Source of the DNA: Solirubrobacteraceae bacterium | GTDB taxonomy: Bacteria; Actinomycetota; Thermoleophilia; Solirubrobacterales; Solirubrobacteraceae | Reading direction: 5' to 3' | Assembly (NCBI GenBank): GCA_025934395.1 | Contig: JAICYC010000005.1 | Location: 1 to 64,000, forward strand | DNA: 64,000 bases | Shown here: positions 1 to 64,000 of the stretch, piece after piece | How the letters are laid out: each line of letters starts with the position of its first letter | Position numbering within the stretch: position 1 is the first letter of the stretch | Position numbers and translations under genes: made by a program | The notes under the pieces: generated by a model | The model's input: the letters and a program-made list of their open reading frames with translations, nothing else | What the model was told of the DNA's origin: nothing | The model's database searches: none

Positions 1-1312
1 CGGTGTCCTCGCGTCCGCCGAACTCGTTGGGGATCCACTCGCCCTCGCGGCGGGAGTAGTCGAGGTAGAGCATCGATGCGACCGCGTCGACGCGCAGCCC
101 GTCGGCGTGGTACTCGCGCAGCCAGAAGAGCGCGTCGGCGAGCAGGAAGTTGCGGACCTCGCGGCGACCGAGGTTGAACACGAGCGTGCCCCAGTCGGGG
201 TGTGCGCCGCGCCGCGGATCGGCGTGCTCGTAGACGTGCGTGCCGTCGAACCGCGCGAGCGCCCAGTCGTCGCGCGGGAAGTGCGCGGGGACCCAGTCGA
301 GGATCACGCCGATGCCCTCGCGGTGCAGCCGGTCGATCAGCTCCTTGACGTCGTCGGGGGAGCCCCGGCGCGCATCGGGCGCGTAGTAGCCGGTCACCTG
401 GTACCCCCACGACCCGCTGAACGGGTGCGACATGATCGGCAGCAGCTCCACGTGCGTGAAGCCGAGGTCGCGGACGTAGGCGGCGAGCTCTCCGGCGAGC
501 TCGGCGGCGGGCAGCTCCTCGTTCTCGAGCGTGCGACGCCAGGACCCGAGATGGACCTCGTAGATCGAGATGGGGCCGTCGATCGGCACCTCGGGCGCGC
601 GCCCTGCCATCCACTGCTGATCGCGCCAGCGGTGCCGGGTGGCGTGCACGATCGACGCGGTCCCGGGGGGGCGCTCGGCAGCCCGCGCCATCGGGTCGGC
701 CTTCAGCCGCAGCTCGCCCGAGCGCGCGTGGATCTCGAACTTGTAGCGGCTGCCCTCGGGGCAGTCGGGCACGAACAGCTCCCAGATCCCGCTCGCTCCG
801 AGCGACCGCATCGGATGCACGCGACCGTCCCAGAGGTTGAAGTCGCCCACGACGCTCACGGCGGCCGCGCTCGGCGCCCAGACCGCGAAGCGGACGCCGA
901 CGACGCCGTCGAGCTCCAGCACGTGCGCTCCGAGCCGTTCTGCGAGGTCCTCGTGGCGGCCCTCGGAGGCGAGGTGCAGGTCGAGCTCGCCGAGCGTGGG
1001 CGCGAACGAGTACGGATCGCGCAGGCGCACCGAGGCGCCGTCCGGATAGGCCACGTCGAGCTCGTAGTCGAGCGGCAGCTCGGCCTGCTCGACGGTGCCC
1101 TCGAACAACCCAGCGTCGTCGACCCGGCTCAGCTCGATCTGCGCGGCCGACCCGTTGGCGCCCGGCGGCACGCGCGCGAGGACCGCGCTCGCGGACGGGC
1201 GCCACGCTCGGATCAGCACGCCGTCGTCGTGCGGATGGGCGCCGAGCAGCCGGTGCGGATCGGGGTGCTCGCCCGCGAGCAGCAGCTCGACGTCGTTGGC
1301 GGCGGCGCTCAC
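1..1312 (-). CDS. glgB: 1,4-alpha-glucan branching enzyme GlgB (partial, C-terminus outside window)
   Basis: Catalyses alpha-1,6 branching of the linear glucan made by GlgE. The frame is open from a GTG at 1312 to the left edge, giving about 437 N-terminal residues. Visible are the glgB-type N-terminal beta-sandwich (DPHRLLGAHP near residue 18), the CBM48 segment (FAVWAPSAAAVSVVGDFNLWDG), and the start of the GH13 barrel with YEVHLGSWRR, ELLPIMSHPFSGSWGYQ and DGLRVDAVASMLYLDYSR. The last of these carries the catalytic Asp. The GTG overlaps the mak stop codon (GTGA), so translation is probably coupled. Family identity is certain; only the missing C-terminus is unknown. Confidence 0.96.
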   Translation of the reverse strand, partial: MSAAANDVELLLAGEHPDPHRLLGAHPHDDGVLIRAWRPSASAVLARVPPGANGSAAQIELSRVDDAGLFEGTVEQAELPLDYELDVAYPDGASVRLRDPYSFAPTLGELDLHLASEGRHEDLAERLGAHVLELDGVVGVRFAVWAPSAAAVSVVGDFNLWDGRVHPMRSLGASGIWELFVPDCPEGSRYKFEIHARSGELRLKADPMARAAERPPGTASIVHATRHRWRDQQWMAGRAPEVPIDGPISIYEVHLGSWRRTLENEELPAAELAGELAAYVRDLGFTHVELLPIMSHPFSGSWGYQVTGYYAPDARRGSPDDVKELIDRLHREGIGVILDWVPAHFPRDDWALARFDGTHVYEHADPRRGAHPDWGTLVFNLGRREVRNFLLADALFWLREYHADGLRVDAVASMLYLDYSRREGEWIPNEFGGREDT

Positions 1313-2733
1313 AGCTCCTCCGCGAGCAGCCGCTCGATGCCGGCGACCGGCACCACCACCCAGTTGGGACGGTTTTCGAGCTCGTAGCGAAGCTCGTAGA
1401 GCACCTTCTCGAGCTCGAACACCGAGAGCAGCTTGGCGATCGCCTGGGTCCCCGCGGGAAGCAGCGCGGGATCGATCTCCTCCATGTAGCCGCGCAGGAA
1501 GGCGTCGCGGGCGCGCTGCTCCCAGTCGCGCACGGGCGGCGCGTCCCACATCACCTCGCCGGCGAGGCTCGCATAGGAGATCGAGCGCAGCATCCCCGCC
1601 ACGTCGCGCAGCGGCGAGCGCTTGCGGCGCCGTTCGCGCAGGGGCCGGCCGGGCTCTCCCTCGAAGTCGATCACGTGCCAGCCGCCCGCCCCGAGCAGCG
1701 CCTGACCGAGGTGGTAGTCGCCGTGCGCGCGGATCAGGCGCCCCCCCACGCCGGTGTGCGAAAGCAGCGCGAGCCGGTCGCGCAGCTCCTCGCCGCGACC
1801 GACGATCGGCCGAAGCTCGGCCCGGTCGGGCAGCTGCACGAACAGCCGCTCGATCTGCTCGTCGATCGTGGCGGTCAGCAGGGCCACGCTCTCGTCCGCA
1901 GGCTCCTCGGGCGCGAACTCGGGATCGTCGGCGTCGCTGGCGAGCGTCAGGTGCATCCTGCCGGTGACGGCGCCGAGCCGCGTGATCGGCTCGATCAGCT
2001 CGCGTCCGTCACCCGCCCGCAGCGCACGCAGGGCGAGCTGCCATCCGTCGCATGCACCCGGCACGTAGCGCTGCATGATCCCCAGACCGGCGTCGAGCAG
2101 CTCGCCGGCGTAGTCGTACCAGCCCTCCACCCGCGCGACGTTCTCGAACCCGTGCGAGCCGAGGAAGCGCAGCATCTCGAGCTCCGGGTTGATGCCCGCT
2201 TCGATCCGGCGAAAGGCCTTGACGATGAAGCGCTCGTCGAGCACCACGGAGCTGTTGGACTGCTCCGCCCCGAGCCGCCGGGCGCTCGGCCGCTCGGGCA
2301 GGTCGATCGTCTCGGCGGCGTGGAAGCTGACCGCGCTCGCTCCCTGCACGATCGACGCCTCCTGCGCGATCAGCCGGCCGAGCGCAACCGTCTGCTGCTC
2401 GTCTCCCAGCGCGTCGTAGAACGCGATGCCGTCCTCGCCGCAGATCCTCTGCTCCTCCGGCACCGCGCGGTCGCGCGCGATCCCGACGAGCAGCTGATAG
2501 AGGTCGTGCGTGCCGGCCGGGGCGCGCACCTCCACGATCAGCAGCGCGAGCTCGTCGGCGCGGGTGCTCGCGGACCGGTCGAGCACCACCGCGTCGAGCA
2601 CCGACACGGCCCCCAGCTCGCGCGACTTCCCCGAGAACCAGCGCTGCTCGACGATCCACTCGCCCAGACGCTCTCCGGAGATCTCGGGGATCCCCGCGTC
2701 CAGCAGCGCGCTGGCGCCGCGCTCACCGCTCAT
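1309..2733 (-). CDS. mak: Maltokinase (maltose to maltose 1-phosphate)
   Basis: A 474-residue ATP-dependent maltokinase (Mak/Pep2 family) that makes maltose 1-phosphate for GlgE. The N-terminal cap has the family signature QRWFSGKSR near residue 30. The kinase-like core has the phosphotransfer loop HGDYHLGQ followed by [20 protein letters not shown], the Mg-binding and activation region typical of maltokinases. The ATG at 2733 lies inside the end of treS (11-base overlap), and its stop overlaps the glgB GTG. Some bacteria fuse this kinase to TreS; here it is separate but directly downstream of treS. Confidence 0.95.
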
Positions 2734-4477
2734 CGGGCTCGTCCTCGGTGAGCAGGAACCAGAAGAACCCGCGCGGCGGCAGCGTGAGCAGGTAGGGCAG
2801 CTCGCCGATGCGGGGGAAGCGGGTGAGGCCGAACATCTCGACCGGATGGCGCCCCTCGTACTCGCCCAGGTCGAGCTCGACCGCCTGGGCGGTGCGCGCG
2901 AGGTTGTGCACGCACAGCGCGACGTCGTCCTCGTTGCAGCGCACGTGGGCGTAGATGTGGTGGTTGTCCGGGCGCAGCGCGGCGTAGGAGCCGAGCCCGA
3001 ACACCGGGTGTTCGCGGCGCAGTCCGATGAACCGCCGCAGCCACCGCAGCAGCGAGGTGGGGGTGCGCAGCTGTGCCTCCACGTTGACCGCCTGGAAGCC
3101 GTACACGGGGTCCATCAGCGGCGGCGCGTAGAGCTGGGCGAAGTCGGCGCGCGAGAACCCGCCGTTGCGGTCGCCGGTCCACTGCATCGGCGTGCGCACC
3201 CCGTCGCGGTCGCCGAGATAGATGTTGTCGCCCATCGCGATCTCGTCGCCGTAGTAGAGGACGGGGCTCCCGGGCAGCGAGAAGAGGATCGCGGTCATCA
3301 TCGCGATCTCGTCACGGCCGTTGTCGAGCAGCGGCGCGAGCCGGCGGCGGATGCCGAGGTTGATCTTCATGCGCAGGTCGCGCGCGTACTCGGCGTACAT
3401 GTAGTCGCGTTCCTCGTCGGTGACCATCTCGAGCGTGAGCTCGTCGTGGTTGCGCAGGAACAGACCCCACTGGGCGGTCTCGGGGATCTCGGGGGTGCGC
3501 TCGAGGATCTCCACGATCGGCGCGGCGTCCTCGCGCCGCAGCGCCATGAACATCCGCGGCATCACCGGGAAGTGGAACGCCATGTGGCACTCGTCGCCGT
3601 CGCCGAAGTACTCGACGACGTCCTCGGGCCACTGGTTCGCCTCGGCGAGCAGCACGCGGTCGGGGTACTCGGCGTCGACCGTCGCGCGCACGCGCTTGAG
3701 GAACGCGTGCGTCTCGTGCAGGTTCTCGCAGCTCGTGCCCTCGCGCTCGAACAGGTACGGGACGGCGTCGAGGCGGAACCCGTCGAGCCCCAGGTCCAGC
3801 CAGAAGCGCAGGACGTCGAGCATCGCCTCCTGGACTTCGGGCTCGTCGTAGTTGAGGTCCGGCTGGTGGTAGAAGAACCGGTGCCAGTAGTAGGCGCCGG
3901 CCTGCTCGTCCCAGGTCCAGTTGGACGTCTCGGAGTCCACGAAGATGATCCTGGCCTCCTTGTAGCGCTCGGGCGTGTCCGACCACACGTACCAGTTGCG
4001 CTTGGGGCTGTCGGGACTCGAGCGCGACTCCTGGAACCACGGATGGTCGCTGGAGGTGTGGTTCATCACGAGGTCCGCGATCACGCGGATGCCGCGCTTG
4101 TGGGCGGCTTCGATGAACGTCTGCACGTCGCGGATGTCGCCGTAGTCGGGGTGGATCGCCTTGAAGTCGGCGATGTCGTAGCCGCCGTCGCGCAGCGGCG
4201 AGGCGTACATCGGCAGCAGCCACACGCAGTCGATGCCGAGCCACTCCAGGTAGTCGAGCTTCTCGGTGAGGCCGCGGAAGTCGCCCGACCCGTCGGCGTT
4301 GCCGTCGTAGAAGCCGCGGAGGTGGATCTCGTAGAACGTGGCGGTCTTGAACCAGAGCGGGTTGCTCTCGAACCACTGGCGGGTGTCGGCGTTGCGGCGC
4401 ACCGGACCCGTGGGCTCGGGGATGCGGATCGTGCTGACGGGCGCTTCGAGCCCGCCGGGCAGCGCGCGCACGGCCAT
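2723..4477 (-). CDS. treS: Trehalose synthase (maltose alpha-D-glucosyltransferase)
   Basis: A GH13 enzyme interconverting trehalose and maltose; here it probably feeds maltose to Mak. The 584-residue length fits the family. Catalytic residues in this numbering are Asp237 (GFRLDAVPY), Glu279 ([10 protein letters not shown]) and Asp345 ([10 protein letters not shown]). [20 protein letters not shown] and [14 protein letters not shown] are typical of TreS. I chose the ATG at 4477 because it overlaps the glgE stop as ATGA. The open frame continues 37 codons further upstream, but that stretch is an out-of-frame reading of the glgE 3' end. The 3' end overlaps the start of mak. Confidence 0.95.
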
Positions 4478-6489
4478 CACGCGTTCTCCACCGCGAGCAG
4501 GTGCCCGGCGCGCGAGGCGGGGTCCAGGCGGACGTAGTTGCGGCCCAGCCGCCATTCGTAGCGAGCGCCGTCGAGCAGGTCGCTGCACGCGAACACGGGG
4601 GGCAGGCCGAGCTCGCCCGGCACGACGACGATGCCCTCCTGGGCGCGGTGCGGATCGACGTTGGCGACGACGATCAGCGTTTCACCGCCCTCGCGCTTGG
4701 CGTAGGCCAGCAGCGCGTCGTTCTCGGCGGGCAGGAACGCAACGTTGTCGATCCGCTGCAGGGCGGGGCGTTCGCGGCGGATGCGGTTCAGCCGCGTGAC
4801 GCTGTCGAGCAGCGGCCCCTGGAAGCTGCGCTCGCGCACCTCGTACTTCTCGGAGTCGAGGTACTCCTCCGAGCCGGGGTGGCGGGGCGTGGCCTCGTAG
4901 CGCTCGAAGCCGGAGTAGATGCCGTAGCTGGGCGACAGGGTGCCGGCGAGCAGCAGCCGCACGGCGAACGCCCCGGGGCCGCCCGTCTGCAGGTACTCGC
5001 TGAGGATGTCGGGCGTGTTGACGAAGAAGTTGGGCCGCAGGAAGTCGCTGAGCGGCGGGCGCGCGATCTCCGAGACGTAGTCGCGCAGCTCCCAGCTCGC
5101 GTTCTTCCACGTGAAGTACGTGTAGGACTGGCTGAAGCCGACCTTCGCGAGCGCGGCCATCATCGCCTGACGCGTGAAGGCCTCCGACAGGAAGATCGTG
5201 TCGGGCTCCACCTCGCGCACGGAGGCGATCAGCCACTCCCAGAACGCGAGCGGCTTGGTGTGAGGGTTGTCGACGCGGAACACCCGCACGCCGTGCTCCA
5301 CCCAGAAGAGCATCACGTCGCGCAGCGCGTCCCACAGCGAGCGCCACTCCTCGCACTCGAAGTCGAAGTTGTAGATGTCCATGTACCGCTTGGGCGGGTT
5401 CTCGGCGTACTTCAGGGTGCCGTCGGGGCGGTGGGAGAACCACTCGGGGTGCTCGCTGAGCCACGGATGGTCGGCGGAGCACTGCAGCGCGTAGTCGAGC
5501 GCGATCTCCATGTCTAGCTCGCGCGCGTCGGCGACGAGCGCGTCGAAGTCCTCGAGCGTGCCGAGGTCGGGATGGATGGCGGTGTGACCGCCCTCGATCC
5601 CGCCGATCGCATAGGGGCTGCCGGGGTCTCCCGGTTCGGCGACCGGCTTGTCGTTGCGGCCCTTGCGGTTCGCGACGCCGATCGGATGGATGGGAGGGAG
5701 ATAGAGGACGTCGAAACCCGCGCCCGCGATCTCCCCGAGCGCGCGGCGCACGCCGGGCAGCCCGCCCCACGATCGCGGGAACAGCTCGTACCACGCACCG
5801 AAGCGGGCGCGCTCGCGTTCGACCTCGATCTCGGACGCTTCGCTGGCGGTGAGGTCCTCCCGCACCTGCCAGCGCTCGGCCGCGGCGGCGACCCTCGGTT
5901 CGAGGGCGGCCTCGTAGCGGGTGCGCTCGGGCGCGGAATCGTCGGCGACGGCGTGCCGCGCCCGGCGGAGCAGCTCACGGTCCTCGCCGGAGGCGCGGGC
6001 GCAGATCGCCTCGAGCAGCATCGCTCCCTCGGTGAGCTCCGAGCCGAGCCCGTGCTGGCCCGCGTCGATCTTGCGCGAGAGCTCCTCGCGCCAGCTCGCG
6101 AAGCGGTCCCCCCACGCGATCACGCGCCAGCGCCAGCGACCGACCGCGTCGAGCGTGTCGATCATGCCGCTCCAGCGGTCCCCGTCGATCGCCGCGTCCA
6201 CGCGCGCGAGCGGCGCCTCCCGCCAGCGCGACTGCTCGCCCGGGCGCCACTGGACGGCCGCGCGCATCACGTCGTGCCCGTCGCGGACGATCGTCGCCGA
6301 CACGGCCACGCTGTCCCCGACACAGCGCTTGACGCGGTAGCGGCCGCAGTCGAGCACCGGGTGGAGCTCGTCGATGAGTATGCGCGTGGGGCGCTTTCGC
6401 GGGAGCGCGACCTGTCCGGTGCGCTTGCTCGCGGCGATGCCCGTGCGACCCCGCGGTGCGCGGGTAGCTTGCTCCATCATGGATCCCAT
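4477..6489 (-). CDS. glgE: Alpha-1,4-glucan:maltose-1-phosphate maltosyltransferase GlgE
   Basis: GH13_3 enzyme that transfers maltosyl units from maltose 1-phosphate onto alpha-1,4-glucan, the polymerising step of the trehalose-to-glucan route. The 670-residue protein has the N-terminal GlgE domain ([13 protein letters not shown]), the barrel, nucleophile Asp407 ([18 protein letters not shown]), acid/base Glu436 (IFLSEAFTR) and Asp494 ([11 protein letters not shown]). [13 protein letters not shown] is characteristic. It is the first gene of the glgE-treS-mak-glgB operon. The start is unsure: ATGs at 6489, 6480 and 6477 are all possible, and the first 30 or so residues are basic and unlike the conserved N-terminus. 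Confidence 0.95.
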
Positions 6490-6522
6490 TCCCGGCAGCA
6501 GGCCGCCTCAATCGTTCCCACC

Positions 6523-7761
6523 GTGAGCACGGGGGGGCGCGCGTCGGGCGTGCAGCTGCACATAACGTCGCTGCCGGGCGGGCGGCTGGGCGAGGACGCG
6601 CGACGGTTCGTCGACTGGCTGGCGGCCGCGGGGCAGTCCTACTGGCAGATACTTCCGCTCGGCCCTCCGGATCGGTACGGATCGCCGTACAAGCCACGCT
6701 CGGCGTTCGCGTGCTGGGGGTCGCTGCTCGAGCGGCCCCGCGCGCCGGTCGGCCCCGGCGAGGAGGGTGACTTCCGCGAGCGCCAGCGGTTCTGGATCGG
6801 CGATTGGGAGCGCGCGGCGGGGGGCCGGCGCGCGGTTCTCGACCAGGTCCGCTTCGAGCGCGAGTGGCAGGCGCTGCGCGCCTACGCGCAGGATCGCGGC
6901 GTGTCGATCATCGGCGACATGCCGCTGTACGTCGCCCCTGCCGGGGTCGATCACAGGAGCCGGCCGGAGCTGTTCGCCCGGGGTCTCGTCGCGGGCGCAC
7001 CGCCGGACCGCTTCGCGCCGGCGGGCCAGCTCTGGGGCAACCCCGTCTACGACTGGCCCGCCCTGCGCCGGCGCGGCTACAGGTGGTGGGTCGAGCGCCA
7101 GCGCCGCGCCTCGGAGCTGTTCGACCTCGTGCGGATCGACCACTTCCGCGGGCTCGTGGCCTACTGGGCGGTGCCTGCAGGCGCGCGAACGGCGGCGCAC
7201 GGGAGCTGGCGCCGCGGGCCGGGTGGCGCGCCGCTGCGCGCCGCCGAGCGCGAGCTGGGGCGGCTCGAGGTCCTGGTGGAGGATCTCGGCGTGATCACCC
7301 CGCCCGTGGAGCGCCTGCGTCGCAGCCTGGCGCTGCCCGGCATCGCGGTGCTGCAGTTCCTCTTCGACGGGGCGGTGGTGGGGACCGATCCGGTGGCGGA
7401 GGTGGAGAAGGACCGCGTGCTGTACACCGCCACGCACGACCAGGACACGCTCGTGGGGTGGTGGCAGGGGCTCGAGTCGCGCGAGCGGGATGCTGTGAAC
7501 GCTGCGCTGCACGGGCGCGGGCTGCGCGCACCGCGAGATCCCGACCCCTGGCCCCTGATCGCGCTGGCCGCCTCCTCTCCGGCATCGATCACGATGGTGC
7601 AGATGCAGGACGTCCTGTCACTGGGCTCGCAGGCGCGCATGAACTCGCCGGGGCGCGCCACGGGCAACTGGCGCTGGCGGATGGCGCCCGACGCGCTGAG
7701 CGCGCGGCTGGCCCGGCGGCTGCGCCAGGTGGCCGCCGAGGCGGGGCGGGCAGCAGGATGA
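6523..7761 (+). CDS. malQ: 4-alpha-glucanotransferase (amylomaltase)
   Basis: GH77 disproportionating enzyme that rearranges alpha-1,4-glucans and maltodextrins. About 412 residues from a GTG at 6523, shorter than the roughly 500 of many family members. Motifs: LPLGPPDRYGSPYKPRSAFA near the N-terminus, IIGDMPLYV, nucleophile Asp in LVRIDHFRG, acid/base Glu in LVEDLGVITPP, and ATHDQDTLVGWW, where most relatives have HDNDT. The open frame extends far upstream, antisense to glgE; I rejected that extension because homology begins only at VQLHITSLPGG. GTG 6550 is an alternative start. The stop overlaps the next ATG (ATGA). Confidence 0.92.
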   Translation: MSTGGRASGVQLHITSLPGGRLGEDARRFVDWLAAAGQSYWQILPLGPPDRYGSPYKPRSAFACWGSLLERPRAPVGPGEEGDFRERQRFWIGDWERAAGGRRAVLDQVRFEREWQALRAYAQDRGVSIIGDMPLYVAPAGVDHRSRPELFARGLVAGAPPDRFAPAGQLWGNPVYDWPALRRRGYRWWVERQRRASELFDLVRIDHFRGLVAYWAVPAGARTAAHGSWRRGPGGAPLRAAERELGRLEVLVEDLGVITPPVERLRRSLALPGIAVLQFLFDGAVVGTDPVAEVEKDRVLYTATHDQDTLVGWWQGLESRERDAVNAALHGRGLRAPRDPDPWPLIALAASSPASITMVQMQDVLSLGSQARMNSPGRATGNWRWRMAPDALSARLARRLRQVAAEAGRAAG

Positions 7762-8477
7762 GCTCGCGTGTGAGCTTCCGGCACGGTCTCGTGGCGGTGG
7801 GCGACAGCATCACGCGCGGCGGCGGGCAGGCGATGCCGGGGCTGCGGATGCAGTCGTGGGCGCTGTGGCTGGCAGAGGCGTTGGAGATGCCCTACACCTG
7901 CCTGGCCCGAGACGGCGCGCGGGCGAAGGACGCGCTCGGCGGGCAGCTGCCGCGGCTGCGGGGCCCATACGACCTCGGCTGCGTCCACCTGGGGGTCAAC
8001 GACGTCCGGGCGCCCGGATTCGAGCTCGACGGGTTCGCGGCGGCGCTGCGTGAGGTCGTGGCCGCCGTGCGCGGATGCAGCGAGAGGCTGCTGCTCGTCG
8101 CCCTTCCTCCCGCACTGGGCGTCCCGCCGGCGCCCGCGCACGCGATCGCCGCCGCGAACGCGGAGATCGCCCGTCTCGCCGAGGAGCACGGTGCCGTGCT
8201 GGTGACGCTCGAGACGCTCGCCGGGCCGGAGCTGGTCCAGCCCGACCGCGTGCACCTCACAGCGCGCGGCGAGGCGCACATCGCGCTGCTCGCCTGCAGG
8301 GCGCTGGACGCGGCGGGCGTACGCGCCGACACCGGGGACGTCCTGCGCGCGCTCGCGCCGATGAGGGGGTCGGCACGGCTGCGATGGCTCCTCACCGGCA
8401 GGACGCCAGCCGCCGTGCGCGACCTTCGGCGGCGGGCGCGCGAGGCAGTCGAACGCCGGACGGTGGGATCCGGTTGA
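7758..8477 (+). CDS. SGNH/GDSL-family hydrolase (esterase-like)
   Basis: A 239-residue hydrolase of the SGNH superfamily with no signal peptide. Block I is VAVGDSITRGGG (catalytic Ser near residue 17), block III is HLGVNDVRAP (Asn), and block V is PDRVHLTARG, with the Asp-x-x-His pair near the C-terminus. Family members deacylate lipids, polysaccharides or small esters; the substrate here is unknown. The ATG overlaps the malQ stop (ATGA), and its own stop overlaps the next start, so it is part of a three-gene unit. That context suggests action on a glucan or sugar ester, which is inference only. Confidence 0.85.
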   Translation: MSSRVSFRHGLVAVGDSITRGGGQAMPGLRMQSWALWLAEALEMPYTCLARDGARAKDALGGQLPRLRGPYDLGCVHLGVNDVRAPGFELDGFAAALREVVAAVRGCSERLLLVALPPALGVPPAPAHAIAAANAEIARLAEEHGAVLVTLETLAGPELVQPDRVHLTARGEAHIALLACRALDAAGVRADTGDVLRALAPMRGSARLRWLLTGRTPAAVRDLRRRAREAVERRTVGSG

Positions 8478-8947
8478 CGGCTGCGAGCGCTCTGCGCAGG
8501 CGACGCGTCGTACGGCGAAGCAGGGGCCGCGCGGTGATCGACCCGAGCGTGGAGATCGCGCGCGGCGCGGTGATCGAGGTCGGCGCGACCGGCAGGCTGG
8601 AGGTCGGCGCGGGCTCGCTGATCGGTCGCCGCGCGCGGATCGTCGTGGGGTCGGGCGGGCTTCGGCTCGGCTCGGGCGTCGAGCTCGGTCAGGGGGCTTC
8701 GATCGTCGCGCTCGAGGAGGTGGACGTCGAGGACGGCGTGTCGCTCGGTGAGCTGTCGGTGGTGATGGACTTCCTCGCACCGGAGGAGGCGGTGGAGGCG
8801 CCGTTGCGTCGTCAGCGACTCGTGACGATCCCGGTGAGGATCGGGCGGGACGCGGCGGTGGGGGAGAAGGCGGTGGTGTGTGCGGGGGCGGTCGTCCCCG
8901 CGGGCGGAAGGGTGTTGGCGGGGGCGACCGTGGGGCGCGTCGCCTGA
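8474..8947 (+). CDS. Left-handed beta-helix (hexapeptide repeat) acyltransferase-like protein
   Basis: About 157 residues from a TTG at 8474 that overlaps the previous stop (TTGA); a GTG at 8534 is an alternative start. The sequence is a run of imperfect hexapeptides (IDPSVEIARGAVIEVGATG, LEVGAGSLIG, LRLGSGVELGQGASIV, VGEKAVVCAGAVVPAGGRVLAGATVG) with a loop near residues 100-120, the pattern of trimeric sugar O-acetyltransferases. It is placed behind an SGNH hydrolase and malQ, so acyl modification of a saccharide is plausible. A catalytic His is not obvious; it could be an inactive or structural beta-helix. Confidence 0.7.
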   Translation: MTAASALRRRRVVRRSRGRAVIDPSVEIARGAVIEVGATGRLEVGAGSLIGRRARIVVGSGGLRLGSGVELGQGASIVALEEVDVEDGVSLGELSVVMDFLAPEEAVEAPLRRQRLVTIPVRIGRDAAVGEKAVVCAGAVVPAGGRVLAGATVGRVA

Positions 8948-9111
8948 GCGCGTCCGAGTTGTGTCCATCCGCCGGGTGACCCCGTCGCGCAGGGGTAGAG
9001 TGGATGTCAGACACATAGAGACCGGTTGTCATCCCATGCGCGGGCGGAGATCCCGTCCCGGGCAGGAGAGGGCACAGCGGAGATCCCGCTGGATCCAGAG
9101 AGGAAGGCAAG

Positions 9112-10182
9112 ATGGCGACTACCGCAAGCGGGCCGATAACGGCTGGGATCGATGGCGCGAGCGTCACGTCCGAGCTCCTCACCCGGGAGGACCGGGTGCA
9201 GTTGCTTCGCTACATGCTGCTGATGCGCGGCGTCGAGGAGCGCGCGCTGAACCTCTACCGGCAGGGCAAGGTGCCGGGATCGTTCTACGACGGGTTCGGT
9301 CAGGAGGCGATCTCCGCGGGCGCGGCGTTCGCGATGGCGGCTGAGGACCGGCTGTGCGTGCTGCACCGGGACCTCGCAGCGCACCTCGTGCGGGGAGTGG
9401 CGCCGGGCCGCGTGCTCGCGCAGTACATGGGTCGCACGTCGGGACTCACCGACGGCCGCGACGGCAACGTGCACTTCGGGGACCGCCGGCTCGGCTGCGT
9501 GGGGATGGTCTCGATGCTCCCCGACATGATGCCGGTGGCGAACGGGATGGCGCTCGCCTTCAAGCTGCGCGGGGAACGCCGTTGCGCGCTGACGTGGCTC
9601 GGCGACGGCGCGAGCTCGCGCGGCGACTTCCACGAGGCGATGAACTGGGCAGGGGTCTCGCGGCTGCCGGTGATCTTCGTCCTCGAGAACAACCAGTACG
9701 CGTACTCCACCCCGACGGAGCTCCAGTTCGCCGTGGACCCGATCGCGCGCGCTGCGTCCTACGGCGTGCACGGCGAGACGGTGGACGGAAACGACGCGGA
9801 GGCCGTGTTCGCGGCCGCGTTCGAGGCCCGTGCACGGGCGCTCGACGGCGGCGGCCCCACGCTGATCGAGGCGGTGACGATGCGGATGCACGGCCACGCC
9901 GCGCACGACGACATGCGCTACGTGCCCGCTGAGCTCGTGGAGCACTGGCGGGCGCGCGACCCGGTGGAGCTGCAGGAGCGGCGCGTGATCGAGCTCGGGG
10001 CCGACGCGCAGGAGCTCCGTGCGGATGTCACGAGCGAGCTCGACGCTGCGGTGGACTGGGCGCTCGAGCAGCCGATGCCCGACCCGGGGAGCGCCGCCCG
10101 GGGCGTGTTCTGCGAGGGCGCCGCGGAGCCGCTCGGCGACGGGATGGCCCCCTTCAGCGGCTACACGCGGGAGGCGCTCTGA
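9112..10182 (+). CDS. 2-oxoacid dehydrogenase E1 component, alpha subunit (branched-chain or pyruvate type)
   Basis: A 356-residue thiamine-diphosphate enzyme subunit. The TPP/Mg motif is TWLGDGASSRGDFHEAMNW followed by VLENNQYAYSTP, and MHGHAAHDDMRYVP is the conserved region near the phosphorylation loop of relatives. The ATG at 9112 follows the purine-rich AGAGGAAGG. It opens the operon E1 alpha, E1 beta, E2, leucine-dehydrogenase-like. Because the fourth gene makes branched-chain 2-oxoacids, the complex is more likely a branched-chain 2-oxoacid dehydrogenase than pyruvate dehydrogenase. Sequence alone does not separate these, and acetoin dehydrogenase is a third option. Confidence 0.9.
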   Translation: MATTASGPITAGIDGASVTSELLTREDRVQLLRYMLLMRGVEERALNLYRQGKVPGSFYDGFGQEAISAGAAFAMAAEDRLCVLHRDLAAHLVRGVAPGRVLAQYMGRTSGLTDGRDGNVHFGDRRLGCVGMVSMLPDMMPVANGMALAFKLRGERRCALTWLGDGASSRGDFHEAMNWAGVSRLPVIFVLENNQYAYSTPTELQFAVDPIARAASYGVHGETVDGNDAEAVFAAAFEARARALDGGGPTLIEAVTMRMHGHAAHDDMRYVPAELVEHWRARDPVELQERRVIELGADAQELRADVTSELDAAVDWALEQPMPDPGSAARGVFCEGAAEPLGDGMAPFSGYTREAL

Positions 10183-10183
10183 G

Positions 10184-11149
10184 ATGCCCGAGATGACCTA
10201 TCTGCAGGCGATCCACGACGGTCTGCGCGAGGAGCTGCTCGCCGATGAGCGCGTCCTGGTGATGGGCGAGGACGTCGGCAGGTTCGGCGGGGCGTTCAAG
10301 GTGACGGACGGGTTGTGGGACGAGTTCGGCGCAGAGCGCGTGATCGACACGCCCCTGGCGGAGGCGGCGATCATCGGCACCGCGGTGGGCGCGGCGGTGG
10401 TGGGTATGCGACCGGTGTGCGAGATGCAGTTCGCCGACTTCGTTGCGTGCGGGTTCGACCAGCTCGTGAACGTCGCGGGCAAGATGCACTACCGGCAGGG
10501 CCTCGCGGTGCCGATCACGGTGCGCCTGCCGTCCGGGGGCGGCTTCGGCGGCGGTCCGTTCCACTCCCAGAACCCGGAGGCGTGGTTCATGCACGCGCCG
10601 GGCCTGAAGGTGGTCGCTCCCGCGACCGCAGCGGACGCCAAGGGCATGTTGATCGGCGCGATCCACGACCCCAACCCCGTCCTGTTCTTCGAGCACAAGC
10701 ACCTCTACCGACGCGTGAAGGGCGAGGTGCCCCCGGGTCGCGAGGAGACGCCGTTCCGCGCGCGCGTGGCGCGCGAGGGCCGCGACCTCACGGTGATCGC
10801 CTACGGCGCGATGGTGTGGAGCGCGCTCGAGGCCACCGAGGACATCGACGGCGCGAGCGTGGAGGTGATCGACCTGCGCTCGCTGGTGCCGCTCGACGAG
10901 GAGGCGATCCTCGCCTCGGTCGCCAAGACCTCGAAGGTGGTGGTGATCGACGAGGCCAACGCCACGTGCGCGGCGGGCGCGCAGGTCGCCGCCCTGATCG
11001 CCGAGCGCGCGTTCGAGGACCTCGACGGACCGGTCGTGCGGGTGGCGACGCCCGACGCGCCGATCGCGTTCTCGCCGCCGCTGGAACGCGCGTTGCTTCC
11101 CCAGGCGGACCGAATCGAGGAGGCTTGCCGTGAGCTCCTCGAGTACTGA
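10184..11149 (+). CDS. 2-oxoacid dehydrogenase E1 component, beta subunit
   Basis: A 321-residue transketolase-like beta subunit that completes the alpha2beta2 E1. MGEDVGRFGGAFKVTDGL, DTPLAEAAIIGTAVGAA, MQFADFV and FGGGPFHSQNPEAWFMH are conserved E1 beta segments, and the C-terminal domain carries VEVIDLRSLVPLDEEAI. The ATG at 10184 begins one base after the E1 alpha stop; ATG 10193 is also possible. An upstream extension of the frame is antisense or out-of-frame coding and was rejected. The 3' end overlaps the E2 GTG by 20 bases. Confidence 0.93.
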   Translation: MPEMTYLQAIHDGLREELLADERVLVMGEDVGRFGGAFKVTDGLWDEFGAERVIDTPLAEAAIIGTAVGAAVVGMRPVCEMQFADFVACGFDQLVNVAGKMHYRQGLAVPITVRLPSGGGFGGGPFHSQNPEAWFMHAPGLKVVAPATAADAKGMLIGAIHDPNPVLFFEHKHLYRRVKGEVPPGREETPFRARVAREGRDLTVIAYGAMVWSALEATEDIDGASVEVIDLRSLVPLDEEAILASVAKTSKVVVIDEANATCAAGAQVAALIAERAFEDLDGPVVRVATPDAPIAFSPPLERALLPQADRIEEACRELLEY

Positions 11150-12389
11150 GCAGGCGCAGGGCACCGTGGCGGTGGAGATGCCGCAGATGGGCGTCTCGGT
11201 GGCGGAGGGCACGCTGACCGTGTGGCACAAGCACGTCGGCGACCACGTCGACCGCGACGAGATCATCTGCGAGGTCTCCACCGACAAGATCGACACCGAC
11301 GTGCCCTCGCCCGCGGCGGGGAGCATCGTCGAGCTCCTCGTGGAGGAGGAGAAGACGGTGCCGGTCGGCACCGCGCTCGCGGTGATCGCCGTCGAGGGCG
11401 GCGGTGGCGGCGAGCCTGCCGCGGCGGCGGATGCCCCGGCGGCGGATGCCCCGGCGCCCGCCCACGCCCCCGCGAGCGGCAATGGGACCGCCAACGGCTC
11501 GCACGCGAGCTTCCACTCGCCGGTCGCGCAGCGCCTCGCCGCAGCGCACGGGATCGACCTCGCGACCGTGAAGGGCACCGGGCGCGGCGGGCGGGTGCGC
11601 AAGCAGGACGTGCTCGCCGCAGCCGAGTCCGGCCGGGCGTCCGGCTCGTCGGCGGCGCCGGCCGCCGCGGAGCCCTCCGCGCCGAGCGCGGGCGTCTCCG
11701 AGCCGCTGTCGCGGATGCGCCGTGCGATCGCCGAGCACATGACCCGCTCGCTGCACACCGCGGCCCATTGCACGACGATCATCGAGGCGGACTTCTCGCG
11801 CGTGGAGCGCGAGCGGGCCCCGATCGGATGCTCACCGCTGCCGCTCGTGGCGCGCGCGGTGGTCGCAGCGCTGCGAGCCCATCCCGCGCTGAACTCGACG
11901 CTCGAGGGCGATTCGCTGACGCGACACGAGGACGTGAACCTCGGGATCGCGGTGTCGCTCGGGGAGCGCGGTCTGATCGTGCCGGTGATCCACCGCGCGC
12001 AGGAGCTCTCCGCGGAGGGGTTGGCTGCGCGGATCGCCGAGCTGGCGCGCCGCGCGCGCGCGGACGAGCTCACCGCGGACGACGTGCGCGGAGGCACGTT
12101 CACGATCACCAACCCGGGTGGGTTCGGGTCGATCGCCTCGACGCCGATCATCAACCAGCCGCAGGTGGGGATCCTCGACCTGGAGGCCGTTGTGAAGCGG
12201 CCCGTCGCGATCGTCGATGACGCCGGCGGGGATGCGATCGCGGTACGCCCGATGGCGTACCTGTGCCTCTCGTGGGATCACCGCGCGCTCGACGGCGCGC
12301 TCGCCGCACAGTTTCTCGCCACGCTCCGTGGCGTGCTCGAAGGAAAGGAGGTCGGTGATGACCCCATTGGCCGTACAGCCGCTCCGTGA
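11130..12389 (+). CDS. Dihydrolipoamide acyltransferase (E2) of 2-oxoacid dehydrogenase
   Basis: A 419-residue E2 with one lipoyl domain (residues about 12-88, lipoylated Lys53 in VSTDKIDTDV), an Ala/Pro/Gly linker, a peripheral subunit-binding domain (about 128-165, SPVAQRLAAAHGIDL and GRGGRVRKQDV) and a C-terminal acyltransferase domain ending in the catalytic SWDHRALDG motif. Many enzymes of this type have two or three lipoyl domains; this one has one. It starts at GTG 11130 inside the E1 beta gene and overlaps the next gene by 32 bases. No E3 (lipoamide dehydrogenase) gene is nearby, so E3 must be shared. Confidence 0.94.
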   Translation: MSSSSTEQAQGTVAVEMPQMGVSVAEGTLTVWHKHVGDHVDRDEIICEVSTDKIDTDVPSPAAGSIVELLVEEEKTVPVGTALAVIAVEGGGGGEPAAAADAPAADAPAPAHAPASGNGTANGSHASFHSPVAQRLAAAHGIDLATVKGTGRGGRVRKQDVLAAAESGRASGSSAAPAAAEPSAPSAGVSEPLSRMRRAIAEHMTRSLHTAAHCTTIIEADFSRVERERAPIGCSPLPLVARAVVAALRAHPALNSTLEGDSLTRHEDVNLGIAVSLGERGLIVPVIHRAQELSAEGLAARIAELARRARADELTADDVRGGTFTITNPGGFGSIASTPIINQPQVGILDLEAVVKRPVAIVDDAGGDAIAVRPMAYLCLSWDHRALDGALAAQFLATLRGVLEGKEVGDDPIGRTAAP

Positions 12390-13461
12390 GGGGCGGGGAC
12401 AACCGTTCGACGAGGGCTTCGAGCACGAGACGCTGCTCGTTCGCCGCGGCCGGCACGGCGGGGTGCCGGTGATCGTGGCGGTGCACTCCACCGCGCTCGG
12501 GCCGGCGCTCGGGGGGTGCCGGATGTGGAGCTACCCCACGCTCGCCGATGGCGTGAGGGATGCGCTGCGGCTCTCCGCGGCGATGACGCTGAAGGCTGCG
12601 GTCGCGGGCCTGCCGCTGGGTGGTGGCAAGTCGGTCGTGTGCCTGCCCGCCGGCGCGGAGCGGCCGCGCGGGGCGTTCCGGGAAGCGATCCTGCGCGACG
12701 TCGCGGAGGCGGTCGAGGTGCTCGACGGGAGCTACGTGACCGCCGAGGACGTGGGGACGGACAGCGACGACATGGCGTTCCTGTCGGGTTGGACGGAGCA
12801 CGTCGTGGGGCGGCCGAAGGATGCGGGCGGCGGCGGGGATCCGGGTGCGTTCACCGCCGCGGGGGTCGAGGCTGCGATCCGCGCGTGCTGCACCGCCGTG
12901 TTCGGCACGCGCTCGCTCGCGGGCCGGCGTGTGGCCGTGGTGGGTGTCGGCAGCGTCGGCGGCGCGCTGGCGCGCCGGCTGAAGGCGGGCGGCGCAGAGC
13001 TCGTGCTCGCCGATCTCGACGCCGGCAAGGAGGCGCTCGCGGCCGCGCTCGGTGCGAGGTGGATGGATGCGCACGACGCGCTGCGCGCGGACGTCGACGT
13101 GCTCGCCCCATGCGCGCTCGGCGGGGTCCTCGACGACGAGCTCGTGGGCGAGGTTCGCTGCCGCGTGATCTGCGGCGCGGCGAACAACCAGCTCGCGGAT
13201 GACGGGCTGGCTGCGGAGCTCGCGGCCCGCGGCGTCCTCTATGCCCCCGACTTCGTGGTGAACGCGGCCGGGTTGATCAACGCTTCGCTCGAGCTGACCG
13301 GCTACGACCTCGAGACGGCCCAGCTTCGCGCAGCGGGGATCGAGCAGAAGCTCGCGGGCGTGCTCGAGCACGCCCGGGCGACGGGGCAGACGCCGCTGGA
13401 CGCGGCGGTCTCGCTCGCGGACCGCCGGCTGCACGCGGCGGCTGTCGCGCCTGCGGCCTGA
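12358..13461 (+). CDS. Leucine/valine dehydrogenase family amino-acid dehydrogenase
   Basis: A 367-residue Glu/Leu/Phe/Val dehydrogenase that oxidatively deaminates a branched-chain (or aromatic) amino acid with NAD. ALGGCRMW, catalytic Lys79 and Lys91 (TLKAAVAGLPLGGGKSVV), the Rossmann motif VVGVGSVGGALARRL and CGAANNQLAD are typical. The ATG at 12358 has a strong ribosome site, AAAGGAGGT, just upstream and inside the E2 coding region. Co-transcription with a 2-oxoacid dehydrogenase resembles bacillar bkd operons that contain bcd. Leu/Val specificity is inferred from that context, not read from the sequence. Confidence 0.9.
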   Translation: MTPLAVQPLREGRGQPFDEGFEHETLLVRRGRHGGVPVIVAVHSTALGPALGGCRMWSYPTLADGVRDALRLSAAMTLKAAVAGLPLGGGKSVVCLPAGAERPRGAFREAILRDVAEAVEVLDGSYVTAEDVGTDSDDMAFLSGWTEHVVGRPKDAGGGGDPGAFTAAGVEAAIRACCTAVFGTRSLAGRRVAVVGVGSVGGALARRLKAGGAELVLADLDAGKEALAAALGARWMDAHDALRADVDVLAPCALGGVLDDELVGEVRCRVICGAANNQLADDGLAAELAARGVLYAPDFVVNAAGLINASLELTGYDLETAQLRAAGIEQKLAGVLEHARATGQTPLDAAVSLADRRLHAAAVAPAA

Positions 13462-13476
13462 GCCGGGGGCGTCGAG

Positions 13477-13887
13477 TCAGCCCTGATGGTCCGGGCCGGC
13501 ACGCTCGAGCTCGATGCGGATCAGCACCCGCTTTTCGCGCTCCATCCTCGCCCGGTAGTCGTTCCAGTCGGGGTTCTCGTCGGGGAAGCGTTCGTAGTAG
13601 TCGATCAGCGGATCCATCGCCTCCGGGAGCGAGAGGATCGCTGCTCGGCCCTCCGCGAACAGCCACTGCCCGTAGAAGCCGTCGGTGAACACGCACACCT
13701 GTGCGCGCGGGTCCTCGCGGAGGTTGCGCACTTTGTAGGCGGTCTCCCTGCTGGAGATGATCGCGCGCCCCTCCGCATCGACGTTCACGAGCACGGGGCT
13801 CTGCTGGACGCCGCCGTCCGCGGAGCGGGTGGCGAGCACGGCGCGGTGGTGCTCGCGCATGAACTCCCGTGCCTCGTCGAGATCCAC
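13477..13887 (-). CDS. PPOX-class split-barrel flavin/F420-type protein
   Basis: A 136-residue protein of the pyridoxamine-phosphate-oxidase-like split-barrel fold: [34 protein letters not shown], then [20 protein letters not shown], the pattern of small F420-dependent or flavin-binding proteins in actinobacteria. The cofactor cannot be decided from sequence. It converges with the leucine-dehydrogenase gene (15 bases between stops) and is divergent from the GGDEF-EAL gene. The ATG at 13887 is preferred because homology starts within the first few residues. Confidence 0.82.
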
Positions 13888-14004
13888 GAGGCGACTCTAA
13901 CCGTCCCGAGCCCGGGGTTGGGCGGTAGCGCCCTCTTGCGGCACGCAAGTCGGGCTCCCGCGCTGCCGATACAGGGATCAGGCCGTTTTTTCGGACGCGA
14001 ACCC

Positions 14005-16824
14005 ATGCCGTCGAACACAGCGATCAGCGCTGCTCTGGATGCCCTGCTCGACATGGCGAGGGTGGTGCACGACGAGGACGACCTCCACCGCGTGCTCTCG
14101 CAGCTCGTGGCGCTCGTGGGGGAGCTGCTGGGGATGGGCTCGGTGGTGCTCAACCTCTATCGCCCGGAGTGGGACGACTTCCTCGTCACCGATGTGACCG
14201 GCTCGGAGGAGGCGCGCGCCACGCTGCTCGAGACGACGAGCACGTGGGCGGATTGGGCGCCGCTGCTCAACGACGCGCACCTTCGATGCGGCGTGCACTT
14301 CGTGCCCGCGGGGGCTGAGGACTGGACGGAGCTCGGCCCGCCCACCTACGTGCCGCCGGCGATCGAGTCCTCGGACGAGTCCGCCTGGCATCACGAGGAC
14401 GCTCTCTTTGCGACGTTGGAAGCGTCGGACGGCAGCACGCTCGGGATCCTCTCGGTCGATGAGCCGATCTCGGGGTTGCGACCGACCGACATGGAGCTGC
14501 GCGTGCTCGGCGACGTCGCCCGGCACGCGGCGCGCGCGATCGAGGAGGCAAAGGCGAACGGACATGCACGCCGCCACCGGCGCGCGCTCGAGTCCCTGCT
14601 GGCGGTCTCCTCGGAGCTCGGCCGCTCCCCGGAGCCCGCCCCGGCCCTGCAGCGCATGTGCGATGCGATCCGTGACGCGTTCGGCTTCGCCTGCGTCGCC
14701 CTGGCGGTCGCCGACGGCGACGGGGCGCTCCACCGCGTCGCAGCGGTCGGGGTGGAGGTGTTCGAAGACCCGGCGGTGCGCAGCGTCGATGAGCTCGAAG
14801 CGGTGTGCGATGCGCGCTTCGCGCGCGAGGGCTGCTACCTGCTCGAGCTCGAGCAGCTGGCTCGGGTGCTCGCGGATCGCCCCTACCACCACTCGCGCCT
14901 GAACGGTCACGGCCCGCTCGCCTGGCGCGACCACATGCTGCTGGTGCCGCTCGAATCGCACGCGGGCCGCCCCCTCGGCTACCTGTGGCTGGATGACCCG
15001 GCCGACCGGCTGCTGCCCGACGCGGAGGTGCTGCATGCGCTGCGCACGTTCGCGAACCAGGCGGCGATGGCGCTCGAGGTCTCCGAGCGGGTGGAGGCGC
15101 TGCGGGCCAGCGAGGAGCGCAACGCAGCCGTGCTCGACGCGGCGCTCGACGCGTTCGTGACGATCGACGCGGCGGGAACGATCATCGCCTTCAACCCTGC
15201 GGCGGAGCGCATGTTCGGTCACACGGCGCAGGCGGTACTCGGGCGCGACATGGCGTCGCTGCTGATCCCCGAGCGGCTGGAGGGCCGCCACCGCGCGGGC
15301 TTCGCGGACGCGGTGGCGACCGGCGAGAGCCCCGTGCTCGGGCGCCGGATCGAGACGTCGCTGCGCCGCGCCGATGGCGTGGAGCTGCCGGTGGAGCTCG
15401 TGCTCGCTGCCACCTCCACCGATTCCGCTGCCAGCTACACCGCCTACATCCGCGACATCTCCGAGCGCAAGCAGCACGAGCGGCACATCGCCCGCCTCGC
15501 CTACGAGGATCCCCTGACGGGGCTCGCCAATCGCGCCAACCTGGAGGAGCAGCTCGCGGACACCGTCGTACGGGCGCACGGCGCGGCGCTCTCGGTGGCG
15601 CTCCTCTACATCGATCTCGACGACTTCAAGCTGGTCAACGACTCGCTCGGCCACGCCGCCGGCGACGAGCTGCTGCGCGCGGTTGCTGCGCGGCTGACGG
15701 GTGTCACGCGCGAGGGCCAGGACCTGCTCGCCCGCCACGGGGGCGACGAGTTCCTGCTGCTGCTCCGCGACCTCGGCACCGACCCGGCGCCGGCCGCGGA
15801 GGTGGTGGCGGAGAAGGTGATCGCCGCGTTGGAGGAGCCGTTCCGCATCGACAACGCGGAGCTCTGGATCGGGGCGAGCGTGGGGATCTCGCTGCTGCCC
15901 GGGGACGCCTCGAACGTGGAGGGGCTGCTGGGGAACGCCGACGCGGCCATGTACCAGGCGAAGAACGGCGGCCGCGGACGCTACGCGCTCTATCGCACCG
16001 GCGGACCGGACCCCGGTCTGAAGCTCGGCCTGACGACCCGCCTGCGCCGAGCGCTCGCGAACGACGAGTTCGAGCTGCACTACCAGCCGCTGCTGGACCT
16101 CGCAGACATGCGCGTGGTGTCCGTCGAGGCGCTCATCCGCTGGCGCGACGGCGATCGCCTCGTCCCGCCCGGGGACTTCATCCCGGTCGCCGAGGAGACG
16201 GGTCTGATCGAGCCGATCGGCGAGTGGGTCGTCTGGCAGGCGTGCGCGCAGGCACGCGAATGGGAGGGGTCGGCGTTCTCTCCGCAGGTCGCGTTCAACG
16301 TCTCGCCTCGCCAGCTGCTGAGGCCCGACTTCACCGACATCGTGGCGGCGGCGATGGCTGAGCACGGCGTCGATCCAGGACGGTTCGTGGCGGAGATCAC
16401 CGAGACCGCCTTCATGCGCTACAGCGCGAGCGGAGGCGATGCGATCTCCGCGCTGCACGAGCTCGGGCTGCTGCTCGCGATCGACGACTTCGGCGCCGCC
16501 TACTCGTCGCTGAGCCGCCTGCGCGACCTGCCCGTGGACATCCTGAAGATCGACCGCAGCTTCCTCGCGGCGGTGCCCGCGGACCCCACGGCGGGCCAGG
16601 TCGTCGAGGCGATCCTCTCGCTCGCGCGGGCGCTCGACGTGATCGCGGTGGCGGAGGGCATCGAGCGCGACGACCAGCTCCGGTTCCTGCGCGAGCGCGG
16701 GTGTCCCATCGGTCAGGGGTTCCGGCTCGGGCGCCCCGTGCCCGCGGACGAGCTGGAGCTCGCCCCGCGCACCCGCCTGCACGCCCGCTCGAACGGGGCG
16801 CTCTCGCGTCCCGCCTCGCGCTGA
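14005..16824 (+). CDS. GAF-GAF-PAS-GGDEF-EAL cyclic-di-GMP signalling protein
   Basis: A 939-residue cytosolic protein with two GAF-like sensor domains (about 20-175 and 195-365), a PAS domain (about 372-480, [21 protein letters not shown]), a GGDEF domain with an intact HGGDEF active site near residue 578, and an EAL domain with EAL near 708 plus [13 protein letters not shown] and KIDRSFL. Both catalytic motifs are canonical, so it could make and break c-di-GMP. No membrane segments are visible. The ATG at 14005 is the first start after the divergent PPOX gene; the open frame further upstream is antisense to that gene. Confidence 0.94.
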
Positions 16825-16933
16825 GGCGGCGCGCGGGCGTCGCGGCGACTTCGGAGGGCCGACCACCACATCGGGTCCCGCGGCCTGCGCAGTGGTTAGG
16901 AGGAGCGGTGGCGGGGCATTGCTCGAACGGGAG

Positions 16934-17770
16934 ATGCGGAGTCCTGCGATCACATCCGTCTCCGGCCGGGGGCAGCGCACCAGAGCCGCCCGCAGGCCGG
17001 ACGGTGTCGAATGGCTCGCTCGCGCCGGGTTCGTGGCGCGAGGGGTCGTCTACGGCGTGATCGGCCTCCTCGCGATCAAACTCGCGATCGGTTCGGGGGG
17101 GAGGGCCACCAACCAGCAGGGCGCGCTGCAGACGATCGCACAGCAGCCGTTCGGGAAGGTCCTGCTGGTGGCGCTCGCCATCGGGCTCGCCGGCTATGCG
17201 CTGTGGCGCCTGGCCGGCGCGGCAACAGGCCAGGGCGTCAAAGACGCCGACAGCATCTTCGACCGCGCCGCCGCGGGCGTGAGCGGACTCGTGTACGCCG
17301 CGCTGTGCGTGGTAGCCGTGAAGATCCTTCTCGGCGCGGGGAGCTCCGGCGGATCCGGCGCGCCGAAGAAGACGACCGCCGGGGTGCTCGGCTGGAGCGT
17401 CGGCCCCGAGATCGTGGGCGTCGTCGGCGCGATCCTTCTCGGCGTGGGTGCCTATCAGGCCTACAAGGGGCTTTCCCGCCGGTTCATGCAGGAATCGAAC
17501 GTGGCGAAGATGGCGCCGTCGCTGGAGCGAGGCTTCGAAGCGCTCGGCGTATGCGGACACCTCGCCCGGACCGTGGTCTTCGGGCTCACCGGGTACGGGC
17601 TGATCAAGGCTTCGATCGACTACGACCCGCGCAATGCGATCGGGCTCGACGGCGCGCTCCGCGATCTCGCGAATGCTTCCTACGGCCCCTTGCTCCTCGG
17701 CCTCGCCGCAGCCGGGCTGATCAGCTTCGCGCTCTACTCGATCGCCGACGCGCGCTACCACAGGGTCTGA
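16934..17770 (+). CDS. DUF1206 membrane protein
   Basis: About 278 residues with three repeated pairs of membrane helices: WLARAGFVARGVVYGVIGLLAIK, then a second block near GVSGLVYAALCVVAVKI, then GVCGHLARTVVFGLTGYGLIKA. This threefold repeat is the DUF1206 pattern; function is unknown. The start is unsure. ATG 16934 has GGGAG directly upstream, and GTG 16892 extends the frame by 14 residues. The better ribosome site (GGAGGAGC at 16899) points to a GTG in another frame at 16908. A weak G-rich hairpin (17783-17802) follows the stop. Confidence 0.8.
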   Translation: MRSPAITSVSGRGQRTRAARRPDGVEWLARAGFVARGVVYGVIGLLAIKLAIGSGGRATNQQGALQTIAQQPFGKVLLVALAIGLAGYALWRLAGAATGQGVKDADSIFDRAAAGVSGLVYAALCVVAVKILLGAGSSGGSGAPKKTTAGVLGWSVGPEIVGVVGAILLGVGAYQAYKGLSRRFMQESNVAKMAPSLERGFEALGVCGHLARTVVFGLTGYGLIKASIDYDPRNAIGLDGALRDLANASYGPLLLGLAAAGLISFALYSIADARYHRV

Positions 17771-17865
17771 TCGCGGCCGCGGGGGAGGGCGACGTGCCTC
17801 CCGCGGGAAGGTTCTCCTCGGCGCGGTGTCGTTAGACAATGCACCTCAGCCACCGAAGGGACCTC

Positions 17866-18441
17866 ATGAGCCGCTCACAACACCACTCCCCCGAGATCCG
17901 CCCTGCAGCACGAGCACGCGGACGCTGCCGGCGGATCGCATCAAGCGCGGCGCTGCTGCTCGTCGGCGCGGCCCTGTTCTCGGGCCTCGCGCTCGCCAAC
18001 GCCACGTTGACAGTGCGCTCCTCGCCCAACTCGAAGTTGAACGAGACGGTTGTTGTGGACCCCCACGGTCACACGCTGTATGCGCTCAGTCCGGAGACCG
18101 TCCATCACCTGCTGTGCAAGAGCCGTGAATGCCTGGAAAACTGGCCGCCGCTGACGGTGCGCTCCAAGCAGGTGAAGCTCGTCGCGGGACAGGGCGTCAC
18201 CGGCCGGCTGGGACTGCTGCGACGGCACAACGGGACGCTGCAGGTCACGCTTCGCGGGCTGCCCCTCTACAGGTTCGGCGGCGACAGCCGGAGCGGCGAA
18301 GCCAACGGCCAGGGCATCAGGAGCTTCGGCGGCACCTGGCACGCGCAGGTCGCATCACCAGGGCAGACGGCGCCGGCGATGACGCCTGCTCCGAGCCCGC
18401 CCGCCACGGTGACCCCTCCGTCGCCCGGCTACCCGTATTGA
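17866..18441 (+). CDS. Secreted COG4315-type repeat protein
   Basis: A 191-residue exported protein. The N-terminus is basic, followed by a hydrophobic segment (ALLLVGAALFSGLALA, residues about 30-45), so it is secreted or N-anchored. The body has the two halves of the 'secreted repeat' family: VVVDPHGHTLYAL with CLENWPPL, then LPLYRFGGDSRSGEANGQGI and FGGTWHA. The tail is Pro/Thr-rich (TPAPSPPATVTPPSPGYPY), probably a cell-wall spacer. I prefer ATG 17866, which follows GAAGGGA. The earlier ATG at 17839 overlaps a possible -10 (TAGACA at 17833). Function unknown. Confidence 0.75.
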   Translation: MSRSQHHSPEIRPAARARGRCRRIASSAALLLVGAALFSGLALANATLTVRSSPNSKLNETVVVDPHGHTLYALSPETVHHLLCKSRECLENWPPLTVRSKQVKLVAGQGVTGRLGLLRRHNGTLQVTLRGLPLYRFGGDSRSGEANGQGIRSFGGTWHAQVASPGQTAPAMTPAPSPPATVTPPSPGYPY

Positions 18442-18446
18442 GGCGC

Positions 18447-18472
18447 CCCGGTCCGGATCGCTCCGGACCGGG
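18447..18472. terminator. Bidirectional terminator hairpin
   Basis: An 11-base perfect inverted repeat (CCCGGTCCGGA / TCCGGACCGGG) closes on a TCGC tetraloop. It starts 5 bases after the stop of the secreted repeat protein and ends 10 bases before the stop of the convergent DUF3618 gene. There is no T-run, but position and symmetry suit a shared terminator. Confidence 0.8.
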
Positions 18473-18482
18473 CACACCTCGC

Positions 18483-19052
18483 TCAGCGAATGCTCGTCGC
18501 TGCCTGATGGACCTGCTGGGCTGACTCCTTCGCGCTCTCGGAGAGGTCCTGCGCATGAGCCTCGGCGCTGTCCTGGGCGTTCTCCTTTACCTCGGAGAGC
18601 GCCTCCTGTGCCTTGGCGGTGGCCGTCTCCGCGGTCTCCTGCGCGATCTGCCTGCCGTGCTCCAGCGCCTCTTGCCCGGTGTCCCTGGCCTGCTGCTTGA
18701 CCTGATCGGCAACGGGCCCGAGGCGTTCGTCCTCGATCTTGGTGCTCGGGACCATGATCCCCGCGAGAAAGCCGAGCGCAGCGGCGCCGACGGCGAGGCC
18801 CAGCGGGTTCTCCTGGACGATCCCCACGGCCTGCTGGGCGCCGTCCTTGACGTCGTTTGCGTCTGGCGCCGCGTCAGCGAGGTGTGCTCCCGCGCCCGTG
18901 AGCTTCGACTTCAGCGAGTCGACCTTGTCCGACACGGAGTCCTTGGCGCGGGCTGGGACGTCGGCTTTGTAGCCGAGCGCATCCACCGTTTCGCCCATGT
19001 GCGCTCGGGTCTGCTCTATCTCTTGCCTGATGGCAGCTGGGTCTTGGCCCAT
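18483..19052 (-). CDS. DUF3618 membrane-associated protein
   Basis: A 189-residue protein that begins with the DUF3618 signature (IRQEIEQTRAHMGETVDALGYKADV), has one hydrophobic stretch near residues 95-115 (LGLAVGAAALGFLAGIMVPS), and ends in a long Ala/Gln/Glu-rich amphipathic helix resembling apolipoprotein or LEA-like coiled coils. The ATG at 19052 is set by a strong ribosome site, AAAGGAGG, inside the preceding gene; upstream frame extension is spurious. It overlaps the holin-like gene by 37 bases. Role unknown; relatives accompany envelope and osmotic stress genes. Confidence 0.8.
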   Translation of the reverse strand: MGQDPAAIRQEIEQTRAHMGETVDALGYKADVPARAKDSVSDKVDSLKSKLTGAGAHLADAAPDANDVKDGAQQAVGIVQENPLGLAVGAAALGFLAGIMVPSTKIEDERLGPVADQVKQQARDTGQEALEHGRQIAQETAETATAKAQEALSEVKENAQDSAEAHAQDLSESAKESAQQVHQAATSIR

Positions 19053-19438
19053 TGCGCATCCTCCTTTACCGTTTCGACAGTTTGCTCGGGCACCGGCGGC
19101 GTGGCCTCCGCAACCCGGTTCTTCGCGTTCATGGCGATGACGCCGCCCACCGCCGCGTAGACGACGGTCACGATCAGCGCGGCGAGCCACAGTTCCATGC
19201 CCGTCGCGAGTGCTGCGATCAGGCACGTGGTGAGGGCGCCCAGCGCGAGCAGGGCGACGATCCCGGCTCCGCCGAACATGCCCACGCCCACTCCGGCCTT
19301 CTTGCCCTTCTCGGCCATCTCGACCCGCGCGAGCGTCAGCTCCTGTCGCACGAGCGTTGAGAGGTCGTCGGAGAGCTGCTTGAAAAGCTCGCCCATCGGC
19401 TGCTCGCGCAACCCGTTGTGTGTGCTCTCGGGAAGCAT
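19016..19438 (-). CDS. Phage-holin-3-6-like (DUF1469) membrane protein
   Basis: About 140 residues. The N-terminus ELFKQLSDDLSTLVRQELTLARVEMAEK is the family signature, followed by two membrane helices (about 50-75 and 80-105) and a hydrophilic tail. Despite the name, chromosomal members in actinobacteria are not tied to phages. ATG 19438 has GGAGG upstream; ATG 19396 is an alternative that trims 14 residues. It lies between a hypothetical helical protein and DUF3618 in one co-directional run. Confidence 0.78.
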   Translation of the reverse strand: MLPESTHNGLREQPMGELFKQLSDDLSTLVRQELTLARVEMAEKGKKAGVGVGMFGGAGIVALLALGALTTCLIAALATGMELWLAALIVTVVYAAVGGVIAMNAKNRVAEATPPVPEQTVETVKEDAQWAKTQLPSGKR

Positions 19439-19441
19439 CGG

Positions 19442-20008
19442 CTACATCGCCCTCCCCGCGGCGAGGCCGGGCGAGCCGGTCGAGGCCTCACCGGCCCCGT
19501 TTCCAGCCGAGCTCGCCGGGCCGGGGTAGACGCCGGCCGGCCGTGGAACCGTCGTGGCGCGACGCTCGTAGCGCTGCCTGCTGGAGGCCTTCAAGAAGCG
19601 CGAGGCGGCGAAGCCGAGCGCGAGGCCCCCTGCGGCGATTGCCCACGGCTGGCGGCGGCCGAGGTCCTCAGCATCGGCGAGCAGCGCGTGCGAGTCCTTC
19701 TCGCGCAGGTAGCCGCCGACCTTCTCGGCGTACTGCGCGAGCTGGTCGGCTGCCTGCGCAGGACCGTCCTTGCCCTGTTCGCGCAGGGACTCGCTCACCA
19801 GACGCAGGTCGGACGCCTGGTCGGTGACCTGTGCTGCGAGGTGCGCCGAGCGCTGATCGATCTGCTCGCGCACCTTGTCCTGGACCTGCCCGGCTGTGCG
19901 CTGGGCCTGCTCCTGTGCCTGTTCGGCGGCCTCGGCGGCCTTTGCCTGGATGCCGGCACTCCCATTGCTGGGATCGCCGGGTGATGCAAAGCCTTCGGTG
20001 TGGGGCAT
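19442..20008 (-). CDS. Hypothetical helical membrane-associated protein
   Basis: A 188-residue protein with a long Gln/Ala/Glu-rich amphipathic region (residues 18-115, many AEQAQEQAQ-type repeats), one hydrophobic segment at about 122-140 (WAIAAGGLALGFAASRFL) and a basic then Gly/Ser-rich tail. It resembles DUF3618-neighbour proteins in composition but has no recognised domain. It ends 3 bases before the holin-like start, so the genes are probably one transcript. Function unknown. Confidence 0.65.
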   Translation of the reverse strand: MPHTEGFASPGDPSNGSAGIQAKAAEAAEQAQEQAQRTAGQVQDKVREQIDQRSAHLAAQVTDQASDLRLVSESLREQGKDGPAQAADQLAQYAEKVGGYLREKDSHALLADAEDLGRRQPWAIAAGGLALGFAASRFLKASSRQRYERRATTVPRPAGVYPGPASSAGNGAGEASTGSPGLAAGRAM

Positions 20009-20041
20009 CGTTGCTCCGTTCTGACTTGCGAGTTCGAGGGT

Positions 20042-21064
20042 CTAGGCGTTGGTGAGCTCGCGCTCTGAAGCGCCCAGCACACCTGTGCGGTTCTTGTGGG
20101 CGCGCTCGTATGAGCGCACGCGCCTGGCGCGGTCCTCGTCGCCCTCGCCGAGGACGGCTTGGATCTCGTTCACGCCGAGCTCGTCGTATCCCGGCCATGG
20201 CTCGTCGCCCCGCAGGCTGGTGATGCGGCTGAGGATCGTTTTGCGCTTGCCGTGCCTACGCTCGTAGGAGTCGACCTTCGCGAGGTCGATCTGGGACAGA
20301 TCGCCGAGCTGCTCGACGATCTCGGCGGCGGTGAGCTCGTCATAGCGGGCGATGGCGAGGTCCGACGCAGAGGCGACCGCGCCCTTCACCTGGCCCTCCG
20401 CCTGCGCGACGCCCGGCACGCGGCGTGCTTTGCGGGCCGTGCGCCTACCCGCTGAGGCAGCGTTACGCGCGCCGGCTTTGACCGTCTGGGCTGCGTCGCG
20501 GGCGGCATCGGCAGCACCGGTCTCGGTGATGTCGTAGGAGGGGTTGCCGCGGACCTCCGCTCGCACAACGGCCTCCGTGAGCCTGGGGATCTCGCGCATC
20601 ACACGGGCGAGCATCTCGCGCTCGTCGTCCTGGATCGAACGCGCGAGCGCAGCGGTCTGCCCGTCGCCCACCGAGCTCGCGAGGCGCTCGATCGCGGTGT
20701 AGGTCGCGATCTCGAGGGCCTCCGTGGCACAAGTGTCCTTGGCGTTCTTGAGGACCTTCTCCTCGCCTCCGGTTCCGCGGAGGAGATCGAGCGGCGTCTT
20801 GCCGATCGCAAGCGCCTGGCCGATCACGCTCTGGAGGATCCCGATGCCGAGCTCAAGCGGGTTGCTGCTCTCGCCGAGCTCCCGCAGACGCGCCTGGACG
20901 CGCTCTGCGTGGTCGACGGTCTCCCCGAGATGGGATTCGAGCGCGTTGCGATAGCCGCCGCGGGGCGTCATCGCGATCTGCGACTGCAGCACACGGATGA
21001 GCGCCTGCTCGGTCGCGTGCGCCTCTTTGAGGTACTGCAAGATCTTCTGCTGGGCGTTGTCCAT
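20042..21064 (-). CDS. DUF892 ferritin-like protein with repeated C-terminal domain
   Basis: A 340-residue protein. Residues 1-165 match the DUF892 (YciE/YciF) ferritin-like fold: QYLKEAHATEQALIRVLQSQIA, ESHLGETVDHAERV and IQDDEREMLARVMREIP. A basic Ala/Arg linker (about 180-230) leads to two copies of a 40-residue motif, YDELTAAEIVEQL...DSYERRHGKRKTILSRI (240-281) and YDELGVNEIQAVL...RSYERAHKNRTGVL (293-333). Ordinary family members stop near residue 165, so the tail is an add-on. The ATG at 21064 is where homology begins. Metal binding is not proven. Confidence 0.8.
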   Translation of the reverse strand: MDNAQQKILQYLKEAHATEQALIRVLQSQIAMTPRGGYRNALESHLGETVDHAERVQARLRELGESSNPLELGIGILQSVIGQALAIGKTPLDLLRGTGGEEKVLKNAKDTCATEALEIATYTAIERLASSVGDGQTAALARSIQDDEREMLARVMREIPRLTEAVVRAEVRGNPSYDITETGAADAARDAAQTVKAGARNAASAGRRTARKARRVPGVAQAEGQVKGAVASASDLAIARYDELTAAEIVEQLGDLSQIDLAKVDSYERRHGKRKTILSRITSLRGDEPWPGYDELGVNEIQAVLGEGDEDRARRVRSYERAHKNRTGVLGASERELTNA

Positions 21065-21219
21065 GGAACTCGAACTTTCATGTGGAAGGTGCAGGTGCAG
21101 GTGAGGCGCGAACGGCGAGGATCCTCGGCAGAGAGCCGCAGGCCGTTCGCGCTTGACGTGGTGAAACTGGTATCGCCTGCGGCCCGCTCCGCCATCGGCA
21201 GAGCGGCACCGCCGGCGTG

Positions 21220-21531
21220 TCAGCGATCGTCTGTGTCTGTGTACGGCTCGCGGCTGCCAGACTTCGCCAAGCCGCGGCTGATCATGTACGCGGATGCGAC
21301 GATCGCCACGTACAACCATGCTTGGGAACCCGTGAACTTGTCAGGGTGTCCTTCTGTGGCGCCGATCGATGCGGCGGCGATGAGAATCCCGACGATCACA
21401 CCGATCATCGCGAAGAACTCGGTCGTCTTGAACGACGCCTTGGTCTCGGTCATCAGGCGCCGCGCGCCCGAGGTCCGTTCGATGTGCGCAGGGCTGTGTG
21501 CGGCTGCTGGGGAGCCGGTGGTTGCATTCAT
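21220..21531 (-). CDS. Small two-helix membrane protein
   Basis: A 103-residue protein with a polar N-terminus, then two hydrophobic helices (FFAMIGVIVGILIAAASIG and AWLYVAIVASAYMISRGLA) separated by a short loop, ending in a charged tail. The ATG at 21531 follows CAGGAGT at good spacing. No named family is certain, although similar proteins are common in actinobacteria. It heads the minus-strand envelope cluster, separated by about 155 bases from the DUF892 gene. Confidence 0.7.
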   Translation of the reverse strand: MNATTGSPAAAHSPAHIERTSGARRLMTETKASFKTTEFFAMIGVIVGILIAAASIGATEGHPDKFTGSQAWLYVAIVASAYMISRGLAKSGSREPYTDTDDR

Positions 21532-21741
21532 GTGTAGCACTCCTGGATGAGGCGAAGAAGCGGCCGAAAGGACACAATCCGACGAGGGCTTCCTCGGTGT
21601 CTCCTGACTGGTCCAACAAGGACTCGCGAGAGCTGTAGCCAGCGAGCCCAATCAACGAGTACCCCGGGCAGGTGAGGGCAAACACGCCGGCGGAGGCGCC
21701 GGCGCGTCGGAAGCGGGTACCGGGGTAGAGGAAGGCGAGTG

Positions 21742-22137
21742 ATGGAGAATCACGTTGCGGGCGTCCAGGCCGAGCAGCCTCTCTCGCTCCAGGCGAGCAT
21801 CTCGCACGTCGTCGTCAAGGCGATGAAGGAGCTCTACGGTCGCGGTCCCACGCATGCGAAGACGTACTTCTGCGACGAGTACGTCTTCTGCGTGATGAGC
21901 GGAGGTCTCAGCCGCGACGAGGAGACGATGATCCGCGGGGGGGAACACGCGGCGGTCCGCGAGTACCGCCTCCGTTTCCAGGCGATAATCGCGCCAGAGC
22001 TCATCCGCCGCGTGGAGGACGTCCTCGCGCGCAAGGTCGTCAGCTACCACAGTCAGGTCCTCTTCGACCCCCACCGCCTGGTCGAGATCTTCATGACCGA
22101 CCCCGAGCGCGAGGCCGGCGGGGCCGGCGAGGAGTAG
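21742..22137 (+). CDS. DUF2294 domain protein
   Basis: A 131-residue protein matching DUF2294: SLQASISHVVVKAMKELYGRGPTHAKTYF, then VFCVMSGGLSRDEETMIRGGEHAAVREYR and RVEDVLARKVVSYHSQVLFDP. The family's role is unknown. GAGGAAGG precedes the start; a GTG one codon upstream (21739) is equally usable. The 3' end overlaps the convergent membrane-protein gene by 47 bases. Confidence 0.8.
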   Translation: MENHVAGVQAEQPLSLQASISHVVVKAMKELYGRGPTHAKTYFCDEYVFCVMSGGLSRDEETMIRGGEHAAVREYRLRFQAIIAPELIRRVEDVLARKVVSYHSQVLFDPHRLVEIFMTDPEREAGGAGEE

Positions 22138-22393
22138 GAAGGCGCCTGCGAATCGGGCCGCGCTGCTTCCCGCCCCGCGCGAGCGTGTCGCCGATGAGCC
22201 AGAACATCGGGGGCCAGAGGCCCACGAACAGGGCCCGCCGCTCCGCGTTGCCGCGTTCGTCCTCCCCGATCGTCTTGGCGCGGATCCACAACGTGATGCA
22301 CAGCACGATCGAGCCGAGCGAGCTGCCGTAGAGCAGGCGGGTCACCTTTGCGGGGTCACCTTCGATCGCGGTCAAGGCGCGGCGGGGTCGCAT
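22091..22393 (-). CDS. Small membrane protein, unknown function
   Basis: A 100-residue protein with two hydrophobic stretches (LLYGSSLGSIVLCITLWI and ALFVGLWPPMFWLIGDTLA) and a strongly basic C-terminus. The ATG at 22393 follows GGAGGGG. Membrane periodicity and the ribosome site support it as real even though its 3' end overlaps DUF2294 and its 5' end lies 37 bases from the divergent DUF1990 gene. No family recognised. Confidence 0.6.
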   Translation of the reverse strand: MRPRRALTAIEGDPAKVTRLLYGSSLGSIVLCITLWIRAKTIGEDERGNAERRALFVGLWPPMFWLIGDTLARGGKQRGPIRRRLPTPRRPRRPRARGRS

Positions 22394-22430
22394 GGGGGTA
22401 GGTTGCCCCTCCGCCGGTGGTGGTAATCGG

Positions 22431-23789
22431 ATGGGGATGACACACCGCCGCCAGACGCTCGGCAAGCGCTGGTCGACGGCGGTCCGCTGGCCGACCGGCA
22501 TCGCGCTCACCGCTTGGCGATACATGTGGCGGACCACCGCGGTCCACCGCTGGGAGCTCACCGGCTCGGCCGCGCTCGACGCCCCGCCCCCGTTGCCGCA
22601 GGAGGGCATCGACGACGAGGTGCAGCTCGTCCAGGACGGCGTGGGGCCCGTCCTGCACCGGCTCTATCGCGTCCGTATCGTCGGCTCCCTGCTTTCACCG
22701 GCTGGGCTGATGGCGCGCCTCGCCCGGGACCTCGACCAGATGGCCCCGTCCGAGTTCGCCACCTTCCAGCAGACTCGCGGCAACGGCTCGGTGGAGCCGG
22801 GCGACGAGTTCGTCGTCAGGATGCCCGGTCCGTGGGATGGGCCGGTACGGGTGGTCGATGCCTCGGAGACGTCGTTTCGCCTCGCAACGCTCCGTGGCCA
22901 TCTCGAGGCGGGACAGATCGAGTTCCGGGCGGCATCCGATCATCGGTCGCTGAGCTTCGAGATCGAGTCGTGGGCACGCTCGGGTGACAGGCTCTCGGAT
23001 CTCCTCTACTCGCGGCTGCGCTTCTCCAAGGAGGTGCAGCTGCACATGTGGACCTCTGTGCTCGAGCGGGTCGTAGCGCTGGCGGGCGGGAGCTCAGACG
23101 AAGGCATCACCGTGGTCACCCGCCGGATCCCCACCGAGAGCGGCGCACGTTCGCCGCGCGGCCGGGTGCGGCGGCGCCTCGAGCGCCTTGGCGGGCTCCC
23201 GGTGAACTTCGACGCCTCGCGCATCGACGGGTACGGGCCGGAGAACGGGTGGCACCGCGACGACATGATCGAGCGGTTGCCCCACGAGGGGTCCGGGGAG
23301 CCGGCCGAGCATGCGAGCTGGAAGCTCGCCCGTCATCTGATGGTCGACTACCAGCTGGCCGATCCGCGGATGGTACGGGCGTTCTACCGCCCCGACGCGC
23401 CGCTGGCGGGTCGCGACATGCTCCTGCGGATCCGCTTCGGCGTGCTGCGGTTTGACGTCGGCGTCCGGGTGGGGGAGGTCTACGAGGACACGCGCGAGGT
23501 CGATGGTCGCCGAGCCCGCGTGTTCGGCTGGGCCTATCGCACGCTCGAGGGCCACTTCGAGGAGGGGCAGATGCACTACGAGGTGTGGAAGTGGCTCGAC
23601 ACCGGGGACGTCTACTTCCGGCTGTTCGCGGTGTCGCGTCCCGCCACGTCGGGGCCGCTGCTCAAAAGGCTCGGCTTCAGGCTCTTCGGCAGGGTGCACC
23701 AGCTGCGCTTCTACCGACAGATCTGCAGGCGTGCGAGGAGGCTCACCGAGGCGCAACTCGTCACGCAGGCCTCCTCGGCGGCGCGATGA
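22431..23789 (+). CDS. DUF1990-family protein (probable duplicated domain)
   Basis: About 452 residues. The C-terminal half (residues about 290-430) carries DUF1990 features: VGEVYEDTREVDGRRARVFGWAYRTLEGHFEEGQMHYEVWKW and FRLFAVSRPA. The N-terminal half has a similar layout (HRLYRVRIVGS, EFVVRMPGPWDGPVRVVDAS, FRLATLRGHLEAGQIEFRA), suggesting an internal duplication. No signal peptide; function unknown. ATGs at 22431 and 22437 are both possible. It is divergent from a small membrane gene and is followed by a GlsB/YeaQ-type gene in the same direction. Confidence 0.75.
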   Translation: MGMTHRRQTLGKRWSTAVRWPTGIALTAWRYMWRTTAVHRWELTGSAALDAPPPLPQEGIDDEVQLVQDGVGPVLHRLYRVRIVGSLLSPAGLMARLARDLDQMAPSEFATFQQTRGNGSVEPGDEFVVRMPGPWDGPVRVVDASETSFRLATLRGHLEAGQIEFRAASDHRSLSFEIESWARSGDRLSDLLYSRLRFSKEVQLHMWTSVLERVVALAGGSSDEGITVVTRRIPTESGARSPRGRVRRRLERLGGLPVNFDASRIDGYGPENGWHRDDMIERLPHEGSGEPAEHASWKLARHLMVDYQLADPRMVRAFYRPDAPLAGRDMLLRIRFGVLRFDVGVRVGEVYEDTREVDGRRARVFGWAYRTLEGHFEEGQMHYEVWKWLDTGDVYFRLFAVSRPATSGPLLKRLGFRLFGRVHQLRFYRQICRRARRLTEAQLVTQASSAAR

Positions 23790-23835
23790 GGAGGAGACGT
23801 TTCGTCCGGGCCCGTGAGGGCATGGTCGAAGTACG

Positions 23836-24120
23836 GTGTCTCTGGTCCTCTTCCTGATCCTGCTGTTGATCGTCGGTCTGTTCGTGGGCGCGCTCGCGCG
23901 TCTGCTGCATCCAGGCCGGGACCCGATGGGCATCGGAGGGACGATCATGCTCGGCCTCGCCGGCTCGTTCATCGCGGGGCTGTTCTCGTGGTACGTCCTG
24001 CACCGCCACGGCGCGGGCCTGATCCTCTCCGTCCTGTTCTCCGTGCTCCTGCTGTGGGTGCGGCGGCGCTACGAGGAGAAATCGGGCGTCGGGATCTCGC
24101 ATCGGCGCCCGCGGCTCTGA
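23836..24120 (+). CDS. GlsB/YeaQ/YmgE-family stress membrane protein
   Basis: A 94-residue membrane protein with three hydrophobic helices. FVGALARLLHPGRDPMGIGGTIMLGLAGSFIAGLF matches the conserved Gly-rich core of the family once called transglycosylase-associated. It starts at GTG 23836, directly at the first helix. Family members respond to stationary-phase or acid stress in other bacteria; the molecular role is unknown. Confidence 0.85.
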   Translation: MSLVLFLILLLIVGLFVGALARLLHPGRDPMGIGGTIMLGLAGSFIAGLFSWYVLHRHGAGLILSVLFSVLLLWVRRRYEEKSGVGISHRRPRL

Positions 24121-24259
24121 GGCGAGGTTCGGTCTGTGGACGGGCCGTGCTTCGTCCATGGCCCGCGTAACGCCCGAGCGCGAGGGGTAGCGCAAGAGGA
24201 TGGTCGAGACCGAGGCGGGGCAGTCGAGCTCTTGCAGCGCCGGGGCGCTGGGGTGAGAG

Positions 24260-25426
24260 GTGCACGGCGGGGCTGACGTGGCGCCGGAGCTGGCCTCGAC
24301 GCTCGAGGTGGAGGACGTCGACCAGGAGGCGCTCGACGAGATCCGCGTGGCCGCTGCCGCCGAGGCGGAGGTCTCCGAGGAGAACCAGTTCGGCGCGGTG
24401 GGGGAGCCGTTCGACCGTCGCAGCCCCTTCTTCATCGGGTTCCTCGGGGCGCTCGGCGTGGCGTGCGCGTTCGCGCTCGCGTGGATGGTGGTCGCGGCGG
24501 TCCAGGTGCTCGTGCTGCTCGGCCTTGCGTTCTTCATCGCCGTGGGGCTCGACCCCGCGGTGGTCGCGCTCTACCGCCGCGGGCTGCCGCGCTGGGCCGC
24601 GCTCCTCGTTGTCCTGGTGGTCGCGCTCGGCACCTTCACGGGCTTCCTGTTCCTGGCGATCCCGGTGCTCGCAACGCAGGCCACAGACCTCGCGAACAAC
24701 CTGCCGCACTACCTGCACGAAGCGCAGAACCACAGCACCGAGCTGGGCAAGCTCAACGGGAAATACCACTTCGTGCCCGGGCTGCAGAGGCTGCTGAACA
24801 AGGGCGGCTCGTTCAACAGCGCGGTCGGCGTCGGCAAAGTGGTGCTGAGCGTGGTCAGCTCGACCGTGCTCGTCGTCGTCGTCACCGTCTACCTGCTCGC
24901 CGACTTCCCCCGCGTGAAGCATTGGGTCTACCAGCTGGCCCCGAAGAGCAGGCGGCCGCGCATGATCCTGCTCACCGACGAGATTCTCGACCGCGTCGGC
25001 GGCTACGTCCTGGGCAACGTGTTCACGTCGTTCATCGCCGGCTTGGGGACGTTCGTGTGGGCGCTCGCCCTCGGCATCCCCTATGCGCTGCTGCTGGGCC
25101 TGATGGTGGCGATCTTCGACCTGATCCCGATCATCGGCTCGACGGTCGGCGGGATCATCGTCTCGCTCGTCGCCCTGACCGTGTCGCCCACGCTCGCGAT
25201 CGCCACGGCGATCTTCTACCTGCTGTACCGCTTCATCGAGGACTACCTGCTGATCCCGCGCGTGATGCAGCGCACGGTGGCGGTGCCCGGCCTGGTGACG
25301 GTGCTCGCAACCGTGCTCGGCGGCGCGCTGCTCGGCCTCGTCGGCGCGCTCGTAGCGATCCCCGTGGCAGCCGCGATCAAGCTGCTGCACGAGGAGATCA
25401 CCGCCCCTCGGCTGGAAGAGAACTGA
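24260..25426 (+). CDS. AI-2E family transporter (PF01594-like permease)
   Basis: A 388-residue membrane protein with about eight helices: an N-terminal acidic cytosolic tail, helices from residue 55, a large extracytoplasmic segment near 140-190, and the conserved C-terminal block GLMVAIFDLIPIIGSTVGGIIVSLVAL followed by FIEDYLLIPRVMQRTVAVP. These features define the family, whose members export AI-2, move Na+/H+ or have unknown substrates; the substrate cannot be told here. Starts at GTG 24260. Confidence 0.88.
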   Translation: MHGGADVAPELASTLEVEDVDQEALDEIRVAAAAEAEVSEENQFGAVGEPFDRRSPFFIGFLGALGVACAFALAWMVVAAVQVLVLLGLAFFIAVGLDPAVVALYRRGLPRWAALLVVLVVALGTFTGFLFLAIPVLATQATDLANNLPHYLHEAQNHSTELGKLNGKYHFVPGLQRLLNKGGSFNSAVGVGKVVLSVVSSTVLVVVVTVYLLADFPRVKHWVYQLAPKSRRPRMILLTDEILDRVGGYVLGNVFTSFIAGLGTFVWALALGIPYALLLGLMVAIFDLIPIIGSTVGGIIVSLVALTVSPTLAIATAIFYLLYRFIEDYLLIPRVMQRTVAVPGLVTVLATVLGGALLGLVGALVAIPVAAAIKLLHEEITAPRLEEN

Positions 25427-25527
25427 CACGCAGGACGCACCGCGGTGCACCCCAGCCGGCGTGTGTGCGACCACGGCGCGGCGGCGGCGCTTGGAGCGTC
25501 GGCCCGAAAACCCCTACGGTGCACACG

Positions 25528-26019
25528 ATGGACGAGACGGTTCGAGCCTTCAACGAGCTGGTGGGGGAGCTCGACTACTCGATGCTGATCGTCGTCGCCG
25601 CCGCCGACGGCCAGCAGGCGGGGTGCCTCGTGGGCTTCGCCACGCAGTGCAGTATCGACCCGCCGCGATTTCTCGTGTTCCTCTCGGAGAAGAACCGCAC
25701 GTTGCGCATCGCGGAGCGAAGCGGGGCGCTGCTCGTCCATTTCGTCCCCGCCGAAGAGCTCGGCCTGGTCGAGCTGTTCGGCACCGAGACGGGCGATGAG
25801 GTGGACAAGTTCGCCCGCTGCCGCTGGAGGCCCGGACCGGAGGGCCTGCCCGTCCTCGAGGACTGCGCGCAGTGGTTCGCAGGGCGGATCGTCGAACGCC
25901 TCACCGTCGGCGATCACGTCGGCTTCCTGCTGGAGCCGTTCGCTGCCGAGAACGGCAACCGAACATCGCCGTTTCTCTTTCATCGCGCGAAGCGTCTGGA
26001 ACCGGGTCACGCCCCCTAG
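25528..26019 (+). CDS. Flavin-reductase-like FMN-binding protein
   Basis: A 163-residue split-barrel protein of the flavin reductase (DIM6/NTAB) type: AAADGQQAGCLVGFATQCSIDPPRFLVFLSEKNRTLRIAERSGALLVHF, with the typical GD-x-VGFLLEP C-terminal strand. It probably binds FMN and acts as NAD(P)H:flavin reductase or a small-molecule reductase. The ATG at 25528 is the first start that fits homology; the long upstream frame is a shadow of the transporter gene. It converges with the GT39 gene. Confidence 0.8.
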   Translation: MDETVRAFNELVGELDYSMLIVVAAADGQQAGCLVGFATQCSIDPPRFLVFLSEKNRTLRIAERSGALLVHFVPAEELGLVELFGTETGDEVDKFARCRWRPGPEGLPVLEDCAQWFAGRIVERLTVGDHVGFLLEPFAAENGNRTSPFLFHRAKRLEPGHAP

Positions 26020-26128
26020 CGATGGGCCAACCGGGACCGAACCGGGCTGGGGCCGGCTTGACCGGGCCGACGTCCGCAACCGCGCGGGGGAGCGCTGGCA
26101 GGTCCTCGGGAGACGCGTTCTCGGACGT

Positions 26129-27652
26129 TCAGTCGTAGTGGCGCAGCGTTCGCCAGAGCTGCGACCAGGGGCGGCGCTCGCCGGCGCAGAGGATCACCGG
26201 GGCGCGCTGCTCCTGGTTGTCGAGGCCTTCGCCGTTGTTGACGCGGGCGCGGAGACGGCATCCGGTGAAGTCGCTCTCGGCATCCCGTAGATCGATCCCG
26301 ACCAAGAGCGCAGTGGTATCGGCGTTGGGCGGAGGCCCCCAGAGCGCCCAGCCGTTGTGGCCGCTGTAGGGGTACGGGAGCCCGAGCGCCGCTCGGTAGT
26401 GCGCGATCGCGCCGGCCTCGCCGTAGTTGTGGGTGAAGATCGCGGTGCGCGCCTGCTGGGCTACGGGGAGCGAGCGGTACACGGCGGCGATCGTTTCGGT
26501 CAAGCGAGGCCAGCCGACGGTCTCGCCGGCGTCGGGGTTGAGCGCGAGCACGACGCTGCCGCGAAGGTCGCGCACCGGGAGCACGTCCAGCCCGATCACG
26601 GCGCTCGTCGCCGCCGTCAACGTGACCGCGGCGGTCAGAAGCGCTGCGCTCCCCCGGCGGTGCTGTGTCAGCCAGCTCTCGGCGCTGATCGCCCCGGCTG
26701 CGAGCAGGATCGGGTAGAGCCCTGCCATGTAGTACGCCTTCCCGCCCGTGATGAGGAACACGGGGATCAGGACGAGGTAGGCGGCGGCGAAGCATCGCAG
26801 CGCACGAAGCGATCGATCCCGCGCGAGACCGACGAGTCCCCTGATCCAGATCGGGGCGAGGAGCGGCCCGATCAGCACCAGCTGGAACGGGATGAAACCG
26901 GCCCGGCCGCCCTCTGCGCCGCTGCGCGCGATCGACGCTGCGAGCCGTGACTGGGGCAGGCCGTTGGCGAGCTGCCAGAGCCCGTACGGCAGCGCGCCCA
27001 ACACCGCCAGTGCGGCGCCGGCGACGAGCCAGCGTGAACGGAGCAGCTCGCGCGGCCCGAGGGTCGCCAGCGCGAGCAGCACCGCGCCGATCACGATCCC
27101 GATCAGCGACTTGTTCAGCAGCGCGATCCCCAGCACCGCACCTGCGGGCAGCCACCAGCGCTCGTCTCGCGTTCTCACCGCACGCACGATCAGCAGCGAG
27201 ACCACAGCGGTCGCGCACACGTCATAGGTGGTCGTGGTCAGGAAATGCCCTGTGACCAGGCAAACCGCCCCTGCCGCCCAGCAGGCACCGGCGATCGCCT
27301 GCGCCCTGCGGTTTCCTCCGAGCTCGCGAGCCAGCAGCCCGGTCGTGAGCGTCGTTACGCCGCACGCGAGTATCGCGGGCGCGCGCAGGAGAAGCAGCGA
27401 GCCGGGTGCCAGCTGATTCATCGCGTGGGCCAGCACGGGCGCGAGCAGCGGCTGGTCGGGGTATCCCCACGCCGAGTGGGCGCCGGCGGCGATGAAGTAC
27501 AGCTCATCACGGTGGTAGCCGTAGCGGCCGCTGGTCAGCGCGAGCGCCAGCATCGCCACCCCTGCGAGTGCGAGCAGCGGAGCACGGGCGACCGGCGCGA
27601 GGCCACTCGGGCGACGCTCGTGGAACAAGGAGGCCTGGTGGAAGGTCCTCAC
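26129..27652 (-). CDS. GT39-family membrane glycosyltransferase
   Basis: About 507 residues from a GTG at 27652, a dolichyl/polyprenyl-phosphate-mannose-type glycosyltransferase (ArnT/PMT-like). The first loop has the catalytic acidic pair in YGYHRDELYFIAAGAHSAWGYPDQP, followed by about ten hydrophobic helices (LLALAGVAMLALALTSG, LLLLRAPAILACGVTTL and others) and a soluble C-terminal region containing GHNGWALWG. It probably transfers a sugar from a lipid carrier outside the membrane. The frame is open back to 28036; ATG 27790 is an alternative start. The extra N-terminal sequence is low-complexity and unlikely to be real. Confidence 0.8.
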   Translation of the reverse strand: MRTFHQASLFHERRPSGLAPVARAPLLALAGVAMLALALTSGRYGYHRDELYFIAAGAHSAWGYPDQPLLAPVLAHAMNQLAPGSLLLLRAPAILACGVTTLTTGLLARELGGNRRAQAIAGACWAAGAVCLVTGHFLTTTTYDVCATAVVSLLIVRAVRTRDERWWLPAGAVLGIALLNKSLIGIVIGAVLLALATLGPRELLRSRWLVAGAALAVLGALPYGLWQLANGLPQSRLAASIARSGAEGGRAGFIPFQLVLIGPLLAPIWIRGLVGLARDRSLRALRCFAAAYLVLIPVFLITGGKAYYMAGLYPILLAAGAISAESWLTQHRRGSAALLTAAVTLTAATSAVIGLDVLPVRDLRGSVVLALNPDAGETVGWPRLTETIAAVYRSLPVAQQARTAIFTHNYGEAGAIAHYRAALGLPYPYSGHNGWALWGPPPNADTTALLVGIDLRDAESDFTGCRLRARVNNGEGLDNQEQRAPVILCAGERRPWSQLWRTLRHYD

Positions 27653-28039
27653 CGGGGCCGACCCCACCCGTGCCCGCGCCGACTGGCTCACGCCGCCGGC
27701 TCGAGCTGCGGTTGCGACGGCCGGAGCGGGCCAGTCAGGGTGGCGGGTCACCTTTGGGGAGACACTGCCGCTGCGCGACCCGCCCGCCATCGACCGCGCA
27801 ACGCGGCTGCAGGTCTGTGTGCTGATGCTCGTGCGGCTGGTGGTCGACCGCCGCTGCTCGGCGTACACGGTGCGTTCGTGGCGATGCGTGGCATCCGTGT
27901 TCTCACACCGAGTCTCGTGCTCGTGGAGCTCTCGTTGCTCTGGGTGCTGTTGTGCATGGCTTGAACCGGCGGGGAAGCATGTCGTCAGGAAGACTCCGGG
28001 ATGTGGCAGACCTTCCACGCGCCCACGAGCCAGCACGTT
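27653..28039. other. Intergenic stretch, no gene seen
   Basis: About 390 bases between the GT39 start and the SRPBCC stop. Several frames are open, but none has a ribosome site plus a plausible protein. It may hold the 5' leader and promoter of the GT39 gene. Confidence 0.5.
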
Positions 28040-28489
28040 CTACATGTCGGCCGCCGGGATGCTCTCTGCTGCGCCGCAGACCCGCCGTTGTCTCGCTGCA
28101 GCCACCGCAAGTCGCGAGATGAAATGCCTCCATCCTCGCGCGTAGCCATCGGCCTCGGGTTCGGGCAAGCCACTGTGGATGATCTCAACTCTCGTGCCTC
28201 CCGCCTCGGCGCGTAGGCGCACTTCGAGGGTGCTCGCGCCGACCGGCAGCCGCTCGGAGCCGGCGTGGCCCCAGCTGATCAGGAGGCGATGCGGAGCCTC
28301 GATTTGGAGGTATCGACCGCGCACCGGCACACCACGAACGTCGACCTGGAACTGGCCTCCCACTCTGGCCTCGAGCAGCGCCCACTCGCCCATCCAGCGC
28401 ATCATCGCCTCCGCGTCGGTGAAGAACCGGAACACCCGCTCGGGCGGCGCCGCCACGTGGACGCATGCCGTGAGCGGCTCAGCCCTCAT
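28040..28489 (-). CDS. SRPBCC (AHSA1-like) domain protein
   Basis: A 149-residue START/AHSA1-fold protein: VHVAAPPERVFRFFTDAEAMMRWMGEWA, GGQFQVDVRGVPVRGRYLQIEAPHRLLISWGHAG, ending with GLPEPEADGYARGWRHFISRL. Such proteins bind hydrophobic ligands and often sit next to ArsR regulators. The ATG at 28489 overlaps the ArsR stop by 11 bases, so the pair is co-translated. The ligand is unknown. Confidence 0.85.
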   Translation of the reverse strand: MRAEPLTACVHVAAPPERVFRFFTDAEAMMRWMGEWALLEARVGGQFQVDVRGVPVRGRYLQIEAPHRLLISWGHAGSERLPVGASTLEVRLRAEAGGTRVEIIHSGLPEPEADGYARGWRHFISRLAVAAARQRRVCGAAESIPAADM

Positions 28490-28787
28490 CGTCGGACTCC
28501 ACCGCCTGCCTGAGGCGGTCGAGGCTCGCCGGCCAGAGCTCGCGCAGGAATGCCTCGAGGCCTTCGAGGCCTTCCGGACGTATCACGTACAGGCGCCGCT
28601 GGCCCTGGGCACGGACAGCGACGAGCCCCGCGTCCTTCAGCACGCGCAGGTGCTGCGAGACCGCCTGCTGGGTGATCTCGAAGTGGCTTGCGATCTCGCC
28701 GACCGAGCGCGGCTGATCGCGCACGAGAATGAGCATCGCACGTCGGCGCGGGTCGGCCACGGCGGCCAGGGCTTGGTCGCTGCTCAT
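28479..28787 (-). CDS. ArsR-family transcriptional regulator
   Basis: A 102-residue winged-helix repressor: AVADPRRRAMLILVRDQPRSVGEIASHFEITQQAVSQHLRVLKDAGLVAVRAQGQRRLYVI, the standard ArsR DNA-binding block with recognition helix QQAVSQHLRVLK. It has no metal-binding Cys, so it senses something other than metals or is controlled by its SRPBCC partner. The ATG at 28787 is 40 bases from a palindrome that is probably its operator. It is divergent from a cupin gene. Confidence 0.9.
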   Translation of the reverse strand: MSSDQALAAVADPRRRAMLILVRDQPRSVGEIASHFEITQQAVSQHLRVLKDAGLVAVRAQGQRRLYVIRPEGLEGLEAFLRELWPASLDRLRQAVESDDEG

Positions 28788-28827
28788 GAGACGAGCATAC
28801 GCGCTCTCAGGCGAAGCCACAAGACAC

Positions 28828-28841
28828 CACTTGTACAAGTG
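28828..28841. promoter_or_regulatory. Palindromic operator candidate between arsR-type gene and cupin gene
   Basis: A perfect 14-base palindrome, CACTTGTACAAGTG, lies in the 96-base divergent spacer. Size and placement fit an ArsR-dimer site controlling both directions. No promoter hexamers are clear enough to call. Confidence 0.6.
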
Positions 28842-28883
28842 ATACCTTGTGAGCGACATACACCACTGCCAAGGAGTTTCGCG

Positions 28884-29309
28884 ATGGCCGACATCACGGT
28901 AAAGCGCTTCGATGAGATGGAGTCCGCCCTCGGCGGCTTGTTCGTGCGCGCACGAGCAGAGCTCGGCGTGCGCGCCTTCGGCTTGCAGGTGATCGATCTG
29001 CCGGCGGGCTTCGAGGGCTATCCCGAGCACACCCACCAGGACTCATCCTCGGATGCGACCAGCCACGGCCAGGAGGAGGTCTACGTGCCGCTGGAAGGGG
29101 ACGGCACGCTGATCGCTGGCGATGAGCGCTTCGAGCTGTCGCCTGGCATGGCGGTGCGCGTCGGACCCGCACAGACTCGCAAGATCGTCCCGGCCAACGG
29201 TCGCTTGCGATTGCTGGCCATAGGCGGTGTGCGCGGCAAGCCTTACGAGGCGGTTCCTTTCAGCGAGCTGGATGCCGGGGAGACATCCGGAAAGCCCTCA
29301 GCGTCGTGA
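28884..29309 (+). CDS. Cupin-domain protein
   Basis: A 141-residue single-cupin protein: YPEHTHQDSSSDATSHGQEEVYVPLEGDGTLIAGDERFELSPGMAVRVGP. The HTH...E spacing of cupin motif 1 is present, but the His of motif 2 is replaced (ARVGPAQTRKI region), so metal binding may be partial. The ATG at 28884 follows AAGGAG at ideal distance. It probably shares control with the divergent ArsR-SRPBCC pair. Substrate unknown. Confidence 0.85.
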   Translation: MADITVKRFDEMESALGGLFVRARAELGVRAFGLQVIDLPAGFEGYPEHTHQDSSSDATSHGQEEVYVPLEGDGTLIAGDERFELSPGMAVRVGPAQTRKIVPANGRLRLLAIGGVRGKPYEAVPFSELDAGETSGKPSAS

Positions 29310-29427
29310 TGAAGCTCCCCGCGCAACTCGAGCCGATCGAGTTCCTCGCGACGGCTCGGCGCGGGGTATCGGAGCCTGCCCCCAGGCCCCGATGACCTGT
29401 GGAGGGAAGGCCCGTACCCGACTGCTC

Positions 29428-30090
29428 TCAGCCGTCGAGTGGGACGAGCCCGCTCTGGTAGGCGATGACGACGAGTTGGGCGCGGTCCCGCGCGTGGAGC
29501 TTGAGCATTGCGCGGCTGACGTGCGTCTTGACGGTCAGCGGACTGAGGGACAGCTGCTTGGCGATCTCGTCGTTGGACAGTCCACTGGCGACAAGGATCA
29601 TGACCTCACGCTCGCGGACGGTCAGCTCGGACAGCGCGGGGTGGACTGCGGTGCGGGATGGGCGCCGTGCGGCGATGTCTGCGATCAGCCGGCGGGTGAT
29701 CCCTGGGGAGAGGAGCGCGTCGCCGCCGGCGATGACCCGGATCGCGTGCAGGAGCTCGGCCGGCTCGGTGTCCTTGACCAGGAAACCGCTGGCGCCTGCC
29801 AGCAGCGCATCGTAGACGTACTCGTCGGTCTCGTAGGTGGTCACGATCAGCACCTTCACGCCAGCCAGGCTCTCGTCGGCCTCGATGCGCTGAGTCGCCT
29901 CCAGGCCGTCGACGCCCGGCATGCGGATGTCCATCAGCACTACGTCCGCACGACGCTGGCGTGCAAGCGCAACTGCCTGTGCGCCGTCGTCGGCTTCGCC
30001 TACGACCTCCATGTCCTCGGCAGAGTCCACCAGCATGCGGAACCCGGCGCGGATGAGCGCCTGATCGTCGGCGAGCAAGACGCGGATCAC
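29428..30090 (-). CDS. NarL/LuxR-family response regulator
   Basis: A 220-residue two-domain regulator: receiver (1-120) with DD at 8-9, phospho-acceptor Asp54 (VLMDIRMPGVDG) and the conserved FLVKD Lys near residue 105, then a GerE-type HTH (about 150-210, LTVREREVMILVASGLSNDEIAKQLSLSPLTVKTHVSRAMLKL). The gene follows and overlaps its histidine kinase by 4 bases. Target genes are unknown; the divergent MMPL transporter beyond the kinase gene is a candidate. Confidence 0.95.
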   Translation of the reverse strand: MIRVLLADDQALIRAGFRMLVDSAEDMEVVGEADDGAQAVALARQRRADVVLMDIRMPGVDGLEATQRIEADESLAGVKVLIVTTYETDEYVYDALLAGASGFLVKDTEPAELLHAIRVIAGGDALLSPGITRRLIADIAARRPSRTAVHPALSELTVREREVMILVASGLSNDEIAKQLSLSPLTVKTHVSRAMLKLHARDRAQLVVIAYQSGLVPLDG

Positions 30091-31301
30091 GACCCACCAA
30101 GGGGCAGGCTGGCGTGGACGCGAAAGCCGCCCGCGGGACCCGGACCCGCCTCCAGATCGCCGCCGACCGCGGCGGCGCGCTCACGCATGCCGGGGATGCC
30201 GTGCCCGCTTCCCTGCCGAGTGGCGCCGGATGGTCCCCCGCCCCCGTCGAGCACCTCTATCTCCAGCCGGTTGGCGGTATACGCGAGCGAGACCGTGGCG
30301 GCGGTCGGGCCGGCATATCGCAACGCGTTGGTCAACGACTCCTGCACGATCCGGTAGGCAGCGAGGTCGACCGTCGGCGGCAGCGGCTGCCCCTCCCCGT
30401 GGACGATGAGGGTGGTGGCGAGTCCCGCGCGCACGATGCCCTCGACGAGGGCGGGCAGCTGGTGCAGACCAGGCGCCGGCGAGGTGGCGTCAGGCTCGTC
30501 GGCTTGGCGCAGCACGTTGAGGATGCCGCGCAGCTCGCGCAGGCCCTCCTTGCTCGCCTGCTTGATCGCCTCCAGAGCCTCGGCGGCCTGCTCGGGCTGC
30601 TCGGCGATGACGTGGCCGGCCACGCCCGCCTGGACGTGGATCGTTGCCATCGTGTGCGCCACCACGTCGTGCAGCTCCCGAGCGATGCGCAGCCGCTCGG
30701 CGTCGACCGCTCGCCGCGCCTGCTCGGCGCTGTCCCGCCGTCCGTAGGCGCGACGGCTCGCAACCCACAGCCCCAGCAGCAGCGCAGCGACAACCTCGCC
30801 CGGGATCAGCGCAAACCCGCCGCCGGTCGCCCCCAACGGATCGAATGCAGCGCTTGCGGCCATGAGCGCGACCATCGTCACGGCCGCGAGGATCACCGCC
30901 CGGACGGTCGGCGCCGCAACCGCAACGGCGTACAGCGCGACGACCGGGTTCAGCAGCGCCGCCCCGTCGAAGTAGCCCGCCCAGGTGTATGCGAGCACCC
31001 CGGCGAGCGACGCCGCGAGCACCACTGCGGGCCGCCGCCGGCGCCAGATCAGCACGAGCGCGCTGGCCGCCACGAGCAGGTAGGCCGCCGGCGGCGCCAC
31101 CGGAACATGCTGGCCCGCCGAGAGCTGGCCGCGGGCGGGGTGGCTCTCGCCGAGCGAGCCGAGGACCGTGAGCAGCGCCATGACGATCGCGAACGCGGCG
31201 TCGAAGGCCAGCGGAGAGCGCCACGCCCCCTCCGCCAGGCGCGCCGCCGACAGCCCCGGCGGGCGGCGAGCAGGGTTGGCGGCGGTGGACCCGGTAGTCA
31301 T
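30087..31301 (-). CDS. NarL-type sensor histidine kinase
   Basis: A 404-residue kinase. The N-terminal half has about five membrane helices (35-52, 70-88, 95-115, 120-150, 165-182). HisKA_3 follows, with the phospho-acceptor His211 in IARELHDVVAHTMATIHVQAG, and a C-terminal HATPase_c with YRIVQESLTNALRYAGPTAATV and GHGIPGMRERAAAVGG. No separate extracellular sensor domain is seen, so it may sense membrane state. It starts 195 bases from the divergent MMPL gene. Confidence 0.94.
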   Translation of the reverse strand: MTTGSTAANPARRPPGLSAARLAEGAWRSPLAFDAAFAIVMALLTVLGSLGESHPARGQLSAGQHVPVAPPAAYLLVAASALVLIWRRRRPAVVLAASLAGVLAYTWAGYFDGAALLNPVVALYAVAVAAPTVRAVILAAVTMVALMAASAAFDPLGATGGGFALIPGEVVAALLLGLWVASRRAYGRRDSAEQARRAVDAERLRIARELHDVVAHTMATIHVQAGVAGHVIAEQPEQAAEALEAIKQASKEGLRELRGILNVLRQADEPDATSPAPGLHQLPALVEGIVRAGLATTLIVHGEGQPLPPTVDLAAYRIVQESLTNALRYAGPTAATVSLAYTANRLEIEVLDGGGGPSGATRQGSGHGIPGMRERAAAVGGDLEAGPGPAGGFRVHASLPLGGS

Positions 31302-31496
31302 TCCCGCGAGCGTAGACCCCGGAGTCGCCGTTGTCGTCGTCCGGTCGAAGGTGCTCGGCTACTCCAACCGGAGTAGAGCGGTTGGCAGGGCACCTCGGAT
31401 GTCGTAGCGGAATTGCCTTCCCCTGGGCGACGACACGCCGGGCGGCGACCGAGATGCTTGCAGGAGTCACCACCCGACCGCGCTCCAGGAGACCCC

Positions 31497-33668
31497 ATGC
31501 CGACATTCACCCGTTTCGTCCTCAAGCACAAGCTGCTGGTCGTCACATTCTGGCTGCTCGTGGCGGCTGCGGGCGCGACGACCGCAAGCTCCACAACCAA
31601 GCGCCTGAGCAACAGCTTCGCTATGCCCGGCGCCGCCTTTCGTGCCGACGCACGGATCCGGGTCCACTACCTCCACAACGGAGCCGAGGATCCGGTCGTC
31701 CCCGTGATCACGTTGCCGGCCGGCACGAGCGTCAACTCCCCCGGCGTCGCCCGGCGGCTGGACCGGGCGTTCGCCGCCGCCCGCGGGGTAGCCCCGACCG
31801 CGCGCGTGGTCAGCTACGCCACCACGCACGACCCGGCGTTCGTCACGCGTGACGGGCGCAGCACCTATGCGCTGGTGTTCACGCCCCAGGACAATCCGGT
31901 GGCGTCTGGCGACCTGGACGCTCGCATGGGGCAGGCGGTCGGCGCTGCCGTTCCCGCCTCCTGGCATGTGAGCGTAACCGGCATCCAGGCGCTGGCCACC
32001 GGCCAGCCGTCAGGCAAGGGCGCCGGCGTGCTGGCTGAGGCGATGCTCGGGGCACTGGGAGCACTGGTGGTACTGGCGTTCGTGTTCGCCAGCTTCCTGG
32101 CGTTCGTGCCGCTGGTGATCGCCGGCATCTCGATTCTCACCACCTTCCTCGCGCTCAACGGGCTCACGCACATCACCGCCGTCAGCCAGATCGTCGAGTT
32201 CCTGATCGCGCTCATCGGCCTCGGGGTGGCGATCGACTACACGTTGCTGGTCGTCACCAGATGGCGTGAGGAGCGTGCCCACGGCCGCCGCGGCGACGAC
32301 GCGGTACAAGCCGCGATGGCCTCGGCCGGCCGCGCGGTCCTGTTCTCCGGGCTCACCGTCGGGATCGGCCTGCTCGCGCTGGTCGTGCTGCCGGTTCCGT
32401 TCCTGCGCAGCGCAGGCATCGGCGGCGTGCTGATCCCGCTGATCTCGGTCGCCGTCGCGCTCACTTTGCTGCCCGTGATGCTCGGCAGCGTCGGCCCGCG
32501 GCTCGAGTGGCCACGCGTGCGCTCCGAGAACACCGCCGGCCGCGGCTGGAGCGCGTGGGCCCGTCTCGTCACCCGCCACCGGGGGCTCGCCGCCATCGCC
32601 GGCACCGCCACCCTCACCGTCCTCATCATCCCCGCGTTCTCGATGCACATCGGAGAGCCCAGCACCGCAGCGCTGGCGCAGACCGGCCCCGCCCACCGCG
32701 CGCTGGCCACCCTGCGGGCCGGCGGCGTGCCCTCCGGCACGCTGACGCCAATCGACGTCCTGACCCGCCCCGACGCAGCTCCCGCCGTCGCTCACCGGCT
32801 CGCCTCGATGCCTGGCATCTCCGCCGCCGTCGCTCCGGTCACGGCGGACTTCCGCCGTGACGGCACGGCGCTGGTCACCGTGCTCCCCCGCGCCGAGACC
32901 AACCTGCCCGCCGGCCAGGCGACGGTGGGCGCGGTCCGCGCCGCGCTGGCGAGCGATCCCGTCGTGCTCGGCGTCGCCGGCTCCGGTCCGGCGACAATCG
33001 ACTTCGCCCATGATGTGTACGGCAGCTTCCCACTGATGCTGGCGCTGATCGCACTGGCGACGTTCGTGCTGCTCGCGCGCGCATTTCGCTCGCTGCTGCT
33101 GCCGCTGAAGGCCGTCGTGATGAACCTCACGTCACTCGGTGCCGCCTACGGCGTCATGGTGTGGATCTGGCAGCACGGCCACGCCAGTCACCTGCTTTGG
33201 GGGATCCCCGCCACGGGCGCGATCACCATGTGGGTCCCGATCATGGTGTTCGCGTTCCTGTTCGGACTGTCGATGGACTACGAGGTCTTCATCCTGGCGC
33301 GCATGCGAGAGACCCACGACGCCACCGGCGACACGCGCACCGCCGTCGTGCAGGGAATCGGACGCACCGGCCGGCTGGTAACCAGCGCCGCATCGATCCT
33401 GGTCATGTCCTTCATCGCCATGTCCACCGGGCCGGAGACCGACCTCAAGGTTCTCGCGACCGGCCTGGGCGTCGGCATCTTCGTCGACGCCACCCTGATC
33501 CGCTGCCTGTTGGTCCCCGCCCTCGTCAGCATGTTCGGCGCGTACAACTGGTGGCTGCCGAGCTGGGCCGCGCGTCTACTCAGGGTCGAGCCGTCTCCGC
33601 TGCAGCCTCCGCGGATGCCCTCTGTGGAGACACCGGTGGCGGTCGAGCCGCGGGCCGTGCATGCCTGA
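31497..33668 (+). CDS. MMPL/RND-family membrane transporter
   Basis: A 723-residue transporter with two halves, each a long extracytoplasmic loop plus a helix bundle. The first transmembrane helix is KHKLLVVTFWLLVAAAGA; the helix blocks include LIGLGVAIDYTLLVVTRWREERAHGRRGDDAVQAAMASAGRAVLFSG and FLFGLSMDYEVFILARMRETHDATGDTRTAVVQGIGRTGRLVTSAA, the paired signatures of MMPL proteins with the proton-relay Asp-Tyr. Exports lipids or drugs in relatives. The ATG at 31497 follows CAGGAGA. It may be controlled by the divergent two-component system (inference). Confidence 0.93.
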   Translation: MPTFTRFVLKHKLLVVTFWLLVAAAGATTASSTTKRLSNSFAMPGAAFRADARIRVHYLHNGAEDPVVPVITLPAGTSVNSPGVARRLDRAFAAARGVAPTARVVSYATTHDPAFVTRDGRSTYALVFTPQDNPVASGDLDARMGQAVGAAVPASWHVSVTGIQALATGQPSGKGAGVLAEAMLGALGALVVLAFVFASFLAFVPLVIAGISILTTFLALNGLTHITAVSQIVEFLIALIGLGVAIDYTLLVVTRWREERAHGRRGDDAVQAAMASAGRAVLFSGLTVGIGLLALVVLPVPFLRSAGIGGVLIPLISVAVALTLLPVMLGSVGPRLEWPRVRSENTAGRGWSAWARLVTRHRGLAAIAGTATLTVLIIPAFSMHIGEPSTAALAQTGPAHRALATLRAGGVPSGTLTPIDVLTRPDAAPAVAHRLASMPGISAAVAPVTADFRRDGTALVTVLPRAETNLPAGQATVGAVRAALASDPVVLGVAGSGPATIDFAHDVYGSFPLMLALIALATFVLLARAFRSLLLPLKAVVMNLTSLGAAYGVMVWIWQHGHASHLLWGIPATGAITMWVPIMVFAFLFGLSMDYEVFILARMRETHDATGDTRTAVVQGIGRTGRLVTSAASILVMSFIAMSTGPETDLKVLATGLGVGIFVDATLIRCLLVPALVSMFGAYNWWLPSWAARLLRVEPSPLQPPRMPSVETPVAVEPRAVHA

Positions 33669-33680
33669 CGCGAAGATCCG

Positions 33681-33724
33681 CATGAGCTCCGACCGCGCGC
33701 ATGAGGTCGGGGTCGGAGCTCATG
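33681..33724 (+). terminator. Long hairpin after MMPL gene, probable terminator
   Basis: A perfect 14-base inverted repeat (CATGAGCTCCGACC, then GGTCGGAGCTCATG) with a 16-base loop begins 13 bases after the transporter stop. No T-run follows, so the call rests on stem quality and position. Confidence 0.7.
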
Positions 33725-33868
33725 TCCACTCACCGGGTGGCTCGACGCGCACGGCGATGACCGCTGCGGCCGGAGCGGTGGGCGATCCGCGCAGCGCGCT
33801 GTGGGGTCCAGCGGTCCCGAGCAACAATGCGCCCGCGGATCATCTCGCTCTGGCGTAGAGTCCGCCGC

Positions 33869-34168
33869 GTGCCTGCTTACGTCCTGCGGCTTCTCGCTCC
33901 GCGCACGAACTTCGCCCAGACCCTGACCGACTCAGAGCGCGAGATAATGAGTCGTCACGCTGCCCACTGGGGCCCGTATCTCGAGCGTGGCGAGATGGTC
34001 GTGTTCGGGCCCGTTCTCACCGACGAGGACTCGTACGGCCTCGCGGTTGTCGAAGCGGAGGACGAGCAGGCGCTGCGCGACTTCGCCGCGCAGGACCCGG
34101 TCGTGACGACCGGAACTGCCGCCTTCGAGGTCGGGCGGCTCGCCGCAGGTCACGTTCGCGGGGCCTGA
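33869..34168 (+). CDS. YCII-related protein
   Basis: A 99-residue protein of the YCII/YciI-like dimeric alpha-beta barrel family: YVLRLLAPRTNFAQTLTDSEREIMSRHAAHWGPYLERGEMVVFGPVLTDEDSYGLAVVEAEDEQALRDFAAQDPVV. GTG 33869 is chosen because homology starts there (VPAYVLRLL). Members are small enzymes or binding proteins of uncertain role; a conserved His (near residue 33) is present. A second, frameshifted YCII gene lies 330 bases downstream. Confidence 0.8.
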   Translation: MPAYVLRLLAPRTNFAQTLTDSEREIMSRHAAHWGPYLERGEMVVFGPVLTDEDSYGLAVVEAEDEQALRDFAAQDPVVTTGTAAFEVGRLAAGHVRGA

Positions 34169-34296
34169 GGGCCAGGGCCGTTGGAAGGACAGTCCGACAA
34201 CCACGCTCCGTGAGAAGCGGGAGGGCGGCCTCGCGCTCGTCCCGAAGTCGACCCTCACGACGCAATCGGGACATCGAAGCGCTCCTGATCGGACGA

Positions 34297-34397
34297 AACG
34301 CGTGAGTGGCGGCGCCGGCCTGCCGATCGAGCTCGCGCCGGGAGAGCGCCACGAGGTGATCGCCTCCTCGGCTGCGCGGCTGCTGCTGCTGACTCCC
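34297..34397 (+). pseudogene. Fragment of cupin gene (truncated at both ends)
   Basis: These 101 bases match 41878-41981, part of an intact cupin gene, with about 8 substitutions and one missing CTG triplet (roughly 92% identity). The fragment encodes SGGAGLPIELAPGERHEVIASSAARLLLLTP in frame but lacks the first 60 or so residues and the end of the gene. It cannot make a working protein. Confidence 0.8.
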
Positions 34398-34502
34398 ATC
34401 AGCCGCTGGAGCTGTTGTTCCCCGCCTGTCCGTCGGGCATCTGTCCATTCGTCACCTGAACAAGAGCCGGCCGTCGAGCCGGGAGCGACCAACGGAGCAG
34501 CG

Positions 34503-34816
34503 ATGGCAAGCTACGTATTCGCATACAGCGGCGGCAGAGGAGTGGCCGCCGACAGGCCGAGCGCAATGCGCAGATGGCCCAATGGAGCCAGTGGTTCAAC
34601 GAGCTCGGTCCGGCTGTCGTGGATGGGGGCGCCGCGGCCGGGTCCGCAAAGACGGTCGGCCCTGGCGGCTCAGTCAGCGATGGCGGCTCACGTGGCCTGA
34701 CCGGCTACTCGATCGTGTCCCCCGACAGCCTCGATTCGGCGGTCGAGCTGGCGAAGGGCTGCCCGGTCCTCGGAATCGGCGGGCCAGTCGACGTCTATGA
34801 CGCGATCGCGACGTAG
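34503..34816 (+). pseudogene. Frameshifted YCII-family gene
   Basis: From ATG 34503 (GGAG upstream) the frame reads MASYVFAYSGGRGVAAD, the N-terminus of a YCII-family protein. The homology then jumps into another frame: ERNAQMAQWSQWFNELGPAVVDGG, VSDGGSRGLTGYSIVSPDSLDSAVELAKGCPVLGIGG, running to a stop at 34816. A one-base change between about 34540 and 34556 would reconcile the two parts. Either the gene is dead or the sequence has an error here. Most of the normal 110-residue length is present. Confidence 0.75.
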
Positions 34817-34937
34817 CAGCGCACGGAGGCGCACGGTCGGAGAGGGCCTTAGGTCCCGAACCGGCCGGCGCCCGTCGCCTGGAGGTACTTCAAGCCCGAA
34901 CGGCGCGAGGCTCCGCCGGCGCAGTCGCCGGATCGCA

Positions 34938-34958
34938 ATGTGCTACGATGTCGCACAT
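34938..34958 (+). promoter_or_regulatory. Leaderless promoter and operator-like repeat for vapBC
   Basis: TACGAT at 34944-34949 fits an actinobacterial -10 element and lies 7 bases before ATG 34957, the spacing expected for a leaderless transcript. It is bracketed by a 6-base inverted repeat (ATGTGC at 34938, GCACAT at 34953) that could bind the antitoxin. A -35 element is not clear. Confidence 0.5.
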
Positions 34959-35199
34959 GAACGTCGGGGTTCGAGACCTACGGAATCACACGGGCCGCGT
35001 GATCGACGCGGTCCAAGCCGGAGAGCGAGTGACGCTGACGGTGCGCGGGGAAGCGGTGGCGGACATCGTCCCGCACGCTCGGCGCGCGCGGTGGCTCGCC
35101 GGCGAGGAGCTGCGCTCGCATCTTGCCGACCGCGCAGCAGACGCCGGCCTGGCTCGCGACCTTGACGAACTTGCAGGTCAAACCGTCGATCAGCTGTGA
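34957..35199 (+). CDS. vapB: Antitoxin of the Phd/VapB type
   Basis: An 80-residue antitoxin: VGVRDLRNHTGRVIDAVQAGERVTLTVRGEAVADIVPH is the Phd/YefM-like N-terminal DNA-binding domain, and the C-terminal half is the acidic toxin-binding region. I prefer ATG 34957 to ATG 34948, because a -10 element lies exactly 7 bases upstream, suggesting a leaderless mRNA. The stop overlaps the toxin GTG (GTGA). It probably represses its own operon. Confidence 0.88.
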   Translation: MNVGVRDLRNHTGRVIDAVQAGERVTLTVRGEAVADIVPHARRARWLAGEELRSHLADRAADAGLARDLDELAGQTVDQL

Positions 35200-35603
35200 A
35201 TCGGCCACACGCTGGCCTGCTGGACACTTCGATCTTCATCGCGCGCGAGTCGGGTCGAACCCTGGGCGAGCTCCCCGAACGCGTCGCGATCTCCGTTGTC
35301 ACGATCGGCGAGCTCCAGCTCGGCGTACTCGCTGCCTCGGACGCGTCGGCGAGAGCTCGCCGGGCGGACACACTTGCCTTGGCTCGCGCAGCCGACCCGA
35401 TCCCCGTCAGCGAGGCGGTCGTGGCCGCGTGGGCGCGCCTCGTCGCCGACTGCCGAACGGCAAACGTGCATCGAGCGGTCAAGGTGATGGATGCTCTGAT
35501 CGCTGCGACGGCGGTTGAGCACGGGCTGCCGGTCGTGACGCAGGACAGCGACTACGAGCAGATGAGCCGAGCCCACGAGCCCTTGCAGGTCCTCACGGTC
35601 TGA
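35196..35603 (+). CDS. vapC: PIN-domain toxin VapC
   Basis: A 135-residue PIN-domain ribonuclease toxin. The acidic active-site residues are visible: Asp in LLDTSIFIARE, Glu in ISVVTIGELQLGVLAA, Asp in KVMDALIAATAVEHGLPVVTQDSDYEQM (two Asp). VapC toxins cleave tRNA or rRNA and are held inactive by VapB. The GTG at 35196 overlaps the vapB stop. Confidence 0.92.
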   Translation: MNRPHAGLLDTSIFIARESGRTLGELPERVAISVVTIGELQLGVLAASDASARARRADTLALARAADPIPVSEAVVAAWARLVADCRTANVHRAVKVMDALIAATAVEHGLPVVTQDSDYEQMSRAHEPLQVLTV

Positions 35604-35705
35604 CGAGCGCGGACCGGCAGCGCCGTGGTGGTCTCCTGTGAACGTCGCAGGGGCTCACCGACGGCGCCCCGTCTGGCCGCCGCTGCGACCGGCACCCAGG
35701 AGGGC

Positions 35706-35753
35706 GGGCCGCCTGCACGGGATCGTTTCGTGCGATTTCCCGTGAAGCGGCCC
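35706..35753. terminator. Bidirectional terminator hairpin
   Basis: Nested inverted repeats form one hairpin: GGGCCGC with GCGGCCC (7 bases), CACGGGA with TCCCGTG (7), then TCG with CGA around a short T-containing loop. It lies between the convergent vapC and DUF892 stops. Confidence 0.7.
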
Positions 35754-35766
35754 AGCCCGTTGGGTT

Positions 35767-36273
35767 CTACGCGACAGCGACGACCTTGATGCCCTCGGCG
35801 GCTATCTTCTCCGTCGCCGAGCGCGCGGTTTGGAGAGCGTGCTTCTCCTGCTCGAGGTTCTGGTTGAGCAGAGCAGCGACCTCCGATGCGCCACGCGCTT
35901 GTGCGTGGATGATGAGCGTTTCGTAGACGGCGATCTCGTGGTGCTCCGCCTCGACTGCCGCCGAGAGGATCACAGCGTCGAGGAGCGACTCATCCGTTTT
36001 CTTGATCGTCGCCTTGCCCTCCTTCGCGATGCCTTCGATCGCGCCGCAGGGAGAGTCGTCGATCTCCTCGCCGAGCAGCTTGAAGCACCGTTCGATGTTC
36101 GCGACGTGCCGTCGCGTCTCTACGCGGTGCTCGCGAAGCGCCTGTTTGATCTCCGAACGCTGGGCCTGTTCGTCGAGTTCGCCGAGCACGTCGACGAGCT
36201 GCTTCTCCATCGTGAGCGTCGCTCCGAGCTTGAAGGTGAAGACCTCCTCGGGCGTTTCAAGTTTCTCGAACAT
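35767..36273 (-). CDS. DUF892 (YciE/YciF-like) ferritin-like protein
   Basis: A 168-residue protein of ordinary DUF892 length: ETPEEVFTFKLGATLTMEKQLVDVLGELDEQAQRSEIKQALREHRVETRRHVANIERCFKLLG, then ESLLDAVILSAAVEAEHHEIAVYETLIIHAQARG. The Glu and His residues of the four-helix ferritin-like site are present (EHRVETRRH, EAEHHE). The ATG at 36273 follows CAGGAGTAG. Probably a stress protein that binds a di-metal site. It is a distant paralogue of the longer protein at 20042. Confidence 0.88.
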   Translation of the reverse strand: MFEKLETPEEVFTFKLGATLTMEKQLVDVLGELDEQAQRSEIKQALREHRVETRRHVANIERCFKLLGEEIDDSPCGAIEGIAKEGKATIKKTDESLLDAVILSAAVEAEHHEIAVYETLIIHAQARGASEVAALLNQNLEQEKHALQTARSATEKIAAEGIKVVAVA

Positions 36274-36828
36274 TCTCTACTCCTGTCTGTGACGGTGGTG
36301 AGATCGTCCGTGCGACGGCGAGTGCTCGTGCGGCACGCGGCCGGTCTCCTGGGGGCATTCCGCGAGAAGCTCTGCGGCATGCTCAATCGCTCGCGCCGCT
36401 CGCCTCGAACTCGTGTCGCTCGAAGGCGAGGCTGTTTCTCGGTGCGCGTGCCGGCCTGCCCATCTGGGCCACTCGGGATCGGCACCCCGCCTCATTCGAG
36501 ACAGGTCCGTACTGGTCCGTGGCGGCGGTACAGCCGGCTGACTGAGCGGTACCCCCGCCAGCCGAAGCCAACCGGTCGAGGCGGCGGAAGCGTAACGATC
36601 GGGAGCGCTTCGGGGGTGTCCAGTGGCCAAAGCGGCCACCCCCGTTCGCGTCAATGCCAGCGGCTGATCTCGCCCGCCGGGAGGCCGCGAAGCCTTTGCC
36701 CTCGGCGCGCTTTGAGGTCCGCCGGGTAGGCGCCCCAGTCGCTGGTGCAGCTGCAAGGACCCGCCGCGATGACGAGGCGGAGTCAGTGGCAGCTGGCAGC
36801 CGGCGCGGGGCACGGACGGCTGCGCAGA
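36274..36828. other. Stretch without a recognisable gene
   Basis: Several frames are open, but none combines a ribosome site with family-like sequence. A hairpin (GTGGCC at 36623, GGCCAC at 36634, loop AAAGC) flanked by G5 and C5 runs could serve as terminator for soxR, though it is about 190 bases past the soxR stop. Confidence 0.5.
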
Positions 36829-37278
36829 TCAGCGCGCCGGGCGATCGCCGAGCCAATAGCGCGGGCCGGGGCCCAGGTCGGCGGCTCGGTCGTCGGGGTT
36901 TGCGAACTTGCAGCGGTCGAGCGAGAGGCAGCCACACCCGATGCATTGCGTCAGTCCGGCCCGTAGGCGTTCGAGCTCGGCGATCCGCTCATCGATCCGC
37001 CCTGTCCACGTGCTTGACAGTCGCGTCCAATCGCGCCGCCTGGGCACCTGCCCCGCGGGGAGCTTCGAGAGCTCGTCGGAGATCTCCTGCAGCGTGAGCC
37101 CGACGCGCTGGGCGAAGACAATGAAGGCGATCCGGCGCAGCACAGCTCGCTGGTAGCGACGATGGCCCGAGCCCGCCCGCTCGGAGCTGATCAGGCCGCG
37201 GTCCTCGTAGTAGCGCAGCGCGGACGCGGCTACACCGCTGCGTTTTGCGACTGCGCTGATCGTCATCAGGGAGGACAT
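36829..37278 (-). CDS. soxR: Redox-sensing MerR-family activator SoxR
   Basis: A 149-residue MerR-family regulator: DNA-binding N-terminus (MTISAVAKRSGVAASALRYYEDRGLISSERAGSGHRRYQRAVLRRI), a dimerisation helix, and the [2Fe-2S] cluster motif CIGCGCLSLDRC with Cys112, Cys115, Cys117 and Cys123, which is diagnostic for SoxR. It activates genes when redox-cycling compounds oxidise the cluster. It faces the DUF5519-PPOX fusion gene across an 88-base spacer that holds a SoxR-type promoter. Confidence 0.96.
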   Translation of the reverse strand: MSSLMTISAVAKRSGVAASALRYYEDRGLISSERAGSGHRRYQRAVLRRIAFIVFAQRVGLTLQEISDELSKLPAGQVPRRRDWTRLSSTWTGRIDERIAELERLRAGLTQCIGCGCLSLDRCKFANPDDRAADLGPGPRYWLGDRPAR

Positions 37279-37302
37279 GCCGAGAGTGGATCCCTTCGAC
37301 CC

Positions 37303-37333
37303 TTGACTTCAAGCTGACTCGAACTTGTAGCGT
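37303..37333 (+). promoter_or_regulatory. SoxR-dependent promoter with 19-base spacer
   Basis: TTGACT (37303-37308) and TAGCGT (37328-37333) are separated by 19 bases, the overlong spacing typical of MerR-family promoters. The spacer begins with TCAAGCTGACTCGA, which agrees with the core of the E. coli soxS SoxR box (TCAAGTTAACTTGA) at 11 of 14 positions and sits at the same place relative to the -35. It reads toward the fusion gene at 37367. Confidence 0.7.
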
Positions 37334-37366
37334 ATACCGCACGCAGGTCAAACGAAGGAGCAGACG

Positions 37367-38137
37367 ATGACAAAGCCCCAGACAGCGAGTGAGCGGATCG
37401 CCGCGCAGGTCACCGCTTGGCCTGGTGTGAAGGCTGGGCAAGGCAGCCGTGGCGAGTTCGGCTTCCGGGTCGGGGGCCACGAGATCGGGCACCTCCACGG
37501 CGACCACGCCGCCCATTTCGGATTCCCCCGGGAGCTTGGCGCCGAGCTGCGCGAGCAAGGGCGCGTCGGGCCCCACCCAGTCAACCGGCATTCGACCAAG
37601 ATGGCCGCGCGCAGCATCGAGGGAGAGACCGACATCCGTGAGGTGGTCGAGCTCATGCGCCTCAACTACGACCGCATCGTCGCGTCGGTGGACGTGCAGG
37701 AGGCGGACGGGGCCGAGGAGCATCGCGGAGGCCAAGCGTCCGCCGGCCCGGAGGAGGCTCCGACGAGCTCGTTCACCGACGACGAGCTGGAATACCTACA
37801 CGGCGAGCGGAGACTCGCGCGGCTGGCCACCGTGGGGGAGGACGGTACTCCGCACGTGGTCCCCGTCGGCTGGTCCTATAACGCGGAGCTCGATGCGATC
37901 GAGGTCGGTGGGCGCAACCTCGCCCAGACGAAGAAGTTCCGTGACGTGCGGGTGAATGGTCGAGCCGCGGTCGTGGTCGACGATCTCGCGAGCACAGATC
38001 CGTGGCGCCCGCGCGGGGTTGAGGTCCGCGGCAGCGCTGAGGCGATCGAGGCTCCCGGCCCGCTGATTCGGATCCACCCCGAGCGGGTGGTCTCTTGGGG
38101 GGTCAGCACCCAACGCGTGGGGCAACCCTCGGACTAG
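37367..38137 (+). CDS. DUF5519 (luciferase-like) / PPOX split-barrel fusion protein
   Basis: A 256-residue fusion. Residues 1-105 resemble DUF5519: SERIAAQVTAWPGVKAGQ, FRVGGHEIGHLHGDHAAHFGFPRELGAEL, VGPHPVNRHSTKMAARSIEGETDIREVVELMRLNYDRI. Residues 140-250 are a PPOX-class F420- or flavin-type domain: LARLATVGEDGTPHVVPVGWSYNAELDAIEVGG, KFRDVRVNGRAAVVVDDL, and RIHPERVVSWGV. A charged linker joins them. The ATG at 37367 follows GAAGGAG. A probable SoxR promoter upstream implies induction by redox stress. The reaction is unknown. Confidence 0.82.
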   Translation: MTKPQTASERIAAQVTAWPGVKAGQGSRGEFGFRVGGHEIGHLHGDHAAHFGFPRELGAELREQGRVGPHPVNRHSTKMAARSIEGETDIREVVELMRLNYDRIVASVDVQEADGAEEHRGGQASAGPEEAPTSSFTDDELEYLHGERRLARLATVGEDGTPHVVPVGWSYNAELDAIEVGGRNLAQTKKFRDVRVNGRAAVVVDDLASTDPWRPRGVEVRGSAEAIEAPGPLIRIHPERVVSWGVSTQRVGQPSD

Positions 38138-38267
38138 TCCGTCTCCGTTCGCACAGCACGACGTCGGCCCGAGACGGGAGGAAGCTCGGGCGGCTCTCGG
38201 GTTGGTGATCTCGCGCCCCCTCTCGGGGCGAAGAGGCATCAAACCCCTGTCGCGGCCGTTTTTGCGA

Positions 38268-38309
38268 TGGAGCCAGCCGGGATCGAGCCGGTGACCTCCT
38301 GCTTGCAAG
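38268..38309 (-). tRNA. 3' half of a tRNA-Ala(TGC) gene (fragment)
   Basis: On the minus strand this reads from the anticodon loop CTTGCAA (anticodon TGC) through the anticodon 3' stem, variable loop AGGTC, T-arm (ACCGG, CTCGATC, CCGGC, one A-C mismatch) and acceptor strand TGGCTCC to discriminator A. No matching 5' half (D-arm, 5' anticodon stem) follows, so it is not a working tRNA. This half is what site-specific integrases commonly duplicate at attachment sites. Plus-strand translation gives the well-known spurious peptide MEPAGIEP. Confidence 0.75.
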
Positions 38310-38423
38310 ACCGCCGGGCTGGTGAGCCTGACCCGCGCAAACACAGGGATTCCCTGCAAATGCGCGGGTTCTGGTCGGAAGCGCCACACCCGCTGACACC
38401 CGGCGACACCCTCTATCTGGCGG

Positions 38424-38464
38424 TGAAGTGGCAGCGAGAGCGCGTTGAAGTGGCAGCGAGAGCG
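38424..38464. repeat. Tandem direct repeat, 19 bases
   Basis: TGAAGTGGCAGCGAGAGCG occurs at 38424-38442 and again at 38446-38464, perfectly, separated by CGT. It is in the gene-free stretch between the tRNA-Ala fragment and the DMT gene; the stretch from 38138 to 38531 holds no other feature I can support. Confidence 0.85.
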
Positions 38465-38531
38465 GCAACTCGCCGGCGCGATCGAGCGAGATGGTCGGCT
38501 CGGCCCCATCTGATCGTCGAGAATGTGAGCG

Positions 38532-39395
38532 ATGATCGCTGGTTTGGCATTAGCGCTGGGCTCGGCGCTCGCCACGAACGTGGCGTTTCTATTCAAGCAG
38601 CGCGGTGCGGTGCTGGCACCGCCGGTGAGGGCACGTCACCCGCTGCGCAGCGCTGCCGGCCTGTTCCGCTCCCGCTGGTTCTCAGTGGGCTGGGCGGTGG
38701 CGTTGGTCGCTTGGGGACTTCACGTGGGCGCCCTTGCCTCAGCGCCGCTGTCGATCGTGCAAGCTGTGCTCTCCGGCGGGTTGGTGTTTCTTGCGGTGCT
38801 CGCCGAGCGGTACTTCGGTTTTCGACTCGGCCGGCGGCAATGGGTTGGTGTGACCGTCACGGCCGCGGGGCTCGCCGTGATCGGGATCACCGGCGGGTCG
38901 CACACGAGCGGGCTGCGTCAGTATTCGCTCGCGGCGCTGATCGCCGTGGAGTGTGGCATCTTCGCGCTCGGCGCGGTGCTGATTCGCGTATCGATGCGTG
39001 GGGATCTCGCCCCGGTGGCGCAAGGGCTGCTGCTAGGGGTTGCCTCCGGTGTGCTGTTTGGGGTTTCAGACATCGCCCTGAAGTACCTCACGGGGGCGTT
39101 ACACGGAGGACTCCAGGGGATCGTTAGCGAGTGGACGTTCACGGCAGTGGCAGCATCGGTCCTGGCGTTCTATGCCTCTGCTCGCGGACTTCAGCTTGCG
39201 CCGGGCGTGACTGTGATTGCGTTTACTTCGGTCGCCGCTAACCTCGCTGCGATCCTGGGCGGGATACTCGTATTCCGCGACCCGATCGGGATAGGCGCTG
39301 CGGGTATCGCCGCTCGGGCGATCGCGTTTGCCCTCGTGATCGGCGGTGCGGTGCTGATGCCCGCCCCAGTCCGCGCGGTTCGGGCGCCGGGGTGA
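38532..39395 (+). CDS. DMT/EamA-like membrane transporter
   Basis: A 287-residue membrane protein with about nine or ten helices in two repeated halves, of the drug/metabolite transporter type: SALATNVAFLFKQRGAV at the N-terminus, LASAPLSIVQAVLSGGLVFLAVLAERYFGFRLGRRQWVGV, and a second half ending TVIAFTSVAANLAAILGGILVFRDPIGIG. The substrate is unknown. The ATG at 38532 starts the first helix directly. GC content looks slightly lower than in flanking genes, which could indicate acquisition. Confidence 0.82.
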   Translation: MIAGLALALGSALATNVAFLFKQRGAVLAPPVRARHPLRSAAGLFRSRWFSVGWAVALVAWGLHVGALASAPLSIVQAVLSGGLVFLAVLAERYFGFRLGRRQWVGVTVTAAGLAVIGITGGSHTSGLRQYSLAALIAVECGIFALGAVLIRVSMRGDLAPVAQGLLLGVASGVLFGVSDIALKYLTGALHGGLQGIVSEWTFTAVAASVLAFYASARGLQLAPGVTVIAFTSVAANLAAILGGILVFRDPIGIGAAGIAARAIAFALVIGGAVLMPAPVRAVRAPG

Positions 39396-39671
39396 CCAGC
39401 GTGATCGAGCGACTGGACTGAGCGGATCACGGACGCCGAGAGACGGAGCAGACAGCGCCGCGCGGTAGCCGACCTCACCCAAGAACGCAGGTCTCATGGT
39501 GTTATGCTGTTCAGAGGACGGTCGCTGGTTAGCCGACTTCTCGCTAGCTGGACCAGCCGACAATTGGCCTCCGCCTGAGCGGTTCCGACTTTCAGAGTTG
39601 GATGCACCGCTTCCACAGGACACTACGCCTTGGCCCTTGGGCTACCGCTGGCGTCCAGTAGGAGGTCACAC

Positions 39672-39818
39672 ATGTACACCCGACGACACGCCCTCACCTG
39701 GAGTGCGCAAAAACTCGGGATTGGGCTCGCGATGCTCGTTGGCCTGGTCCTCTTCGCCTACTTCATTTTGATAGCCGTCGTGGTGGTCGGGCAGGCCGTG
39801 GCAGGACTCGGCTCGTAG
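39672..39818 (+). CDS. Small single-helix membrane protein
   Basis: A 48-residue protein with a short basic N-terminus (MYTRRHALTW) and one long hydrophobic helix (IGLAMLVGLVLFAYFILIAVVVVGQAVAG). The ATG at 39672 has a strong ribosome site, GGAGGT, 6 bases upstream. It is too short for family assignment. Confidence 0.65.
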   Translation: MYTRRHALTWSAQKLGIGLAMLVGLVLFAYFILIAVVVVGQAVAGLGS

Positions 39819-39933
39819 CCGGCAGAGAAGAGCGCTCCGGCCGCAACTTCGACACTTGCCGGTCGGAGTGCAACGGCCCAATGACGCTGACCGAGATGGC
39901 AAGCACCTAACCAGACGGCGGGAGGAGCTGGCG

Positions 39934-40242
39934 ATGGCAGGAACTATGGATTGCGGTTCGAGCAGGGACGAGCTGATCGATCGCGCTGCGCGAAGGACAG
40001 GATGGGCGGGTAGCGCCCTCGCGGGCGCCGCCTCAGATCTCCGCAATGCCGGCGCCGGTTCGGAAGACCTGACCGGCCTCACAGAGGTCGTGCGAGATGA
40101 GGCAGACGGTCTCGCGCGCCTGGCGGACCACATCGAAAGCCGCAAGGGTGAGAACGCACCGAAGATCGGTGTCGCGCGCCCTCCGAGGGTCGCGCGAAAA
40201 GTCCGACTCCCGTATCCGCAATGTGGGGGGTGGGCACGATGA
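39934..40242 (+). CDS. Hypothetical small protein
   Basis: A 102-residue soluble protein: a helical region (residues 8-70, SRDELIDRAARRTGWAGSALAGAASDLRN and LTEVVRDEADGLARLADHIESR) followed by a basic tail. The ATG at 39934 follows GGAGGAG. Its stop overlaps the next ATG (ATGA), arguing that both are real. No family recognised. Confidence 0.6.
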   Translation: MAGTMDCGSSRDELIDRAARRTGWAGSALAGAASDLRNAGAGSEDLTGLTEVVRDEADGLARLADHIESRKGENAPKIGVARPPRVARKVRLPYPQCGGWAR

Positions 40243-40493
40243 CGCGGCGGCCCGCACCGCGCGACCCACAGGACCGGGACCGGCCCGGCACCTCGGGCGC
40301 GGCCCACCGTTTGACCGTGGCACAAAACGCGACCGGCTACTGGGCTGTACGACGGGGGACGACGCATCTCACCGGCGCGCTGACGCGCACTTCCGCAGAA
40401 GGCGAGCGTCAACTCCTAGAAGGGCTGGGGGAGCGCGCCGCCAGGCGCGCAACGACACGGCGAATCGGCGAGCACCACCGCCGTCGAGCTTAG
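40239..40493 (+). CDS. Hypothetical small basic protein (DUF2188-like core)
   Basis: An 84-residue Arg-rich protein with a compact core LTVAQNATGYWAVRRGTTHLTGALTRTSAEGERQLLEGLGERAARRA that has the look of the short beta-hairpin-plus-helix families such as DUF2188. The start overlaps the previous stop as ATGA, so it is probably translated by coupling. Assignment is tentative. Confidence 0.5.
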   Translation: MTRRPAPRDPQDRDRPGTSGAAHRLTVAQNATGYWAVRRGTTHLTGALTRTSAEGERQLLEGLGERAARRATTRRIGEHHRRRA

Positions 40494-40505
40494 CCCCGTG
40501 CACCG

Positions 40506-40531
40506 TTGTGCGGATCGCAACGAGCTATAGT
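40506..40531 (+). promoter_or_regulatory. Possible promoter of the DUF1508 gene
   Basis: TATAGT (40526-40531) is a good -10. TTGTGC (40506) would be the -35 but with only 14 bases between. A 5-base inverted repeat (CGTTG at 40504, CAACG at 40518) overlaps it and could be an operator. The start codon is 79 bases downstream. Confidence 0.35.
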
Positions 40532-40610
40532 CAGAGGTGCGCTCGGTGAGCCTCGGCTCTTCTTGCTTTCCCAGCGAAGGTGTCCAAGAAGGGCAGAGAG
40601 GCGGTTGGCT

Positions 40611-40976
40611 ATGACCACCGCAACAAAGAAACCGCGCACTCCCACGCAACGCGCTCGCAAGGGACGTGCAGGTCGCGTGTCGGCGCCGCTGGAGTTCTTC
40701 GTCTATGAGGACAACGGCGGGGCCTACCACTGGGCGATCGCTGGTAGCGGCGAGAGCCTCGCCCGATCCGGGAGCTTTGGCTCGTATGCCGAGGCTGAAC
40801 GAGAAGGACGCCACGTTCGTGACGGCGCCGAGTCAGCGAGGTTTGCGAGCCGGGCCGCGGGCGACGGCGCGGCGGCTCTCGGAGGCCGCGACGCCGGCTC
40901 GGCGCGCGAGGAATCAGACGTAGGACGGTGGCTGGATGAGGGTGGCCACTTTAGAGGCCAGGAGGCCGGGTCATAG
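40611..40976 (+). CDS. YegP/DUF1508-type small protein
   Basis: A 121-residue protein: a basic Lys/Arg-rich N-terminus (residues 1-25), then the DUF1508-like unit LEFFVYEDNGGAYHWAIAGSGESLARSGSFGSYAEAEREGRHVRDGAESARF, then a charged Gly-rich tail. Only one copy of the unit is present; other members have two. The function of the family is unknown. ATG 40611 is the only start next to the conserved block. Confidence 0.7.
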   Translation: MTTATKKPRTPTQRARKGRAGRVSAPLEFFVYEDNGGAYHWAIAGSGESLARSGSFGSYAEAEREGRHVRDGAESARFASRAAGDGAAALGGRDAGSAREESDVGRWLDEGGHFRGQEAGS

Positions 40977-40993
40977 CCGGGGCGACGCTTACG

Positions 40994-41215
40994 GTGGCGG
41001 CGCAGCCAGCGCGTGCCGGGGCTGCACCGTCACGGCGATCGGAGTACCTCTGTCCGTGCGGACACGTTTCACAAGCGTTCGGGTGTGGGCGTCATCGGGT
41101 CTACTTCGAGCGGGGCGACACGCGGCTGGACGACCCGGTGATGGTCGGTGTCTGCTCGGCGTGTGGGCTTGTTCTCCCTGGCAAGCGCGACGCGACAAAC
41201 AGGCCTAGCCCGTGA
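40994..41215 (+). CDS. Small Cys-rich (zinc-ribbon-like) protein
   Basis: A 73-residue protein with CPCGHVSQAFGCGRHRVYF and VCSACGLVLPGK, giving two Cys pairs that could bind one zinc ion. The start is a GTG at 40994. The next gene begins in its stop codon (GTGA). No family recognised. Confidence 0.55.
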   Translation: MAAQPARAGAAPSRRSEYLCPCGHVSQAFGCGRHRVYFERGDTRLDDPVMVGVCSACGLVLPGKRDATNRPSP

Positions 41216-41529
41216 AGCTCCCGGCCGAACAGACCGGGGCGGCGGATCTCGCCGTTCCAGCGTCGAGAAACGGCGCTGGGGTACCCTGCTTAGCGGTGGG
41301 TGACGCGATGCATGACACGGCGCGCGAGGAGGCATGGCAGGCCCATATCAGGGACGCCGTTCGGATTGGCGACGACGATCTGCTCGCGGCGCTCGTCCAG
41401 CAACTCCACGAGCTGAGGTTGGTCGAGCTGCGACGGGCGCTCACAGGGCTTGAGGGGGAACCCCACGCGCTACGCCGAGTCGCGGAGGTGGCATTTCTCT
41501 CGAAGCCGGATCCTGAGAACGGGCGATAA
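41212..41529 (+). CDS. Hypothetical small protein
   Basis: A 105-residue protein from GTG 41212, overlapping the previous stop. The second half is helical and acidic/leucine-rich (WQAHIRDAVRIGDDDLLAALVQQLHELRLVELRRALTGL). ATG 41308 is an alternative start, as the first 30 residues look less conserved in composition. Function unknown. Confidence 0.5.
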   Translation: MKLPAEQTGAADLAVPASRNGAGVPCLAVGDAMHDTAREEAWQAHIRDAVRIGDDDLLAALVQQLHELRLVELRRALTGLEGEPHALRRVAEVAFLSKPDPENGR

Positions 41530-41690
41530 GCACCTGAACAATCGAGCGCCGAGGTCCGTACGAACGAGTCGCCGAGCAGGACGGCTGCGTGGGTTCCTCA
41601 ACGCGCGTGCGGCACCGCTCGTCTTTGCGAGGCACATTAGGCTGGTCGGGCGGATCGAGACCGCATTCATGCTCTGGCGAAGGAGGCTAG

Positions 41691-42065
41691 GTGAACACTT
41701 GGGAGCTCAACGCGCTTGACCTCAAGCCGCGGTTGCCGGAGATCCTCTCCTCCACCGAGGCGGCGCGTGTGATCGTGTTGGACCTCGCTGAGGGCGAGAG
41801 CCTCTCCGACCACGAGGTTCACGAGCGCGCGTGGCTTGTCGTGATCGACGGTGCGATCGAGGCGACCGCCGCCGGCGAACGCGTGAGTGGCGGCGCGGGC
41901 CTGCTGATCGAGTTCGCTCCAGGCGAACGCCACGAGGTCATCGCCTCCTCGGCTGCGCGGCTGCTGCTGCTGCTGACTCCCTGGCCTGGGAGCGGACATC
42001 CCGGGGCGATGTCGATCCGGGAGAAGCTCTATTCGCGCCGCCACGCCGCGAAGCGAGCTAGGTGA
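41691..42065 (+). CDS. Small cupin protein
   Basis: A 124-residue cupin-fold protein: ARVIVLDLAEGESLSDHEVHERAWLVVIDGAIEATAAGERVSGGAGLLIEFAPGERHEVIASSAARLLLLLTPWPG. Motif 1 has HEVHERAW and motif 2 has APGERHEV, so metal-ligand His residues are present. It starts at GTG 41691, which follows GAAGGAGG. Part of this gene (41878-41981) also occurs as a broken copy at 34297-34397. Confidence 0.78.
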   Translation: MNTWELNALDLKPRLPEILSSTEAARVIVLDLAEGESLSDHEVHERAWLVVIDGAIEATAAGERVSGGAGLLIEFAPGERHEVIASSAARLLLLLTPWPGSGHPGAMSIREKLYSRRHAAKRAR

Positions 42066-42118
42066 CGGCAACGCGCATCGCTCGCGCAGAGCTGCGGGCT
42101 TCTCCCTAAGCAGCGCTG

Positions 42119-42685
42119 ATGGACGCCCCGATGATGTTCACGGTGGGGCATTCAACGCGCCCGCTCGAGGAGCTCATCGGCCTGCTGGAGGCCGTGTGCG
42201 TGCGCGAGCTCGTAGACGTCCGCAGCGTTCCTCGATCGCGGCGTCACCCTCAATTCGAGGGCGAGGCATTGGCGAGCTCGCTGCCCCTCGGTGGGATCGC
42301 CTATGTGCACGAGGGGGCACTCGGTGGGTTTCGGCGTCCACGGCCGGACTCACCCAATACGGGCTGGGAGCACTCGGCATTCCGTGGCTACGCCGATCAC
42401 ATGGCAAGCGATGAGTTCCGTGGCGCACTGGCACGCGTCCAGGCACGCGGACAAGAGCACGCCACGTGCCTGATGTGCGCCGAGGCGCAATGGTGGCGCT
42501 GTCACCGACGACTCATCGCAGACGCCCTCGTAGTCCGCGGCTGGCGTGTTCTGCATCTTGGGTTGCACGCCACAGCGGTCGCGCACGAGCTCACTCCGTT
42601 CGCGGTGCTCGGGGAACACCACACGCTCACCTACCCTCCGCTCCAGGCCGAGCTCAAGATGGAGGGAGACCTGCGGCCGGGTTGA
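42119..42685 (+). CDS. DUF488 family protein
   Basis: A 188-residue protein: FTVGHSTRPLEELIGLLEAVCVRELVDVRSVPRSRRHPQFEGEAL, then AYVHEGALGGFRRP and CLMCAEAQWWRCHRRLIADALVVRGWRVLHL. The CLMC...CHR motif and the VGHST opening are diagnostic of DUF488. The role is unknown; the Cys/His cluster suggests metal or nucleic-acid binding. Confidence 0.9.
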   Translation: MDAPMMFTVGHSTRPLEELIGLLEAVCVRELVDVRSVPRSRRHPQFEGEALASSLPLGGIAYVHEGALGGFRRPRPDSPNTGWEHSAFRGYADHMASDEFRGALARVQARGQEHATCLMCAEAQWWRCHRRLIADALVVRGWRVLHLGLHATAVAHELTPFAVLGEHHTLTYPPLQAELKMEGDLRPG

Positions 42686-42697
42686 GGCGTGTGCGTG

Positions 42698-43180
42698 CTA
42701 GCTGGCGAGGGAGATGAAGCCGCCGACGATCGCGCCGTAAGCGGTGTGGGCCACGAGTGTCGCCAGCGGCGTGCCCGGGCCGTAGTTGAGCATCATGAAT
42801 CCCGGCGGCTCCAGGAACGGCCGGTCGGCGGCGGAGCTGTCAGAGGTTCCCATTCGCGGGTGGACGACGGGCAGCAGGACGTTGACCAGCGCGCTGCTGG
42901 CGAACAGCCCGTGAAGGAGGCCGAACAGGGCCCCGAGCGCCCAGCCGCTGTGGCCGATCGCGGCGAAGATGCCGTAGTAGATGAAGGCGAAGCACTGCCC
43001 GGCGACGAAGTGCAGGACATAGCCGAGCGCCTTGGCGCGGGTCCGCTCGGCGGAGAAGGCCGTGCCGAGCAGGAAGGGGAGGTCCATCCGCGTCAGGCCC
43101 AGCTCGCTGGCCGTTCGCAAGGCGGTCGTAAGGATCACGGTGCCAACGAAGCCGCCGGCGACTGCGCCCCAGGCGCTCAT
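42698..43180 (-). CDS. Integral membrane protein, unknown function
   Basis: A 160-residue protein with four hydrophobic helices (AVAGGFVGTVILTTALRT, LHFVAGQCFAFIYYGIFAAIG, LGALFGLLHGLFASSALVNVLL, LATLVAHTAYGAIVGGFISL). The ATG at 43180 overlaps the GH15 stop (ATGA), so it is translated after GH15. A loop with PVVHPRMG and PPGFMMLNYG is conserved-looking, but I cannot name the family. Confidence 0.7.
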   Translation of the reverse strand: MSAWGAVAGGFVGTVILTTALRTASELGLTRMDLPFLLGTAFSAERTRAKALGYVLHFVAGQCFAFIYYGIFAAIGHSGWALGALFGLLHGLFASSALVNVLLPVVHPRMGTSDSSAADRPFLEPPGFMMLNYGPGTPLATLVAHTAYGAIVGGFISLAS

Positions 43181-44967
43181 GCGCGCTCGGCCTTGCTCAG
43201 CGAGACGGCGGCGTGGATCAAGCTGAGATGCACCAGGCCCTGCGGGATGTTGCCGAGGAAGGCTCCCGTCTCGCGGTCGACCTCCTCGGCGTAGAGGCCG
43301 ACGTCGTTGGCCAAGGCGATCAGCTCCCGCATCGCGTCTGTAGCGTTGTCGAGCTGTCCAGCGCGCGCGAGGGCGTCGACCAGGAAGAACGAGCAGCAGA
43401 GGAACGCTCCCTCGCCGCCGCGCAGACCGTCCTCGCCGCTGTAGCGCGAGAGCAAGGGACCACGGCCGGGCTCGCGCCTCAGCGCGTCGATGGTCCCAGT
43501 CATCTGTGGGTCGCGCTCGCCGCGATAGTCCATCAGCGCGCCGAGCAGCACGCTGGCGTCCAGCTCGCGGCTCTCGGCCGAGCGAACGTAGCTGCCTAGC
43601 TCATCCGACCAGCAGCGGGTCTCGATGAAGTCGCTGATCGTGTCGCCCTCGGCGCGCCATCTCGCGGCGTGTCGTCGCGGAAGCCAGCCCGCGTCGGCCA
43701 TGCGCACGGCGCGGTCGAGGGTCACCCAACACATCATCTTTGAATGGGTGAAGTGAAGTGGCTCGCTACGGACCTCCCAGATCCCATTGTCGGGCTGGCG
43801 CCAGATCTCACAGACGAGATCGGCGATCTCCGCCAGGCGGCGGCCTGTCTCGCGATCGAACCCGTCACGCGCGCCGCCATATAGCCAGGCCGTCTGCATC
43901 AGATCGCCGTAGATGTCTAGCTGCCGCTGCTCGGCGGCTTCGTTGCCCACTCGTACCGGCCGGGAGTCGCGATAGCCGGACAGGCCGAGCGTCTTCTCAT
44001 GCGCCCTGGCGCCGCCATCGAGGCGGTAGAGCACGCTTAGGCGCGGATGCGTCAGCTGCGAGGCGTGAAGCAGCCACCAGAAGAACGCATCGGCCTCGCC
44101 GGGGCAGCCCAGTTGCATCAGCGCGTCGAGCGTGAACGCGGAATCGCGAACCCAGCAGAAACGGTAGTCCCAGTTGCGCTCGCCGCCGATCTGCTCGGGT
44201 AGCGACGCCGTGGCCGCCGCCGCGATCGCGCCGGAGGGTGCGTGGATGAGCAGCTTGAGCGCTAGGGCGCTGCGGATCACGGCATCCCGCCACGGCCCCT
44301 CGTAGGTTCGCCCCGCCGCCCAGTCGCGCCAGAAGGTGATCGTCGCCTCAAAGCGTGATTCGACCCCCGCCCGCGACGGGAACACGAGCGGCTCCTGGTG
44401 GGCCGCACCAAGGACCAACAGCGCAGCCTGGCCCTTCTTCGCGACGAAGTCGCCGCTGATCGAGCCCTCGTCAAGGATCGGATCGCCGGCCGCCCAGGCA
44501 GACAGAGCAACGGCGTCCCGACCGCTGGTCGCGACCGGCGTTCCGCCCCGGAGACCGATGCGGGGGCTGCGGCTCCCGTAGGCGAACCGCGGCTCGACCC
44601 GCCAACGCATCGCGACGCACCCCGACAAGCACTCCACCCGCCGGGCGAGCTCGCGGGCCGGAGCCAGGCCGAGGCCGGGCAGCAGCATCGCGTCGGTCAC
44701 GCGCACCACGCCCTGCTTCGTCACGAACGTCGTCTCAAGGACGTTGGTCTCGGGCAGGTAGCGGCGCTCCGTCGTGAACGCACACTCGGGAGCGAGGCGG
44801 AAGCTCCCGCCGCGCTCGGCGTCCAGCACGGCGGCGAAGACACTCGCCGAGTCGAGGTCAGGCAGGCACAGCCAGTCGACCGAGCCATTGCTTGCAACCA
44901 GCGCCACGGTCCGCCCGTCGCCGATCGCAGCGTAGTCGCGAAGCGGTGCGTATCCGGCGCTGCGCAC
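43177..44967 (-). CDS. Glycoside hydrolase family 15 (glucoamylase/trehalase-like)
   Basis: A 596-residue cytosolic GH15 enzyme: an N-terminal beta-sandwich ([44 protein letters not shown]), then an (alpha/alpha)6 barrel with [24 protein letters not shown] and catalytic Glu398 in [23 protein letters not shown]. The second catalytic acid lies in the later barrel helices. Actinobacterial members of this type include trehalases and glucoamylases; the substrate cannot be settled, but either would feed on the glucan/trehalose pool made by the genes at 1-6.5 kb. Starts at GTG 44967. Confidence 0.92.
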
Positions 44968-45049
44968 GACGCCAACCTAGATGACCCGCCGCGTGCGCCC
45001 CAGGGCCACGCGCTTGGCGGTGCCTGTCCGATGGGTTGTCCGTCGCGAG

Positions 45050-45535
45050 CTAGTCGCGATGGAGGCCGGGACGATCGAACTTTGTGAGGCCGGGAGGATC
45101 GAACATGGACGCGAGCCGGGCGAGCGTGAGCGCGGCGAGCATCAGGCCGAAGTCGCGCAGCGCGATGTCGTAGTAGCCGGAATAGCTGAACAGGTTCACG
45201 ACGATCCCGGCAAGCCACGCGGCGACCAGGTAGGCGCCGTAGCGGGGCTTGATCGCCGCGGCGATGCCGGCCACGATCTCGATGACGCCCACGATGTGCA
45301 TGGTGTGCAGCTTGCTCAGCGGGCTGAGGTGCGCGATCCACGGAGCGAGATAGCGCTCCCAGTTGACCAACACGTTGGCGAACTTGTCCGCGCCGAAGAC
45401 AATCGGCAGGACAGTGAACCCGATCCGCAGCAGCGTGAAGCTCTGGTAAGCCGGATCGCCGCGGAGCCGGTGGAGAACACGCATAGGCGGTGATCCCTCC
45501 CGTGAGATGGGACCTGTGAGCGGAGTGGCTGACAT
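45050..45535 (-). CDS. DoxX-like membrane protein
   Basis: A 161-residue membrane protein with four helices; FTLLRIGFTVLPIVFGADKFANVLVNWERYLAPWIAHL, MHIVGVIEIVAGIAAAIKPRYGAYLVAAWLAGIVVNL and YYDIALRDFGLMLAALTLARL match the DoxX/YphA-type family (a role in membrane-linked redox chemistry is proposed for relatives). The ATG at 45535 follows AAGGAGG. Upstream is a divergent spacer with a long inverted repeat. Confidence 0.8.
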   Translation of the reverse strand: MSATPLTGPISREGSPPMRVLHRLRGDPAYQSFTLLRIGFTVLPIVFGADKFANVLVNWERYLAPWIAHLSPLSKLHTMHIVGVIEIVAGIAAAIKPRYGAYLVAAWLAGIVVNLFSYSGYYDIALRDFGLMLAALTLARLASMFDPPGLTKFDRPGLHRD

Positions 45536-45601
45536 GGTGCCTCCTTCTGAGATGCAACTGTCGTGGGCCATCACCTTCCTTGGTGTCGCCCGGCGACCGT
45601 T

Positions 45602-45670
45602 TCTTACGACAGCCGGGCCGAGCGCCCGGGATCCAGGGCGCCTCGCAACCGGGCCGCCGACGCGTAAGAA
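45602..45670. repeat. Spaced inverted repeat in divergent spacer
   Basis: TTCTTACG (45602-45609) and CGTAAGAA (45663-45670) are perfect complements 53 bases apart, with weaker symmetry just outside (GCGACCG / CGG..CGGCGAC). They lie between divergent genes and could be paired binding sites or a looped element. Confidence 0.5.
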
Positions 45671-45697
45671 GCGGCCGGCGACTGTCACTAAAAAAGC

Positions 45698-45928
45698 GTG
45701 CGACTGTTCAATCGAAGGCCGGAGGCAGCAGGCAATCTGGAGTCCGTCGCGTGGCGGATCGATCGGCTTCGCGACGCGGGCTTCCCTGCGTGGCTCGCCG
45801 ACGGCGTGGCACGCGACGCCGGCTACGACGTCCACGCGCTGCTCGAGCTAACCGACCGAGGCTGCCCCGCCGAGCTGGCAGCCCGGATCCTCGCCCCGCT
45901 GAGAGATGAGTACGAGCCGTGCCGATAA
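45698..45928 (+). CDS. Hypothetical small helical protein
   Basis: A 76-residue soluble protein: LESVAWRIDRLRDAGFPAWLADGVARDAGYDVHALLELTDRGCPAELAARILAPL, apparently three helices. The start is GTG 45698. Similar short proteins with a 'DAGFP..LA..VA' pattern occur in actinobacteria, but I know no function. It is 62 bases upstream of the sigma-factor gene and could be in the same transcript. Confidence 0.6.
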   Translation: MRLFNRRPEAAGNLESVAWRIDRLRDAGFPAWLADGVARDAGYDVHALLELTDRGCPAELAARILAPLRDEYEPCR

Positions 45929-45990
45929 CACCTCAGCGCCCGTCCACCGTGGCACTAAGGTCGTGCTCCGGTACTGTCGATCGCGCATTG

Positions 45991-46656
45991 ATGGACTCGT
46001 CGAAGATCGTGTTGAACCCTGCCGGTGCCGAGCAGGAGTCGCGGGTGTGGATCGAGCGGCTCACCGCGATTGGTTCGGAGCGCGACGCGGCGCTTGCGGA
46101 GCTGCACGCGCTGCTGTTGCGCGCGGCGCGCTTTGAGGTGGGCCGCCGGCGCGCCGCGTCTTCGCAGCTGCGTGGCGGCGACCACGATGACCTCGCCCAA
46201 CAGAGCGCAGACGACGCGTTGCTCGCGGTGCTTGGCAAGTTGGGAGATTTCCGCGGGGAGAGCCGCTTTACGACCTGGGCTTACAAGTTCGCGCTTTATG
46301 AGGCGGCCGCCAAGGTACGCAAGCGCTCCTGGCAGGGCCGCGAGGTACCGCTCACCGCCGAGGCGTGGCCGCTGATGGCCGATGATCACCAGCGCACCGC
46401 CCAGCAGTCTGTCGAGATCACAGAGAGGCTCGCGGCGCTGGGGGAGGCGATCGAGCGTGAGCTAACCCCGCACCAGCGTGAGGTACTGGTCGCGCTCGCG
46501 CTAAACGATGTGCCGATCGACGTGCTCGCAGAGCGGCTCAATACGACCCGAGGTGCGCTCTATAAGACGCTCCACGACGGGCGGCAGAAGCTCAGGAGCG
46601 TGCTCGCGGCGCGAGGCCTCGGTCTCGACGAACACAAGGAGCAAACCCCGGCATGA
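45991..46656 (+). CDS. ECF-like sigma-70 family sigma factor
   Basis: A 221-residue sigma factor: region 2 (DDLAQQSADDALLAVLGKLGDFRGESRFTTWAYKFALYEAAAKVRKR, with the -10-reading FRGESRFTTWAY helix) and region 4 (LTPHQREVLVALALNDVPIDVLAERLNTTRGALYKTLHDGRQKLR). The linker is longer than in most ECF factors and the N-terminal 30 residues are extra. The stop overlaps the anti-sigma ATG (ATGA). A related sigma factor without partner is at 55968. ATG 45991 is the best start. Confidence 0.9.
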   Translation: MDSSKIVLNPAGAEQESRVWIERLTAIGSERDAALAELHALLLRAARFEVGRRRAASSQLRGGDHDDLAQQSADDALLAVLGKLGDFRGESRFTTWAYKFALYEAAAKVRKRSWQGREVPLTAEAWPLMADDHQRTAQQSVEITERLAALGEAIERELTPHQREVLVALALNDVPIDVLAERLNTTRGALYKTLHDGRQKLRSVLAARGLGLDEHKEQTPA

Positions 46657-46901
46657 TCGCACCGGGCCACTCCAACCGCGATGATCTGCTCGCGCGCCTC
46701 ACCGGTCCGCCGGGTCCGGAGCTCAGCTGCGAGGAGTGCTTCGCCCAACTCGACCACTACGTCGAGCTCGAGCTCGCCGGGACCGACGCAGATACGACGA
46801 TTCCTGGGATGCGCGCGCACCTCGAGGGTTGCTCGGCGTGCGGAGAGGATCACGAAAGCCTGCGCGCGCTGATCGCCACGGAGGCGAGAGCAGACACGTA
46901 G
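46653..46901 (+). CDS. Very small zinc-finger (ZAS-type) anti-sigma factor
   Basis: An 82-residue cytosolic protein with CEECFAQLDHYVELEL and MRAHLEGCSACGEDHESLRAL, i.e. the H-x3-C-x2-C anti-sigma zinc motif, with an earlier CEEC pair. No membrane helix is present, so it would act as a soluble, probably redox-sensitive, inhibitor of the upstream sigma factor. It overlaps that gene by 4 bases. Anti-sigma activity is inferred from motif and coupling. Confidence 0.8.
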   Translation: MIAPGHSNRDDLLARLTGPPGPELSCEECFAQLDHYVELELAGTDADTTIPGMRAHLEGCSACGEDHESLRALIATEARADT

Positions 46902-46950
46902 CGGCAAGCGCTACGCGGCGCACCACGTGCTGTAGTTGAGGACTCGTCCG

Positions 46951-48960
46951 ATGTCACGGGTCGGTGGAGACAGTAGTGAGGGCCAAAGCGCCTCCGCCGA
47001 GGAGATGACCGACATCAGTCCGGCGTCCGCCGTTGTTGGCCTGGACGAGGACGAGCTCACGGTTTTGCGCCAGGTGGGCGACCAGTGGGGGCGGGCGTTG
47101 GCTCCGCGGCGTGCGTGGTTGCGCGCGCTGCCCATCGATCCGGCTCTGCATCGGTTTCCGCGCTCGCCGCAGACGGGCGATCATGGGCGCTTTGCGATGG
47201 TCGACTTCGTCGAGACCGACGACCCGGCAGAGATCGTGGCCACCCCGCACGCCGGTGCCGGGGCCTCCGGGTCCAGGCGCGCGGCATCGACGTGGCGTCG
47301 GGTGGTGTTGGGGGCGCCGCTGAGAAGCAGCGCCGTGGCTCACGAGCGGATGCGCAAGTTGGTGGCGCTGCCGGTGCTTTCGTCTGACGCGCTCTCCTCG
47401 GTCGCGTATGGGCCCGAGGCGATGCTCGCCGTGCTCGCGCTGGCCGGCAGCGGCGCGCTGGGCCTGTCGCTGGAGATCTCGGTGGCGATAGTTGTGCTGA
47501 TGGTCGCCGTGGGCCTCTCATACCGCCAGCTGATCAGGGCCTACCCGCACGGTGGAGGCTCCTACATCGTGGCCGGCGAGAACCTCGGCGAGCTCCCCGC
47601 GTTGATCGCGGCGGCCGGTCTGATGACCGACTACGTGCTGACCGTGGCCGTGTCGATCTCCGCCGGGGTCGCGGCGATCACCTCGGCCGTCCCCGGCCTG
47701 ACCCACGACGCCGTCCCGCTCGGGCTCGCGACGATCGCGATTCTCTTGGCGGGAAACCTGCGTGGCGTCCGCGAGGCCGGCACGATCTTCTCAGCGCCCA
47801 CCTACGCGTTCGTGCTGGCCATTTTCGCCCTCATCGCCGTCGGGCTCATCGACGCCTCCGCGCACGGCTTTTCGCCTCCCCACGTCGTCGGCCTCAAGCC
47901 GATCGAGGGCATCACCGTGCTGTTGGTGCTGCGTGCCTTCTCCTCGGGCGCGACGGCGATGACCGGCATAGAGGCGATCTCGAACGCCGTTCCCGCCTTC
48001 CAGCCGCCGTCCTCGCGCAACGCGCGAACGGTGCTCACGCTGATGGTTGGTCTGCTGGTCGCGATGTTCGCCGGCCTCGTGGTGCTGATGCACGTGGATG
48101 GGATCGTCCCCCGCGCTGGCCAGACCGCGCTCTCGCAACTGGCCCATCGCAGCTTCGGGTCTGGACCGCTGTACGCCTACGTGCAGGCCGCCACGGCGCT
48201 GGTGCTGCTGCTGGCCGCCAACACCGCCTTCAACGGCTTCCCGCGCCTGCTGTCATTCATGGCCCGCAACGGGCACGCGCCGCGCCTGTTCCTACGGCTC
48301 GGTGACCGTCTGGCGTTCAGCAACGGCACGATCGCGCTCGCCGCGGCGGCCGCGATCCTGCTGGTCGCGTTCGACGGCCGCACCGACCCGCTGATCCCCC
48401 TCTACGCCGTCGGGGTGTTCATCGCCTTCACCTTCTCCCAGATCGGGATGGTCGTGCACTGGTGGCGCCGACGCGAGGAGCATTGGCGCAAGAGCATGCT
48501 GCTCAACGCCCTCGGGGCCGTGCTCTCGGCCGTTGTCTTCGTCATCGCCGCGGTGACCAAGTTCAGCCAGGGAGCATGGGTCGCGCTGCTGTTGATCGTG
48601 CTGCTCGTGCTCCTCGCCTGGCGCATCCGCCGGCACTACGACAGCGTCCGCCAGGCGCTCGCCCTACACCCGCTCGACCCCCCCCGCGGCCCACGATCCG
48701 ATAGTGCCAGCGCTCGTCCGTGCCCCGAACAGCGAGAGCTCGCGCACCAGCCAACGCGCCGAGGACGACGAGAGTCCCGACCAACTCCGGCATCTGGCGG
48801 TCGTGCCGATCGTCCGCCTGGATCTGTCCAGCCTGCGCGCCCTGGCCTACGCCGCCTCCCTGGGCCAACCGTTGCTGGCCGTGCACATCAGCCCCGGCGA
48901 AGACGAGGCAGCACGCTTCCGGAGCTACTGGGCCGCGTGGGGCGATCACCTGCCGCTTGA
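46951..48960 (+). CDS. APC-family permease, first part (frame breaks at C8 tract)
   Basis: Amino-acid permease of the APC superfamily with about 12 helices: VLGAPLRSSAVAHERMRKLVALPVLSSDALSSVAYGPEAML, then AYPHGGGSYIVAGENLGELPAL and ANTAFNGFPRLLSFMARNGHAPRLF. An unusual 90-residue soluble extension precedes the helices. Correct coding ends near residue 575 (HYDSVRQALALHPLD), just before eight C bases at 48678-48685; after that the frame is nonsense to 48960. The rest of the protein continues in another frame at 48704. ATG 46951 follows TTGAGGA; ATG 47005 is an alternative. Confidence 0.8.
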   Translation: MSRVGGDSSEGQSASAEEMTDISPASAVVGLDEDELTVLRQVGDQWGRALAPRRAWLRALPIDPALHRFPRSPQTGDHGRFAMVDFVETDDPAEIVATPHAGAGASGSRRAASTWRRVVLGAPLRSSAVAHERMRKLVALPVLSSDALSSVAYGPEAMLAVLALAGSGALGLSLEISVAIVVLMVAVGLSYRQLIRAYPHGGGSYIVAGENLGELPALIAAAGLMTDYVLTVAVSISAGVAAITSAVPGLTHDAVPLGLATIAILLAGNLRGVREAGTIFSAPTYAFVLAIFALIAVGLIDASAHGFSPPHVVGLKPIEGITVLLVLRAFSSGATAMTGIEAISNAVPAFQPPSSRNARTVLTLMVGLLVAMFAGLVVLMHVDGIVPRAGQTALSQLAHRSFGSGPLYAYVQAATALVLLLAANTAFNGFPRLLSFMARNGHAPRLFLRLGDRLAFSNGTIALAAAAAILLVAFDGRTDPLIPLYAVGVFIAFTFSQIGMVVHWWRRREEHWRKSMLLNALGAVLSAVVFVIAAVTKFSQGAWVALLLIVLLVLLAWRIRRHYDSVRQALALHPLDPPRGPRSDSASARPCPEQRELAHQPTRRGRRESRPTPASGGRADRPPGSVQPARPGLRRLPGPTVAGRAHQPRRRRGSTLPELLGRVGRSPAA

Positions 48961-49189
48961 GATCGTTGACTCCCCCTACCGGGCGCTGGTCGCGCCGCTG
49001 GCGTGCTACATCGACGCGCTGCGCACCCAGCGGTCCGAGCTCACGCTAACCGTCATCCTGCCCGAGCTGATCGTCAAGCACCGCTGGCACCAGCCACTGC
49101 ACAACGGCACCGCCCGCCGGTTGCGACGTGTCCTGCGACGCCAGCCGGGAGTAGTCATCATCACGATCCCCCTCCACCTGCCGACCTGA
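48704..49189 (+). CDS. C-terminal cytosolic domain of the APC permease, displaced by frameshift
   Basis: LRHLAVVPIVRLDLSSLRALAYAASLGQPLLAVHISPGEDEAARFRSYWAAWGDHLPLEIVDSPYRALVAPLACYIDAL matches the USP-like C-terminal domain that full-length relatives carry fused behind the helices. Coding sense in this frame begins before the GTG at 48704 (AAHDPIVP upstream), which shows it is the continuation of the upstream gene rather than a free-standing one. One C fewer in the C8 tract would restore a single 745-residue protein. Confidence 0.7.
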   Translation: MPALVRAPNSESSRTSQRAEDDESPDQLRHLAVVPIVRLDLSSLRALAYAASLGQPLLAVHISPGEDEAARFRSYWAAWGDHLPLEIVDSPYRALVAPLACYIDALRTQRSELTLTVILPELIVKHRWHQPLHNGTARRLRRVLRRQPGVVIITIPLHLPT

Positions 49190-49628
49190 CCGCGGGTGTG
49201 AGCGCCGCGGCCCACCAGAGGTCACTCACCCCGAGCGCCCCGCTGACTCACCAGCTTTGGTCTCGGCCTGCTCGCGATGATCTCTACCGCGCCGAACCAC
49301 TCGAGCGGTCATCGACGAAGAAGGCCTGGATGATGACGTCGGAGTCGATGTGGGCTTTGGGCGAGGAAGGCCTTGCGCCGATCGTAAGAAGGAAACGCCA
49401 AGCGACGCTAGAGCAGCGTGTCAAGCCAGCTTCGTCTCCGGCGGCCGCGGCTGCGGGCCATCGTGATGCGCCTGCCCGGCCTTGCCGACTGCCACCCGGC
49501 CGGCGCCCAGGTGGGCTGCGTGGTGCGCAGCCGCCATGAGGCGCTGATCCGCTCGCGCCTGCGCGTCGACGGGCGACCGTCTCGCCGACACCGACATGCC
49601 GCTGACGTGAAGCTCGAGAGCTCTCACG
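49190..49628. other. Gene-poor stretch with debris
   Basis: No credible gene. The right part (49539-49606) matches the 3' part of the reductase gene at 61233. The left part (49300-49530) contains open but unrecognisable frames. Confidence 0.55.
49539..49606 (+). pseudogene. Fragment of NAD(P)H-reductase gene (copy of 62398-62464)
   Basis: Thirty-one bases (49539-49569) are identical to 62398-62428, encoding the conserved ALIRSRLRVD peptide. The next 35 or so bases are still clearly similar, with a one-base indel. The rest of the reductase gene is absent, so this is a non-functional remnant or recombination scar. Confidence 0.7.
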
Positions 49629-50762
49629 ATGCCTGAGTACGCCCTGCGGCTGCGTCGCTATGACCCGCAGTCGGGACAGGGCGCCTACTGGGAGCAGTTC
49701 ACGGTCGAGCTGGACGGCCACCGCTCGGTGCTCGACGCGATCCTCAAGCAGCGTGCGGAGCGCGATGGCACGATCGGCATCCGCTGCTCCTGCCGGTCGG
49801 CGATCTGCGGCTCCTGTGGAGTGCGGATCAATGACAAGCCGGGGCTGGCCTGCCACACCCATCTCGACCGCGCGGCGCAGGCCGGGCGCGAGGGCAGTCA
49901 GGTGATCGTGGTCGAGCCGATGGGCAACATGCCCGTTATCAAGGACCTGATCGTCGACATGGACGCGGTCCACTGGAAGAAGATCCAGCGGGTCACGCCC
50001 TGGCTGATCAACAAGCAGCCGATTCCCGAGCGAGAGTACGTCGTGCCCAAGGAGAGCATGCTGGACATCACCCAGTCGATGGCGTGCATCCAGTGCGGGG
50101 CGTGCGTGTCGGACTGCCTCTCGCTGGAGGTGGACCCGCTCTTCATCGGGCCGGCGCAGCTCGCGAAGGCGTATCGCTTCGTCGGCGACCCGCGCGACGC
50201 CCAGCACGAGCAGCGGCTACGCGAGCTGGCCGAGGATCCGCACGGGATCTACGACTGCACGCATTGCTGGGCGTGCATCGACGCCTGCCCCAAGGGGGTC
50301 GCGCCGATGAGCCAGATCATGCGCCTGCGGCGCCTCGCCGGCTCAGACCACCAGATCGAGGACGCCAATAACGGCCACCGCCACGAGCTCGCCTTCACCA
50401 ATAACATCGCTCGCAACGGCTTGCTGGCGGAGGCCGACGTGCTGCCCGATTCCTACGGTGGCAAGCTCCATCCGCGCGCTATCGGAGTGCTGCTGGCTTC
50501 GCTGCCGGTGATCCTGCGAGCGCTAGTGCGGCGTAAGGTCACACTGCGCAGCGCGCTGCTTCACCCCCATCGCGGGCGGTTTAAGGACCTGAGTGGCCTG
50601 TTTGACCAGATCGAGCGCCGCGCCGAGCGCCGCGAGCTGAACCTCTACATCACCGGCTACGACAGCGCCGAGCCTGCGCAAGTCGCCGGGAACGGGCCGG
50701 CGATGGTCGCCACCGGCGCCAGCCCCACACGAGGCGCCGCAGACGAGGGCGAGGGCCGATGA
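49629..50762 (+). CDS. Succinate dehydrogenase/fumarate reductase-type iron-sulfur subunit
   Basis: A 377-residue SdhB/FrdB-like protein. A plant-type ferredoxin domain (1-105) binds [2Fe-2S] with Cys55, Cys60, Cys63 and Cys75. The C-terminal ferredoxin domain has [11 protein letters not shown] (Cys153, 156, 159, 163) and [14 protein letters not shown] (Cys210, 213, 216, 220), consistent with two [4Fe-4S] (or one plus [3Fe-4S]) clusters. The extra 140 C-terminal residues go beyond ordinary SdhB (about 240). The gene overlaps the next one by 4 bases. No flavoprotein or membrane-anchor gene is in the window. Confidence 0.9.
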
Positions 50763-51661
50763 AGGTCGCCTACTGGCCGGGTTGCGTCAGCCGCGGGTTC
50801 ACCCCCGAGCTGCACGGCTCGATGGCCGCGGTCGCGCCGCTGTTGGGGATCGAGCTGATCGAGCTCGACCGCGCCGCCTGCTGCGGCGCGGGGGTGATCG
50901 CCGAGCACAACCAGGAGCTGGCCGACACGCTGAACGCGCGCACCTTCGCACTCGCGCAGCAGACCGACGGCGAGCTGATGATGAACATCTGCTCGACCTG
51001 CCAGGGAGCGCAGACCGAGTGCCAGACGCGCCTGGATGCCAACGCCGACTACCGCGCCCAGATCAACCGCTCGCTGGCGACCCAAGAGCTCTCCTACGAG
51101 GCCGGGCTGACCAACAAGAACTTCCTCTGGCTGCTGGTCGAGGAGGTCGGCCTCGACGCGCTCCAGGCCAAGGTCAGGCGGCCGCTGAGGAACCTGCGGG
51201 TCGGCCCGTTCTACGGCTGTTACATCGTGCGCCCGATGGACCAGCTCGCAATCGACGACGAGCACCCCCGCCACCGCTACCTGCACTGGCTGATCGAGGC
51301 ACTCGGCGGCACCGTGATCGACTACGCCGGCGTCTATAAGTGCTGCGGCTTCCCGATCATCACGATGAACCGCGAGGCCTCGCTCAAGCAGGCCGCCCGC
51401 CACCTCGGCGATGCGATCGACGCCGAGGCCGACTGCCTGGTGACGCCCTGTCCGCTCTGCCACCTCAACCTCGACCTCCAACAGCCGCTGGCCGCCAAGC
51501 TGGCCGGCCGCCGGCTCGGGATGCCCGTGCTCCACCTCCCCCAGCTCGTCGGGCTCGCGCTCGGCCTCGAACCCAGGCAGCTCAGCATGGACAAGCACAT
51601 CGTCAGGCCCAGCTCGGTGATCGACTGGTCGGCCGCCGTCGTGGCGGCGAGCGCAGCCTAG
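50759..51661 (+). CDS. HdrB/SdhE-like CCG-domain iron-sulfur protein
   Basis: A 300-residue protein with two CCG modules: Cys9, Cys41-42 (AACCGAG), Cys78, Cys81, Cys88, then Cys154, Cys195-196 (YKCCGFPI), Cys231 and Cys234 (TPCPLC). This matches heterodisulfide-reductase subunit B and the SdhE subunit of type E succinate:quinone reductases, where it links the Fe-S subunit to the quinone or other acceptor. The ATG overlaps the SdhB-like stop (ATGA). It has no membrane helices. It could be a type E SQR part or a separate electron carrier. Confidence 0.88.
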
Positions 51662-51705
51662 CTGGGGCAGCTATGGGCGGCCGAGGACCGGCATGCTCGC
51701 TTGGA

Positions 51706-52356
51706 TTAGACGGCCGGCTCTGTAGGCTCCGCCGCCGTCTGCCCACCTGCCAGCTCTCGCGGCTGCGACGGTTCCGCAAGCCTGGGCACCAGTAGCCGGT
51801 GACTCTCGATGATCGCTGCCGCGACGTCGGCGACCTTGCGCCCGTTGTGCTGCGAGTGCTCGCGCAGCATTCCGAAGGCTGTGTCGCTGTCGATCACGTG
51901 ACGAGCCATCAGGATTCCCTTCGCCTGCTCGATGACGCTGCGACGTCCGAAAGCTCCCTGCAGGCTGTGGTACTCGGTGAAGCGCTGCAGCGTGATGTCG
52001 ATCGCGCTCTGCAGCTCCTCGGGGGAGGCGTCGACGATATAGGCGAACACACCGCGCTTGGCCGCCTCATGGACGTAGCCGGGATCGCGTGCCGCGAGCA
52101 GCGCGATCACCGGGCAGGAGGCTTCGCGGACGATCTCTCCAATTAGCTCGAGCGCGTGCTCCGAGGAGACGCCGAGCCCGACAAGCGCGACGTCGGGATC
52201 CTCTCTCGCCGTCACCGCACCGACCTCCTTGACGTCGATCTCGCGCGCGATCACCTCATGACCAAGCCCGGCGACGACCTGTGCCAGGAGGTCGAGCCTG
52301 TCGCGTCGCTCGTTGGCGATCAGCACGCGGAGATGCTCGACTCCGTTCTCAGCCAT
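51706..52356 (-). CDS. ANTAR-domain response regulator-like RNA-binding protein
   Basis: About 216 residues. A pseudo-receiver (1-120, LRVLIANERRDRLDLLAQVVAGLGHEVI, with weak conservation of the phospho-acceptor site) is followed by an ANTAR domain (about 135-190, RRSVIEQAKGILMARHVIDSDTAFGMLREHSQHNGRKVADVAAAII), which binds tandem-hairpin RNA and prevents termination. A 35-residue tail follows. ATG 52356 is preferred; ATG 52389 adds 11 residues. No adjacent sensor kinase. Confidence 0.88.
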   Translation of the reverse strand: MAENGVEHLRVLIANERRDRLDLLAQVVAGLGHEVIAREIDVKEVGAVTAREDPDVALVGLGVSSEHALELIGEIVREASCPVIALLAARDPGYVHEAAKRGVFAYIVDASPEELQSAIDITLQRFTEYHSLQGAFGRRSVIEQAKGILMARHVIDSDTAFGMLREHSQHNGRKVADVAAAIIESHRLLVPRLAEPSQPRELAGGQTAAEPTEPAV

Positions 52357-52389
52357 CGCCCGATCGTGAGGGCGGGGGACCAATGTCAT

Positions 52390-52876
52390 AGCCGAATTTT
52401 ACCGGGCGCCGGCACGCTCGGTGCGAGTGCCCGCCGACGCTGCGAAGGCGTTCCAGAGGCAACGCTCCCACAACGCCCTTGCCGGTGCGCAGCGCAAGAG
52501 CGGCTCGAGCCGGGGGCGACGATGGTCGAGCGCGTGGGTCTCGCACCACCACGGTAAGACGTGGAGCTGGACCGACGCTACAGCCTAGGACGGCCCTCGA
52601 GTTGGCCAGTTGCTAGCAGGGGGGCTCGGCGAGCGAAGACCGCTGGTGAGTGCTGCCCTCGCATCGTTCCGCCCTTACGAAGGTGCTCTCGTCGGCGCGA
52701 CATCAACCGCAAAAGGACTCGATCATGCAGCCGTGGAACCTGAAGATGCCACCTGAAAGCGGCAACATGGGCCGGCGCGAGTCCGGGTTCGCCTCAGCCG
52801 CTCGCGATCGTTTCGGGCCTCGCGGCTCCATCAGTCTGAGCCGCCTGCCCGCCTGCGGGTCGCCCGGGTCTCGGGC
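52390..52876. other. Spacer upstream of NDH-2, small possible ORF
   Basis: About 490 bases. An open frame of 51 codons from ATG 52725 (AAAAGGA upstream) ends overlapping the NDH-2 start as ATGA, so it could be a leader peptide or a short gene. Its sequence (MQPWNLKMPPESGNMGRRE) matches nothing I recognise. The rest shows no gene. Confidence 0.4.
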
Positions 52877-54238
52877 ATGAGCGAACCGGCTGGACGGCAT
52901 CGGGTGGTCGTCGTAGGGGGCGGCTTCGGCGGCCTTCAGGCCGTCCGCAGCCTGCGGCGTGCGCCGGTCGATGTCACGCTCGTCGATCGCCGCAACTTCC
53001 ACCTGTTTCAGCCGCTGCTCTACCAAGTCGCGACCGGCGCGCTCTCGCCAGCGGAGATCGCCACGCCCCTGCGCGTCGTTCTCAAGCGCCAGAAGAACGT
53101 TCGCGTGGTGTTGGGTGAGGTTCGCGACTTTGACCTCGATCATCGGCGCCTGGTGCTGGACGCGCTCGCGAACGGCGACGACGGCCTCGTCATTCCCTAT
53201 GAGACGCTGATCGTCGCGGGCGGCTCACGCTATTCCTACTTCGGGCACGACGAGTGGCGGCCATTCGCGCTCGAGATCAAGTCACTGGAGAGCGCCCTTG
53301 CCGTCAGGCGGCGGATCTTCACCGCGTTCGAGGCGGCCGAGATCGAGCAGGACCGCAAGCGCCGCGAGGCGTGGCTCACCTTCGTGGTCGTGGGTGGGGG
53401 ACCGACCGGGGTCGAGATGGCGGGACAGATCGCCGAGCTCGCGCGCGACACGCTGTCTCGTGACTTCCACTCGGTCGATCCCCGGCGCGCCCGGATTCTG
53501 CTCGTCGAGGCATCCGAGCGCCTCCTACCAGCGTTCTCGCCACGGCTCTCGACACGGGCGGCGCACACGCTGCAGGAGCTCGGGGTCACCGTGCTCCTCG
53601 ACACGTCGGTCGTCGACCTCGACGAGGAGTCGGTCGTGAGTAAGGGCCCTGGCGGCAGGAGCACGCACGTCCCGACGCGCACGATCGTCTGGGCTGCCGG
53701 CGTCGTCGCCGGTGAATTGTCGGGTGCGCTCGCCGCCGCCAGCGGCGCAGCGCTCGACCGCACGGGACGCGTGGCGGTGGGACCTGAGCTGACGGTCGAG
53801 GGACACCCAGAGGTGATCGCGCTCGGCGACATGGTGAGCGCGCACGACACGGCGGGCAACGAGGTCCCGCTGCCCGGCCTCGCCTCAACGGCGATGCAGC
53901 AGGGCCGTTACGCCGCCAGGTCCGTCCGCCGGCGCGCGCGGGGCAAGTCCTCAGAGCCCTTCCAGTTCGTGGACAAGGGCAACCTCGCGACGATTGGCCG
54001 GGCCCACGCCGTCGCGGAAATCAAGGGCATTCAGACCAGCGGCATGCTCGCCTGGCTGATCTGGTTGAGCGTCCACATCTTCTACCTGATCGGCCTGCAG
54101 AACCGGCTGCTCGTGCTCACCCGCTGGGCATTCAGCTTTGTGACCCGCGGACGCGGCGCGAGGCTGATCACCGGGGAATCGGCTGCACCCGCAACGGCCG
54201 GGACCGCGACGGTCAGCGGCAGCGAGAGCAACAGCTGA
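52877..54238 (+). CDS. ndh: Type II NADH:quinone oxidoreductase (NDH-2)
   Basis: A 453-residue FAD enzyme that oxidises NADH without pumping protons. FAD-binding VVVVGGGFGGLQAVRSLR (residues 10-27) with NFHLFQPLLYQVATGALSP, NADH-binding VVVGGGPTGVEMAGQIAELA, AALDRTGRVAVGPELTVEGHPEVIALGDM and a C-terminal membrane-anchoring helix (LAWLIWLSVHIFYLIGLQNRLLVLTRWAFSF) are all present. It could feed the respiratory chain together with the SdhB-HdrB module. ATG 52877. Confidence 0.93.
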   Translation: MSEPAGRHRVVVVGGGFGGLQAVRSLRRAPVDVTLVDRRNFHLFQPLLYQVATGALSPAEIATPLRVVLKRQKNVRVVLGEVRDFDLDHRRLVLDALANGDDGLVIPYETLIVAGGSRYSYFGHDEWRPFALEIKSLESALAVRRRIFTAFEAAEIEQDRKRREAWLTFVVVGGGPTGVEMAGQIAELARDTLSRDFHSVDPRRARILLVEASERLLPAFSPRLSTRAAHTLQELGVTVLLDTSVVDLDEESVVSKGPGGRSTHVPTRTIVWAAGVVAGELSGALAAASGAALDRTGRVAVGPELTVEGHPEVIALGDMVSAHDTAGNEVPLPGLASTAMQQGRYAARSVRRRARGKSSEPFQFVDKGNLATIGRAHAVAEIKGIQTSGMLAWLIWLSVHIFYLIGLQNRLLVLTRWAFSFVTRGRGARLITGESAAPATAGTATVSGSESNS

Positions 54239-54645
54239 TCGCTGGGCGTCGCTAGCACGATTCGGTCCAGACGAGCCAGCGGCCGCGGGCCGCCGTTGAC
54301 GTCGCAACCAGCGGGCAATCTGAAACGCGCTCGTCTGTATCGCACCCAGCCAGTCCCGCCCGCGCACTCGGGGGCGCACGCCCAGACCAGACCGCACGCC
54401 CCGCCCGTCGGAGTCCCCACACGCCGGATTCACCGGCGACGACCCACCCCAGTCTGACGCGCCGACTGCGCGACCCGGCTAGCAGTCCAACCGCCCGTGC
54501 GCCTCTCGCGTCAGTGTGCTTACGAAACGAAGGTCGATGCATCACCGGTTTGGTCTGTTGATGAATCCCGTGCTTGCACGAGCGCCCGGTCTGAAAGGAT
54601 CGCTCGATTCGCGCCGACGGCGCGGCAGCAAGTGGAAGGAGAGGC
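54239..54645. other. Spacer, no gene seen
   Basis: About 400 bases before the Crp-type gene with no plausible coding frame or clear structure. It should hold the promoter of the regulator; AAGGAG lies just before the GTG at 54646. Confidence 0.5.
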
Positions 54646-55245
54646 GTGCCCAGCGTCGTTTCGATCCTTGAATGCGATCCGGACCTAGCGGAGGACCTGA
54701 GCGACGAGGATCTCGCGATCGCGCGCCGCCACCTTGTGGCCGGCGTTGAGGGCTACCCACGCGGCACATGGATCGTCGGCCCGGACGATTTCGACCCGGT
54801 CGCGAACCTCGGGCTATTACTCGTCAGAGGCCTGCTCGCGCGGCAAGTCACAATCGGCGACCACACGTCCGCCGAGCTCCTCGGCCCAGGCGACGTGCTG
54901 CAACCATGGCTGCGGATCGGCCCCGATCAGTCGGTCGCCGTCGAGGTCGGTTGGGAAGTGGTCCAGGCTGTGCAGGCAGCGGTGCTCGATCGCGCGTTCT
55001 GCGCCCGAGTAAGCAGGTGGCCGGAGATCACCGCGGCCATCTCGCGACGCATCCTGCAGCGCAGCCACTGGCTGGCATTCCACCTCGCGGTCTGCCACCT
55101 GCGCCGCGTCGACGATCGGCTTCTGCTGGTGTTTTGGCACTTCGCTGACAGGTGGGGCACAGTAACCCCGGAGGGGGTGCTGCTCGACATTCCGCTGACG
55201 CACGAGTTGCTCGCCGCAGTCGTAGGTGCGCGCCGTCCCATCTGA
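54646..55245 (+). CDS. Crp/Fnr-type regulator truncated inside its DNA-binding domain
   Basis: A 199-residue protein with an effector-binding N-terminal part lacking typical cAMP-contact residues, a dimerisation helix, and the beginning of the HTH (DDRLLLVFWHFADRWGTVTPEGVLLDIPLTHELLAAVVGARRPI). It ends at a TGA exactly where relatives continue with the recognition helix. Downstream in the same frame the homologous remainder can be read (VGRLTDQGRVRSRPRSRWLLLG). As it stands the protein cannot bind DNA normally. GTG 54646 follows AAGGAG. Confidence 0.75.
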   Translation: MPSVVSILECDPDLAEDLSDEDLAIARRHLVAGVEGYPRGTWIVGPDDFDPVANLGLLLVRGLLARQVTIGDHTSAELLGPGDVLQPWLRIGPDQSVAVEVGWEVVQAVQAAVLDRAFCARVSRWPEITAAISRRILQRSHWLAFHLAVCHLRRVDDRLLLVFWHFADRWGTVTPEGVLLDIPLTHELLAAVVGARRPI

Positions 55246-55422
55246 GCCGTGAGGGTAGCGGTAGGCCGCCTCACCGATCAAGGACGAGTTCGTTCTCGAC
55301 CACGATCGAGGTGGCTGCTGCTCGGGCGACCCCCCGCGGAGCTGCGAGAACTGCATGAGCGCGCAAGCGGCGCTCGACGGCGCCCGGAACACGACAAATC
55401 TGCGGAAGCTCCAGGGGGTTGA
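55246..55422 (+). pseudogene. Untranslated remainder of the Crp-type gene
   Basis: In frame after the TGA at 55243, the sequence reads AVRVAVGRLTDQGRVRSRPRSRWLLLGRPPAELRELHE, the usual end of the HTH and C-terminus of this subfamily, until another TGA at 55420. Relative to homologues there appear to be two extra codons (ATC TGA), so a 6-base insertion may have made the stop. Confidence 0.65.
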
Positions 55423-55967
55423 TGCTCACGGGCGGGCCCCCTTTTGGTTGGCGCGCTCGCTATCACCCGATCGTTCGCTTCCAGCGAACCGCTCATCCTG
55501 GTCGCTCTCTGCCAATGTCATCTGGAGGCGAGCGCGAGCCGGTCTCGAATGGACCGCTGGATTGACCTGCGAGTGCGGCGCAGCCGCTGGCGAGCCGCCT
55601 GATCGAGGTCGTCAGCGGCGCGCGCGCATGGACTGCCTCGGCTCGCTCGATCTCGCCAGCCAGGGTGCGTCATCTGGCGCGCCTGCGAGCGACGCCAACG
55701 TCCGCCTGATCGGACCGTCCGGCTCTGGCTGTGAGCCGCCTGCCGGCGATTTGTCATCGGTCAAACTATCCACCGTCGTCGCCGCACCCCTAGGCTAATG
55801 CTGGCTACACTCCTCTAGCGGCGTCTCAACCCCGGGCGCCGGACTGCAACGCAGGCCCAAGAATGATTGGCCTGCAAACGATCCGCCCTCAGCAGCGTGG
55901 GTTGGAGCATCGGTCGACCTGAACATTTGGTTGACGATGAAGCTAACTCAACGCTAAGGAGAATCAG
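55423..55967. other. Spacer without recognisable gene
   Basis: About 545 bases. Frames are open on both strands but look like chance openings in GC-rich DNA. TTGACG at 55931 could be a -35 for the following sigma-factor gene, though a matching -10 is not clear. Confidence 0.45.
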
Positions 55968-56705
55968 GTGGAGGCTTGCGTCGACTCTCTCGAGGAGCGA
56001 CCGGCCGATGGGGGTGCAGGGATCTTCCCATCGAACGATGGGCTGGGCGGCGCATCGCCGAGATCGGCCTTGCCGCCCGCACCGCCGCGACCGAGCCAGC
56101 GAGCGGTGCCTGAGCGGCCGCTGGATGGCGAGTCCCAGGCGTGGTGGGATCGCCTGCACGGCTCGGAGCCGGTGCGGGACCGCGCACTCGCCGAGCTCCA
56201 CGAGCGCCTGCGGCGCGAGGCGTGGTTCCATGTCCGGCTGCGCACCAGAGGGATCTCGGACTTCCCTGCCAGCGATCTGGAGGATCTCGCCGTAATGGCC
56301 GCCAACGATGCGCTCCTCGCGATACTGCGCAAGCTCGAGGGCTACCGGGGCGAAAGTCAGTTCTGGACGTGGGCGCGAAGATTCGCCCAGCTGGAGGCAC
56401 CGGTCAGCATCCGCCGGCGCATGGGACGCGATCACCTCGCGGATGACCCCGAGCGCGCGTTCGCCGTGGCCGACGACGGATGCTCGCCGCAGGAGCGCGC
56501 CGAGGTTCAGGAGTTGCTGCGGAGCGTCAGCGCCGTGATCGTCGACCAGCTAACAGCCCGCCAGCGAACCGTTCTGGTCGCAAGCGCGATCAACGGCGAG
56601 TCCGCCGCGGCGCTCGCGATCGAGCTCGACACCACTCCCGGAGCGATCTACAAGGCGCTGCATGACGCCCGCAGAAAGCTGACCGCGCAACTCGCGCTGC
56701 ACTGA
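55968..56705 (+). CDS. Sigma-70 family sigma factor (orphan paralogue)
   Basis: A 245-residue sigma factor clearly related to the one at 45991: region 2 DLEDLAVMAANDALLAILRKLEGYRGESQFWTWARRFAQLEAPVSIRRR, region 4 LTARQRTVLVASAINGESAAALAIELDTTPGAIYKALHDARRKL. The first 55 residues are a Pro/Ala-rich extension. It starts at GTG 55968, which follows TAAGGAG. Unlike its paralogue it has no anti-sigma gene next to it; a sugar porter gene follows 97 bases later. Confidence 0.88.
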   Translation: MEACVDSLEERPADGGAGIFPSNDGLGGASPRSALPPAPPRPSQRAVPERPLDGESQAWWDRLHGSEPVRDRALAELHERLRREAWFHVRLRTRGISDFPASDLEDLAVMAANDALLAILRKLEGYRGESQFWTWARRFAQLEAPVSIRRRMGRDHLADDPERAFAVADDGCSPQERAEVQELLRSVSAVIVDQLTARQRTVLVASAINGESAAALAIELDTTPGAIYKALHDARRKLTAQLALH

Positions 56706-56802
56706 GCGTCCCCGGGGGAACCCGAAGGCGCCTTGAGGGGATCCCCGTCGCATCCTCGACCGGGCGAGGTAAGAACGGACCCGGCAAAGACGCTAGGGCG
56801 AC

Positions 56803-58263
56803 ATGGGTAGCTCCTCCGGCGGCGGGTTGATTCATAAGGCGCGCGGCGAAGCGAAGCCGTTCCTGTTTGTGCTTGCGGCAGTCGCTGCACTGGGCGGCTT
56901 CCTCTTCGGATACGACACCGGGGTGATCTCGGGGGCGCTGCTGTTCATCAAGCCCGCGTTTCACGCGACGACGTTGCAGCAGCAGTCGATCATCGGTTCG
57001 TTGCTGGTCGGCGCGGTGGTCGGCGCGGCGGCGTCGGGCTATCTCGCGGAGGCGATGAGCAGGAAGTGGACGAAGGTGCTCTCGGGCTGCATCTATGTCG
57101 CTGCGGCGCTGTGGAGTGCCTTCGCCTCGGGTGCGACCGAGCTGATCGCCGCGCGCTTTGTGCTTGGGCTCGCGGTCGGGACTGCGTCGTTTGTGGCACC
57201 GATGTACATCGCGGAGGTTGCGCCCCGGCAGATCCGCGGAGGGCTGGTGTCGTTCAACCAGATGATGGTGGTGATCGGGATCCTGATCGCGTACATCATC
57301 GACTTCCTGTTCAAGGGAGTCGCCGACAACTGGCGATGGATGCTCGGCTTGGGCGCGGTTCCCGGCGTGGCGTTGGCCGTCGGGATGATCCTGATGCCGC
57401 ACAGCCCACGCTGGCTGATGGAGCGGGGGCGTGACGACGAGGCGCGAGCGGTGCTCGAACGAGTCCACCGCCGCGCCAAGGGCATCGACAGCGAGATGGA
57501 GGATATCCGGCACGTGGTGGCCGAGGAGGGAGGTGTGCGCGACATCGTCCGCGCGGCCGTTCGCCCGATGCTGATCGTCGGAATGGCGCTCGCGATCTTC
57601 CAGCAGATCGTGGGTATCAACACGGTCATCTACTACGCCCCGACGATCCTGCGCTTCACCGGCAGCAGCGTCTCGAGCGCGATCACCCAGACCGTCTTCA
57701 TCGGCCTGACGAACGTCGTCTTCACCGCCGTCGCGGTGCTCCTGCTCGACCGCTTCGGACGGCGGGCCTTCCTGCTCCTCGGCACGGTCGGGCTGATCGT
57801 CTCGTTGCTGGTGCTCGGAGTGTTCTTCGCCTCGGCCGGTGTGCGTCACGCTGCTCCCGACCTGGCGCTGTTCGCGCTGATCCTCTACATCGCGAGCTTC
57901 GCCATCGGACTGGGGCCGGTCTTCTGGCTGATGATCTCCGAGATCTTCCCGTTGCATCTGCGAAGCCCCGCGATGGCGCTCTGCACCATCACAAACTGGG
58001 CGTTCAACTTCCTCGTCTCCTTCACGTTCCTCTCCTTGGTGAGCGCACTGGGGAGGAGTGGGACGTTCTTGCTCTACGCCGCCGTCGGCCTACTCGCGCT
58101 GGTGTTCTTCGCCACGCGCGTCCCGGAGACGAATGGACGCAGCCTCGAGGAGATCGAGCAGCAACTCCAACACAAGCGCCGCGGCAAGGCCCTTGGTCGA
58201 GACGACTCTCCGGCCGTGGCAGCAGCAATCGCTCACTACGTGACGGGGGCGAGTGGCGAGTGA
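56803..58263 (+). CDS. MFS sugar porter
   Basis: A 486-residue, 12-helix sugar transporter of the major facilitator superfamily: GGFLFGYDTGVISGALLFI, the GRR-like loop (AEAMSRKW), PMYIAEVAPRQIRGGLVSFNQ, the PESPRWL-type loop (MPHSPRWLMERGR), QQIVGINTVIYYAPTI, and VPETNGRSLEEIEQQL at the end. Probably proton symport of glucose, xylose or similar. The ATG at 56803 is the only start before helix 1. It overlaps the epimerase gene by 4 bases, so uptake and first metabolism are coupled. Confidence 0.94.
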   Translation: MGSSSGGGLIHKARGEAKPFLFVLAAVAALGGFLFGYDTGVISGALLFIKPAFHATTLQQQSIIGSLLVGAVVGAAASGYLAEAMSRKWTKVLSGCIYVAAALWSAFASGATELIAARFVLGLAVGTASFVAPMYIAEVAPRQIRGGLVSFNQMMVVIGILIAYIIDFLFKGVADNWRWMLGLGAVPGVALAVGMILMPHSPRWLMERGRDDEARAVLERVHRRAKGIDSEMEDIRHVVAEEGGVRDIVRAAVRPMLIVGMALAIFQQIVGINTVIYYAPTILRFTGSSVSSAITQTVFIGLTNVVFTAVAVLLLDRFGRRAFLLLGTVGLIVSLLVLGVFFASAGVRHAAPDLALFALILYIASFAIGLGPVFWLMISEIFPLHLRSPAMALCTITNWAFNFLVSFTFLSLVSALGRSGTFLLYAAVGLLALVFFATRVPETNGRSLEEIEQQLQHKRRGKALGRDDSPAVAAAIAHYVTGASGE

Positions 58264-59207
58264 GCTCTGGCTTGTTGCGGACCCGTGGAGGCGAGCTGAG
58301 CGCGACGGCTCCTTCTGGACGCCAGGTCGAGATCGCTTTGGGCGAGCTGCGCGCCTGGGTGGTGGAGGTTGGCGGCGGGCTGCGCGCATACTGCGTCGGT
58401 GGGCGCGAGGTGCTTGACGGCTACGCCGCCGAGGAGATCTGCAGCTCCGCTCGAGGCCAGTGCCTCCTCCCGTGGCCGAACCGCATCCGCGACGGCACCT
58501 ACGAGTTCGCGGGTGTACGCCAGCAGCTCCCCTTGACCGAGCCAGAGCGGCGAAACGCGATCCACGGTCTCACCCGCTGGGCAAACTGGATTGTCGCGGA
58601 GCAGGCACTTGACCGCGTCACGATGGAGTACCTGCTTCACCCGCAGCCTGGTTACCCCCACGCGCTGGCACTTGCGGTCGAGTATTGCCTTGACGCCGAC
58701 GGCCTCACGGTTTCAACGACGGCGACGAACCTCGGCGCGAACGCGTGTCCGTACGGCGCGGGCGCGCATCCCTATCTGACGGTCGGTACGCCGACCGTCG
58801 ACAGCGTCGTCCTGCAAGCGCCGGGCAGCACGCGCCTCCGAAGCGACGAGCGGGGGATCCCGACGGGCTTCGAGCCGGTGGACGGAAGCGAGTATGACTT
58901 CAGGCGGCCGCGGCTGATCGGTAGCACGAAGCTCGACACGGCCTTCACCGACCTGCAGCGTGACGATGACGGTCGGGCGCGCGTGCATGTTGCCTCCCCG
59001 GACGGCGAGGCGGCAACGCTCTGGCTCGACGAACGCTACCGGTATCTGATGCTCTTCACCGGCGATCCGCTCCCGGATGTGAACCGCCGCAGCCTCGGTA
59101 TCGAGCCGATGACCTGCGCACCCAACGCGTTTGGAAGTGGCGAGGGGCTCATCATCCTCGAGCCGGGCGAGTCCTTCACGGCCCACTGGGGGATCGAACC
59201 CTCGTGA
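58260..59207 (+). CDS. Aldose 1-epimerase family protein
   Basis: A 315-residue galactose-mutarotase-like beta-sandwich enzyme: LPWPNRIRDGTYEFAGVRQQLPLTEPERRNAIHGLTRW (substrate His in NAIHG), CPYGAGAHPYLTV (second His) and the Glu region near FGSGEGLIILEPGES. It interconverts alpha and beta anomers of aldoses, supplying the form needed by the dehydrogenase downstream. The GTG at 58260 overlaps the porter stop (GTGA), and its own stop overlaps the next GTG. Confidence 0.92.
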   Translation: MSSGLLRTRGGELSATAPSGRQVEIALGELRAWVVEVGGGLRAYCVGGREVLDGYAAEEICSSARGQCLLPWPNRIRDGTYEFAGVRQQLPLTEPERRNAIHGLTRWANWIVAEQALDRVTMEYLLHPQPGYPHALALAVEYCLDADGLTVSTTATNLGANACPYGAGAHPYLTVGTPTVDSVVLQAPGSTRLRSDERGIPTGFEPVDGSEYDFRRPRLIGSTKLDTAFTDLQRDDDGRARVHVASPDGEAATLWLDERYRYLMLFTGDPLPDVNRRSLGIEPMTCAPNAFGSGEGLIILEPGESFTAHWGIEPS

Positions 59208-59992
59208 GCTCTGCAAGCACAGGGTCGTGCGAGCTCGAGGGCAAGGTCGCGCTCGTTACCGGCGCCGGCAGCGGGATCGGCTACGCGATCGCGGAGTGCT
59301 TCGCCCACGAGGGCGCTGCGGTCGCGATCGACTTCCTCGGTCACGGCGAGGACGCGCAGGCGCTCGCGCGCGACCTGAACGCCGCGGGCGCGAAGGCCGT
59401 CGCGCTTGAAGCGGACGTCGCCGATGCAGCTGCGGTCGAGGCGCTGGTCGCGCAGATCGTCGAGCGGTTCGGCCGGCTGGATGTGCTCGTCAACAACGCC
59501 GGGATCGAGAAGTCGCAACCTTTGCTTGAGATCGACGAGGCCAGCTGGGACCGCACGCTGGCGGTCGACCTCAAGGGGCCGTTCCTCTGCCTGCAGGCCG
59601 CGGCACGCCGGATGAAGGAGAGCGGCGGCGGCTCGATCGTGAACATCTCCTCGATCCACGAGGACTTCCCGTTCCCGAGCTACGCGCCCTACGCGGCAGC
59701 GAAGGGCGGGCTGCGCATGCTGATGCGAAACGCCGCGCTCGTGCTCGCGCCGCTCGGGATCCGGGTCAACAACATCGCGCCCGGCGCGATCGCGACGCCG
59801 ATCAACGCGGCCACCCTTTCAGATCCAGCGAAGGTTCAGCGGCTCAAGGAAATCGTCCCGCTGCAGCGGATGGGAAAGCCCGAGGAGGTAGCCGAGGTGG
59901 CGCTCTTTCTCGCATCTGACCGCTCGTCGTACGTGACCGGCTCGACCTACTTCGTTGACGGCGGGATCGTCCGACACGCGGAGGCGCTCTGA
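59204..59992 (+). CDS. SDR-family oxidoreductase (glucose-1-dehydrogenase-like)
   Basis: A 262-residue classical short-chain dehydrogenase: TGAGSGIGYAIAE (cofactor), NNAGIEKSQ, catalytic Ser in NISSIHEDFPFPSYAPYAAAKGGLRML with the YxxxK motif, and RVNNIAPGAIATPI. The IHE after the catalytic Ser and the context after a mutarotase and sugar porter point to glucose 1-dehydrogenase activity (beta-D-glucose to gluconolactone). Starts at GTG 59204, overlapping the previous stop. Confidence 0.9.
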   Translation: MSSASTGSCELEGKVALVTGAGSGIGYAIAECFAHEGAAVAIDFLGHGEDAQALARDLNAAGAKAVALEADVADAAAVEALVAQIVERFGRLDVLVNNAGIEKSQPLLEIDEASWDRTLAVDLKGPFLCLQAAARRMKESGGGSIVNISSIHEDFPFPSYAPYAAAKGGLRMLMRNAALVLAPLGIRVNNIAPGAIATPINAATLSDPAKVQRLKEIVPLQRMGKPEEVAEVALFLASDRSSYVTGSTYFVDGGIVRHAEAL

Positions 59993-60235
59993 CTTGCTGC
60001 TGGCGGCGAGCCCTCAGCGTCTCGACGTCCCACCGGCACGAGGAGAACTCGACTAGCGCCCATGCTGGGAGCCAACGAGACAGCTGCGTGTCGCCGTTGT
60101 GCCCAGGGAAAGCTTGAGCGCCGCGGCGTCCACCCGTAAGAACAACGTCCCAAGCGACGCTGGAGGAGTACCAGACAGTCCCGCCGCGATCTCAGCGGCC
60201 ATCTCTGTCACCGCCATCTATCCCGGAGGTCCAAG

Positions 60236-60478
60236 ATGTCCACAAACCTTACCCGCGACCCGCCGGCGCTCCGATACGGCCTCGAGCCGTTCGGCTCTAA
60301 TCGCTTCGAGCATTTCATGCAGTCCGTCGCGGCTGAGCTGACTCGTCACGGCAAGAACATGACTCAACCGTGTTCAACGGCCGCCACTCCTGCCGCTGAC
60401 GTCGGGATGATGGACCGCCGCCGGCCGCGTGCGGGCGCACGCCATCACGGTGCAGAACAAACGACCCACCGATCCTGA
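60236..60478 (+). CDS. Hypothetical small protein
   Basis: An 80-residue protein from ATG 60236, with a strong ribosome site (GGAGGT) 5 bases upstream: MSTNLTRDPPALRYGLEPFG, then HFMQSVAAELTRHGKNM and an Arg/His-rich tail. The first half looks protein-like, the tail less so, and it may be a truncated gene. No family recognised. It ends 11 bases before the ferritin-like gene. Confidence 0.45.
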   Translation: MSTNLTRDPPALRYGLEPFGSNRFEHFMQSVAAELTRHGKNMTQPCSTAATPAADVGMMDRRRPRAGARHHGAEQTTHRS

Positions 60479-60489
60479 TCGAAGCGGCC

Positions 60490-61014
60490 ATGAGCGCACA
60501 CACAGCGACCACCGGGGTCCTCGCCGAGTCGGATAGCACCAAGCGCCAGGAGATCCTCGAGATGCTGGCCAAGGCCTACTGGATGGAGATCGAGACCGTG
60601 ATGAGCTATATCGCCAACTCGGTCAACCCTGACGGCGTCCGTGCGCAGCAGATCATCGAGTCGCTCGAGCAGGACGTCTCTGAGGAGCTCGGCCACGCCA
60701 AGCAGTTCGCCAACCGGATCAAGGAGCTCTACGGCGTCGTGCCCGGTTCGATGGAGTTCAACGCCGAGCAGACCTACCTCCAGCCGCCCGAACACCAGAC
60801 CGACATCGTGCACGTGATCAGAGGCGTGATCGAAGCCGAGACCGGCGCGATCGAGCACTACAACCGCATCATCGAAACGACGGACGGCCTGGACTGGGTC
60901 ACCCAGGACATGGTGATCGCGATCCTCCGCGATGAGGAGCGCCACCGCCGCCTGTTCGAGGGCTACCTGCGCGAGTATGAAACGGACCGCTCCGGGAACG
61001 CACGTCCCGCGTAG
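60490..61014 (+). CDS. Ferritin-like / bacterioferritin-type di-iron protein
   Basis: A 174-residue four-helix bundle: EILEMLAKAYWMEIETVMSYIANSVNPDG, LEQDVSEELGHAKQFANRIKELYG, VIRGVIEAETGAIEHYNRIIE and ILRDEERHRRLFEGYL. The Glu, E..xxH, Glu, ExxRH ligands of a ferritin-like di-iron site are present, and the insert MEFNAEQTYLQPPEHQTD is typical of bacterioferritin-related proteins. It probably stores or oxidises iron, protecting against peroxide. ATG 60490. Confidence 0.85.
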   Translation: MSAHTATTGVLAESDSTKRQEILEMLAKAYWMEIETVMSYIANSVNPDGVRAQQIIESLEQDVSEELGHAKQFANRIKELYGVVPGSMEFNAEQTYLQPPEHQTDIVHVIRGVIEAETGAIEHYNRIIETTDGLDWVTQDMVIAILRDEERHRRLFEGYLREYETDRSGNARPA

Positions 61015-61232
61015 AGCGAGCATTGCCCGGAAGCACGTGGCAGCCGGCGCTGTGATGGATCGTCCCGCCATCAAGCTCGCGCGCAGCCCTGGCCCGCGCG
61101 ATGATCGCGACTAGGTCACGGCTTGGTCGCCGGCGGTAAGACCTGCCCGTGGGTAGACGCTAGGTGTATATGGACTTCAACCCGGTCGAGCCCGGCTGAT
61201 GAGCGGTGTCTACGTGACCCGAGGGGAGCGCC

Positions 61233-62801
61233 ATGAGCAAGCAGACCTTCATCATCGTCGGTGCGAGCCTCGCCGGCGCCAAGGCGGCGGAGGCGCTGCG
61301 CGAGCACGGCTTTGAGGGGCGTGTCGTGCTGGTCGGCTCAGAGCCCCAGCGACCTTACCTGCGCCCGCCGCTGTCGAAGGAGTACCTGCGCGGCGACGTT
61401 GGCCTCGAGAAGGTCTACGTCTACGAGGAGCCCTTCTATGAGGCCCATGCGATCGAGCTGCGCACCTCAACGACCGTCGAGCGCGTCGAGCCGAATTCCT
61501 CTGAGGTCGTGTGCGCCGGCGGCGAGCGGCTGCGCTATGACCGGCTGCTGTTGAGCACGGGCGCTCAGCCCCGTCGGCTCTCGATTCCCGGAGCAGGGCT
61601 CGGGGAGATCTACTATCTGCGCAGTCTCGCCGATTCCGAGCGGCTACGCGAGCGCCTAAGCCGCGGTGGAAGGCTGGTGGTGGTCGGCGCGGGCTGGATC
61701 GGCTGCGAGGTGGCTGCGTCAGCCCGCCAGATGGGGCTTGAGGTCACGGTGATCGATCCTGCCTCGGTGCCGCTTGAGCTTGTGCTCGGGGTTGAGATCG
61801 GCGCGATCTACCGCGAGATCCACGCAGACCACGGCGTCCAGGTGCTGCTCGGAACCGGCGTGGAGAGCTTCGAGGGCGTCGGCACGGTCGAGCGGGTACG
61901 CGTCTCGGACGGGCGCGCCATTGAGTGCGACTTCGTCGTCGTGGGCGTGGGCGCCACGCCCAGTACCCAGCTTGCCGCCGGCAGCGGGATCGTGGTCAAG
62001 GACGGCATCGTCACCGACGAATTCCTCCAGACCGCCGTGGATGGCGTGTTCGCGGCCGGCGACGTCGCCAATGCCCGCCACCCGCTGTTCGGGCAGCTCC
62101 GCGTCGAGCACTACGCCAACGCGTTGAACCAGGGGCCGGCGGCGGCGCGCAACATGCTCGGCGGTGCCGATGCCAGCGACCGTGTGCTCGATCACCCAAT
62201 CGCCTATGACCGCATCCCCTACTTCTACTCCGACCAGTACGACGTCGGCATGGAGTACTCGGGCCATGCCACCGGCTGGGAGGAGGTGGTGTCCCGCGGC
62301 GACGTGGAGGGGCGTGCGTTCATCGCCTTCTGGCTGCGCGACCAGCGGATCCTGGCCGCGATGAACGTCAACGTGTGGGACGTGACCGATCAGATCCAGG
62401 CGCTGATCCGCTCGCGCCTGCGCGTCGATCGCGACCGCCTCGCCGACCCTGACACGCCGCTGACCGAGCTCGCCCCGGAGCCTTGCACGCGCGATGCTGA
62501 GAGTGTCGCGGCGAGCTTGGAGTCAAAGCCCGTTCCAGGCAAGGTGGCCAAGCAGCCCCCCGTTCCGTGGCCCCGGCCCCACAGCCGACTGGAGGTCGAG
62601 GTCGAGGATGTCGTGAGGGCCCTGCGCGGACACCAAGTGCTCAGTCACGCAGGGCTCGTGGATGCCTGCGGAGCGGCTCACTGGGCAGATCGCAGCTTTA
62701 CGCAAGCGCTCGGCGAGGCGGTTTCCACCGGAAGGGTCAGACGCCTCGGTGATGACCTTTACGAGATCGCCGAGCCGTCGTCTCCGGCGAGAACGGCATG
62801 A
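61233..62801 (+). CDS. Ferredoxin-reductase-type FAD/NAD(P) oxidoreductase with extra C-terminal domain
   Basis: A 522-residue protein. Residues 1-410 match pyridine-nucleotide-disulfide/rubredoxin or ferredoxin reductases: FAD motif IIVGASLAGAKAAEALREHGF with RPYLRPPLSKEYL, NAD motif VVVGAGWIGCEVAASARQMGLEVTVID and TAVDGVFAAGDVANARH, then VWDVTDQIQALIRSR. After residue 430 comes an extra 90-residue region ending in a small helical/winged-helix-like unit (EVEDVVRALRGHQVLSHAGLVDACGAAHWADRSFTQALGEAVSTGRVRRLGDDLYEI). ATG 61233 follows GAGGGGAG. Part of its 3' region is duplicated at 49539. Confidence 0.9.
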   Translation: MSKQTFIIVGASLAGAKAAEALREHGFEGRVVLVGSEPQRPYLRPPLSKEYLRGDVGLEKVYVYEEPFYEAHAIELRTSTTVERVEPNSSEVVCAGGERLRYDRLLLSTGAQPRRLSIPGAGLGEIYYLRSLADSERLRERLSRGGRLVVVGAGWIGCEVAASARQMGLEVTVIDPASVPLELVLGVEIGAIYREIHADHGVQVLLGTGVESFEGVGTVERVRVSDGRAIECDFVVVGVGATPSTQLAAGSGIVVKDGIVTDEFLQTAVDGVFAAGDVANARHPLFGQLRVEHYANALNQGPAAARNMLGGADASDRVLDHPIAYDRIPYFYSDQYDVGMEYSGHATGWEEVVSRGDVEGRAFIAFWLRDQRILAAMNVNVWDVTDQIQALIRSRLRVDRDRLADPDTPLTELAPEPCTRDAESVAASLESKPVPGKVAKQPPVPWPRPHSRLEVEVEDVVRALRGHQVLSHAGLVDACGAAHWADRSFTQALGEAVSTGRVRRLGDDLYEIAEPSSPARTA

Positions 62802-62967
62802 GAGCGCGCGCGAGAGCTCCCATCGTGGGACGGAGAGCCACGGCAGACGGGGGGCCAAGTAGAGCGCAGCAGGCAGTCGGTGACCGGCGGGCGGGCGATC
62901 GAGGCAGTGCGAGAGCAGCTTCGGCGCGCCCGCCGAGCGACACGCGAGGCGCGAAGGGAGCACTCCT

Positions 62968-64000
62968 ATGAACGAGCATGAGCAGTGGTCAGAGCTGGGC
63001 CAGCAGCTGCGCGTCGACTCTGTGCGCGCGGCGGCGGCGGCGGGATCCGGTCACCCGACGTCGTCGATGTCGGCGGCGGATCTCATGGCGGTGCTCCTCG
63101 CGAGGTACCTGCGCTGTGACTTCGCGGCGCCGGCTGCTGCGCTCAACGACCATCTGATCTTCTCCAAGGGTCACGCATCCCCGCTGCTCTACTCGCTGTA
63201 CAAGGCGGCGGGCGCGATCTCAGACGAGGAGCTGTTGACCTTCAGAAAGCTCGGAAGCCGGTTGCAGGGGCACCCCGCGCCCGCGATCCCGTGGGTCGAT
63301 GTCGCCACCGGCTCGCTGGGCCAGGGCTTGCCGTGCGCCGTCGGGATCGCTCTGTCCGCCAAGCGCCTGGAGCGGCTGGGCTACCGCATCTGGGTGCTCT
63401 GCGGCGACAGCGAGATGGCGGAGGGCTCGATCTGGGAGGCCTTCGATCACGCCGGCCATGAGGCGCTGGACAACCTGATCGCGATCATCGACGTCAACCG
63501 TCTGGGCCAGCGCGGGGAGACCATGCTCGGCTGGAACACCGCCGCCTATGCGCGGCGGGCTGAGGCGTTCGGCTGGCGGGCGCTCGAGATCGACGGCCAC
63601 GATCTGGCGCAGATCGACGATGCATACGAAGAGGCGCTGGCCGGCGACGGCCAACCGGTGGCGATCGTCGCGCGCACGATCAAGGGCAAGGGCGTCGCCT
63701 CCGTGGAGAACCGCAACGGGTTTCACGGCAAGCCGCTCGACGATCCCGATGCGGCGATCGCAGAGCTCGGCGGGCTGCGCGCGCTCACCGTCTCCCCGAC
63801 CCCGCCGACCGGCGACGAGGAGCCCTACCGGTTCGCGACCGCAGACGCGCCGGCGGCGAGATGGGATCTCGGCGAGGAAGTCCCCACGCGACTGGCCTTC
63901 GGTGAGGCGCTGACGGCGCTCGGCGCCGCCGACGGGGGGATCGTCGTGCTCGACGGAGAGGTCGGCAACTCGACCTATGCCGGGCTCTTCGGCGAGGCGC
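62968..64000 (+). CDS. Transketolase (partial, C-terminus outside window)
   Basis: N-terminal 344 residues of a transketolase, a TPP enzyme of the pentose phosphate pathway. LRVDSVRAAAAAGSGHPTSSMSAADLMAVLLARYLR, DHLIFSKGHASPLLYSLYKAAG, the TPP motif WVLCGDSEMAEGSIWEAFDHAGHEALDNLIAIIDVN and the start of the pyrimidine-binding domain (ATRLAFGEALTALG-type) are visible. The ATG at 62968 follows GAAGGGAG. The gene is open to the right edge. A gene for the partner enzyme transaldolase is not in view. Confidence 0.95.
   Translation, partial: MNEHEQWSELGQQLRVDSVRAAAAAGSGHPTSSMSAADLMAVLLARYLRCDFAAPAAALNDHLIFSKGHASPLLYSLYKAAGAISDEELLTFRKLGSRLQGHPAPAIPWVDVATGSLGQGLPCAVGIALSAKRLERLGYRIWVLCGDSEMAEGSIWEAFDHAGHEALDNLIAIIDVNRLGQRGETMLGWNTAAYARRAEAFGWRALEIDGHDLAQIDDAYEEALAGDGQPVAIVARTIKGKGVASVENRNGFHGKPLDDPDAAIAELGGLRALTVSPTPPTGDEEPYRFATADAPAARWDLGEEVPTRLAFGEALTALGAADGGIVVLDGEVGNSTYAGLFGEA

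What the first reader, a model, noticed from the sequence alone, without database searches (positions are those of the whole stretch)
49629..51661. SdhB-HdrB pair without flavoprotein or membrane subunit
A three-cluster SdhB-like protein with a 140-residue C-terminal extension is translationally coupled to a CCG-domain HdrB/SdhE-like protein, but no SdhA, SdhC/D or HdrA/C is near. In type E succinate:quinone reductases these occur with SdhA. Here the pair may be a stand-alone electron bifurcation or transfer module, or use an SdhA encoded elsewhere.
Basis: partly seen in the sequence, partly recalled or inferred. Interest (0 to 1): 0.6.

Follow-up and report, generated by a model that had tools for sequence, protein, structure and literature searches.

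The report
Extra SdhB–SdhE pair without SdhA
This soil bacterium (an uncultured relative of Solirubrobacter) carries, besides a complete succinate dehydrogenase operon, a second conserved copy of only the electron-transfer half of that enzyme, so the missing flavoprotein is most likely borrowed from the main operon and the pair is a variant of a known enzyme rather than a new kind of machine.

Summary
Window 49629-50762 encodes a type-E SdhB (2Fe-2S plus two 4Fe-4S motifs). Its stop overlaps by 4 bp the start of a CCG-domain SdhE/HdrB-like gene (50759-51661) with the full ten-cysteine motif. No sdhA, sdhC/D, hdrA or hdrC is adjacent. The C-terminal extension is ordinary for this family. The same genome has a complete sdhA-sdhB-sdhE operon on another contig (C138), so this pair is a second copy. 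Orthologous A-less pairs occur in two more species of the genus. Both also keep the full operon, and a decayed copy lies in a genome of another genus. The three intact pairs form one clade (support 100) that groups with sdhABE operons of other genera, not with the genus's own. They evolve under purifying selection (dN/dS 0.10-0.23, as in the operon) and keep every cluster ligand. The pair sits in a rearranged accessory region with pentose-phosphate enzymes, NDH-2 and ferredoxin-reductase-like genes. Most likely it is a laterally acquired type-E module that lost sdhA once and docks on the resident SdhA as an alternative succinate:quinone (or quinol:fumarate) arm. The nearest precedent is Synechocystis, with two SdhB and one SdhA. 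Electron bifurcation is not supported.

The parts
49629..50762 (+). sdhB2: type-E SdhB-like iron-sulfur subunit, 377 aa (2Fe-2S domain ~6-114, two 4Fe-4S motifs ~150-224, family-typical C-terminal extension)
50759..51661 (+). sdhE2: two-CCG-domain SdhE/HdrB-like subunit, 300 aa, complete ten-cysteine motif, 4-bp ATGA overlap with sdhB2
49539..49606 (+). 68-bp remnant of a ferredoxin-reductase-like gene (89.7% identical to window 62398-62464, inside the gene at 61233-62801); a rearrangement scar directly upstream of sdhB2
51706..52389 (-). response regulator with ANTAR domain, convergent with sdhE2; not shared with the other A-less loci
52877..54238 (+). NDH-2-like NADH dehydrogenase of the accessory region (76% identical on the G003 contig that carries the pair)
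54646..55245 (+). CRP-like regulator (no Pfam hit; name by resemblance only); close orthologue (75%) in the genus only on G003 C252, about 2 kb from its pair
61233..62801 (+). ferredoxin-reductase-like flavoprotein (Pyr_redox_2 + Reductase_C), accessory region; homologues on all four contigs carrying the pair
62968..64000 (+). transketolase (runs past the window end, to C118:64848); close homologues (58-80%) in the genus only on the contigs that carry the A-less pair

Best explanation
The pair is a second, laterally derived type-E succinate dehydrogenase electron-transfer module (SdhB2-SdhE2) whose own sdhA was lost once, before the three carrier species diverged. It is kept as an alternative arm for the resident SdhA encoded by the complete operon elsewhere. 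Proposed working: succinate is oxidised on the shared SdhA (or fumarate reduced, if run backwards); electrons pass through the 2Fe-2S and two 4Fe-4S clusters of SdhB2 to the CCG-domain clusters of SdhE2, and from there to the quinone pool at the membrane surface without transmembrane helices. Residues changed only in this clade lie at the second 4Fe-4S site of SdhB2 (F214W), in the loop by the 2Fe-2S cluster (G69D) and near the second CCG cluster of SdhE2 (R162Q), so the quinone/redox end rather than the flavoprotein dock may have been retuned. Shown: gene content, second-copy status, clade, selection, cluster ligands, accessory neighbourhood. Inferred: lateral origin, docking on the resident SdhA, direction of flow, quinone as partner, altered redox properties.
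For: A complete sdhA-sdhB-sdhE operon is on C138. Three intact A-less pairs are known (window; G003 C252 = L011; G020 C81 = L010), each in a genome with a complete operon (L090, L055, L088). They are one clade (support 100) that groups with sdhABE operons of other genera; uniting it with the clade of the genus's own operons is rejected at p-AU 0.021. dN/dS is 0.10-0.23, against 0.12-0.22 for operon sdhB/sdhE/sdhA of the same genomes. Of 135 SdhB and 152 SdhE columns conserved in at least 97% of 66 operon copies, only 3-5 and 1-2 differ. The N-terminal 2Fe-2S domain, which faces SdhA in known complex II structures, is no less conserved within the A-less clade (80-94%) than in operon copies of like divergence. 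By elimination: SdhA is the only FAD_binding_2 protein scoring above 40 bits in G003; in G000 the only other is a 518-aa aspartate-oxidase-like protein. Precedent: Synechocystis has one SdhA, two SdhB and an HdrB-like subunit (PMC11014987).
Against: No direct evidence that SdhB2 binds SdhA; no expression data. Only 3 of 24 genus genomes have an intact pair, and a fourth genome of another genus has a decayed copy, so it is dispensable. All carriers are draft metagenome assemblies (83-91% complete); a distant sdhA2 could in principle be unassembled in each. G020 has further FAD_binding_2 flavoproteins.
Confidence: 0.55

Rival explanations
1. The pair takes electrons from a different flavoprotein of the accessory region (the NADH-dependent ferredoxin-reductase-like proteins with Reductase_C domain, NDH-2, or an ETF-quinone oxidoreductase) through its plant-type 2Fe-2S domain, and passes them via SdhE2 to quinone or a disulfide: a complex-II module detached from dicarboxylates.
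For: Ferredoxin-reductase-like genes lie on all four contigs that carry the pair, and a remnant of one lies directly upstream of sdhB2 in the window. NDH-2 genes are on three contigs. ETF-QO genes lie 1-4 kb away in L010 and L011.
Against: None of these is in an operon with the pair in any intact case; distances are roughly 10-25 kb for the ferredoxin reductases; the ETF-QO of the own genome is on another contig. Columns conserved in SdhA-bearing operons are kept.
Confidence: 0.15
2. The pair is a redundant paralogue with no distinct role, maintained only as dosage backup or on the way to loss.
For: Patchy distribution; a decayed copy in G039 with an internal deletion and frame disruptions; local rearrangement around all copies.
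Against: Purifying selection equal to the operon's over dS 0.34-0.71; shared clade-specific substitutions; the two genes stay overlapping or directly abutting in all three.
Confidence: 0.22
3. The pair is an HdrB/HdrC-like thiol:disulfide or electron-bifurcating module.
For: SdhE2 is homologous to HdrB over its full length (E 1e-41); the CCG clusters could in principle handle a disulfide.
Against: No HdrA, hydrogenase or formate dehydrogenase partner found near the pair; SdhB2 carries an SdhB N-terminal 2Fe-2S domain and scores as SdhB, not HdrC; closest relatives are in sdhABE operons.
Confidence: 0.04
4. The absence of sdhA is an assembly or binning artefact.
For: All carriers are metagenome assemblies.
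Against: Three independent assemblies show other genes upstream and no sdhA; contigs are 76-93 kb; no sdhA remnant upstream.
Confidence: 0.02

Closest known systems
Type-E (SdhABE) succinate:quinone oxidoreductase, incl. methylmenaquinol:fumarate reductase of Wolinella/Campylobacter
   Same: SdhB with cysteine pattern for a second 4Fe-4S cluster in place of 3Fe-4S, and SdhE with the ten-cysteine motif, as described for type E (PMC2680327)
   Different: No sdhA with this pair; the type-E operon of the same genome is elsewhere
Cyanobacterial SDH of Synechocystis (one SdhA, SdhB1 and SdhB2, HdrB/Slr0201)
   Same: Two SdhB paralogues with one SdhA, HdrB-like subunit instead of SdhC/D, SdhB with C-terminal extension (PMC11014987)
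   Different: Here both SdhB and SdhE are duplicated as an overlapping pair, the second pair groups with other genera's operons, and it sits in an accessory region
Thiol:fumarate reductase TfrB of methanogens
   Same: SdhB-like and HdrB-like parts in one unit; the NCBIfam TfrB model matches both proteins below cut-off
   Different: Separate polypeptides here; no sign of a CoM/CoB system
Heterodisulfide reductase HdrB
   Same: SdhE2 aligns over its whole length
   Different: No HdrA/HdrC; partner is an SdhB

Membership tests
Type-E SdhB | 2Fe-2S domain plus two CxxCxxCxxxC motifs (two 4Fe-4S sites) | tested here: met
   pattern as in PMC2680327
Type-E SdhE | two CCG domains, ten-cysteine motif | tested here: met
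Type-E SQR complex | co-encoded SdhA flavoprotein | tested here: not met
   absent at the locus and in both intact orthologous loci; an SdhA exists on another contig
Type-E SQR complex | assembly of SdhA with SdhB2-SdhE2 and succinate:quinone or quinol:fumarate activity | not testable with these tools
   needs biochemistry
Heterodisulfide reductase (HdrABC) / bifurcating complexes | HdrA flavoprotein and HdrC partner | tested here: not met
   none found near the pair; SdhB2 scores as SdhB and only weakly as HdrC
Thiol:fumarate reductase (TfrAB) | SdhB-CCG fusion TfrB above model cut-off | tested here: not met
   129 bits against a cut-off of 385 for SdhB2 and 25 bits for SdhE2; separate chains

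The most novel reading that the evidence does not exclude
The SdhB2-SdhE2 pair has been freed from dicarboxylate chemistry and works as a general NAD(P)H- or flavoprotein-fed electron arm to the quinone pool (or a disulfide) for the accessory sugar/pentose-phosphate region, i.e. a complex-II-derived module without the succinate site.
Probability: 0.12. Interest if true: 0.65.

Novelty: new variant of a known kind. Interest (0 to 1): 0.33.

Why it matters
If the pair docks on the resident SdhA, one flavoprotein serves two exchangeable electron-transfer arms, a clean natural test of how the SdhB/SdhE half of type-E complex II sets quinone choice or direction. It also shows sdhBE moving and persisting as a unit without sdhA, which bears on how complex II was assembled from modules. 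If the pair uses another donor, it would be a new use of the SdhB-CCG unit.

Tried and rejected
Electron bifurcation or Hdr-type complex: no HdrA/HdrC. In-genome recent duplication of the own operon: the tree and AU test place the pair with other genera's operons; an earlier AU test with only three own operons was not meaningful because other operons of the genus interleave, so it was redone with the 18-row clade. That clade was named after seeing the tree, so p 0.021 is only moderate. Fresh loss of sdhA in this genome alone: two orthologous loci lack it too. L012 looked A-less at first, but the last codons of sdhA lie at its contig edge. A third SdhB in G039 (C83) follows a full sdhA at a contig end and is of another lineage, perhaps a binning contaminant. 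A relaxed N-terminal (SdhA-facing) domain as a sign of lost SdhA contact was looked for and not found. YN00 dN/dS failed numerically; only NG86 values are used. No close plasmid relatives (all under 60% identity). No paper on this pair was found in six literature searches. No structure prediction was run.

Full report
What is there. The first is a 377-aa SdhB with an N-terminal 2Fe-2S domain and two cysteine motifs for 4Fe-4S clusters. The second is a 300-aa protein with two CCG domains and all ten motif cysteines, homologous to HdrB over its whole length. Stop and start overlap by four bases (ATGA). The pattern of two four-cysteine motifs in SdhB and the ten-cysteine SdhE is that described for type-E complex II (PMC2680327). 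The C-terminal extension is shared by the family, including the genome's own other SdhB, and is not a special feature.

The rest of the genome. The own genome (3.0 Mb, 151 contigs, 91% complete) encodes one SdhA, in a complete sdhA-sdhB-sdhE operon on contig C138. Its only other protein with the SdhA C-terminal domain is a 518-aa flavoprotein, probably L-aspartate oxidase (inferred from size and score). So the finding is a second sdhBE pair, not the genome's only complex II.

Relatives. Of about 82 loci compared, nearly all with enough upstream sequence have sdhA directly upstream; the exceptions are the window, L010 and L011. L012 proved to have the end of sdhA at its contig edge. L010 and L011 belong to two other species of the same genus (G020 C81, G003 C252), and each of those genomes also has a complete operon (L088, L055). 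Searches of 146 genomes of the family and 232 of the order found no further intact second pair of this clade. A genome of a different genus, G039, has a decayed copy: SdhB2 breaks off at about residue 135, SdhE2 resumes at about 45, and the frame is disrupted, yet two clade signatures (INDKPG, VRPMDQL) remain. G039 also has its own complete operon (L149).

Origin. In trees of concatenated SdhB+SdhE the three intact pairs form one clade (support 0.999 and 100) that groups with operons of other genera of the family rather than with operons of its own genus. Holding it together with the 18-row clade that contains the three resident operons costs 67 log-likelihood units (p-AU 0.021, group named after seeing the tree). 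The simplest history is one acquisition (or a deep duplication) and one loss of sdhA before the three species diverged.

Function is being kept. dN/dS among the three pairs is 0.10-0.23, the same as among operon copies of sdhB, sdhE and sdhA in the same genomes (0.12-0.22) (NG86 only). All cluster ligands are intact. At columns conserved in at least 97% of 66 operon copies, the three pairs share just three changes: SdhB G69D, SdhB F214W and SdhE R162Q (A177Q in two of three). F214 sits between ligand cysteines of the second 4Fe-4S motif. The N-terminal domain, which faces SdhA in known complex II structures, is as conserved within the A-less clade as in operon copies of like divergence. That is what one would expect if it still meets SdhA, but it is not proof.

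Neighbourhood. The window right of about 41.7 kb, and the contig to 76.4 kb, is a mosaic accessory region shared in rearranged form with G003 C252, G020 C81 and G039 C73. Shared genes include ferredoxin-reductase-like flavoproteins, transketolase, transaldolase, glucose-6-phosphate and 6-phosphogluconate dehydrogenases, NDH-2, a CRP-like regulator, sigma factors, universal stress proteins, an AlkA-like glycosylase and a molybdopterin oxidoreductase fused to a b-type cytochrome domain (not every gene is on every contig). The transketolase (58-80% identity) and the CRP-like gene (75%) occur at that identity in the genus only on contigs that carry the pair. In G003 a same-strand run Usp-DUF488-ferredoxin reductase-transketolase-transaldolase-NDH-2 is seen. 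The AlkA-like gene follows sdhE2 closely in L010 and L011, and is convergent with it in G039. Directly upstream of sdhB2 in the window lies a 68-bp remnant of a ferredoxin-reductase gene, a scar of this reshuffling.

How it most likely works. By elimination the resident SdhA is the only SdhA-type flavoprotein available. In G003 it is the only FAD_binding_2 protein scoring above 40 bits; in the own genome the only other is the aspartate-oxidase-like one. Three draft genomes would all have to lack an unassembled second sdhA. Synechocystis offers a precedent, with one SdhA, two SdhB and an HdrB-like subunit (PMC11014987). I therefore favour a shared-SdhA model with an alternative electron arm (0.55). 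Redundancy (0.22) and another electron donor from the accessory region (0.15) follow. Electron bifurcation has no support.

Limits. The quinone partner, the direction of electron flow and the effect of the three clade-specific substitutions are inference.

Noticed in passing
window 41691-64000 (contig C118 to 76445): Mosaic accessory region shared in rearranged order by three species of the genus and one other genus, rich in pentose-phosphate enzymes, NDH-2, ferredoxin reductases, Usp, AlkA and sigma factors; window left of about 41 kb is essentially not shared with those contigs.
   Followed up: partly
L148:7645-8890: Decayed sdhB2-sdhE2 copy in G039 (different genus) with an internal deletion and frame disruption.
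   Followed up: yes
window 49539-49606: Remnant of a ferredoxin-reductase-like gene, 89.7% identical to window 62398-62464.
   Followed up: yes
L121:15833-17599 (C118:73833-75599): 588-aa protein with an N-terminal cytochrome-b561-like domain and a C-terminal YedY-like molybdopterin domain, 77-79% conserved on three contigs of the accessory region.
   Followed up: partly
L148:9955-10848: DUF2231 membrane domain fused to a Rieske [2Fe-2S] domain, adjacent to a ferredoxin reductase gene.
   Followed up: no
L011:8110-8850: GAF-ANTAR regulator whose end touches the sdhB2 start; in the window a different ANTAR response regulator is convergent with sdhE2.
   Followed up: no
window 37367-38137: 256-aa protein joining a 'Luciferase domain' (PF17648) and a pyridoxamine-phosphate-oxidase-like domain.
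   Followed up: no
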